Origin: Candidatus Acidiferrales bacterium
Lineage (GTDB): Bacteria > Acidobacteriota > Terriglobia > Acidiferrales > UBA7541
Direction of reading: 5' to 3'
NCBI GenBank assembly: GCA_030037225.1
Contig: JASHRU010000171.1
Span: 1 to 38,202, forward strand
Length of the DNA: 38,202 bases
Part shown: positions 1-38,202 of the stretch, in pieces
Layout: every line of letters begins with the position of its first letter
Numbering within the stretch: position 1 is the first letter of the stretch
Program-made: the position numbers and the translations under genes
Notes under the pieces: generated by a model
Database searches by the model: none
The model's input: only the letters and a program-made list of their open reading frames with translations
What the model was told of the DNA's origin: nothing

Positions 1-659
1 GGGGGCTCGACACGGCATCCCGCGGCCGCAAACGCGCGCTCATATTCCTCAAGGGACTTGAAATCGGAAATAACGGCAATCCCTCCGGGTTTCAGCACAC
101 GGACGATCTCGCCACACGCCTGCTTGCGTCCTTCCGCTGCCGGGATATTGTGCAGGCAGAGGTTGGACAAGACGACATCGAAGGTGCCATCCGCGAATTC
201 CATCTGCCGCGCGTCTTGATTCGCGATTTCGACGCGGCCCGCGAGTCCCTCCAGGGCCGCGTTGGCCATCGCGTTTTCCGCAGTGTTGCTGGACAAATCC
301 TCGCGGCTCCAGACGTCGATGCCGACCGCCCGGCCCGTGGTTCTTTTGGCGGCTCCAATCAAGAGCAGTCCGCGACCAGTGCCGACGTCGAGCACCGCTT
401 CGTGCCCCTTCCAATCAACGAAATCCAAAATGCGATCGCGGCAGCGAAACTTGCCTGCCTTTGAGTAATAGATCATGCGCAGGCCCTGGACGAAGGAAAA
501 CGCGCCTGCCAAAGCAAGGGCCACACCGAGCCACATCCAGACGTGATGCGCTCTCCAAGCGAGCGCGGCGCCCGCACAAAGGCCCAACCCTCCGCCCAAA
601 AGCGCGTTGCGTACGATCGGCGGCGCATCGATCCCGTAATCGGGCGAGCTCTTCCTCAC
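1..659 (-). CDS. Class I SAM-dependent methyltransferase, membrane-anchored (3' end cut by window)
   Basis: About 219 residues are visible, and the C-terminus lies beyond base 1. The reading frame opens with GTG at 659; an ATG at 664 is in another frame and hits a stop at once. Two hydrophobic segments (about residues 13-34 and 40-60) come first. A Rossmann methyltransferase core follows, with motif I VLDVGTGRG (89-97), the acidic end of strand 2 in GIDVW (113-117), a motif IV-like DVVLSN stretch and a later VLKPGG loop typical of UbiE/type-11 methyltransferases. It should transfer a methyl group from S-adenosylmethionine to an unidentified substrate, with the catalytic part probably held at the inner face of the membrane. 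I see no strong ribosome binding site, so the GTG start is only moderately supported. The family is clear; the substrate is not. Confidence 0.85.
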   Translation of the reverse strand, partial: MRKSSPDYGIDAPPIVRNALLGGGLGLCAGAALAWRAHHVWMWLGVALALAGAFSFVQGLRMIYYSKAGKFRCRDRILDFVDWKGHEAVLDVGTGRGLLLIGAAKRTTGRAVGIDVWSREDLSSNTAENAMANAALEGLAGRVEIANQDARQMEFADGTFDVVLSNLCLHNIPAAEGRKQACGEIVRVLKPGGIAVISDFKSLEEYERAFAAAGCRVEP

Positions 660-694
660 GGCATGAATTGTACAGCGTGTGCGGGCGAATGCTC

Positions 695-855
695 AGTCGC
701 AGGGCTCACGCCCTGGGCTAATGTGTGGCGCGTCCCGACAAGGAAGTCGGGACACAAACAGCGTGCCTACGGCGCTATCGGAACAACCCCACCCTTCGCT
801 TCGCGAAGGATGGGGCACCCGGCCACAGGCAGAAGTAAGATTAGAGGAGGACGAC
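695..855. repeat. Cluster of three GC-rich hairpin repeats
   Basis: The gap between the divergent genes holds three consecutive inverted repeats. These are CAGGG-N6-CCCTG at 700-715, GTCCCGAC-N6-GTCGGGAC at 732-753, and a 13-bp stem with one mismatch at 787-799/803-815. Short stacked palindromes like these resemble REP/BIME-type extragenic repeats. The middle arm sequence (GTCCCGA/TCGGGAC) recurs as a perfect palindrome at 25924-25943 inside the helicase gene. No open reading frame with a recognisable product covers the segment. Confidence 0.6.
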
Positions 856-877
856 AAGATGGGGAGGGGGCAAGACG

Positions 878-1237
878 GTGAAGAAGAGAAAGCTGGCCAA
901 GGACATTGATGAATACGTGGGCCGCTGCGCGAAAGATGTGCAGCGGCTCCTGACTCAGATGCGGAGGACGATTCAGAAAGCGGGGCCGCAGGCCACAGAA
1001 AAAATCAGTTACGGCATCCCAACGTTCTACCTGAAGGGGAACCTGGTGCACTTCGGCGCGGCCAAAAATCATATTGGCTTCTATCCAACACGCTCGGGGA
1101 TCACCGCGTTCCAGAAAGAATTCACGCGGTATAACTCATCGAAGGGCGCGGTGCAATTCCCGAAGGACAAGCCGCTGCCGCTCCGGCTGGTGGCACGCAT
1201 CGTGAAATTCCGGGTTAAGGAACGGTTAAGCAAGTAG
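878..1237 (+). CDS. DUF1801 (YdhG-like) family protein
   Basis: This 119-residue protein starts at GTG 878, eight bases after a purine-rich GGGGAGGGGG ribosome binding site (861-870). It has the family hallmarks: an N-terminal IDEYVGR-like helix, a central KISYGIPTFYLKGNLVHFGAAKNHIGFYP region (about 43-71), and the C-terminal PLPLRLVARIVKFRV segment. The family adopts a YdhG/Fra-like fold, and some members are annotated as iron chaperones, but the biochemical role is unsettled. The protein is soluble with no signal peptide. It stands alone, separated from neighbours by repeat-rich spacers on both sides, so context does not help with function. Confidence 0.88.
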   Translation: MKKRKLAKDIDEYVGRCAKDVQRLLTQMRRTIQKAGPQATEKISYGIPTFYLKGNLVHFGAAKNHIGFYPTRSGITAFQKEFTRYNSSKGAVQFPKDKPLPLRLVARIVKFRVKERLSK

Positions 1238-1326
1238 TCGGGTGACGAAGGCCTGGGCTTCGAGTGTTTGGAACCGTTGCGAGCCGAGCGCGGTGGTGCC
1301 GAAAGGCCCGGGACGCGCGAGGCACG

Positions 1327-1360
1327 CCCTTCCTGTGTGAGGATGAACGGGCAGCGACCC
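1327..1360. repeat. Dispersed intergenic repeat, copy 1 (pairs with 11507-11540)
   Basis: These 34 bases match 29 of 34 positions at 11507-11540, another intergenic spacer. Both begin CCCTTCCTG and contain GCAGCG near the end. Read on the minus strand both copies encode FILTQEG, but neither sits in a credible gene, so this is a dispersed extragenic element and not a conserved protein. It lies in the 240-base gap between the DUF1801 gene and padR. Confidence 0.6.
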
Positions 1361-1443
1361 AACGGGTGGGCCATCCGGCCGACCATTCCTTCCGGACTGC
1401 CGGCATTCCGACAGTGATCGTGAGAGATGATTGCCAGCTCACC

Positions 1444-1485
1444 TTGACATTCTACTAGAGGTGCGATATCGTTACCTAGAATGTC
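1444..1485 (+). promoter_or_regulatory. padR promoter with overlapping palindromic operator
   Basis: A consensus -35 box TTGACA (1444-1449) is followed, 17 bases on, by a weak -10 TATCGT (1467-1472). This would start transcription very close to the ATG at 1481. A perfect 9-base inverted repeat, GACATTCTA (1446-1454) and TAGAATGTC (1477-1485), brackets the promoter, and a central CGATATCG palindrome (1464-1471) lies between the arms. The right arm includes the start codon. PadR repressors usually bind such dyads and autoregulate; binding here is inferred. Confidence 0.6.
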
Positions 1486-1843
1486 TACTAAAGAGCAAGA
1501 AGAGCGCGTTGAGTTGCTGCAAGGCACGCTGGACCTGCTGATTCTCCGCACGCTGCAGCCCGGGCCGACGCACGGGCACGCTATCGCGAAGGCCATCGAA
1601 CTAAGGTCTGACGATGTGCTGCAGGTCGAAGAGGGCTCTCTTTATCCGGCACTGCACCGGCTCATCAAACGCCGCTGGATTACCGTGGAGGCCGGGACCT
1701 CAGAGAACAACCGCCGGGCCAAGTTCTACCGCTTGACGCCCAAGGGAAGGCGGCAGCTGCAGTTTGAGACTCGCAAGTGGGATAAGTTGACGGGTGCGAT
1801 CGCCAGGATACTGAGCCCCAGGGAGCAGGAGGGCCAGCCATGA
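1481..1843 (+). CDS. PadR family transcriptional regulator (acidobacterial type)
   Basis: This 120-residue winged-helix regulator has the PadR signature: [14 protein letters not shown] (about 13-26) leads the first helix, a [10 protein letters not shown] segment follows, and [18 protein letters not shown] (about 51-68) is the recognition helix and wing. The C-terminal helix for dimer formation ends in [12 protein letters not shown]. The stop overlaps the start of the next gene in ATGA, so padR and the ADOP permease are translationally coupled. Such pairs are very common and repeated in acidobacterial genomes. The palindrome over the promoter and start codon suggests autorepression relieved by an unknown effector, as in other PadR proteins controlling exporters. 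Confidence 0.93.
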
Positions 1844-4680
1844 CGCGGCGCAAGCGGATGCTGCAGGAACTCGATGAGGACATTCGCGATCACCTCGACC
1901 GGGAGACGCAGGACAACATTGAGCGCGGGATGACCCCGGAAGAGGCGCGCTATGCGGCGTTGCGCAAGTTTGGCAATGTGACCCGTATCAAAGAAGAGAC
2001 ACACGAGGTGTGGAGTTTCGTTTGGCTCGAGCAACTCCTGCGGGACATTCGGCTCGGCTTGCGCATGTTGCGCAAGTCCCCGGGCTTCACGGCTGTCGCT
2101 ATCCTGACCCTGGCGCTCGGCATCGGCGCCAACACCGCCATCTTCAGCTTTATTGACGCAGTGCTCTTGCGCTCCATACCGGTGAAAGATCCGCGGCAAC
2201 TCGTCGTCTTCAATTGGTCGGCGCATCGCAAGCTTGACCTTCACGGCCATAGCGACTACGGCGATTGCGCGGACCAAGCTGGCATCGGCGATTGCTCTTT
2301 TTCCATACCCTTCTTTAAGACGGTTCGCACGCAATCCGACTCCTTTTCTGGCGTGGGTGCATTTGCCGGGCCGATGGACGTCGACCTCAGCGGCAACGGC
2401 GCCGCCAGCATGGTTCGCGGCCTGTACGTTTCCGGCGATTTTTTCTCCACTCTCGGCGTCGACACTTTCATCGGCCGCCCGCTCGCGCTCTCCGATGATT
2501 CGCCCTCCGCGCCGCCAGTCATCGTTTTGAGTTATGCCTATTGGGTCCGCGCCTTCGGTGCGGCTCCATCCGCCGTCGGCCGGACCGTTCGCCTCGATAG
2601 CACTACTGCCACGATTGTGGGCGTGGCCGACCCGAACTTCACCAATCTCACGCCCGGCAAGCTCCTCGATTTCTTCATGCCGTTCTCCCTTGCCGATACT
2701 GTTCGCGGAGAATCGTGGCGCAACCAGGACCTCCTCTCCGACCCTGCCAACTGGTGGGTGGTCATTCTCGGCCGCCTCAAGCCCGGCGTTTCCATCGGCC
2801 AAGCGCAAGCCGCCGCCACCACAATTTTCCGCAACGAGATGCTTCACGGCGCGCCGCCTTTCTTCAAATCCGAGGACGCTCCCGCCCTTACTCTTCTTCC
2901 CGCGCAAGCCGGCCTCAACGGCGAAAGCAGCCATATCGCGCCCGCCCTTTATGTCACCATGATGATCGTCGCTTTCATTTTGCTCATCGCCTGCGCCAAC
3001 GTCGCCGGGCTCGCACTGGCTCGCTCCGCCGCGCGCCGAAAGGAAATGGCCGTTCGCCTCGCGCTAGGAGCTGGCCGCGCGCGCATCGTGCGGCAATTGC
3101 TCACCGAAAGCATTCTTCTCTCTCTCGTTGGTGGCGCTCTCGGAGTTCTCCTTGCTGTCTGGGCCGTCGACGCCATTTCCAAATTGCTTTCCAACAGCCC
3201 CGGTGCGCCGTTCCTGACCAACGTCGCGCTGGACTGGCGCGTCCTCGCCTTTACCATCGCCATCACTTTCGCCACCGGAATGCTTTTCGGCCTCGCCCCC
3301 GCCCTTCGCGGCTCGCGCGTCGACTTGACGCCACCGCTGAAAGAAAGCGCCTCTTCTCTCTCCGGCACGGCGGGGCACACGGGCCGCGGGTTCCGTCCCG
3401 GCGACGCACTCGTCGTCGCGCAAGTTGCTCTTTCCGTCGTCGTGCTCATCGGCGCGGGACTTCTCGTGCGAACGCTGCAAAATCTCCGCAGCATCGATCC
3501 CGGCTTCGACCCGCAAAATATCCTGCTCTTCGGCATCGATCCGAGTCTCGCCGGTTACACGGATCAGCAAACGCAGCAGCTCTATGACCGTCTGCAGCAG
3601 CGCTTCGCCTCTCTTCCCGGCGTGGAATCGGTGAGCTATTCGGAAGACGCCCTATTGGACGGAGGCTGGTCCGCCGGCAGTGTTCACATCGAGGGCGCGC
3701 CGCCGAAGCAGTACGCCAATACTGGCGAGCTTCCCGTGGGCCTGAATTTCTTTTCCACCATGCGCATTCCCGTGCTCGCGGGCCGCGACTTCACTTCCGC
3801 CGACTTTGCTGCTGCCGCTGCGACCAACGCTCGAGAGAAAGCCCGCGAGGCAGCAGCCGAAAAAGTCTCGCCCTCGGCGTCCACGCCTGCCTCACCCACA
3901 GCGCTCGATGATGCCTACTACCACTCCATGCCGGTGCCCCTCATCATCAACGAGGCATTTGCGCGTACGTATCTCACAAAACAAAATCCCATCGGCTTGC
4001 AAATGAGCGCGGCGCCGCGTGGCGAAGCTGACGCTGCAAATCCCGGCCCTGGCTACACCATAATCGGCGTTGTCGGCGATACGAAGTATGCACAATTGCG
4101 CAGGAAGACTGCGCCGATCATATTTCTTCCGCTCGTGAGCAACGAAGCGCACTTCGAACTGCGGGCTGCCGCCAGTCCCACAGCGCTCGTAAAAAACATC
4201 CGCGAAATCGTTTCACAGGCTGGAGACAATTTGCCGCTCACCGATGTCCGCACCCAAACGGAGCAGATCGACCAAATCCTCTTTCAGGAGCGCCTCATGG
4301 CTCGCCTCTCCAGCTTTTTCGGCGCGCTCGCCCTGGTGCTCGCGTGCATCGGACTCTACGGCCTGCTTTCCTACGAAGTCGCGCGGCGTACGCGTGAGCT
4401 CGGCATTCGCGCGGCGTTGGGCGCGCAGCGTCGCGATCTGTTGCGCCTCGTCCTCGGCCAGGGGGTTTTGCTCGTGCTCGTCGGCGCAGCCATAGGAATC
4501 GCCGCGGCGCTCGGCGTTACGCGTTTCATTTCCAGCATGCTGTATGGCCTGCACGCGAATGACCCTGTTACATTCGCGGCCGTCGCCATACTGCTCACGC
4601 TGGTCGCGCTCGCCGCCTGCTACATCCCCGCGCGCCGCGCCATGAAAGTCGACCCCCTGGTAGCGCTGAGGTACGAGTAG
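1840..4680 (+). CDS. ADOP-type MacB/FtsX permease (acidobacterial duplicated orphan permease)
   Basis: This 946-residue membrane protein has an N-terminal permease-prefix region (1-60, with the sequence [15 protein letters not shown]), then two tandem MacB_PCD-FtsX units. TM1 is around residues 83-107 ([20 protein letters not shown]...). The first three-helix FtsX block begins near residue 370, with the [15 protein letters not shown] loop. The second periplasmic domain is about 580-800. The last FtsX block, about 820-940, contains [20 protein letters not shown] and ends in [17 protein letters not shown]. No ATPase domain is present and no ABC ATPase gene is adjacent, hence 'orphan'. An Ala/Glu-rich insertion at about 645-690 is unusual low-complexity sequence in the second periplasmic domain. 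The substrate is unknown; efflux or mechanotransmission is inferred by analogy with MacB. Confidence 0.93.
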
Positions 4681-5004
4681 TCCGTCACGCATGTGAGCGA
4701 CTAACCGCACTTTGAGCTACCTCGCCTGAACGCCTGGGACTTGTGCGCATCTCTGGCGATTGTTTCCGAGTGACGGGGCAATCGGAAGTAATCCGAACGC
4801 GGCGGCGAGGCTGCCCTCCGGGGGGCACGGCTTGGCGAGCACGGGAGTGAACACGCCTGAAACAATGTGCCCATATTTCCGAATGACGCGGACCAGGCAG
4901 CCCTGGGACTCCGGCCGCAAGATTATTTTCGTATTGCCGACGATTCGCCCGAAACATTGAGCGTCGTTGACTTGGCCTAGCCTGAAACCTAAGATTGCGC
5001 CGCT
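4681..5004. other. Intergenic region carrying a dispersed repeat
   Basis: These 324 bases lie between the ADOP permease and the kinase and hold no credible gene. Two blocks recur in the decayed region at 9079-9131: TGACGGGGCAATCGGAAGTAA at 4771-4791 (17 of 21 positions) and ACGGGAGTGAACACGCC at 4841-4857 (17 of 17). The spacer between the blocks is longer here than in the second copy. No clear promoter or terminator was found. Confidence 0.5.
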
Positions 5005-7485
5005 GTGGCCGGTCACTCCTCACTCATCGGCCAGACCGTCTCCCACTATCGGATCCTGGAGAAGCTCGGCGGCGGCGGAATGGGCGTAGTCTACAAGGCC
5101 GAAGACCTCACCCTCGGCCGTCACGTCGCGCTCAAATTCCTGCCCGACGAGCTGGGCCACGACCACCAGGCGCTGGAGCGCTTCCGCCGCGAAGCGCGCG
5201 CTGCCTCGGCCCTCAACCATCCCAACATCTGCACCATCCACGAAGCAGGAGAAGACGCCGGCCGCGCCTTCATCGCCATGGAATTGATGGAGGGCAAGAC
5301 CCTGAAGCATGGGATTGAAGGAAAACCGCTCGACACCGACAGGCTGATTCTGCTCGGCATCGAAATCGCAGACGCGCTGGATGCCGCCCATGCGAAGGGC
5401 ATCATCCATCGCGACATCAAGCCCGCCAACATCTTCGTCACCTCCAGCGGCCACGCCAAGATTCTGGACTTCGGCCTCGCCAAACAACCTGGTGACGCGC
5501 AAGCCGCGGATGCCGCCACGCTCGGCACCCACGATGCTCCAGGCGTTCCTGAGGCCTCGCTCACCTCGCCCGGCGTGGCCGTCGGCACCGTCGCTTATAT
5601 GTCCCCGGAGCAGGTGCGTGCCCGCGAACTCGACTCGCGCACGGACTTGTTCAGCTTCGGCGCCGTTCTGTACGAAATGGCCACCGGGGCTTTGCCGTTC
5701 CGGGGCGAATCCTCGGCTGTCATCACCGAAGCAATTCTGAACCGCAATCCCGCTCCGCCAGTGCGCCTTAATCCAGGCCTGTCTGCCGAGCTCGAACGCA
5801 TTATCGCCAAGGCCCTCGAAAAGGATCCAAACCTGCGCTACCAGCACGCCGCCGACATTCGCGCCGATCTCCGGCGCCTCAAGCGCGACACCGATTCGGG
5901 CCGCACTGCCGCAGCCCCGGCGCCCCAAGAAGAGCGCGCGTTCCCTTCCGGCCGCACGGCTGTCCGCCAACCCGGTTCAACAACTTCGATTCATCGCTCC
6001 TCGTTGCTCGTTGGTGCTCTGCTTTTGTTGGTGCTTTCTCTCGGGATTTCCTACTTTATGTTCTTCTCCTACCACCCGGCGGCGAAGATCGATTCCGTGG
6101 CAGTCCTTCCCTTCGCTAACGTTACCGCCGATCCCAATACGGAATATCTGAGCGAAGGACTGACCGAAGACCTCATCAGCACTCTTTCGCAATTGCCCGA
6201 CCTGGCTGTCCGTCCGCGCAGTTCCGTCATCCGCTACAAGGGCAAGGATCCCGAGCCGCAAACCGTCGCTCAAGATCTCAAAGTGGCCGCGCTCGTGACC
6301 GGACGCGTCACCGCTCGCGGCGATTCGCTCATCATCGCTGTCGAGCTCACCGACGCGCGCACCGACCGCAACCTCTGGAGCCATCAGTACGACCGCAAGC
6401 TCTCGGACCTGCTTGCGCTCCAGCGCGATATTTCCGATGAAGTTGCCGCGCGTCTGAGCGAAAAATTGGCCGGCAGAGAAGGCAAGCGCCCTGCTTCCGC
6501 ACTACCGTTGGGCGGCACCGCTGACCCCGAGGCCTACCAGCTCTATCTCAAGGGCCGTTTTTACTGGGAACAGCGCACCCGCGACTCCCTCGACCAATCA
6601 CGCGACTATTTCACTCAGGCCACTTCCAGGGATCCCAGTTTCGCGCTCGCCTATGTAGGCCTCGCCGACTATTGGCGCATCGCCGCTGCGTATTCCTACG
6701 CCTCCTGGGCTGATGCCACGCCTCCCGAGAAGATCGCGGCAGAGAAAGCGTTGTCTCTTGCCCCGCAGTTGCCCGAAGCTCATCTGGCTATGGCCGCGCT
6801 CCACGAGTCGAACTGGGAGTGGGACGCAGCCGAGCGCGAATATCAGAAAACTTTGGAGTTGAATCCCAGCCTCGCCAACGCCCACTACTGGTACGGCGAC
6901 ATGCTCGTCGGGGAGGGACGCACCCACGACGGCATATCGCACGTTCAGCGCGCCGTCGAATTAGAGCCCTTGAATCCCAGATTCAATGCGGGCCTCGGTT
7001 CGAACTTCACCAGCGCGCGCATGTACGACCAGGGGCTTGCGCAGCTACAGAAGGCCGTCACCCTGGACCCCAATTTTGCGCTTACCTATGCACTTCTGGC
7101 CGGCACCCATTTCGCTATGGGCAGCTATGAAGCCTGGCGCCAGGATCTGCAGAAATTAGTGGCTTTGAGGCTCGACCCGCAAACGACCGCCGTCGTCGAG
7201 GCTATGGTTCAGGCTTTTTCCAAGGGCGGCGTCCGCGCCGCTCTCCGCGCCGAAATCGGAGAATTGCTGAAGCAGCGCGCCCTGCACCAGACCGTGGATC
7301 CCGCTGATATCGGTTTTGACTACGCGTTTCTCGGCGACAAGGAGCAGGCTTTCCGCTGGCTCGAGACTGCGGTCGCCGAGCGCTCCGGGCGGATTGTGCT
7401 CATCAAGGTCTCGCCCAAACTCGATCCCATCCGCTCCGATTCCCGCTACAGATCCCTCCTCCGACGAATGAACCTTCCCGAGTAG
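5005..7485 (+). CDS. Membrane Ser/Thr protein kinase with TolB-like and TPR sensor region
   Basis: This 826-residue protein carries an N-terminal Hanks-type kinase (about 15-290) with a glycine loop GGGGMGVVY (22-30), VALK with catalytic Lys44, HRDIKPAN with Asp137, DFG (155-157) and the SPEQ activation-segment end (200-203). A basic and proline-rich linker leads to one membrane helix at about 333-356. The outer half starts with a TolB/CadC-like domain ([22 protein letters not shown], from 364) of the sort that senses or assembles signals. TPR repeats then run to the C-terminus ([30 protein letters not shown] and similar). Such PknB-type kinases are abundant in Acidobacteria. The start is GTG with a weak ribosome binding site. 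Its targets are not visible, and the gene is isolated by spacers. Confidence 0.93.
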
Positions 7486-7545
7486 CAATGTTTTGCAATT
7501 TTCGGCAACCGAGATTAAGTAGGGTTTTATGCGGGAGGAGAAGTA

Positions 7546-8148
7546 ATGAGAAAGATCCAGATCATGGAACATATCTCGCTGGACGGCGTGATCCAGGCCC
7601 CCGGCGGGCCGAAGGAAGACCCCGGCTATCCCTACGGCGGATGGGCGGCGCCGCATGAGGATCCCGAGGGGGGAGAGGCCATCGTGGCGGCTCACGGCGA
7701 CGATTTCGATCTGCTGCTAGGCCGCCGAGTCTACGATATCTGGAGCGGCTTTTGGCCGAACGCCCCGAAAAGCCCGATGGCGGACGCGATAAACGGAGCG
7801 ACGAAATACGTCGCGACTCACAGACCGGAGAGTCTTCGATGGGGGCCGGCCGAGGGCCTTGGACCGGACATCATCGCGGGCGTTCGCCGCATCAAGGCGA
7901 TGGACGGGCCGCAGTTGATCGTCTGGGGCAGTTCGACGCTGACACCGGTGCTGCTCGAACACGAGCTTGCAGATGAAATCTTGCTGCTCGTCTTTCCGGT
8001 TCTGCTGGGCACCGGCAAACGTATCTTTTCGGACGGAACCCCGCCACGAGAGTTAGCGCTGGTCGCCACGAAAGCTGTGTCGTCGGGCGTCATCATCAGC
8101 ACCTACAGGCCTAACGGGCCTTTGCGCACAGGCACGATGGGTGAATAG
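7546..8148 (+). CDS. Dihydrofolate reductase family protein (RibD C-terminal-like), copy 1
   Basis: This 200-residue protein starts at ATG 7546 after a strong GGGAGGAGAA ribosome binding site. The fold signature is that of COG0262: IQIMEHISLDGVIQAP at the N-terminus, DLLLGRRVYDIWSGFWP (about 55-71), a GADxIAGVRRIK-like helix, IVWGSSTLTPVLLEHELADEILLLVFPVLLGTGKRIF (about 126-162), and a terminal strand. Members usually bind NADPH, but most are not true folate reductases. The gene partly overlaps the long reading frame of the following paralogue, so the pair may be co-transcribed. Such proteins often sit near YCII/DGPF and VOC genes in this phylum, as here. The substrate is unknown. Confidence 0.9.
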   Translation: MRKIQIMEHISLDGVIQAPGGPKEDPGYPYGGWAAPHEDPEGGEAIVAAHGDDFDLLLGRRVYDIWSGFWPNAPKSPMADAINGATKYVATHRPESLRWGPAEGLGPDIIAGVRRIKAMDGPQLIVWGSSTLTPVLLEHELADEILLLVFPVLLGTGKRIFSDGTPPRELALVATKAVSSGVIISTYRPNGPLRTGTMGE

Positions 8149-8170
8149 GCATGAGCCGAGGTCAGAGATC

Positions 8171-8737
8171 ATGGGGATTCAGATGAGAAGGCTAATGTTC
8201 GCGATCAACACGACCCTGGATGGCTGCGTCGATCACACGAAACAGATTGCTGATGAGGAGACGCATGAATATTTTACGCACCTTCTGCGAGATGTTGACC
8301 TGCTCGTCTTTGGCCGTAAGACCTACCAATTGATGGTGCCTTTCTGGCCTGAAGTCGCAAAAAGCCAGTCCATGACCCGCGCTGAGAACGAATTTGCCCG
8401 AACATTTGACTCCATCAGCAAAATTGTGTTTTCACGGTCATTGGACAGCGCTGAAGATAGAAATACGAGAATTGTTCGTGCGAACCTTGGCGACGAAATA
8501 CTCAAACTGAAACAAGATCCCGGCAAAAATATCTTGGCCGGTGGCGTGGATGTTCCTTCACAACTCATCGAGCTTGGTCTGGTTGATGAATATCGTTTTG
8601 TCGTTGGGCCAATCGTAGCAGGGGCAGGGAGACGGTTGTTCGAGGGTGTCAGCTTGCCGGAAAGATTGCAGTTAAAACTTGCTGGGTCGAAATGTTTCAA
8701 GTCAGGATGCGTTGCGCTTCATTACGTAAAACAGTGA
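8171..8737 (+). CDS. Dihydrofolate reductase family protein, copy 2
   Basis: This is a second COG0262-type reductase domain, divergent from its neighbour. It has RRLMFAINTTLDGCVDH at the start, DLLVFGRKTYQLMVPFWPE in the middle, GKNILAGGVDVPSQLIELGLVDEYRF and then VVGPIVAGAGRRLFEG. The open frame begins at GTG 8141, overlapping the previous gene's stop by 8 bases. The conserved domain begins just after ATG 8171 or ATG 8183, and the second has a GGGG six bases upstream. I prefer 8171 (188 residues), with 8183 almost as likely. Its base composition is clearly lower in GC (more AAA, AAT and ATT codons) than the first copy, which suggests a separate origin and not recent tandem duplication. Function beyond a probable NADPH-dependent reductase is unknown. 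Confidence 0.87.
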   Translation: MGIQMRRLMFAINTTLDGCVDHTKQIADEETHEYFTHLLRDVDLLVFGRKTYQLMVPFWPEVAKSQSMTRAENEFARTFDSISKIVFSRSLDSAEDRNTRIVRANLGDEILKLKQDPGKNILAGGVDVPSQLIELGLVDEYRFVVGPIVAGAGRRLFEGVSLPERLQLKLAGSKCFKSGCVALHYVKQ

Positions 8738-8797
8738 CAGAAAATCGAAAGCCGTGCCGCTGGCTCTCACCCAATGCAGAGGACGAGGAAAGCGAAC

Positions 8798-9081
8798 ATG
8801 AAATACATCTGTTTGGGATACATCGAGCCGGGATAATTCGAAGGGATGATTGAGAACGAACGAAACGCAGTATTCGACGAATGCTTCGAACACAACGACT
8901 ATCTGCGCGCCAACGGACATCTTGCTGGCGAAAGAGCGCTTCAGCCCCCGAGAGGGCAGTAACCCTGCACTGGAAAAACGGCAAAGTCGCGACGACCGAT
9001 GGCCCTTACGCGGAAACGAGGGAAGAGCTGGGCGGCCTTTCCATCCTTAGCTGCCTGCCATGCACGAGCCTGGGCGGATGA
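8798..9081 (+). pseudogene. Decayed YCII/DGPF-domain protein gene
   Basis: An ATG at 8798 after a GGACGAGGAA site opens a YCII-like frame, MKYICLGYIEPG. It stops at once at codon 13 (TAA, 8834-8836), where the family has a coding residue. The same frame then resumes with clearly homologous sequence (FEGMIENERNAVFDECFEHN, then LRANGHLAGE) up to another TAA near 8955. A frameshift there leads into TLHWKNGKVATTDGPYAETREELGG, the DGPF hallmark of the family, which ends around 9040. The C-terminal third is missing and is followed by a dispersed repeat. One stop, one frameshift and a truncation make this a pseudogene. A sequencing error would explain at most part of it. Confidence 0.8.
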
Positions 9082-9131
9082 CGGGCCATCGGGAAGTAAG
9101 GCCGGTTTGCAAATACGGGAGTGAACACGCC
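9079..9131. repeat. Dispersed repeat, copy 2 (pairs with 4771-4857)
   Basis: The blocks 9079-9099 and 9115-9131 match 4771-4791 and 4841-4857 in the same order and orientation, with the 17-base second block identical. The copy sits just after the truncated DGPF pseudogene, so it may mark the point where that gene was broken. Confidence 0.55.
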
Positions 9132-9289
9132 GTCCAAGGCCAAGAGGGCGACAGCAAGCCGAATCCTTGATCTTGCGGAAGGATTGCCGAGCAATCGCCT
9201 AGAACCCGCAATATCTATGTATGGTTTCGGAACTCCATCTGGTCAGGTATCGTAGTTGACCTCGCACGAAGTCCCGGTGGGAGGATGGG

Positions 9290-9820
9290 ATGAGCGTTGG
9301 AAGGCGCCAACTACTTCGGATCCTGTCCTATGCTTTTGGGTCCAGCGTCATTCCGCTTCGAAATCAATTCGCCATCGCTCGACAGAATCCCGCCCAACCA
9401 GCGAGTCCTGCTGCGCCTGCTGAAACAGATGCCAAACACGAATCGGGAGGAACGGAAATGGAAAAAGTAGCGGGAATCGGTGGTTTGTTCTTCCGAGCTC
9501 ACGATCCGAAGGCGTTGGGGCGCTGGTACCTGGAACACTTGGGGATTGCGCTCACACCATCGAAAGAAGGCGATCCCGTTTGGGAGCAAGAGGCGGGACC
9601 GACCTCCTTCACTCCTTTTCCCGAGACGAGCAAGTATTTCGGGGACCCCAGCAAGGTCTGGATGGTGAACTTCCGGGTACGGGATCTCAACAAGATGGTG
9701 GCCCAGCTACGAACGGCAGGGATTCAAGTGGCTGACCCGGAATCCTATCCGGGGATCGGGCACTTTGCCCGCCTGCATGACCCCGAGGGAAATCCCATCG
9801 AATTGTGGCAACCTGCATAG
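9290..9820 (+). CDS. VOC (glyoxalase/bleomycin-resistance) family protein with N-terminal leader
   Basis: The 176-residue frame begins at ATG 9290 behind GGGAGG at 9279-9284. Residues 1-56 look like a twin-arginine or signal-type leader (GRRQLLRILSYAFGSS) plus an Ala/Pro/Gln linker. Residues 57-176 form one VOC domain: VAGIGGLFFRAHDPKALGRWYLEHLGI, MVNFRVRDLNKMVAQLRTAGI, then HFARLHDPEGNPIELWQP. Metal-binding positions typical of the family are plausible at the terminal Glu of PIELWQ, but the substrate cannot be told. A second start, ATG 9458, has its own strong GGGAGG site seven bases upstream and would give a cytosolic 120-residue VOC protein. Either or both starts may be used. Confidence 0.88.
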   Translation: MSVGRRQLLRILSYAFGSSVIPLRNQFAIARQNPAQPASPAAPAETDAKHESGGTEMEKVAGIGGLFFRAHDPKALGRWYLEHLGIALTPSKEGDPVWEQEAGPTSFTPFPETSKYFGDPSKVWMVNFRVRDLNKMVAQLRTAGIQVADPESYPGIGHFARLHDPEGNPIELWQPA

Positions 9821-9935
9821 CCGGGCGCTTCCGAACGGCAGTTTCCGTGTTGCCGACAACAGAGCCAGTATCGTCGCATTCGTTGTTACATGCCGCGCAG
9901 TCTCATGATTGCGACGCATCAATGGCTAAAGGACG

Positions 9936-10547
9936 ATGAACCACGACCTACCTTTCCGGGCCCTACTGATTGTTGTCTTTCTTACGCTCCTTCCAATCGG
10001 CATCTACCACAGGCTCAAGTCGGAAGCGACGCATGAGAAGCTGGATCGACGGCAGGAGGGCCTTTTCCTATTGGCGACGTCACGGCCTGTGGGGATTGCT
10101 TTCTGGATAGGGCTCATCGCCTGGATTGCCGATCCCAGCTGGATGGCCCGGTCCTCCGTTTCCCTTCCCGCCTGGCTAAGGTGGACGGGAGTTGGCTTGA
10201 TTGCCGCTGCCTGCGGGCTGCTGGTATGGACTTTCCGCTGCCTTGGGAAAAACCTGACGGATACGGTGGTCACGCGGCAAGAGCACACGCTGGTTATACA
10301 TGGCCCCTATCGCTGGGTCCGGCATCCGTTCTACGATTCCGCCGCGTTGGTTGCGGTGGCGGTTTCTTTGATTGCCGCGAACTGGTACTTCCTTGTGACC
10401 GGTGTTGTGCTGTTTTGCCTGCTGGTCATCCGAACGCGGACCGAAGAAGAGAATTTGATGGCCCGCTTTGGCGACAGCTATCGAGCGTATAGGAAACGGA
10501 CCGGGCGGTTTTTGCCCAGGATTACAGCGAAAGGGCGTGGCGCCTAA
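9936..10547 (+). CDS. Isoprenylcysteine carboxyl methyltransferase (ICMT/PEMT-like) family membrane protein
   Basis: This 203-residue integral membrane protein has about five hydrophobic segments (around 9-24, 50-66, 82-102, 137-150 and 152-166). The conserved C-terminal methyltransferase signature is complete: GPYRWVRHPFYDSAAL (about 123-138), then RTRTEEENLMARFGDSYRAYRKRTGRFLP. In this superfamily the histidine/arginine-rich HP motif and the EE pair bind S-adenosylmethionine at the membrane. Bacterial members methylate lipids or are of unknown substrate; bacteria lack prenylated CaaX targets, so the eukaryotic function is not implied. It starts at ATG 9936, and no operon partner is obvious. 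Confidence 0.9.
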   Translation: MNHDLPFRALLIVVFLTLLPIGIYHRLKSEATHEKLDRRQEGLFLLATSRPVGIAFWIGLIAWIADPSWMARSSVSLPAWLRWTGVGLIAAACGLLVWTFRCLGKNLTDTVVTRQEHTLVIHGPYRWVRHPFYDSAALVAVAVSLIAANWYFLVTGVVLFCLLVIRTRTEEENLMARFGDSYRAYRKRTGRFLPRITAKGRGA

Positions 10548-10735
10548 TACTGCAGTGCGCCGCTGCGCTCGCCATGCCAGCGTCGCCTTGGTTCCGGTGC
10601 GGACCGTTAGATCCCGAACGGTGCTCAAAATGGATTCCGGCCGAGTCACGGGGGAACCGGAAACAATCGGCTAACTTCCGAGTTGCCGGCCAAACGGACG
10701 CTGCGCCACTCCGGCTCAATGGATTATCCTGAGAT

Positions 10736-11443
10736 GTGACTGAGACTCCAGACAGGAACACCCAGAGCCCGCTCCGGAAAGTTTCTTTCCGATCCCTCGT
10801 TCGATGGTTTTTCATCGCCGCGGGACTCCTGTGGTCGCTTGGTGCGCTGATGCTGGTGGCTGCCCGGTGGATCGACCCGCCGACCACCGCGGTGCACATG
10901 GAGCGCCGCTTCGAGGCCTGGATGCACCACACGCCGTATCACGAAGAGTACGAATTCGTTCCGCTCGGCCAAATCTCGCTCGATTTCCAGCACGCGGTGA
11001 TCGCCGCGGAAGATGCGAGCTTCTACCAGCATCACGGGTTCGACTGGCACGCGATGGAACTTGCCGCAGAAAACGATCTGGAAGGGGGCCGCGTGCGGGG
11101 CGGGTCCACCCTTACGCAGCAACTGGTAAAGAACCTGTTCTTCGGAACCGGGCGCTCGATCCTCCGCAAGGGGGCCGAGTTCACGCTTGTCCCGGTAGCT
11201 GAATTCGTCCTGGGCAAGCGGCGCATTCTGGAACTCTACCTGAACGTGGTGGAATGGGGCCCTGGGGTTTACGGGGCAGAGGCGGCGTGCCGCTACTACT
11301 ACCGCACTTCCGCGCGGACTATCGACCGGGAACGGTCGGCCCGGCTGGCCGCGATTCTGCCGCTGCCACTCAAGCGACGGCCGGAACACATGAGCCACTA
11401 CAGCGAACTCATCCTCGAGCGGATGAGCCAAATGGGCTGGTAA
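10736..11443 (+). CDS. mtgA: Monofunctional biosynthetic peptidoglycan transglycosylase
   Basis: This 235-residue single-pass protein polymerises lipid II into glycan strands at the outer face of the inner membrane. A basic cytoplasmic start is followed by one membrane helix (about 22-44) and a family 51 glycosyltransferase domain. The catalytic motif AAEDASFYQHHGFDW carries Glu92. The second motif GGSTLTQQLVKNLFF and the KRRILELYLNVVEWGPGVYG region with the second conserved Glu are intact. There is no transpeptidase domain, and the length fits MtgA and not a class A penicillin-binding protein. It starts at GTG 10736. The gene stands alone between two spacers. Confidence 0.95.
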   Translation: MTETPDRNTQSPLRKVSFRSLVRWFFIAAGLLWSLGALMLVAARWIDPPTTAVHMERRFEAWMHHTPYHEEYEFVPLGQISLDFQHAVIAAEDASFYQHHGFDWHAMELAAENDLEGGRVRGGSTLTQQLVKNLFFGTGRSILRKGAEFTLVPVAEFVLGKRRILELYLNVVEWGPGVYGAEAACRYYYRTSARTIDRERSARLAAILPLPLKRRPEHMSHYSELILERMSQMGW

Positions 11444-11506
11444 GGGGCAAGTCACACCTAGTCGGAAAGGCGACGCCACAGAGGGAGCACAGCAGAGAGG
11501 GCGCAA

Positions 11507-11540
11507 CCCTTCCTGCGTCAGGATAAACGAGCAGCGCCCC
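11507..11540. repeat. Dispersed intergenic repeat, copy 2 (pairs with 1327-1360)
   Basis: This is the second copy of the 34-base element described at 1327-1360, with five differences. It lies in the short gap between mtgA and the convergent PspC-domain gene, where an extragenic repeat could also act as a bidirectional transcription end. Confidence 0.6.
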
Positions 11541-11552
11541 ACGAAGAGGGCG

Positions 11553-12086
11553 CTAGCTGGCGGGCTGGATTCCGGCGGGGCTCACTTCTTCGAGCGGCAG
11601 AATGAACCAGAGCAACAGATAGAGCATCAACCCGGTGCCGAAAAACAAGACGGACACCAGCCAGATGATGCGGATGACGGAAGGATCGGCATCCAGGAAT
11701 TCCGCCACGCCTCCGCAAACGCCGCCGATTTTGCGGTCGGTCGCGGAGCGATGCAGGCGCCGGGAAGGCGGCAGGGAGGCATGCGGCAGGGCGACCGGCG
11801 GACCTTCCGGGATTACAATCCAAGCCACCAGATAGGCCATCAGTCCGACGCCGTAAAAAAGTATCGAAACAGCGGCGAGAACCCGAACGAGCGAGACGTC
11901 CATGTCGAGGTATTCGGCCAAGCCCGCGCACACGCCGCCCAGCTTGCGGTCCATCACACTGCGCGTCAGCCGCCGCGGTTCCCCGCTGGGGGCAGCAGCA
12001 GGAGGAGGAGCGGCCATGCTCGCGCCGCAGAAATAGCAGTAATTCGATCCGTCGGCGATTTCTTTCTGGCAGCTCTGGCAAATCAT
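11553..12086 (-). CDS. Zinc-ribbon protein with two PspC domains
   Basis: This 177-residue protein opens with a four-cysteine zinc ribbon (C3, C6, C17, C20) and an Ala/Pro linker. Two tandem PspC domains follow (about 38-96 and 107-166). Each has the DRKLGGVCAGLAEYL or DRKIGGVCGGVAEFL helix followed by a hydrophobic hairpin ending in IP or LP. The two halves are clearly duplicated from one another. PspC domains take part in envelope-stress (phage shock) sensing at the inner membrane; the zinc ribbon may dock a partner. A good ribosome binding site, GAGGTGA, precedes ATG 12086. The gene lies 83 bases downstream of the E1 dehydrogenase on the same strand, so it may share its transcript. Confidence 0.92.
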   Translation of the reverse strand: MICQSCQKEIADGSNYCYFCGASMAAPPPAAAPSGEPRRLTRSVMDRKLGGVCAGLAEYLDMDVSLVRVLAAVSILFYGVGLMAYLVAWIVIPEGPPVALPHASLPPSRRLHRSATDRKIGGVCGGVAEFLDADPSVIRIIWLVSVLFFGTGLMLYLLLWFILPLEEVSPAGIQPAS

Positions 12087-12169
12087 GGCACGCTCACCTC
12101 AGGCGCCTGGCCCGCGGGCGCCCGCCGTCGCTTCTACGTCGAGATACGAAATCGGGGCCAGAAAGTTCC

Positions 12170-14326
12170 CTACTCCGCCAGCAGGTCCCGGGCGGCGCGG
12201 ACAATTTGCGGAGACTGCGGCAGAGTCTCGTCTTCGAGCTTGGGATGATACGCGCAGAACGTGTCCTGCGCGGCGACGCGGCGGACGGGCGCGTCCAATT
12301 CGTGGAACAGCTCCTCGGAGATGCGCGCGGCAATCTCCGCACTGTAGCCCCAGGAACGGGTGTCTTCGTGCGCCACGATCACCCGGCTGGTCTTCGATAC
12401 CGAGGCGGCGACGGCTTCCCAATCGTAGGGGCTGAGCGAGCGCAGGTCCAGGATTTCGACCGAGGCGCCTTCGCGCTCCAGTTCCGCCGCGGCCACTTCC
12501 GCGCGGTGGACGAGCGCTCCGTAGGTGATGATGCTCAGGTCCCGCCCCTCGCGCACCACGCGCGCCTTGCCGAAGGGAATCATGAAGTCAGCGCCGGGAT
12601 AGGGAGCACGGTTGTAGGGCTGGCGGTAGAGATGCTTGTGCTCGAGGAACATCACCGGGTCGTCGCAGCGGATGGCGGTGCGCAGCAGGCCGGCCAAATC
12701 CAGGGCGTTTGAGGGCATCACTACGCGCAGTCCGGGGGTGTGGGCGAAGAGCGTCTCGCCGCACTGGCTGTGATACGGCCCACCGCCTGTGAGGTAGCCA
12801 CCGATGGCCACGCGAACGACCGCCGGGCACTTGAATTTTCCTCCGGAGCGCCAACGGATGACGGGCAATTCGTCGCGCAATTGCATCATGGCCGGCCAGA
12901 TGTAGTCAAAGAACTGAATTTCCACAACGGGCTTGAGTCCGCGTGTGGCGAGTCCCAGGGCGCGACCGACGATGTTGGCCTCGGCGAGCGGCGAGTTGTA
13001 CACGCGGTGGCTGCCGTGATGCCGCTGCAAATGCGCGGTGGCCTTGAAGACGCCGCCCTTGCCTTTCACCTTTTCCAGGTGCTGCTCACGGCCGCAATCA
13101 GCCACGTCTTCGCCGAAAACCACGATGCGCGGGTCGCGGGCCAGTTCGTCGTCGAGCGTCGCGGCCACCATTTCGACCATGGTTTTGGGCTCGCCCGAGG
13201 ATTTTGCAGGCGTGGAAAACTGCGCCGAGGTGGGATCCACGTCGGGCGAATAGACCCAGAGCGACGAGGAGCCGTCCTCGGGCGGAGGAGCAGCGAGGGC
13301 GCCGTCGGCGGCCTCGCGAACCTGAGTATCCACTTCGCGCTCGATGCCCTCGATGGCCTTTTCGTCGGCCAGCCGTTCACGTACCAGGAACAGGCCGAAC
13401 TTCGGAATCGGGTCGCGCTGCGCCTGCTTCTGCCGCTCCTCTGGGGGGCGGTAGAGCTGCTCGTCGTCGGAGAGCGAATGGGAATAGGGGCGGGTGACAT
13501 GCGCGTGGACCAGCGCGGGCCCGCGCCGCTCGCGGCAATGTGCCACGGCGCGGCGGCAGGCTTCGTAGCTCTCCACCGGGTCGGTCCCGTCGCACTCTTC
13601 GATGAGGAGGTGGGGATAGTTTCCCAGCAACCGGGAGATGTGCCCTCCGGGTGTCTGGGCCTCGACGGGAACTGAAATCGCGTACTCGTTGTCTTCAATC
13701 AGGTAGAAGAGCGGCAGTTTCCTGGTGCAGGCGGTGTTGAGCGACTCGTAGAACTCGCCCTCGCTGGTGGCGCCGTCGCCCGCGGAGACATACACCACCT
13801 CGTCGTCGTGATGGCGAACTGCGCCGCCCATAGGCGCGCGCCGGGCGGCTTCGAGAGCCTTGGGCACCTGGGCGTAATACAGCGAAGCCTCCGCCGCGCC
13901 CGCAGCCTGGAGGAATTGCGTTCCCGTGGGCGACGACTGGGTGACGATATTCAATTCCTGGCTGCCCCAGTGCGAGGGCATCTGCCGTCCCGCGGAGGCG
14001 GGATCGTCCTTGGCACCCACAGCCTGGAGAAGCATGGCCAGCGGAGTGACGCCGAGGGTGAGACAGAGCGCGCGGTCGCGGTAATAGGGGTAGAAGAAAT
14101 CGTAGCCGGGCCGCAAGCAAAGCGCCGCGGCTACATTGGCGGCCTCGTGACCTGCCCCGCTGATCTGGAAGAAAATCTTGTTCTGCCGTTTGAGCTGGAT
14201 TTCGCGGTCGTCGAGCTTCCGAGAGAGGTACATGAGCCGGTAGATACGCAGGAGCGTCTCGCGGTCCAGACCGTGGTACTTCTTCGATTCCGCAGGAGCG
14301 GTCTTCACTTGTGAATGCACGGCCAT
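12170..14326 (-). CDS. Fused E1 alpha/beta subunit of branched-chain/2-oxoacid dehydrogenase
   Basis: This 718-residue thiamine-diphosphate enzyme combines both E1 chains. The alpha part (about 1-345) has [11 protein letters not shown], the cofactor motif [12 protein letters not shown] (183-194) with the matching EDNEYAIS (211-218), and the phosphorylation-loop-like [11 protein letters not shown] (279-289). A Pro/Ser-rich linker (346-380) leads to the beta part (381-718), with [45 protein letters not shown] and the C-terminal transketolase domain ([16 protein letters not shown], then [15 protein letters not shown]). It should decarboxylate a branched-chain or related 2-oxoacid and pass the acyl group to an E2 lipoyl protein, which is not in this window. 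The frame stays open to 14749, but the start at 14326 has GAGG eight bases upstream and matches the family N-terminus. Confidence 0.93.
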
Positions 14327-14670
14327 TCCATACACCTCGTCTGTTGGCGGCTTCCGGCGCACCCTTCCGGAGGAGCGGGGCGGCGCAACTGGAAAATGGG
14401 AAAGTTCACTGGATTGCAGGGCCGGGTCATTTTTTGCCCGGAGCCGCATTGTAGCAGATTCCCAATGGACCTGGCCGAAGGCCGTGCCGGGCGGCCCGGG
14501 GTGCGCACTCCCGGTGTAGTGCCAGACATCCTCGTTGCGCGGCGGGGCATTTCTTGACGTTCCAGAACGGGGCGTGTTAGCTTGCCGACAATCGCGCTGC
14601 GGTCTACGGTCGGGAGAGCGCCGTGCGCTGGAATATGCAGACTGGGTGATAAGCCCGGGAAGGAACGATC
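14327..14670. other. Intergenic region between divergent E1 and mini-gene
   Basis: This 344-base spacer contains the ribosome binding site of the E1 gene at its left edge and the presumed promoter of the 34-residue mini-gene at 14554-14583. The minus-strand frame continues through it, but its residues (Arg/Pro/Ser-rich) resemble translated noncoding DNA. No repeat shared with other parts of the window was noticed. Confidence 0.5.
14554..14583 (+). promoter_or_regulatory. Possible sigma-70 promoter upstream of mini-gene
   Basis: A near-consensus -35 TTGACG (14554-14559) is followed, after 18 bases, by a poor -10 TAGCTT (14578-14583). It would give a leader of about 80 bases before GTG 14671. 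The -35 is good and the -10 weak, so this is tentative. Confidence 0.35.
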
Positions 14671-14775
14671 GTGGCGAAATCGCACTCCAAGAAAAAGTCC
14701 AGCAAGAAAGACCTGAGAAGAGCCAAGAAGCTGCCTTCGGTGAAGACACTAAGATCTACCGGAACTTCGATCTGA
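14671..14775 (+). CDS. Small, highly basic 34-residue protein
   Basis: GTG 14671 follows GGGAAGG about eight bases upstream and opens 34 codons ending in TGA at 14773-14775. The product begins [20 protein letters not shown] and then has [14 protein letters not shown]. It is rich in Lys, Arg and Ser, with no hydrophobic segment, signal peptide or recognisable fold. It stops 26 bases before the start of the family 9 glycosyltransferase gene, so the two could be one transcript. The [16 protein letters not shown] core resembles a short basic motif I have seen in small acidobacterial open frames, but I cannot name a family. It could be a nucleic-acid-binding peptide, a modified peptide or chance. 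Confidence 0.45.
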
Positions 14776-14801
14776 GTTAAATTCGCGACGACTCTCAACG
14801 A

Positions 14802-15788
14802 GTGAGTGCGCGCGGGCCTGACGGGCCGCAGGCCGTGGCAGGCTGGTACGCCCGTTTCCGCCACCCAGTGGCCATTTTCGGCAACGGGGTCGGAGACCAT
14901 CTGACGACTCTGCCCGGCCTGCGGGCGCTCGCATCTCTGTTCCCTTCCCGTCTTTCCCTTGTGTGTTTGCCGGATGCAAGACGCGAGTTCTTTGCTGACG
15001 TACCGCTGCGCTCGGTCTGCGAAATCGAGATGCCCAAGCGGCGGGGAAAGCGGCACTTTGCTGCCCGGCGAGCGGCAGAGGGAGTGCGGCGCTGCGACGC
15101 GTTGTTTTCCTTCAACCCGTGGCATTCTTCATCCGTCGATCGTCTGCTCGAGCTACTCTCTCCGGAATTCACTGTTGGTTTTTCCGAGACATTCGACGTA
15201 TGCCTCGACAAGATTTCCGAACAGCATGAGGTGGACCGCAATTTCGGGCTGGCCGCCACACTGGAGCCCGGACTTCGGCTCGAGCGCTTCATTTCTCCTC
15301 CGGTGTTGCCGGAACGGATTCGCCGGCACGTCCGGCAATACCTGCGCCAGACTGTGCCGGGCCGAAAAATCCTTGCGGTTCACAACGAAGCAAGCGTTGC
15401 GGAACGGAACTGGCCGAAGAGGCGGCTGGACGCATTGCTTGCTGAATTTCTCCGCCGCCATCCCGAGTTCGTGATCTTCCAGTTTGGCGTGCGCAGCAAG
15501 TTGTTCGCCGATATGCCGGGCCGCGGACGTCCGCTCTATTCTGGCTTCCTGCCGCTCCAGTACTCGTTTGCGGTAGTGGCCCAAAGCAGGCTCTTTCTGG
15601 GCGTGGATTCGTGCATGCTGCACGCCGCGGACTTCTTCCGCGTGCCGGGCGTGGGCATGTTTGGACCGACGAATCCGCGCCGCGCCGGGTTTAAATTCGC
15701 GCGCCACCACCATCTAGTCGCGAAGGGCCGGATGCCGTGCGTCCGGGTGACGCAGGTGCTGAACGCTCTAGAGTCGCTCCTGGACTGA
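14802..15788 (+). CDS. Glycosyltransferase family 9 (heptosyltransferase-like)
   Basis: This 328-residue GT-B fold enzyme shows the family 9 pattern. The N-terminal nucleotide-sugar-like loop is FGNGVGDHLTTLPGLRALASL (about 30-50). A middle motif, HNEASVAERNWPKRRLDALL, begins the second Rossmann half. The C-terminal signature GVDSCMLHAADFFRVPGVGMFGPTNP (about 266-291) corresponds to the D-S/T-G-x-x-H-x-A ... FGPT donor-binding site. Family members add heptose or other sugars to lipopolysaccharide core, and some glycosylate proteins. The substrate here is not evident, since no other lipopolysaccharide genes are near. It starts at GTG 14802 with a weak ribosome binding site, directly behind the basic mini-gene. 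Confidence 0.88.
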   Translation: MSARGPDGPQAVAGWYARFRHPVAIFGNGVGDHLTTLPGLRALASLFPSRLSLVCLPDARREFFADVPLRSVCEIEMPKRRGKRHFAARRAAEGVRRCDALFSFNPWHSSSVDRLLELLSPEFTVGFSETFDVCLDKISEQHEVDRNFGLAATLEPGLRLERFISPPVLPERIRRHVRQYLRQTVPGRKILAVHNEASVAERNWPKRRLDALLAEFLRRHPEFVIFQFGVRSKLFADMPGRGRPLYSGFLPLQYSFAVVAQSRLFLGVDSCMLHAADFFRVPGVGMFGPTNPRRAGFKFARHHHLVAKGRMPCVRVTQVLNALESLLD

Positions 15789-15871
15789 GAGTACGCAGGG
15801 CGCGTCAGGGATAACGCCGGACCCGGCCACCAAGGCCGGCCGCCCGCCCGCCGAACCCGTTGGAGAGGGGA

Positions 15872-16729
15872 TCAGGGCTTTGTTGGAGCTGGAGCAGGAG
15901 CCGGCTTCGCGGGAGCGGGTTCCGGCTTCGGCTTTATCGATAGCAGCTCCACTTCGAAAACCAGCGTTGCATTGGGCCCGATTTCGCCGCCGGCTCCGCG
16001 CTCGCCGTAGGCCAGGCTTGAGGGAATGAACAACTGCCACTTGGAGCCCACGGGCATGAGCTGCAATGCTTCCGTCCAACCCTTGATCACGTGGCTCACG
16101 CCGAACGTGGCCGGCCCTCCATGTTTCGCCGAGCTGTCGAACTCCGTGCCGTCAATCAGCGTCCCGCGGTAGTTGCATTCCACGGTGTCCGTGGCAACCG
16201 GTTTCGGTCCCGTCCCCTCCGACAGGATTTTGTACTGAAGTCCGCTGGGCAACACAACTACGCCGGGCTTGGTCTTGTTCGCCTCCAGGAACGCATCTCC
16301 TTCTTCCTTGTTCTTGGAGGCTTCCAACCTGGCTCTTTCCGCCTGCTTGGCACGCAAATCCTTTTGAAATTGTGCTAGCGTGGCTCTCAACTCATCTTCC
16401 GTCAGCAAGGTCTTGCCTCCGGCCAGCCCGTCCTTCAACCCCTGATTGAATTGCGCGAGGTCCACATCCACCGATTGCTGCCTGAGGCCGAGGCCAAGGT
16501 TCAGACCCAGGGCATAGCTGTGCTTTTCCTCAAGGCTCTTGAAGGGGCCGAGCGATTCCGGGGCGGCTTGCGATGGTGCCGGGCTGGGCGCGGCCCCGGG
16601 AACTTGCGGCTTGGGCGCGTCTGGGAGCGCTGGTTTTCCACCCGCCGTGTTTTGCGCGGCCAACGCCGGAACATAAATGAAGATTGCGAGTACGAGTAGA
16701 AATGCAAATCCAGCAGTGAGTTTTCTCAT
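15872..16729 (-). CDS. Exported FKBP-type peptidyl-prolyl isomerase (FkpA/Mip-like)
   Basis: This 285-residue protein has a signal peptide (MRKLTAGFAFLLVLAIFIYV, then PALAAQ, 1-27), a Pro/Ala-rich stretch, and a Mip/FkpA-type helical dimerisation domain (about 67-150, beginning LEEKHSYALGLNLG). An FKBP domain follows (about 160-262), with YRGTLIDGTEFDSS, VIKGWTEALQLMPVGSKWQLFIPSSLAYG and ATLVFEVELLSI. It should catalyse cis-trans isomerisation of prolyl bonds and assist folding outside the cytoplasm. The tail is a Pro/Ala/Lys-rich repeat region of about 20 residues. The open frame extends upstream, but ATG 16729 begins the signal peptide. The hypothetical gene at 16845-17219 on the same strand is 115 bases upstream. 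Confidence 0.92.
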   Translation of the reverse strand: MRKLTAGFAFLLVLAIFIYVPALAAQNTAGGKPALPDAPKPQVPGAAPSPAPSQAAPESLGPFKSLEEKHSYALGLNLGLGLRQQSVDVDLAQFNQGLKDGLAGGKTLLTEDELRATLAQFQKDLRAKQAERARLEASKNKEEGDAFLEANKTKPGVVVLPSGLQYKILSEGTGPKPVATDTVECNYRGTLIDGTEFDSSAKHGGPATFGVSHVIKGWTEALQLMPVGSKWQLFIPSSLAYGERGAGGEIGPNATLVFEVELLSIKPKPEPAPAKPAPAPAPTKP

Positions 16730-16844
16730 GACGGGATTGTCCCATTCGTCCCGTTCCAGAGCAACAGAGGCGTATTTCCCGGCCTCAGCGGCGGTTCTTA
16801 GGTTTTCGATGTTGGATTTCCGAGCTTCGACTCTCGCCGTGCGG

Positions 16845-17219
16845 CTATCGGTTCGGATGGGCGGGCGCGGCATCGCGGAGAGAATCGAAGAGCGCTTCGG
16901 TCTTCGAATAGGCGGCGTCCTTCGACCTTACGATCTCGACGGGCAGCCCTTTGAACGGAGCTTCTGCCGGAATCCGTTCCAGCCATCGCGTGTGCGAGAG
17001 TTTCTCGTGGTCGGAAAAATCGAGCCGGAGAATCAGCCGCAGATGCGGCGAGTCCGCCGCATCCTTTGCCTCCGGCGCACCCGGCCGCTCGAACCTGAGC
17101 TCGAGTTTGCGTCCCAGCCGGAACGCCTGCTTCCAGCCGTCCACGCGGAGGCGCGCTTGCTGTGCGGCCTCCTCGTTCCCCCCGAAATCGAATATCAGAT
17201 AGGATTGCGACATGCCCAC
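16845..17219 (-). CDS. Conserved-looking hypothetical protein
   Basis: This 124-residue soluble protein (or 122 residues from ATG 17213) begins MGMSQSYLIFDFGGNEEAAQQ, continues with a GWKQAFRLGRKLELRFERP segment, and has mixed acidic and basic helices and no signal peptide. I do not recognise a family. Codon use matches the neighbours, and the alternative frames over the region are poorer in normal protein composition, which supports it as real. It is divergent from the metallopeptidase gene: their longest start codons overlap by 8 bases, so one of the two begins further in. It is probably co-transcribed with the FKBP gene downstream. Confidence 0.65.
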   Translation of the reverse strand: MGMSQSYLIFDFGGNEEAAQQARLRVDGWKQAFRLGRKLELRFERPGAPEAKDAADSPHLRLILRLDFSDHEKLSHTRWLERIPAEAPFKGLPVEIVRSKDAAYSKTEALFDSLRDAAPAHPNR

Positions 17220-19389
17220 AGCTATAGCGGGCGGAAGGCGCGCCTGTCAAGCGGCAGCGCGAACCAGAGGGCCGGTTTGCCGGATGGTTTTGCCTGCCCT
17301 GGCACTTATCGGATTGTGGCCGGCGATGCCGTGCCCCGCACAGTCCACCGCGTCGCAAAATCCATTCCCCGGCACCGCACTTTCGGCAGAACGCTATGTG
17401 ATCGACGTCACGCTCGATCCCGAGAAGTTCACGTTGAGCGCGCGCGTAGATGCCACTCTCCGCTGCGGCATCGATCTAGGCTCCCTCGAACTTTCTCTCA
17501 ACCCCCATCTGCGCCTTGCCGCAGTGCACGATTCCGAGGGGCATGCGCTGTCCTGGCAACGGAGCAACCGGGTCGGCTCGCCCAAGATTTCGATTGTATT
17601 GAAGAATCGCTGCCCTGCCGGGAAGACCATCCAACTGAGATTTGAATACGCGGGCACGCTCCATCCCGCACTGCCGTTCCAGCCGGCGCCGAACCATTAC
17701 TTTCTTCGCGATGACGATGTGTGGTACCCCCAGGCAGGCGCTTTTGATTTCACCGAAAACGACATAACGATGCGGGTTCCCGCGCAGTGCGAAACTCTGG
17801 CCAGCGGCAAGCTTCTGGGTGAGCACCGCGAAGGACCGCTGGCCGTCTATCACTGGGAGACATCGCGCGCCGTCAATGGGCGCGCCATCGCAGTGTTTGC
17901 CCGGCCCAAACACGCCCCGGTTATTCAGGAACTGCAAGCTATGCCGGCAGCAGACAGAGGCGGCGCGGCGCCACCGGCGCGCGTGGAAGAAGTTTGCAGC
18001 GACGAGGTGGCCTCGATTCCGAGCGCTGCTCCCTGCGGAGAATTGAGCCGGCGGGCCCTCCCCATCCTTCAGAAATTCACGGTGCTGCTAGGACCGCCGC
18101 CGGAGTCTTCGCTAACCATTTTGCCTCTGGACGATGCGGCCGAAGGGATCGCCGGTTACTCCGCCCCGGGAATGCTAGTGGTAAGCAATTCGGTCGCGCG
18201 GTTTGCTGCCGAGTCCGCAGGCGCCCCCAGCTTGCTGCCGCACGAAGTGGCCCATCAGTGGTTTCCGAACGGCGTAGCGCCGGCGAGCGCCGCGGACGGC
18301 TGGCTGGCGGAAAGTCTGGCCGAGTATCTTGCCTGGCGCTATTTGCTCGATGTGAACCCCGAGGCGGCGCGCGCAATGGTGGCGGAAGCCATGCGCGACG
18401 CTGTGGCCTACACTCCTGCCCGGCCGCTCTCGCTGGGCCTCGAATTGCTCGGCGGTCCTTGGAGTGCCGCACGCGCTAATCTCTATCAGCGCGGCATGCT
18501 CGTGTTTCGCACGCTCGAAACCACGATCGACCGCGAGCGTGTGGACCGCGCCCTGGCCGAGTTCTATAAACGCTACGAAGGGCGGAGCGCATCCATCGCG
18601 GATTTTCGCGCCGTGTGCGAGCAGATCACTGGGCGCGACCTCGGCTGGTTTTTCGATTATTTCATCCAGGGAACCGAGATTCCCACCATTGAGCTGCGCC
18701 GGCTGCCCTCGGAATCGCCCGGAATCGTTGCCGGTGAAATCTCCGTGAAAAACCTTCCTCCGGAGGGGTCGGTGCGCGTGGAGATGGCCATCCGCACGGC
18801 GCAAGGTGTCGTCGAGCACTCGGTGGCCACGCGGGGTGCAGTTACAACCTTCACGGTAAACGTCCCGGCTCCAGCGCTCGGAATCGCCCTCGACCCCGAC
18901 CAGCGCATCCTGCGGTGGACCGAAGCTGCCGAACGCTCCAAGGCGCAGGCGGCAATTCTGGCGGCGCTGCCCGACGCGCTCACGGCGGATGAATTGCCTT
19001 CCGCGATCGAGCTTTATCGACGGGCAATAGCGGTGGATCCTGAAGATGCCTCCAGCACCGCGCAGTCGCTTCACGAACGTCTGGGCGAGCTCGAAAGTGA
19101 TCACGGGGAAATGCAGGCCGCGCTGGCAGACCTGGAGGCGGCCATCAACGGCCATTCCCTGAGCCTCTTCGACACCTACCTGTGGCGCGCCAAGGCCTAC
19201 TATTTTCATGGCGAGGCGGAACTGCATGACGGGCGCTTCGAGGGAGCGATGGAGGACGCCCGGGCAGGCCTGAGCCTGCCGGATTTTGTGCTGTTGAACT
19301 CCGTCCCGGCGGGATTCGCTACGAGGAGCAAATCTCTGACGCTTGAGCAGGCCCTGGAATCGTTAAGAGATGCAGCCTCGCGCCACTAG
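17212..19389 (+). CDS. Exported M1-like zinc aminopeptidase with TPR tail
   Basis: This protein has 725 residues from ATG 17212, which has AGGA seven bases upstream, or 701 from ATG 17284, where a clean signal peptide starts (MVLPALALIGLWPAMPCPAQ). The gluzincin site is complete: HEVAH (344-348) and, after 18 residues, Glu367 in WLAESLAEYLA. An N-terminal beta domain (about 60-240) precedes it, as in leukotriene A4 hydrolase/aminopeptidase N. The usual GxMEN peptide-binding motif is not present as such; EGIAGYSAPGMLVV sits at that place. The C-terminus (about 580-725) has helical TPR-like repeats. It should be a periplasmic or surface metallopeptidase, but altered substrate recognition is likely. 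The longer start overlaps the divergent hypothetical gene. Confidence 0.86.
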   Translation: MPTAIAGGRRACQAAARTRGPVCRMVLPALALIGLWPAMPCPAQSTASQNPFPGTALSAERYVIDVTLDPEKFTLSARVDATLRCGIDLGSLELSLNPHLRLAAVHDSEGHALSWQRSNRVGSPKISIVLKNRCPAGKTIQLRFEYAGTLHPALPFQPAPNHYFLRDDDVWYPQAGAFDFTENDITMRVPAQCETLASGKLLGEHREGPLAVYHWETSRAVNGRAIAVFARPKHAPVIQELQAMPAADRGGAAPPARVEEVCSDEVASIPSAAPCGELSRRALPILQKFTVLLGPPPESSLTILPLDDAAEGIAGYSAPGMLVVSNSVARFAAESAGAPSLLPHEVAHQWFPNGVAPASAADGWLAESLAEYLAWRYLLDVNPEAARAMVAEAMRDAVAYTPARPLSLGLELLGGPWSAARANLYQRGMLVFRTLETTIDRERVDRALAEFYKRYEGRSASIADFRAVCEQITGRDLGWFFDYFIQGTEIPTIELRRLPSESPGIVAGEISVKNLPPEGSVRVEMAIRTAQGVVEHSVATRGAVTTFTVNVPAPALGIALDPDQRILRWTEAAERSKAQAAILAALPDALTADELPSAIELYRRAIAVDPEDASSTAQSLHERLGELESDHGEMQAALADLEAAINGHSLSLFDTYLWRAKAYYFHGEAELHDGRFEGAMEDARAGLSLPDFVLLNSVPAGFATRSKSLTLEQALESLRDAASRH

Positions 19390-19454
19390 CAAGTCGGGAA
19401 CGGAGGGAAGGCTGCTATTTCTGGCCCGTCCCCCGCAAAGCTCCTCGATGCACC

Positions 19455-20864
19455 CTATGGAGCTGGAGCAGCGGCCACGGTAATCAGTTCCAGAGTCCCC
19501 GCCTGGCGGTCGCGAACGTAAATGTTGGCAAAATTCCGCGTGCCCTGCGGATAAACAACCGAGTGAAACGCAACAAAACGCCCGTCGGCGGAGAGCGACG
19601 GATTGCCGGAAGAAAATTCCGCCGCCCCCGCCCCCGTGGGGAACTCTGAAATCCGTTCCGTGGCGTTGGCGCCCATTGCGCGAAGATAAATCTCGGAGGT
19701 AATCCGGAACCTGGTTGAATTTCCGACAGGCACTAAGTTGCCCGCGGTCGAGGCGAAGACCACGAACCCGCCGTCGGCCGCAATAAAAGGCGTAAACGTG
19801 CGGTGATTCGCGCGCTGGCCCGAGTTCGAAAGGGAAACGGTTCGCGTCACGCCGGTCTGCCGGTCGCGCACGTAGATGTCCGCCTTGCGCACGGTGGGCA
19901 CGGTGCGGGTGGAGGGAAGCTCGCCGCCACGCGAGGCGCGCAGCAGGTCGGGCGCACGTCCTTCTTCTCCTTTGATCAGATTCACGGCCGAGGAAAGAAA
20001 AGCCACGTATCTGCCCTCGGCGGAAATGGTCGCATTTGCCGAGCTGTGGTCTCCGGGCATGTCCGCGGCGGAAATGGAAATCATTTCCGTGGTGCCGCCA
20101 GGGAGGTCGCGCAAAAAGATGTTCTGGTTTTCGCCATTGTAAAGGTCTTTATGCGCCGTAAGATTCAAGGCCGCGGACTGAAAGGTCACAAAGCGGCCAT
20201 CTGCGGAAATCGATGGATAATGGCAGTTCTTGCCGGCGGGCGCTCCCGCCGACGACACGGAGACGAGCCTGGTCGTGTGCTCCTGCCGGTCGCGCACGTA
20301 AATCTTCCAGCGCACCACGGTATCGCCCGCCACCAGATTGGTCGAGTCGGACTGGAAAACGACGTAGCGCCCGTCGGCGGAGATGGACTCCGGTGAAGGA
20401 GTCTCGGAACGGTGGTTTCCCGGCTCGCCGGCGGAAGATACGGAAATCATTTCCGTTGTGTGCGCTGTGCGGTCCCGCACGAACACCTGCCATTGATGGT
20501 TAGTCCCGCCAGGAACCAGATTGTCTGAGAACGAACTGAAGGCCACGAAGCGGCCGTCCGCCGAGATCGAAGGCTGCGTGGAATCGGCGTTGCCCTGAAC
20601 TCCGGCGGAGGAGGCGGAGATGAGTTCGGTGGTGCGTGACTGCCGGTCGCGAACGAAAACGTCCCAGCTATTATTCCTGTCACCCGCAATCAGATTGGAG
20701 GCCGCGGATTGAAAAGCGACGTAGCGTCCGTCGGCGGAAAGCACCGCGTTGAGCGATTCATTGTTACCGCCGCCGGCCTCGGGCGAGCCGCCCGGATTCG
20801 TCGCCGCCACAGCGGCTAAACCGCTGAGCAGCACGATCAGCACCCATCTGCACGGCTTCGTCAT
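19455..20864 (-). CDS. Secreted seven-repeat TolB/PD40-like beta-propeller protein
   Basis: This 469-residue protein has a signal peptide (MTKPCRWVLIVLLSGLAAVA) and then seven repeats of about 50-65 residues. Each repeat starts with a variant of SADGRYVAFQS and carries an IYVRDRQ strand and a hydroxyl-rich TTELIS strand. Seven blades make one closed propeller of the TolB/WD40-like class. No catalytic residues stand out, so it is probably a binding or scaffold protein outside the cell. Its start at 20864 lies 28 bases after the haloperoxidase stop on the same strand, so the two probably form an operon. The open frame extends upstream to 21029 but has non-protein-like composition there. Confidence 0.88.
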   Translation of the reverse strand: MTKPCRWVLIVLLSGLAAVAATNPGGSPEAGGGNNESLNAVLSADGRYVAFQSAASNLIAGDRNNSWDVFVRDRQSRTTELISASSAGVQGNADSTQPSISADGRFVAFSSFSDNLVPGGTNHQWQVFVRDRTAHTTEMISVSSAGEPGNHRSETPSPESISADGRYVVFQSDSTNLVAGDTVVRWKIYVRDRQEHTTRLVSVSSAGAPAGKNCHYPSISADGRFVTFQSAALNLTAHKDLYNGENQNIFLRDLPGGTTEMISISAADMPGDHSSANATISAEGRYVAFLSSAVNLIKGEEGRAPDLLRASRGGELPSTRTVPTVRKADIYVRDRQTGVTRTVSLSNSGQRANHRTFTPFIAADGGFVVFASTAGNLVPVGNSTRFRITSEIYLRAMGANATERISEFPTGAGAAEFSSGNPSLSADGRFVAFHSVVYPQGTRNFANIYVRDRQAGTLELITVAAAPAP

Positions 20865-20892
20865 TTGATCCGTCGCAGCGCGGCACCGCCGC

Positions 20893-22704
20893 TTAGTTGG
20901 TGCCGTTCGGATTCGCACCGACGATAATCTGCGTTCCGTCAAATTTTGTGAGCTGGTAGCCCTGGAAGGGTTCATGCGCCGCGAGCTCCTGGTCCTCGAG
21001 GATTCCGATGGCCACTGACTCCCCCACAAAGAACGACTGGAAGTTATCGGACCGCCAGTGGATCCCGGCGTGTGTTCGCGCGTAGGCGATGTTGACCGCC
21101 AGTTTGTTCAGCTCGCCTCCCACAGTCAGTTGGTCGGCTCCGGGACCGGTGTAGGGCACCAGCGAAGTCCCATCCGCGCTCGGCGCCATCGGGTTTGGGA
21201 TCACGTAGCTCGCGTTCAGGAGCGCCTTCAGGATGGTCACGCACGCGCCCGCCACCGTTGCGTGTCCGGCCCCGTAGGAGGGATGTGTCGGGCAGGCTTC
21301 CGGAAACGCCTGGGGCAGCAGGTGCGTTCCGTACTTGCTGACTGTCGCTGCCAACCCCGCCGACTTCAGTACGTCGGGGTGAATTGGATAAGTCGCCTTC
21401 CCCTCCGCCATCACTTCAATACGCCCGCCGAATGCTTCCGGCCGCAGCCGCCGGTGGACCGCCCATTTCTGGTACCACTGCGCCTTCACCGCGCGGTTCG
21501 CCACCTCCCACATCAACGAAAGCGCGTAGGGCGGCCCGAACGTCCCGAGCCCTTCCTGCGTCACGCTTGGACTTGCGCCGAAATACGGATTCGTCGGATC
21601 GAACCCAACTCCCAGGCCCCCGAATCCAGGATTCATTCCAAACGTCGGGACCGGATTCGGCGGCACCATCGCAATAATCAGCGCATTGAAATAGGCCTGC
21701 GCCAGCGCATCGATCTCCACAAACGACGCGACGTCGCGACCCGAATGCGCGAACCGCAATGTCGGGTCAAACGTTCCCACGGGCTGCCCGCACCCTTTCT
21801 GAATATCCAGCCAGTCGTCGAAATTCGTGGCGTAATCAACGCCGGGCGTCCGGCTGCGAAGCGCCTGGCTGAATCCCTGCGCGCCGTAGGGAACGTCCAG
21901 GAGCAAAAACTGGGAAATGTAGGGCCCGACCAGCGCCCCAGGGAGGTTTTCGCGGAACAACGTTTGCGGCGTCACCTGCCCGCCCTGTTTGGGGCCGCGG
22001 AAATCGGACAGTGCGGAGAGATCCGCGCACGCCGCCAGCGCTAGAGAATTTGTGCTGTACTGATCGAACGGCACATCGCGGAGCAGCGCCATCCAGTAGA
22101 GCTCCACCATCTCGCCCGCCGTCTCTGCGCTCGAAAACGATGGCGCCGCCGGCATCATGACGTCCGAAGAGTCCGGCCCTTCGGTGTCGTAGGAAAGCCC
22201 CGCCTGCGGGTCCACAAAACGGCGCTGGTTCGAGGAATCTGAACATCCCAGCGGGATGGCCTCGAAATCCGACTGTTTGCCCGACTGCATCGCGGTGAGC
22301 AGTTGTTCGTAAGCCGAGGGCACCACTTCCCCGATGCTGGTGTGCGGCATGCCCTTTGAGAAACTGCCGATGAAGCGGGGAAGCGAAGTTTCGTCTCCGT
22401 TCGTCGGGTGCGAGACGAACGGACGCGAAATCTCGTCGTCCACCACGTGCTGCCGCACGTTGATCGCCGTTATCCGCCGATGGGCGTCTCCCGATATTCC
22501 TGTACCGCCAGTGCCGGGTCCCTGCCGCGCCTCGGCCACCGGCCCAGAAAGCGCCCCCAAGACTCCGGCCGCCAGTGGCGCCGCAGCGGACATCGTGCCC
22601 GCACCAACCAAGAACTTGCGCCGCGCGGGAGACAGTGGTCGACCCGCGTCGCCGTCGTTCACAACTGATTGCGAGTCTGATTTCTTTCCGCGCGTTGACT
22701 TCAC
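20893..22704 (-). CDS. Vanadium-dependent haloperoxidase, Tat-exported
   Basis: This 603-residue protein starts at GTG 22704 behind AGGAG; the longer frame to 22788 lacks such a site. A twin-arginine signal (SPARRKFLVGAG, about 26-37, with a hydrophobic core) directs folded export. The vanadate-binding set is recognisable: KWAVHRRLRPEAFGG with Lys413 and Arg421, HPSYGAGHATVAGA with His481, and ARTHAGIHWRSD with Arg543 and His549. The K-x7-R spacing and the RPEAFGG tail are like algal bromoperoxidases. The position usually occupied by Ser in the PSGH motif is Ala here (GAGH). The enzyme should oxidise halide with hydrogen peroxide outside the cytoplasm, producing hypohalous acid. Halide preference cannot be read from sequence. 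Confidence 0.92.
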   Translation of the reverse strand: MKSTRGKKSDSQSVVNDGDAGRPLSPARRKFLVGAGTMSAAAPLAAGVLGALSGPVAEARQGPGTGGTGISGDAHRRITAINVRQHVVDDEISRPFVSHPTNGDETSLPRFIGSFSKGMPHTSIGEVVPSAYEQLLTAMQSGKQSDFEAIPLGCSDSSNQRRFVDPQAGLSYDTEGPDSSDVMMPAAPSFSSAETAGEMVELYWMALLRDVPFDQYSTNSLALAACADLSALSDFRGPKQGGQVTPQTLFRENLPGALVGPYISQFLLLDVPYGAQGFSQALRSRTPGVDYATNFDDWLDIQKGCGQPVGTFDPTLRFAHSGRDVASFVEIDALAQAYFNALIIAMVPPNPVPTFGMNPGFGGLGVGFDPTNPYFGASPSVTQEGLGTFGPPYALSLMWEVANRAVKAQWYQKWAVHRRLRPEAFGGRIEVMAEGKATYPIHPDVLKSAGLAATVSKYGTHLLPQAFPEACPTHPSYGAGHATVAGACVTILKALLNASYVIPNPMAPSADGTSLVPYTGPGADQLTVGGELNKLAVNIAYARTHAGIHWRSDNFQSFFVGESVAIGILEDQELAAHEPFQGYQLTKFDGTQIIVGANPNGTN

Positions 22705-22980
22705 GTGGGCTTCTCCTGTTCCGCGTACCTGGGCGGGCGCAGCACCATCATTTTCAAGAGTTATTGCTGCCCCATCACGAACGCACAATAGCTCTTTGAA
22801 CGACCCGGGGAAGGGCTGGCGATACGGGCAATTTTAGTAGCACGCGGAGGAGAAAGGGGTCAAGGAACAAGTGGCGGGAAAGAAGGCCCTGGAATCGATT
22901 TCCACTACAACGGTCGGGCAGACCCCGCCTGCGGACGCACCACGCACGGCGTGTCCGGAGGTGCGGGGGTGGGTCGCCGG

Positions 22981-23592
22981 CTAGTTCTTCGGGAAGTTCG
23001 GGTCCGCTTCGACCTCTTTGATCTGCTTTGTGTGCCGGTCGCTGTGCGCGGCAATGAACAGAATCCACTCGTATGCGTCCAGTTTCTGCCCCATGGGAGG
23101 ACTGTCCACGGCGTGCTCACGGAGGTCGGGAGTATCCTTCAGCAGCGCCTCCGTCTTCGCCCGGGATTCGAGGAAGTGCTTTCGGGTGTCCTCCGGCGAA
23201 CCGAACTTGTTTTTCGGCTGCAACGGCTCGGGCGCCTGAAATTTGTGGCTGCGGTCGGGAACCATGGCCAGCACCATGGCGTCGATCTTGGCAACGTCAC
23301 GATCGGGGGCTGCGGGCGCCTTCAGAACCTGCTCCTCGACAAAGCCGCGCAGGTAATCCTCCGCCAGCGTGATGTGCTCCATCACCTGGGCCACCGACCA
23401 GCGGTCCGGGGCAGGTTTGAAGTTCCACTGCGCCTCGGAGAGCCCCTTCGTGGCCTCCTCGATGTTTTTCTTGGTGGATTCGAGATATTTGTGGGCGCTC
23501 TGGTAATCCGCTTTCGAGAGCGTGGGCGCAGTTGACGCTACGCCGGCCAGCACAAGAAGACACAGAACAACTAGCGCGTACGGTTTTCTCAC
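22981..23592 (-). CDS. Exported DinB-family protein
   Basis: This 203-residue protein has a signal peptide (about 1-22, KPYALVVLCLLVLAGVAST) and one DinB four-helix bundle. The three metal-ligand histidines are present: His73 in VMEHITLAEDYL, and His183 and His187 in AHSDRHTKQI. DinB/YfiT-type proteins bind a divalent metal, and some are thiol transferases using bacillithiol or mycothiol. An exported member is less usual and probably has a different role. It starts at GTG 23592 with a GGGAGAGA-type site. The next gene downstream on this strand, the haloperoxidase, begins 276 bases away. The helicase gene is divergent across a 150-base promoter region. Confidence 0.88.
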   Translation of the reverse strand: MRKPYALVVLCLLVLAGVASTAPTLSKADYQSAHKYLESTKKNIEEATKGLSEAQWNFKPAPDRWSVAQVMEHITLAEDYLRGFVEEQVLKAPAAPDRDVAKIDAMVLAMVPDRSHKFQAPEPLQPKNKFGSPEDTRKHFLESRAKTEALLKDTPDLREHAVDSPPMGQKLDAYEWILFIAAHSDRHTKQIKEVEADPNFPKN

Positions 23593-23740
23593 GATTCTCT
23601 CCCTCTCCCGGGACGTGCGGTGATTGTGGGCGCGTCCTTCTAAGATATAGATGCACGCTCAGCCGATGTGTCGCCAAATTCTCCTTGCTCCCTCCCAGGC
23701 GCGGTGCTAGTCTTAGCGAATAAAAAGCGAAGGAGAGATC

Positions 23741-26224
23741 ATGCCTCAGTCGCTCGTGCTGCGCCCATCCAGTTCCATCGAACCCGTTCGCGCGGCTTTA
23801 GAGGGTCTCGCCGCGCGCGATCGTTCTGGAGATCCCGAGGGTTCGGGGCTCACCACCCTCCAGCACATTCCCGCGCGCCCGGCAGAATACGCGCCGATGC
23901 CCGATTGGGTCCGCCCCGAACTCGCCGCTGCCTACGCGGCAAAGGGCGTCAGCCAGCTCTATTCGCACCAAGCGGAAGCGGCGGAAACCGTTTATGCCGG
24001 ACGAAACACTGTCGTCGTCACTCCTACCGCTTCCGGCAAGACGCTCTGCTACAACCTGCCCATTCTGAACTCGATTCTGGAAGACTCCGACACGCGCGCC
24101 CTGTATCTCTTCCCTACAAAAGCCCTGGCCCAGGACCAACTGGCCGAACTCTACGATGTGGCCCGGCGGCTGGAATCTCCCGCCGGGGGCCAGCCCTTCG
24201 GCGTATTCACCTACGACGGCGACACGCCGGCCGACGCGCGCCGCGCCATCCGCGAACGCGGCCACATCGTACTCACCAATCCCGACATGCTCCACACCGG
24301 CATCCTGCCGCACCACACGAAATGGACGCGCCTGTTCGAGAATCTCCGTTACATCGTAATCGACGAGCTGCACACCTGCCGCGGAGTCTTCGGCAGCCAT
24401 CTGGGCAACGTGCTGCGGCGGCTGCGGCGCATCGCGCGGTTCTATGGCTCGGACCCCGTGTTCGTCTGCTGCTCCGCCACGATCGCGAACCCCGGCTCGC
24501 TTGCCGAACAGCTCCTGGGAGCGCCCGTGGCCGTTGTGGACCGCAACGGGGCTCCCGCCGCCGAGAAATATTTCGCCTTTTGGAATCCGCCCGTAGTCAA
24601 CCGCTTTCTCGGCATCCGCCGCAGCTACATCAACGAATCCTGCCGCGTGGCCCGGGAATTCCTCGGCCGGGGCTTGCAGACCATCGTTTTCGCCAACAGC
24701 CGCCTGCACACGGAATTGCTTCTCACCTACTTGCAAAACGACCAGCGGCCCGCTCCCGGCCAACCCGAACCGGTCCGCGGCTATCGCGGCGGTTACCTGC
24801 CCGGCGAGCGCCGCGAAATCGAACGCGGCCTTCGCGACGGCGCCATCCGCGGTGTGGTGGCCACGAACGCCCTGGAACTGGGCATCGACATCGGGTCGCT
24901 CGATGCCGCGGTTCTGGCCGGATATCCCGGAACCATCGCCGGCACCTGGCAGCGCTCGGGCCGGGCCGGCCGCCGGACGGGCGCGAGTTGCGCTGTGCTG
25001 GTGGCGAGCTCCTCGCCGCTCGACCAGTTCATTGTGCGCCATCCCGATTACTTCTTCTCCAGCCCGCCCGAGCACGCTTTTATTCAGCCTGATAACCTCG
25101 AAATTCTTCTCAACCACCTAAAATGCGCCGCCTTCGAGCTGCCCATCGATCCCAACGAGACTTTTGGCGCCGTGAATTTGGCCGAGATCTGCGAGCATCT
25201 CGAACGCTCCGGCTATCTCCACCGCAGCGGTGGCTGCTGGCACTGGACGCAGGAAGCCTATCCCGCCGACACGGTCAGCCTCCGCTCCGTCACCTCAGAC
25301 AATTTCGTGATTGTGAATACCGCCGGGGGCGAGGACGCGGAACCCGAAATCATCGGGGAGGTGGATTTTCCCAGCGCGCTCGCCACCGTGCACCCGAAGG
25401 CAATCTATCTGCACCAGGGCGAGCAATACCACGTGGACCGCCTGGATTTCGACCAGCGCAAAGCTTACGTCCGCCCCGTCAACGCCGACTACTACACCGA
25501 CGCCGTCCGCTACACGCAGGTGCGCGTGCTCGATCCCGCCGAAGAAGAGCGCGTCGCCGGCCCCGCATGGCGCGCCCATGGTGACGTCCTGGTCCGCTCC
25601 CAGGTAGTCGGCTTCAAGAAAATCAAATTCTGGACCAACGAAAACGTGGGTGCCGGCCAGCTCGAGCTGCCCGAAAACGAGATGCACACGACTTCCTTCT
25701 GGATCACGCTGGAACGCACGCTCGTCGAATCACTGGGGTTCTCCGTCTCCGAGCGGCAGAACGGGATGCTCGGCCTCCTCCACGCGCTCGAATCCATGGC
25801 CGCTCTTCTGCTCATGTGCGACCGCCGCGACCTGGGCTGCGCGATCGGCGAGCGCCCGCCGAAGCCGGGCAGGCGTGCAGCAGTCGTCACGACGGAGCAA
25901 GCGGAAGATGCAGGGACACGATCCGTCCCGAAGCTTCGGGACGGGATGCCCCTACCCTCGCTGCCCGATAACTCCGAAGCCGGGTCTCCTGATTCCCGCG
26001 AATTCTTCGAACCCAACTTGTACCTGTACGACGCTTACCCGGGCGGCATCGGCTTCTCTCAACCGCTCTTTGATCTCCACGCCTCTCTGCTTGCGCGTGC
26101 GCACGAACTGGTGTCCTCCTGTCCTTGTGAGCAGGGTTGTCCCTCCTGTGTCGGCCCGTCTCCTGAAACCGGATTGCGCACGAAACAAGTGGCGCTCGCG
26201 ATTCTCGATCGCCTTTGCGGCTAG
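23741..26224 (+). CDS. mrfA: DEAD/DEAH helicase MrfA (YprA) with DUF1998 domain
   Basis: This 827-residue superfamily 2 helicase has TPTASGKT (94-101), DELH (208-211), a CCSAT motif III, TNALELGIDIG (motif V) and QRSGRAGRR (motif VI). The C-terminal DUF1998/MZB domain has the four-cysteine cluster C794, C796, C800 and C803 (CPCEQGCPSC). This set and the adjacent RNase H-fold exonuclease match MrfA of Bacillus subtilis, which acts with MrfB to excise mitomycin C adducts independently of UvrABC. A strong ribosome binding site (AAGGAGAGATC) precedes ATG 23741. The insert at about 712-748 contains a perfect 20-base palindrome (25924-25943), apparently an in-frame repeat insertion. The mitomycin role is inferred from the family. 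Confidence 0.9.
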   Translation: MPQSLVLRPSSSIEPVRAALEGLAARDRSGDPEGSGLTTLQHIPARPAEYAPMPDWVRPELAAAYAAKGVSQLYSHQAEAAETVYAGRNTVVVTPTASGKTLCYNLPILNSILEDSDTRALYLFPTKALAQDQLAELYDVARRLESPAGGQPFGVFTYDGDTPADARRAIRERGHIVLTNPDMLHTGILPHHTKWTRLFENLRYIVIDELHTCRGVFGSHLGNVLRRLRRIARFYGSDPVFVCCSATIANPGSLAEQLLGAPVAVVDRNGAPAAEKYFAFWNPPVVNRFLGIRRSYINESCRVAREFLGRGLQTIVFANSRLHTELLLTYLQNDQRPAPGQPEPVRGYRGGYLPGERREIERGLRDGAIRGVVATNALELGIDIGSLDAAVLAGYPGTIAGTWQRSGRAGRRTGASCAVLVASSSPLDQFIVRHPDYFFSSPPEHAFIQPDNLEILLNHLKCAAFELPIDPNETFGAVNLAEICEHLERSGYLHRSGGCWHWTQEAYPADTVSLRSVTSDNFVIVNTAGGEDAEPEIIGEVDFPSALATVHPKAIYLHQGEQYHVDRLDFDQRKAYVRPVNADYYTDAVRYTQVRVLDPAEEERVAGPAWRAHGDVLVRSQVVGFKKIKFWTNENVGAGQLELPENEMHTTSFWITLERTLVESLGFSVSERQNGMLGLLHALESMAALLLMCDRRDLGCAIGERPPKPGRRAAVVTTEQAEDAGTRSVPKLRDGMPLPSLPDNSEAGSPDSREFFEPNLYLYDAYPGGIGFSQPLFDLHASLLARAHELVSSCPCEQGCPSCVGPSPETGLRTKQVALAILDRLCG
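25924..25943. repeat. Perfect 20-base palindrome inside mrfA
   Basis: The sequence CGTCCCGAAGCTTCGGGACG is its own reverse complement. It lies in frame inside the helicase gene, coding for SVPKLRDG in a low-complexity insert not expected in the DUF1998 domain. Its arms match the stem at 732-753 in the intergenic hairpin cluster, which points to a mobile or copied REP-like element that entered coding DNA without breaking the frame. Confidence 0.65.
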
Positions 26225-26236
26225 CGGCGCTGGAAA

Positions 26237-27604
26237 ATGAAATCGCTGCTCCAGGACCGGCTCTCGCGCATGGCCGCGCTGCGCCCTGCGCCTTCGTCCC
26301 CTGCCCGCGCCGTCAGCCACGACGAAGATCTGCCTGCCGCCGCGGAGGAACTCGCGCGCAGGGTCGCGGCCACTCCCCTGCGCAGTTCCCACGGCGAATG
26401 CCTCTCCGTCCGCCGCTGGTTCGACGGCCATGCATGTGCCCCCTCGCTCGATTCCGCTCTCCGGCGCCTTTTGCCCTCCGCTCCACCGGAAGCACTGGAT
26501 CCCTCGCAATGGCTGTTTCTCGACACAGAAACCACCGGCCTGGCCGGTGGCACCGGCACGTACGCTTTTCTCGTCGGCCTCGCCTGGTGGGACGCGGGCG
26601 GCCTCGAAGTCGAACAGCTCTTTCTCCGCGATTACAGCGAAGAGCACGCCGTTCTCGAATCCCTTGCCGCGCGCATGGCAGAGCGGCGCGTGCTCGTTAC
26701 CTTCAACGGACGCTCGTTTGACTGGCCACTGCTCGAAACGCGCTACCGCATGACGCGCCGCATCCACGCTTCTCCTCCCGCGGCCCATCTCGACCTGCTG
26801 CACCCCGCGCGCCAACTTTGGCGGCTGAAGCTCGGTTCGGTCCGCCTAATGGAGCTGGAGCAGCATGTGCTCGGCCCGCTCGATTGGCGCCGAGAGGGCG
26901 ACATTCCCGGCGCGCTCATCCCGCAGGCGTATTTCTCTTATCTTCGCGGCGGAGGCCCGGAAGCGCTGTCGCTTGTGTTCCGCCACAATCAAATGGATCT
27001 ACGCGGCCTCGCCGTGCTCGCCGCGCGCCTCGTCGCTCTGCTCACCGATCCCGGCGCCGCAACCTCCGACGCTCTCGAACTCTACGGTCTCTCGCGGCTC
27101 GTGGAGCGCCGCGGCGCGACGGAAGACGCTCGCCAGCTCTACGAACGCGCTTTGGCCGCGGGCCTGCCCGAAGAGGCCGACCGCGCCGCGCGCCGCGAGC
27201 TCGCGCGCCTCGCAAAACGCGAGCAGGACTTCGAGCGCGCCACCGAGCTGTGGGAAGACCTGCTGGGCGAAACGCGCGACGGCCTCGACGCCTACGAGCA
27301 ACTCGCCATCTACTACGAACATCGCGCCCGCGCTCCCCAGCGTGCGCTGGAGCTCACTCGCCAGGCCCTCGCCTCGCTCCGCACCGGCTGGCAATGCGGC
27401 AGTCTGCCGCCCGCCGTCTATCGCCGGCTTCGCGAGCGCCTCAACCGCCGGCTCGAACGCCTCGAGGGCCGCCGCGCCTCGCGCAGCCCGGCCCCCGAAC
27501 TGTTCGCTTCCAGCGGCGGCTCTCGCGCATCGAACAAGCATCCCGTTTCGAGTGCTCCTGCGGGCGGCTCTTCTGGCGCCCGTTTCGGCGCAAAGACCGG
27601 ATAG
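26237..27604 (+). CDS. mrfB: RNase H-fold 3'-5' exonuclease MrfB (YprB), with TPR-like tail
   Basis: This 455-residue protein carries a DEDDh exonuclease domain at about 91-270. The acidic residues are Asp96 and Glu98 (FLDTETTGL), Asp162 (NGRSFDWPLL), Asp186 (HLDLLHPAR), and His250 with Asp254 (RHNQMDL). This pattern equals that of MrfB of Bacillus subtilis, where the corresponding acids are needed for mitomycin C resistance. An Arg-rich TPR-like helical region (about 270-420) and a Ser/Gly tail follow. It starts 12 bases after the mrfA stop, so the helicase and nuclease form an operon. The pair should unwind and degrade damaged strands in an excision-type repair, an inference from the Bacillus genes. 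Confidence 0.88.
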   Translation: MKSLLQDRLSRMAALRPAPSSPARAVSHDEDLPAAAEELARRVAATPLRSSHGECLSVRRWFDGHACAPSLDSALRRLLPSAPPEALDPSQWLFLDTETTGLAGGTGTYAFLVGLAWWDAGGLEVEQLFLRDYSEEHAVLESLAARMAERRVLVTFNGRSFDWPLLETRYRMTRRIHASPPAAHLDLLHPARQLWRLKLGSVRLMELEQHVLGPLDWRREGDIPGALIPQAYFSYLRGGGPEALSLVFRHNQMDLRGLAVLAARLVALLTDPGAATSDALELYGLSRLVERRGATEDARQLYERALAAGLPEEADRAARRELARLAKREQDFERATELWEDLLGETRDGLDAYEQLAIYYEHRARAPQRALELTRQALASLRTGWQCGSLPPAVYRRLRERLNRRLERLEGRRASRSPAPELFASSGGSRASNKHPVSSAPAGGSSGARFGAKTG

Positions 27605-27647
27605 CCGGTCCGCGCGCGCGCAGTACAAACTCATCGGGAGGTGACAT

Positions 27648-28634
27648 ATGGCCAGCGTCAGCGATTCCTATTTTCAGCAGCAGTTGACGGTGCGCAAGGA
27701 GCGTCTCCAGGCCATTCACGAGCACAACGGCGCGTCCGCGGAAATCAGCCGGCTGGTGGCGGAAGTGGACGCGGCGCTCGCCCGCCTGGATAGCGGCATG
27801 TTCGGAGTCTGCGAAGTCTGCGGAGGCTCGATCGAGTCCGAACGCCTCATTGCCGATCCGCTGGCTCGCGTCTGCCTCGAGGAACTTCCTCCTGCAGAGT
27901 TGCGCCGCATTGAGGCTGATCTCGAAGCCGCCGGGCGGATCCAGCGCGCCCTGCTCCCGCCGCAGAATCTTTCCGTGCACGGCTGGGAGGTGCATTACCG
28001 CTACGAACCTGTTGGGCACGTCAGCGGCGACTATTGCGACCTCATCGTTGGCGACCAATCCTCGGGTGACCTCGTCTTTTTGCTCGGCGATGTTGTTGGG
28101 AAGGGCGTGGCCGCCTCCCTCCTGATGTCCCATCTCCACGCCATGTTCCGGAGCCTGGTGACGGTGCGCCAGCCTCTCGCGCAGATGCTTTCTATCGCCA
28201 GCCGCCTGTTCTGCGAGAGCACGGCCGCTGGACAGTACGCCACGCTGATTGCCGGCCGCGCGGACTCCGCCGGCCACCTGGAGCTGGCCGGTGCGGGCCA
28301 CCCGCCCGGCTTTCTTCTCCGCGACGCCGGCGTCACTCGCATCGAATCGAGCGGCTTTCCGCTCGGCATGTTCACCGAAGCGCGTTTCTCCACACAATGC
28401 TTCGACCTGCGTCCCGGCGACGCGCTGCTGTTCTATTCCGATGGCGTCACCGAGTCGCGCAACGGGGCGGGCGAGGAATTCGGCATTCCGCGCCTCGAAC
28501 AATTCGCCGGCAATCGCCGCGGCGCATCGCCGGCCGATCTCGTCGGCGCATGCTTTGCCGAGCTTCGTTCGTTTTCCGGCTCGCAACCGCGCGCGGACGA
28601 CATAACGCTCATGGCCCTTCGCCGGACCGCCTGA
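27648..28634 (+). CDS. SpoIIE-type (RsbU-like) PP2C phosphatase with N-terminal DksA/TraR-like zinc finger
   Basis: This 328-residue protein has a short N-terminal coiled region, then a DksA-like zinc-finger motif (CEVCGGSI, C55/C58, then C76). The fourth cysteine position is Glu79 (VCLEEL), so metal binding is doubtful. A PPM/SpoIIE domain fills residues 95-328: AAGRIQRALLPPQ, SGDYCDL with the metal-binding Asp, LLGDVVGKGVAASLLMS, GHPPGFLLR, FYSDGVTESRN and ADDITLMAL. Phosphatases of this family dephosphorylate anti-sigma-factor antagonists and so control partner-switch pathways. An excellent GGGAGGTGA site precedes ATG 27648. It starts 43 bases after mrfB and could be co-transcribed with it. 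The direct target is not encoded nearby. Confidence 0.92.
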   Translation: MASVSDSYFQQQLTVRKERLQAIHEHNGASAEISRLVAEVDAALARLDSGMFGVCEVCGGSIESERLIADPLARVCLEELPPAELRRIEADLEAAGRIQRALLPPQNLSVHGWEVHYRYEPVGHVSGDYCDLIVGDQSSGDLVFLLGDVVGKGVAASLLMSHLHAMFRSLVTVRQPLAQMLSIASRLFCESTAAGQYATLIAGRADSAGHLELAGAGHPPGFLLRDAGVTRIESSGFPLGMFTEARFSTQCFDLRPGDALLFYSDGVTESRNGAGEEFGIPRLEQFAGNRRGASPADLVGACFAELRSFSGSQPRADDITLMALRRTA

Positions 28635-28772
28635 TTTCGCCATGCAACGCGCGGGGCACGCCCTGCCGGGCCCCTCCACCACACCCTTTGCCCGGGCCGC
28701 CCTCCCCGGCTTGACACGCCATGCGGCCCTCTCGCACAGTTATCGAGGCAGATTGTCGGCTGCCGCGGTCGC

Positions 28773-29408
28773 TTGATTCACCTTCAACATCACGTCATCG
28801 CGTTCGTCACGCACTACGCCTATGGGGGCATTTTCACGCTGCTCGTTTTGGGAATCGTGGGAATTCCGCTGCCCGACGAATTCCTTCTCACTTACGTGGG
28901 CTATCTGGTCTTCCGGGGCCGTTTGAATTTCGCACCCGCCCTGGCTTCCGCATTTGCGGGGAGCGCCTGCGGCATCACCCTCAGTTACGCCCTGGGCCGC
29001 ACGGCCGGCACCTGGGTTGTGCACCACTTCGGGCGCTGGCTGCACGTGAGCGACGCGGATCTGAAGCGGGCTCACGACTGGTTCGGGCGGCTGGGCGGCT
29101 GGTCCCTCACGATCGGTTATTTCGTCGCCGGCGCGCGCCACCTGACCGCCATCGCCGCCGGCATGTCAAACTTTGAACCGCCCAAGTTCGCCGCCTTCGC
29201 CTACACCGGCGCGTTGCTCTGGACCACTTCCTTCATCGGATTGGGAGTCTATCTGGGAGAAAGCTGGCACGAAGGCAGCCGCCCCTTCCGGCATCTTTCG
29301 CTGGTCGCGCTTGCCGGCCTCGCTGTTGCCGCGCTCGTGTATCTCCTCTGGCGCAGGCATCACCTCGGTTCGGCTGGGACTCCGCCCGGCCACTCAGGCG
29401 GCGCCTAG
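28773..29408 (+). CDS. DedA family membrane protein
   Basis: This 211-residue protein has the DedA/SNARE-associated layout: a membrane helix then the re-entrant GIPLPDEFLLTYVGYLVFRG (about 30-49), a GSACGITLSYALGRTAG segment (about 63-79), and the basic loop YFVAGARHLTAIAAGMSNF (about 116-134) that corresponds to the family's R-x-x-P-G-x-R region. Two further C-terminal helices follow (about 147-163 and 176-193). DedA proteins are flippases or transporters linked to undecaprenyl phosphate and membrane homeostasis. The start appears to be TTG 28773 with no good ribosome binding site. No ATG or GTG lies in frame nearby, so the start is uncertain. Confidence 0.87.
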   Translation: MIHLQHHVIAFVTHYAYGGIFTLLVLGIVGIPLPDEFLLTYVGYLVFRGRLNFAPALASAFAGSACGITLSYALGRTAGTWVVHHFGRWLHVSDADLKRAHDWFGRLGGWSLTIGYFVAGARHLTAIAAGMSNFEPPKFAAFAYTGALLWTTSFIGLGVYLGESWHEGSRPFRHLSLVALAGLAVAALVYLLWRRHHLGSAGTPPGHSGGA

Positions 29409-29518
29409 TTCGGTGCAATGCGCATCACCGAGCTTTCTAGGAACGCCGTGGACAGTCGTCCTTCCGCGCCGCGAGCTCAAATCCAGGGGTTGAATCTCGG
29501 TTGTGTGCTGCGCAGTTC

Positions 29519-30979
29519 CTAGTGAAGAACGGTGCAGGCTTCTCTCTCCACGACTGGCACAACATACCGCGCGATTTCATCTCCCTCGGTGTTGCGCGGC
29601 TGCTCCGGAGCCGCCGGCCATCCCATCGCCCGCGTCAGCTCGTCGTAGGTCGCCCGGTTCGTTCCGTCCACCACCAGGCATTCGGCGCCGAGACAGCGCA
29701 GGAACACGCCGCCCTGCGGCGTTTGGAATTCGAAGTAATTCGGCCGCCGCAGCAACGACGTGCGGCTCTCGTAACGCATCTGGAGCGCCTGGCTGATTCC
29801 CCCGAACAATCTCGCCGCATCCTCATCATTGTCCACATCGATCCGCCACACGAGCAGCGAACGCGGCAGCTTCGTGCCCGGGGCCGGTTTTGCCTCGGCA
29901 TAAATTGCATATTCATCGCCGGTCCAGGCGGAGGCCAGTTCTTTCGCGCGCGCCGCCCCGCTGAACTCCTTCAGCCATTCGAGCACCAGGAATTCTCCTC
30001 CCACGCTGGCTTCGAGCTTTTTCCACTGCGGGGCGGCGCTGGCCGGCAGCTCCGGCGCGGTCACCTTCACCGGCTTCACATCGCGGAAGTAGAGGTCGGG
30101 ATGCAGGATCTGTTGCGTTGAAGCCGGCGGGTGCTCGAACACGCGGTTAAACCCTGGCCACCCCTCGTAACGGCGCAGTAGGGCCTGAGTGAACACCGCT
30201 CCCGAGAGATACGGAAAGAGCAGTGTGTCCCGGACAAACCGCGGCGCCGCGTCGAACTTCTGAGCCTTCTCTCCCCCCGTCATCGTGTCCGGGTCCAGCA
30301 ATCCCTCCAGGTCCGGCGATTCCCTCACGCTCGCGCCCTTGTCCCGCAGGGTCCAGTCCAGCATGGCAGCGAATGCGGAGCCTTCCAGCACCGCGTGGCG
30401 CGCGAACTCCGCGTCGTCGTTGGGCTTCGCCGCGTCTGCCCATTTTTCAATGGAAAAATGCTCGTCCTGCAGTGCGTGCGTCAGCTCGTGCGCCATCACC
30501 TCGCGTTGGTCCGCCGGCTCGATCCAGTCCGCAATGTAGAATTCCCGCGTATCCGGGTCGTAGAGACCCGCGATCTGCTCGGTCAGCAAATCCAGCAAGA
30601 ACGGCTCCCAATCCAGGCTTTCCGGAATCAACCCGAGCTTCTTTCCCATCAGCTCGTCCGCCAGCCGTTCCTGTTTCTCTTTTTCCTTCTCGAAGTCCTT
30701 CAGCACGTACTGGCGGATTTCCTCACGCGAGCGGATGCTCTTTTTCAGCTCCCCCTTCTGCGGCAGCTGCAGGATCTCGCTCATCTGCGCCAGCACCTCG
30801 TCCGCCGCCTTCAGGAAATCCGCGTGCGACTGCGCGGGAAGAGGTGGCACGACGAGCTGCTGGGCCTTGGTGTCAGCGTGTTCCTGGGCTCTGACCTCTG
30901 GCCATGCCATGCACACGGCCACAAGCGCTGCCCCGCCCAGAGCCGCCAACAGCTTCCCAATCCTCCGCTTCCTCGTCAT
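29519..30979 (-). CDS. Exported HExxH metalloprotease-like protein
   Basis: This 486-residue protein has a basic signal peptide (MTRKRRIGKLLAALGGAALV, 1-31), a coiled Lys/Glu-rich helix (about 75-113), and a zinc site of the gluzincin type. The site is MAHELTHALQDEHF with His164, Glu165 and His168, followed by HAVLEGSAFAAM with Glu199 as a likely third ligand. The preceding AGLYDPDTREFYIAD beta segment is like that of minigluzincin-type peptidases. The C-terminal half (about 240-486) has no recognised motif. GGAG five bases before ATG 30979 supports this start over the longer frame to 31018. I cannot assign a family name with confidence. It probably acts in the periplasm or outside the cell. 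Confidence 0.82.
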   Translation of the reverse strand: MTRKRRIGKLLAALGGAALVAVCMAWPEVRAQEHADTKAQQLVVPPLPAQSHADFLKAADEVLAQMSEILQLPQKGELKKSIRSREEIRQYVLKDFEKEKEKQERLADELMGKKLGLIPESLDWEPFLLDLLTEQIAGLYDPDTREFYIADWIEPADQREVMAHELTHALQDEHFSIEKWADAAKPNDDAEFARHAVLEGSAFAAMLDWTLRDKGASVRESPDLEGLLDPDTMTGGEKAQKFDAAPRFVRDTLLFPYLSGAVFTQALLRRYEGWPGFNRVFEHPPASTQQILHPDLYFRDVKPVKVTAPELPASAAPQWKKLEASVGGEFLVLEWLKEFSGAARAKELASAWTGDEYAIYAEAKPAPGTKLPRSLLVWRIDVDNDEDAARLFGGISQALQMRYESRTSLLRRPNYFEFQTPQGGVFLRCLGAECLVVDGTNRATYDELTRAMGWPAAPEQPRNTEGDEIARYVVPVVEREACTVLH

Positions 30980-31094
30980 CGCTTCTCCCGAACCCTTACC
31001 ATTAGACGCACGCCACAACCGAAAGGAGGCACTGGCAGTTGCGCTCGGCAGAGGGTCCGCACCCTCGCTTCAACTCCTGCTCTGTGGAAGACTC

Positions 31095-31133
31095 AGTTCT
31101 GATAATGGAACATTGTGTACGATTTGGTATAGT
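31095..31133 (+). promoter_or_regulatory. Promoter and operator of the XRE/S24-like regulator
   Basis: An extended -10 TGGTATAGT (31125-31133) is present. Seventeen bases upstream, the expected -35 position is covered by an imperfect dyad, AGTTCT-GATAAT-GGAACATT (31095-31114). The same arrangement (GTTC-N8-GAAC core, GAT start of the spacer, TGGAACATT right arm) occurs at 32344-32363. The layout fits repressor binding over the -35 and autoregulation. Confidence 0.55.
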
Positions 31134-31168
31134 CTCATTCCTATTCCGGGCTTTGAACTGAGGTCACG

Positions 31169-31909
31169 ATGCAAGCCGGCACCCGCCTTCGGCAGGCTCG
31201 AGAACGACTTGGTCTTACGTTTCGCGACGTCGAACAGTCCAGCCACGAGCTGGCCGCGCGGCTCGGGCGTCCCGAATACATCATCCACATCAGCCGCCTT
31301 GCGGACATTGAGAATCATGGGATTGTGCCCAATCTCCACCGCCTGTTCGCCCTCTGCACCATCTATCATCTCGATCTGGGCGAAGCTCTCACCTGGTTCG
31401 GCCTGCCCTTGGAGGAAATGTACCGCGATGGCGCCCACTTTCCTGGCCTCCGGACTCATCCCGCGGCCCAGCCCATAAGCGTTCGGATCCCGATCCGGCT
31501 CGATCCGGGTTTCGATCCGCGTTGGACGGATGATTTCACCCGCCGCGTCGAGTCTTGGGGATATCTCGAACCGGGGCTCTTCAACGGGAAACGCCGGTAT
31601 TGCCTCGCTTATATCGGCCTCGAGGACCACACGATGGACCCACTGATCCGTCCGGGAAGCCTCGTGCTCGTGGATCCCGATCGCGACCAGGTGCTCAGCT
31701 CCGGATGGAATAACGAGTACGATCGCCCCATCTATTTTGTGGATACGCGCTCCAGCTATTTCTGTTCCTGGTGCCAGCTTGAGGACGGCCATCTGATTCT
31801 TCAGTCCCATCCCCTCTCCCCCGCCCGTCCGCGTGTTCTCCGCTATCCGGGAGAGGCGGAGATCATCGGGCAGGTTGTCGGCCTGACGATGCGTCTCGAT
31901 CCCGCCTAG
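31169..31909 (+). CDS. XRE-type transcriptional regulator with LexA/S24-like C-terminal domain
   Basis: This 246-residue protein has an N-terminal helix-turn-helix (about 4-75): TRLRQARERLGLTFRDVEQ, then SRLADIENHGIVPNLHRLFALCTIY. A linker follows, then a C-terminal S24-like domain (about 145-245). The region that would hold the peptidase serine reads LEDHTMDPLIRPGSLVLVD, with Thr155 where LexA/CI have Ser. The lysine strand is RSSYFCSWCQLE with no Lys, so self-cleavage looks lost and the domain is probably a dimer or ligand sensor. The 3' end overlaps the convergent hypothetical gene by 47 bases. The dyad over its promoter and its second copy at 32344-32374 suggest it controls both itself and the divergent pair next door. 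Confidence 0.87.
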   Translation: MQAGTRLRQARERLGLTFRDVEQSSHELAARLGRPEYIIHISRLADIENHGIVPNLHRLFALCTIYHLDLGEALTWFGLPLEEMYRDGAHFPGLRTHPAAQPISVRIPIRLDPGFDPRWTDDFTRRVESWGYLEPGLFNGKRRYCLAYIGLEDHTMDPLIRPGSLVLVDPDRDQVLSSGWNNEYDRPIYFVDTRSSYFCSWCQLEDGHLILQSHPLSPARPRVLRYPGEAEIIGQVVGLTMRLDPA

Positions 31910-32336
31910 CGCCCTCCTCCAGCGCTACATCCAACACCGCTCCCACGTTGGCCAGAAACACTTCCCGGAGGTATTCCGGAGAGTCGGAGGGTATCAGCAG
32001 ACGGTAAAACTCTGTCTCACGCCATCGCTGGAGCTTCCCCCGGAATTCCCCTTCCAAGCTCTCCAGGCAAGCCCGCAGGTCCCACTCCTGCTGCTCCAGC
32101 GACATCTCCAGCACCCGTAGAAACAGCTCCTGATGGCAATACCCCAATGCCTGTTGCACCGCCTCCCGTGAATATCGGGCCACGAGTCCTTCATGCACGT
32201 ATTCGCCGGTGGAAATGTCCCGCAGAGAGGATAGGTACAACAGCTTCCCAAATTCCGTGGGGATGGCCGCGAGCGTCCGCGCGGTGATGTCCTCCACGAC
32301 TTGCCGCGTTTGTTGGTAACTCTCGAAAGACTCCAC
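31863..32336 (-). CDS. Hypothetical protein, convergent with the regulator
   Basis: This 157-residue soluble, helical, Glu/Leu/Arg-rich protein begins MESFESYQQTRQVVEDITAR and continues IPTEFGKLLYLSSLRDISTGEYVHEGLVARYS. The conserved-looking core (about 25-125) ends in an EYLREVFLANVGAVLDVAL helix. I do not recognise a family. It starts at GTG 32336, only 8 bases from the operator cluster, with no clear ribosome binding site. Leaderless or operator-controlled translation is possible. Its end overlaps the last 47 bases of the regulator gene, so the two transcripts would run into each other. Normal protein composition and codon use support it as real. Confidence 0.75.
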   Translation of the reverse strand: MESFESYQQTRQVVEDITARTLAAIPTEFGKLLYLSSLRDISTGEYVHEGLVARYSREAVQQALGYCHQELFLRVLEMSLEQQEWDLRACLESLEGEFRGKLQRWRETEFYRLLIPSDSPEYLREVFLANVGAVLDVALEEGARRDRDASSGRQPAR

Positions 32337-32343
32337 AGTCGGC

Positions 32344-32374
32344 TGTTCCGATTCTGGAACATTTCGAATGTTCC
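32344..32374. promoter_or_regulatory. Divergent operator cluster (three GTTCC/GGAAC half-sites)
   Basis: Half-sites TGTTCC (32344-32349), GGAACA (32356-32361) and TGTTCC (32369-32374) alternate in orientation. The last two form a perfect 8+8 palindrome GGAACATT-TCG-AATGTTCC (32356-32374). The first two repeat the spacing of the operator at 31095-31114 before the XRE gene. The cluster lies between the divergent genes at 32336 (minus) and 32425 (plus) and could control both. Confidence 0.65.
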
Positions 32375-32424
32375 TGAAGTGACCGTCCTCCTACCCCCGA
32401 TTCTCTACGGCGAGGAGGTCTTCC

Positions 32425-32667
32425 ATGAAAAAGACCATCAGTCTCATTGCATTCTCTGTCGCCGCGCTGCTGCTCTTCGGCTGGATGCTAGCAACCCCGT
32501 TGCTCGAAATCAATCTGGCGCAGTCAGCCCCGGCCGTCGCCGATGGCACTCCGCCGCAACCACCGCCTCCCTACTTGCTGGCCGACGGGACGCCGCCACA
32601 GCCCCCGCCGCCCTACCTTCTCGCCGATGGCACTCCGCCACAGCCGCCTCCGCCCTATAACGTTTGA
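32425..32667 (+). CDS. Small secreted peptide precursor with three ADGTPPQPPPPY repeats
   Basis: This 80-residue product starts at ATG 32425 behind a very strong GAGGAGG site. Residues 1-33 are a signal peptide or single membrane anchor (KKTISLIAFSVAALLLFGWM...). The rest is three tandem 14-residue units at 39-52, 53-66 and 67-80: ADGTPPQPPPPY followed by LL, LL and NV. The DNA units (32539-32580, 32581-32622, 32623-32664) differ by many synonymous changes yet encode identical peptides apart from the last two residues, so the sequence appears selected. The design resembles multi-copy peptide precursors cut between units, but a Pro-rich spacer or wall-binding role is equally possible. No peptidase or transporter gene is adjacent. 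Confidence 0.82.
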   Translation: MKKTISLIAFSVAALLLFGWMLATPLLEINLAQSAPAVADGTPPQPPPPYLLADGTPPQPPPPYLLADGTPPQPPPPYNV

Positions 32668-32688
32668 TCCGTTCGTCTCATCGCGAAA

Positions 32689-32736
32689 CCGCAAGGCCCG
32701 TGAACAAGCCGCTCTAGCAGCTAGCGGACCTTGCGG
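32689..32736 (+). terminator. Hairpin after the repeat-peptide gene
   Basis: CCGCAAGG (32689-32696) pairs with CCTTGCGG (32729-32736), and inside it CCGCT (32709-32713) pairs with AGCGG (32723-32727), giving a two-part stem 22 bases after the stop codon. Only a short T-poor tail (CTTCGTT) follows, so it is either a weak intrinsic terminator or an mRNA-stabilising structure. Confidence 0.45.
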
Positions 32737-32868
32737 CTTCGTTAGGACGCCGCCTGATCGCTCTCCGCCGCCTGCAAGACCACTCGAGAGTCTTGCCCAG
32801 GTTCCGGCATGTCCGCCCGCTGGCCCCCCTCCCGAATCCGGTCCAGTCTTGTTATTATCAGAACGTAA

Positions 32869-33642
32869 ATGGATTTACAGAATCTCAGCGGAGTCGTGGC
32901 AGCGGCGCTGGGCCCGCTGGAACTGGCCGTGTGCGCGCTGGCGTTGCGTCGCCGGCTCTGGCGGATCCTGCCTTACTTCGTTGCTTACCTCATCGTCCTG
33001 ATAACGGTCGACATCGGCCGCTGGGCCGTCCTACTGGCGGCCGGTGCCAGTTCTCGCGCCTACAGTTGGGTCTACTGGATGACACAGCCCGTGCACATAC
33101 TGGCTCGGGCGGCCGCACTGGCGGATATCTGCCGCGCCACGCTGGGTTCGTACACAGGGGTATGGCGGCTCGCTCGCCCGCTGCTGCTGGCGGCTGCAAC
33201 GCTCTTGCTGGCCGTCGCCGCCATCCGCACGAGCGGAACGGGCTGGCTCGTCTCCTATCTTATATTTCTGGAGCGGGAGCTGGAATTTGCGGTGGTGATC
33301 TCGCTCCTGCTGCTGCTTTTGTTCACCAGATATTACGGCTTGGTCCTGGAACGGCCTCTGGATGGAATTGCGCTTGGGGCTGGATTTTACTCTTCTTTTG
33401 TAATAATAAAAGATACTATAATCCTCGTGGTAGGTAATCAGCCGTGGGCGTGGTATAGTCTTTCGCACAGTTTGGCGTTTGCCATCACGGCGGGGATTTG
33501 GATATATGCCTTGCGGGCGCCATTGCCTGAACGTGTCCAGCCGAATATGAGCTCGATACGCGCTTACGAAGACGACACGCGAGCCGTCAGCGAGCGGATG
33601 CGCGAACTCAACGACCGATTACTGAAGCTGATGAAGGGATGA
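32869..33642 (+). CDS. Multi-pass membrane protein of unknown function
   Basis: This 257-residue protein has six or seven hydrophobic segments. They begin near residues 7, 33, 62, 103, 136 and 164, with a last one (SLSHSLAFAITAGIWIYAL) around 197-215, then a charged cytoplasmic-looking C-terminal tail (RAYEDDTRAVSERMRELNDRLLKLMKG) that could form a coiled coil. I do not recognise a family; a 7TM sensor-like layout is possible. A TATTAT at 32853-32858 lies so close to ATG 32869 that transcription could begin at or next to the start codon (leaderless). The stop overlaps the next gene by 4 bases (ATGA), so both are translationally coupled. Confidence 0.78.
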   Translation: MDLQNLSGVVAAALGPLELAVCALALRRRLWRILPYFVAYLIVLITVDIGRWAVLLAAGASSRAYSWVYWMTQPVHILARAAALADICRATLGSYTGVWRLARPLLLAAATLLLAVAAIRTSGTGWLVSYLIFLERELEFAVVISLLLLLLFTRYYGLVLERPLDGIALGAGFYSSFVIIKDTIILVVGNQPWAWYSLSHSLAFAITAGIWIYALRAPLPERVQPNMSSIRAYEDDTRAVSERMRELNDRLLKLMKG

Positions 33643-34178
33643 TAGAACAAGTTTTCTACATAGCGGCAGCACTGCTTGTTGCCGGGGCCGTTGTACTGCT
33701 GCTCCGCCGCCCCCGCAGGGGCTTCGCCACGGGTACGGGGCGCCCTCCCGCTTCCTCTGAGTTTTTCCCCGTCCATTGCCGCTATTTTCCACAGGTCCGT
33801 CACGCGCTTACTGCAGAAGACGCTCCCTACCTGGCCTCCCACGCATCGCCGGAGGTGTACCGCCGCTGGCGGAAGAGCACGCGCAAGGCGGGCAGGCTGT
33901 ATTTGGCCGCCTTGCGCGAAGATTTCTCGCGTCTCAACCGCCTCGCGCGGGTGATTTCACTTCATTCTCCGCGGGTGCGCTTCCAGCAAGAACTCGAACT
34001 CCTCCGCATGAACTTCTATTTTCAGTTCCTCTACGGGGGTGTAGTGCTGCGCTTCCTACTGGGCCGTCCTGCCGGTGACCGCCTGGAACAGATGGCCTCA
34101 TTCATTGTGAGCGTTGGAGGCCGCCTCGAACAGGCTGCCCTCGCTCCCCACATCTCTGCCGGCGCCGTTACTCCGTAA
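33639..34178 (+). CDS. Hypothetical membrane-anchored protein
   Basis: This 179-residue protein has one N-terminal membrane helix (IEQVFYIAAALLVAGAVVLLL, 2-22) and then a basic, helical domain with an HCRYFPQVRHALTAEDAPYLASHASPEVYRRWRKSTRKAGRLYLAALREDFSRL region (about 46-99). A further hydrophobic stretch (MNFYFQFLYGGVVLRFLLG) lies around 124-142. No known family is apparent. It is coupled to the preceding membrane gene by an ATGA overlap. Its last 11 bases overlap the end of the convergent histidine kinase gene. Together, the two membrane genes form a small operon downstream of the repeat-peptide gene. Confidence 0.75.
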   Translation: MIEQVFYIAAALLVAGAVVLLLRRPRRGFATGTGRPPASSEFFPVHCRYFPQVRHALTAEDAPYLASHASPEVYRRWRKSTRKAGRLYLAALREDFSRLNRLARVISLHSPRVRFQQELELLRMNFYFQFLYGGVVLRFLLGRPAGDRLEQMASFIVSVGGRLEQAALAPHISAGAVTP

Positions 34179-37100
34179 GCGCCGAAGCATCCCGGGGCGC
34201 CAGGGCCTGGTGCACTGCAGTCACCAATTCCTCCACGCGGAATGGTTTGTGCAGCGATGGGCAACCGCTGGCAGCGAGGAAGTGCGCTACGTCTTCACTT
34301 TGGCCGTCCGCAAACGTGAAGATTAGCCGGTCGCTCAGCCCTGGACGGCGGTGCCGCACCCATCCGTACAATTCTTGGCCGCCCAGCACCCCGGAGAGCT
34401 TGAAGTCCGCGATGATCACGTCCACGTACTCCCGCTCCAGCAGGGCCGTGGCCTCCTGAACGCTGGTCGCTACGAATACCGTATGCCCTTTCTCGCGCAG
34501 AATCTCCCGCTCCACTTCCAGCACTGCTTCTTCATCGTCCACCAGCAGGATGGATACTCCCGTGGATGCCTGCCTCGTCGGCGGCCCTACCGCTGCCGGC
34601 GCCTCCACCCCTTCCACCGGCGGCATGCCCACGAGCACCGGCAGGTAAACCAGGAAGCTGGCGCCTCCGGTGGGAAGATTTCGCACAGCAATTTCCCCTC
34701 CGTGCTCCTTCAGGATTCCATAGCAAATGCTTAGCCCCAGCCCCGTGCCCTCCCCGACCGGCTTCGTCGTATAGAAGGGATCGAACACCCGCATAGGCTC
34801 TCTCACGCCCGGGCCGCTGTCCGCCACTTCGATCACCACACGGTCTTCCTCCCGCGAGGTCCGCACCCAGATGTTCCGCGGCTCCGGCGTTGATTTGAGC
34901 TCGTCGAACGCATTGTTCAAGATATTCAGAAACACCTGCTGGAGCTGGTGCCGGTCTCCGTGAATTTCGGGCAGCCCGGGATCGAAATCGCGGTGGATCG
35001 AAATCCGGCAGCGTTTCCAGTCGTAATCCCGCAACGCGAGCGTGTCCTCCAGCACGTCGTTCACTCGGATTGACCGCCGCTCCGGCCTCTGTTGCCGTGC
35101 GAAGCTCAACAAGTTTTGCACGATTTTCTGCGTCCGCTGCGCCTGCTTCGCGATCTTTACGGCGTATTCCCCGGTGTGCGCAGGCGCTTCGGGAGAAGTC
35201 TCCAGCAATTCGCTGTAGCCGAGTATGGCGGTGAGCGGGTTGTTCAGTTCGTGCGCCACGCCGGAGATCAATTGTCCCAGCGCCACCATCTTCTCGCTCT
35301 GCACCAATTGTTCCTGCGTGCGCCGCAGGGTCTCCAGCGCCTGCCGGGTCGCTTCGTACAGCGCCGTCGTCTCGACGCGCGCGGCGATCTGGTTGCCCAC
35401 AGCAACTAGCAGGCTCAGGTCGGCTCCGGCCAGTTCGCTTCTCGTTCGGCTGCCCACCAACAGCCCGCCCAGAATCCGTTCTTTCCACCACAGCACGATC
35501 ACTCGCCACACCCGCAGGCCCTCGTCCTCCGATATATTCTGGAACCCCCGCACCGAAGTCAGCGCCTGCGGCGGCAGCACCGTCGCGCGTGTCCTTCTCA
35601 CCTGCTCGAACAGTTCCATCGGCACAGACCGAGCCAGGTTTGCCTCCGCGCCCTTTGCCCTCAGACCGATTGCCGCCTTCCGTTCCATGTTCCCTGACGT
35701 TTCGTCCATCAGGAACACTGCGGCCACATCCAGGTCGAACAAATCCGTGAGCTGCCGCAGCGCCCGGGTGAGCAGTTCGTCCATTTCGAGCGGCTGGCTC
35801 AGTGCCTGGCCGATGGAATTTAAGAGCAGCAGTTCACGGTTACGCCGTCGCACTTCCATTTCCGCGCGTTTGCGCTCGGTCACGTCGAGCACGAACCCCT
35901 GCACCGCCACCACCGCCCCCGAGGCGTCGCGCACCGCCACGCTCGACTCCATCACGCTGATGGTCTCGCCATCCTTCCGCCGCATCGAGAACTCGAATCC
36001 GCTCACGGATCCGTGGTCACGGAGCAGCTTCAGCAACCGCTCGCGGTCCACCTCGTTCACAAACAAATCCTTCGGAATGTCGGCGCACAGCAATTCTTCC
36101 CGCGTCTCGTATCCCAGGATCCGCCGGAAGGCTTCGTTGAAATCCAGAAACCTTCCGCCCGGAGTCGAAAGAAACGCTCCTTCCTGCATGTTCTCGAACA
36201 GATCGCGAAGCTTCTCTTCCGCCCGCCGCCGCGCCGTCACGTCCCGCAGCAGGTGCAGCGTGGAGGGCCGCCCGTCCGGTCCCTCGACTGTCGCCGCCGT
36301 CGACGCCAGAAATCCGCCGAAGTTCGGATCCCGCTCGTGCGGGTGCCCCGCCACTTCCTCGCAGTACGGGCAGTGGTTCCAGTGGGCCGGGCCCGGCCGC
36401 AGCACTTCGCGCAGCGTTCGTCCCGGCAGTTCTCCCACTTCCCGGCCAAGCCTCCTCGCCGCGCTCGCGTTCGCCTGCACGATCCGGTAGCGATCATCGT
36501 GCAGCAGCACGGGATCCTCCACCTCGTCCAGCAGTGCCGTCCATTGACGCCTGGCCTGCGCGTTTTGCTCCGCCAGTCGCAGTCTTTGCTCGTGAACCTC
36601 CAACAGAGCCGCCACACTTGCCAAATACCGGCTGTCCGCTTCGTTGAACTCGTGCGGATTTCCCGACCCTGCCGCCAGAATTCCTCGCAATTCGCCTCGC
36701 GCCTCCGTCTCCGCCGCTCCCTCGCGTACGGGCGCGCACACCAGCGAAGCGAGCCGCTCCGGACGAAGCAGCCGCCGCAGCTCCGCTCCCGATTCGCCTT
36801 CCACCGTGAACACCAGCGAACGGTAGCCGGCAATCTGCCGCAGCCACGGCTCGCTCAAATCGAATTCCGGGGGTTCCCGCCGGAAACCCTCGGAAAAGCC
36901 CGCCACGCACACCAGCTTGATCCGCGCACCCTTTTCGTCTTTCGTCACCTCGCCCACCCAGCCTGCCGTGGCCCGCAGTTGCGCGAGCATGCGCTCCAGC
37001 ACCATGCGCCGAAGCTCGGCGATCGTGGATACCTCGCCGGCTGCCGCCGAAAGCTCTGCGAAATTCTCCAAGCCTCGATCCAATTGCCGCGACCTGCGCC

Positions 37101-37728
37101 GGATTTCCGAGACCACGACCACCAGCATCGCGATTCCCACGGCTACCGAGAGCAGGAAGTCCAGATGCTGCCGCACCGGGTTTTCGATTACCCCCGGTAC
37201 GTGGCTCGGGTCCAGCAGGTGTACTCCCCGCACGAGCATCACGCCGCTCAGCGCCGCCAGAGCCGGGAAGTCCACCCGCAGCCGCGACCGCCACAGCAGC
37301 CATCCCGCCCCGATGGAAAAACCCGCGTGCAGCAAATGCGCACCCCACCACGCGAACACCGACTTCGGGGCCACCACGAAACCCAGCGACACCAGCCCGA
37401 TCAGCGATAGCCCTAGCGGCCACAGGTAATGCAACCGCCCTTCCCAGCCGATCCATTCCATGATGCTGGCCAGCAGAAGCGCCGACCCCGCGATCGCCGC
37501 AAGCAGCGCTCCCGCGCGCACCACCAGCGGCGCCTCGTTCGTGGCGAAGCCGAATAACGAGGAAAATGCCCACCCGACGATCCACAAACGGAACGCTTTT
37601 TCGCGGAATTGGGGATACAACAAGGCGTACAGCAGGCAGATGAGCAGCGACACCGCCGCGTTTTGCCAGCCGAGTGTGAGGAGACCGGTTCCGGCCATCA
37701 CCGCACTGTCGGTTAGCGCGCGCCCCAC
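34168..37728 (-). CDS. Hybrid sensor histidine kinase (membrane-GAF-PAS-PAS-GAF-HisKA-HATPase-REC)
   Basis: This 1186-residue protein starts with about seven membrane helices (about 10-210), then a GAF-like domain (about 225-390), two PAS domains (about 398-495 and 500-612, with GYETREELLC and EFSMRRKDGETISV) and a second GAF domain (about 623-786). The kinase core follows: GVAHELNNPLTAILGY with His826, an N-box HQLQQVFLNILNNAFDEL, DSGPGV and GEGTGLGLSICYGILKEHGG. A C-terminal receiver (about 1057-1180) has phospho-acceptor Asp1108 in IIADFKL and a KPF lysine. The first PAS contains a CPYC motif that could bind metal or sense redox state. The longer ATG 37728 is used; ATG 37698 is possible. 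The partial response regulator is divergent, 140 bases away. Confidence 0.93.
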   Translation of the reverse strand: MGRALTDSAVMAGTGLLTLGWQNAAVSLLICLLYALLYPQFREKAFRLWIVGWAFSSLFGFATNEAPLVVRAGALLAAIAGSALLLASIMEWIGWEGRLHYLWPLGLSLIGLVSLGFVVAPKSVFAWWGAHLLHAGFSIGAGWLLWRSRLRVDFPALAALSGVMLVRGVHLLDPSHVPGVIENPVRQHLDFLLSVAVGIAMLVVVVSEIRRRSRQLDRGLENFAELSAAAGEVSTIAELRRMVLERMLAQLRATAGWVGEVTKDEKGARIKLVCVAGFSEGFRREPPEFDLSEPWLRQIAGYRSLVFTVEGESGAELRRLLRPERLASLVCAPVREGAAETEARGELRGILAAGSGNPHEFNEADSRYLASVAALLEVHEQRLRLAEQNAQARRQWTALLDEVEDPVLLHDDRYRIVQANASAARRLGREVGELPGRTLREVLRPGPAHWNHCPYCEEVAGHPHERDPNFGGFLASTAATVEGPDGRPSTLHLLRDVTARRRAEEKLRDLFENMQEGAFLSTPGGRFLDFNEAFRRILGYETREELLCADIPKDLFVNEVDRERLLKLLRDHGSVSGFEFSMRRKDGETISVMESSVAVRDASGAVVAVQGFVLDVTERKRAEMEVRRRNRELLLLNSIGQALSQPLEMDELLTRALRQLTDLFDLDVAAVFLMDETSGNMERKAAIGLRAKGAEANLARSVPMELFEQVRRTRATVLPPQALTSVRGFQNISEDEGLRVWRVIVLWWKERILGGLLVGSRTRSELAGADLSLLVAVGNQIAARVETTALYEATRQALETLRRTQEQLVQSEKMVALGQLISGVAHELNNPLTAILGYSELLETSPEAPAHTGEYAVKIAKQAQRTQKIVQNLLSFARQQRPERRSIRVNDVLEDTLALRDYDWKRCRISIHRDFDPGLPEIHGDRHQLQQVFLNILNNAFDELKSTPEPRNIWVRTSREEDRVVIEVADSGPGVREPMRVFDPFYTTKPVGEGTGLGLSICYGILKEHGGEIAVRNLPTGGASFLVYLPVLVGMPPVEGVEAPAAVGPPTRQASTGVSILLVDDEEAVLEVEREILREKGHTVFVATSVQEATALLEREYVDVIIADFKLSGVLGGQELYGWVRHRRPGLSDRLIFTFADGQSEDVAHFLAASGCPSLHKPFRVEELVTAVHQALAPRDASALTE

Positions 37729-37868
37729 CCGCTTTTCCGGGTCTGGGCGGCGCGAGAGGGTTTCACGGACGCCAGGTTGGGACTATGGACTGGAGTGCCT
37801 ACCAGGGCAATAAATCTGGCGGCCTACTGTGCCCAGCCTTATACTGGGGGAGCTTTTAGGAGCCCCAG

Positions 37869-38202
37869 GTGAGCCCAGAACGCGTTCTCATCGTTGACGA
37901 CGAAGAAGCCATTCGCGAAGTTGTCTCTACCCTCCTCACCGCTCAGGGATATCAATGCAAGACCGCCCCCAACGGCGAGGAAGCGATTCGCGCCATGCGC
38001 GAAGGTGGCTTCGATCTTGTGCTCAGCGATCTCGTCATGCCCGGCGTGGACGGCCTCAAGCTCATCGAAATGGTCCGCGGCTACGATGCCGACATCCCCG
38101 TCATCATGGTCACCGCGATGCACGACATCTCGACGGCTATCGAAGCCATGCGCCGCGGCGCCTACGACTACATCCTCAAGCCCTTTGAGAAGGAGCAGCT
38201 CT
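37869..38202 (+). CDS. Response regulator receiver protein, NtrC-like (3' end cut by window)
   Basis: 111 residues are visible from GTG 37869, which follows AGGAG (37857-37861) by seven bases. The receiver fold is complete as far as seen: VLIVDDEEAIREVV (acidic pocket near 10-12), VLSDLVMPGVDGLKLI with the phospho-acceptor Asp, VIMVTAMHDISTAIEAMRRGAYDYILKPF with the conserved Thr and Lys. The AMHDISTAIEAMRRGAYDYILKPF style is typical of NtrC-type or other regulators that work with a large hybrid kinase. It is divergent from the hybrid kinase at 34168-37728, its most probable partner. The output domain is outside the window, so class remains open. Confidence 0.9.
   Translation, partial: MSPERVLIVDDEEAIREVVSTLLTAQGYQCKTAPNGEEAIRAMREGGFDLVLSDLVMPGVDGLKLIEMVRGYDADIPVIMVTAMHDISTAIEAMRRGAYDYILKPFEKEQL

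Follow-up and report, generated by a model that had tools for sequence, protein, structure and literature searches.

The DNA analyzed here (the window, 38,202 nucleotides) carries a regulator gene (REG), a gene convergent with it (CONV) and a gene for a small repeat-containing peptide, with two genes for predicted membrane proteins (TM7 and G6) downstream and a divergent peptidase gene (PEP) on the other side. A sequence-only reading had proposed that a regulator, a gene overlapping the regulator's 3' end and a repeat peptide lie together here with two copies of the same dyad, GTTC-N8-GAAC, and all of these are found in the window as described:

29519-31018, minus strand: PEP, a predicted exported metallopeptidase with an HExxH motif, its gene facing away from REG on the other side of O1
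31096-31111: O1 (GTTCTGATAATGGAAC), candidate operator upstream of REG
31169-31909, plus strand: REG, 246 amino acids, an XRE-type HTH and a degenerate S24/LexA-like C-terminal domain
31863-32336, minus strand: CONV, 157 amino acids, GTG start, all-helical, convergent with REG
32345-32360: O2 (GTTCCGATTCTGGAAC), candidate operator in the region from which CONV and the peptide gene diverge; the start of CONV is 8 bp away
32425-32667, plus strand: repeat-peptide precursor, 80 amino acids, a hydrophobic N-terminus (predicted signal) and then DGTPPQPPPPY three times
32542-32574, 32584-32616 and 32626-32658, plus strand: the three DGTPPQPPPPY units, with a 42-nt period
32869-33642, plus strand: TM7, 257 amino acids, a predicted seven-transmembrane protein with a C-terminal amphipathic helix
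33639-34178, plus strand: G6, 179 amino acids, a predicted membrane-anchored helical protein

The CONV ORF overlaps the 3' end of REG by 47 bp, and the start of G6 overlaps the stop of TM7. Neither match of PEP, to DUF6782 (E=9e-5) or to Hvo_1808 (E=1e-25), reaches the cut-off. PEP is kept beside REG in Acidiferrales-type loci only, and is a possible co-regulated gene or processing enzyme.

Of 61 related genomes, 36 contain relatives of REG, and 80 named loci were drawn from a species-representative collection. These carry Acidobacteriota names except for a few (L078, L086 and L106), which are taken as misnamed bins. We call Acidiferrales-type those loci whose REG identity is about 50% or more (n=27, with the window counted among them). 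The counts below come from kin genomes and not from independent trials, and therefore show conservation but do not yield P values; phylum-wide tallies are lower bounds, the best six to eight candidates per genome having been scored.

REG, CONV, a short peptide with a signal-like N-terminus, TM7 and G6 occur in constant order in 27 of 27 Acidiferrales-type loci. Among more distant loci (n=54), 53 contain CONV, and TM7 is downstream in 39 and upstream in 4; five of the distant loci that lack TM7 end within 1.3 kb. CONV is tied to REG, which adjoins 45 of the 47 CONV matches in the 61 genomes. Flanking genes vary by lineage: Acidiferrales-type loci have PEP with a hybrid histidine kinase, and Bryobacterales have ubiX. 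Simple shared synteny is therefore disfavored. The search of other genomes for the three genes with their operator pair, proposed by the sequence-only reading, thus finds the set conserved, with an O2-type site in 27 of 27 loci and an O1-type site in 26 of 26. The three genes do stay together, but the unit that is kept runs past position 32667 and takes in TM7 and G6.

O1 and O2 are copies of the same dyad, one over the expected promoter of the regulator and the other in the divergent region between the other two genes, as had been noticed. The 38-kb window has four matches to the bare pattern GTTC-N8-GAAC, compared with 0.48 expected, so the pattern does not by itself single out O1 and O2. 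We scored the window with a weight matrix derived from the CONV-side sites in other genera, leaving out the window and the same-genus site. O1 and O2 rank as the top two sites in 38 kb, at 17.6 and 17.0 bits; the next site scores 11.5 bits, and the other two exact matches fall below O1 and O2. All 27 Acidiferrales-type loci have an exact GTTC-N8-GAAC at a distance of 7-29 bp from the start of CONV, and the matrix from CONV-side sites, applied to the region upstream of REG, finds a site 72-90 bp upstream in 26 of 26, where 0.3 are expected from shuffles. Matrix sites also occur in distant loci, upstream of REG in 43 of 54 and between CONV and the peptide in 32 of 52 (about 1.1 and 1.2 expected). 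Genome-wide, a relaxed operator pattern gives 28 listed matches versus 7 in a reversed control, counted regardless of their position relative to promoters, and we do not read a larger regulon into them.

A -10-like box, TATAGT, follows O1 at 31128-31133, and many Acidiferrales-type loci have a TATAAT-like box 14-16 nt after O1. Given this spacing, O1 covers the expected -35 region, a position that would fit repression but does not prove it. The REG-side dyad of Bryobacterales is further upstream, between REG and the divergent ubiX, so control may act in another direction in that group. At Bryobacterales loci such as L101, L103, L113 and L119, this dyad is close to the start of the divergent ubiX-like gene, and a wider regulon that takes in prenylated-FMN synthesis is possible. 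Another perfect palindrome, GAACATTTCGAATGTTC, stands at 32357-32373 in the window and overlaps O2 on its right half; it is also found in the same-genus locus L071 and is absent from other genera.

The N-terminus of REG matches Pfam HTH_31 at 28.7 bits (cut-off 27), and 22 of 33 members of the REG family match at E<=0.01. Pfam S24 gives only 11.5 bits with REG (E=0.25; cut-off 23.3) and matches no family member at E<=0.01. Remote profile alignment (hhalign) of the C-terminal half with LexA S24 domains scores 26.6, where the maximum among column shuffles is 18.1, and REG residues 3-239 match phrog_4, a phage repressor family of PHROGs annotated as transcriptional repressor (E=5e-7). The Ser-Lys catalytic dyad is not conserved in REG: the Ser position is occupied by T, R, S, W, F or M, the Lys is lost, and a nearly invariant C-x-W-C (199-202) stands in place of the Lys region. 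Conventional self-cleavage is consequently not expected. The earlier description of the regulator as S24-like therefore applies only to a remote relative, suggested by profile alignment and phrog_4, and one that is catalytically degenerate and below the Pfam S24 cut-off.

CONV is modeled as an all-helical protein with high confidence (pLDDT 94) and has the invariant residues Y46, H48 and H68. A fold search with this model against the PDB returned no match. Families of Pfam, NCBIfam and PADLOC give no match to CONV, TM7 or G6, and searches of Pfam, NCBIfam, PADLOC and PHROGs with these three proteins and the peptide gave nothing beyond weak matches below the cut-off. Identity of CONV with the TscA antitoxin was considered and rejected, as the similarity is weak, with matches in 3 of 72 members and an E of 0.008 at best, and the genes are convergent and form no operon. 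From linkage alone, we would guess that CONV is a partner of REG.

The three perfect repeats reported in a small peptide with a hydrophobic N-terminus are borne out as three copies of DGTPPQPPPPY; signal peptides here and elsewhere were judged by hydropathy only. Pairs of units in the window differ at six or seven synonymous sites and at no non-synonymous site, so that the protein sequence is identical and the repeat does not reflect a recent DNA duplication. Units in 13 other loci likewise encode identical protein and average 2-9 synonymous differences. This combination of unchanged protein and diverged codons implies that selection maintains identical peptide units, and such peptide-level selection would support a processed, multi-copy product. 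The units are often preceded by Ala (A-DG or A-NG), although not universally, which suggests a common cut site. NCBIfam Phr_nterm matches the peptide at E=0.25, below the cut-off.

The mature peptide varies by genus among Acidiferrales-type loci, with examples including DGVRPTPPAPPK, DGGAPTPPLPPPSG, six copies of DGNGTPPPPFPN, DGWPLPPGPP and others. Six loci (L075, L077, L080, L083, L092 and L095) have a single copy, and repetition is therefore not essential. Distant loci encode short single-copy peptides, many with two cysteines (for example, ADGNPGPSCLPNQVCKP), and also repeats of other kinds, DGPLPDPNSPNPPY and DDLFPCPDGDCK among them.

The TM7 model consists of seven helices and a C-terminal helix (pLDDT 91). 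Foldseek comparison with the PDB gives nothing significant; the top match is the yeast pheromone receptor Ste2 (E=0.24), and rhodopsins align with a TM of about 0.5, also non-significant. The idea that TM7 is the sensor domain of the neighboring kinase was dropped, since the N-terminus of the kinase is not detectably related. A profile search with TM7 finds paralogs that coincide with a weak second set of peptide matches, and this coincidence of sites led us to reject the view that the extra matches are chance proline-rich sequences.

These paralogs include 24 loci that have enough upstream DNA and no detected REG or CONV. A small predicted-secreted ORF lies upstream of TM7 in 19 of the 24, within about 0.5 kb except at L057, and it is a tandem-repeat peptide in 16, three of which are found only if no Shine-Dalgarno-like site is required. 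Random windows have a secreted repeat ORF plus a Shine-Dalgarno-like site in 31 of 3000 cases. The genome that contains the window has a second peptide-TM7 module without REG or CONV (L051; G000:C325, 5996-6929, minus strand), whose peptide carries NSGAPVPPTPW three times, and peptides of other such loci include three copies of HGGAPIPPIPF, three of WGGAPLPPTPWK and five of GSAPAPMPPHATMALI. Modules related to L051 (L053, L054, L056 and L057) are upstream of a tilS-like gene. Two Acidobacteriaceae loci, L243 and L247, have four and three tandem whole peptide genes before TM7, with no internal repeats. Some distant TM7 homologs (L208, L210 and L235-L241) have no upstream peptide by the criteria used. 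Because peptide and TM7 occur without REG and CONV, we regard the peptide-TM7 pair as the core and REG-CONV as one way to regulate it. The trio first proposed as a system is thereby divided: REG and CONV would form one regulatory module, but the peptide is found elsewhere with TM7 alone, and that is the more general pair.

Between the two members of the genus, identity is 68% for TM7 and G6, compared with 89-95% for PEP, REG, CONV and the histidine kinase, and the dS values of TM7 and G6 are 1.8 and 1.2, versus 0.5-0.75 in neighboring genes. Positive selection on TM7 and G6 was rejected as a cause, since the rise in dN is accompanied by a rise in dS. The divergence (32869-34178 in the window) would fit replacement by a diverged allele.

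The best explanation of the window locus is that it is one member of an Acidobacteriota-wide family in which a small hypervariable exported peptide is combined with a dedicated TM7 protein and its partner G6. Our favored reading, to which we assign a probability of roughly one half, is that the secreted peptide signals through TM7 and G6. Genome comparison supports the gene set, the operator pair, selection at the peptide level and the pairing of peptide with TM7. We infer that REG autoregulates this secreted-peptide system, and export, cleavage, sensing, operator binding, the direction of control and the role of CONV are proposed on the same footing. The precursor would be exported by Sec and lose its signal peptide, and additional cleavage, often between Ala and DG or NG, would free identical peptides of about 11-14 residues. 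Outside the cytoplasmic membrane, the peptide could then act as a self-specific signal recognized by the cognate TM7 and G6. As a LexA/CI-like repressor that lacks the peptidase residues, REG would bind O1 and O2, repress its own promoter and control the divergent CONV and peptide-TM7-G6 transcripts, and CONV, nearly always beside REG, may modulate REG. Signaling agrees with a peptide sequence that varies by genus in a slot that is constant, but TM7 resembles no receptor significantly in fold or sequence, and the set has no constant signaling output domain.

A different role for the peptide, which we consider unlikely although it fits several features, is that of a narrow-spectrum antimicrobial, with TM7 and G6 providing immunity or export and REG acting as a production switch. 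A hypervariable secreted peptide that adjoins a dedicated pair of membrane proteins, the two cysteines in many of the small peptides and the amplification of peptide genes would all suit an antagonistic function. However, the repeat units, whose net charge averages -0.64, are neutral to acidic, unlike cationic proline-rich antimicrobials, and the conserved genes include no dedicated exporter and no modification gene: neither the modification enzyme nor the dedicated transporter that would mark a RiPP locus was detected among the conserved neighbors REG, CONV, TM7 and G6. PADLOC defense models also gave no match to six proteins of the locus at E<=0.01.

Somewhat less probable again is that the peptides are structural or metal- or thiol-active parts of the envelope that are handled by TM7 and G6, with REG, through its C-x-W-C, and CONV, through an invariant His, sensing redox state or metal. 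The near invariance of C-x-W-C, the two invariant His residues of CONV, the C-x-x-C or C...C of many non-repeat peptides and the Bryobacterales dyad between REG and the divergent ubiX are consistent with such a role, but Acidiferrales peptides at the same locus are mostly without cysteine, peptide sequences are widely varied for a fixed structural part, and peptide-TM7 pairs exist without REG. It is very improbable that the regulon is REG and CONV only, with peptide and TM7 as neighbors by descent and O2 serving CONV alone. In favor of this, CONV tracks REG (45/47), O2 is far nearer the CONV start than the peptide start and peptide-TM7 pairs without REG exist. Against it, distant families retain a peptide gene in the slot between CONV and TM7 even though the flanks differ (PEP and the kinase in some, ubiX in others), a pattern hard to account for by neutral linkage.

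If the signaling reading is correct, tandem pheromone copies would not be new as a principle. In Rap-Phr systems of Bacillota, Phr propeptides are tandemly duplicated, with up to eight identical mature-peptide copies per precursor (PMC11343458). The acidobacterial locus resembles Rap-Phr and RRNPPA systems in its small precursor (with Sec export predicted here), predicted short mature peptide, identical tandem copies and cognate partner gene. It differs in that the partner is a 7TM membrane protein, re-import is not indicated, the phylum is diderm and the units are proline-rich, with 11-14 residues and no detected sequence homology. A TPR receptor, by which Rap-Phr systems can be recognized, had no match in REG, CONV, TM7 or G6, and the parts of this locus are outside the Rap-Phr family. 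Kex2-processed repeat proteins are known in fungi (PMC7329392). Yeast alpha-factor and Ste2 likewise combine a repeat precursor with a 7TM partner, and Ste2 is the top, though non-significant, fold match of TM7, but the acidobacterial locus has no G protein and homology is not shown, so the likeness is an analogy only.

As in agr and Com systems, the locus is conserved and places the gene for a variable secreted peptide beside one for a polytopic membrane protein, but no AgrB-type processing protein, ABC peptide exporter or receptor kinase is fixed in the set; the hybrid kinase is a neighbor only in Acidiferrales-type loci. REG shares with LexA/CI-type repressors its domain layout, the phrog_4 match and a palindromic operator in autoregulatory position, but departs from them in its variable catalytic Ser, lost Lys and C-x-W-C. 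The sequence-only reading knew of no described system with this set, and our search of the open-access literature agrees, having found no description of the REG-CONV-peptide-TM7-G6 set and no peptide-signaling system described for Acidobacteria.

Acidobacteria are abundant in soil. If the peptides are signals, they would offer a handle on cell-cell communication in this group, with synthetic ligands readable from genomes and a membrane partner of an unannotated family. We propose, tentatively and with less confidence than signaling itself, a phylum-wide mode of diderm peptide communication in which hypervariable secreted peptides, repeated or amplified, are sensed by cognate 7TM proteins, with one branch under a non-proteolytic LexA-like repressor. 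This might be a bacterial counterpart of the repeat-precursor pheromone and its 7TM receptor, outside the described quorum-sensing families. Codon-diverged but protein-identical repeats, together with gene amplification, also make a clean system in which to ask why a peptide is multiplied within its precursor.

Paralogous REG-CONV pairs also occur within one genome, G034, which has six copies of REG. At L050, a paralogous REG-CONV pair is near another repeat peptide (DGGLPMPPPPKNAASFL), in a different orientation.
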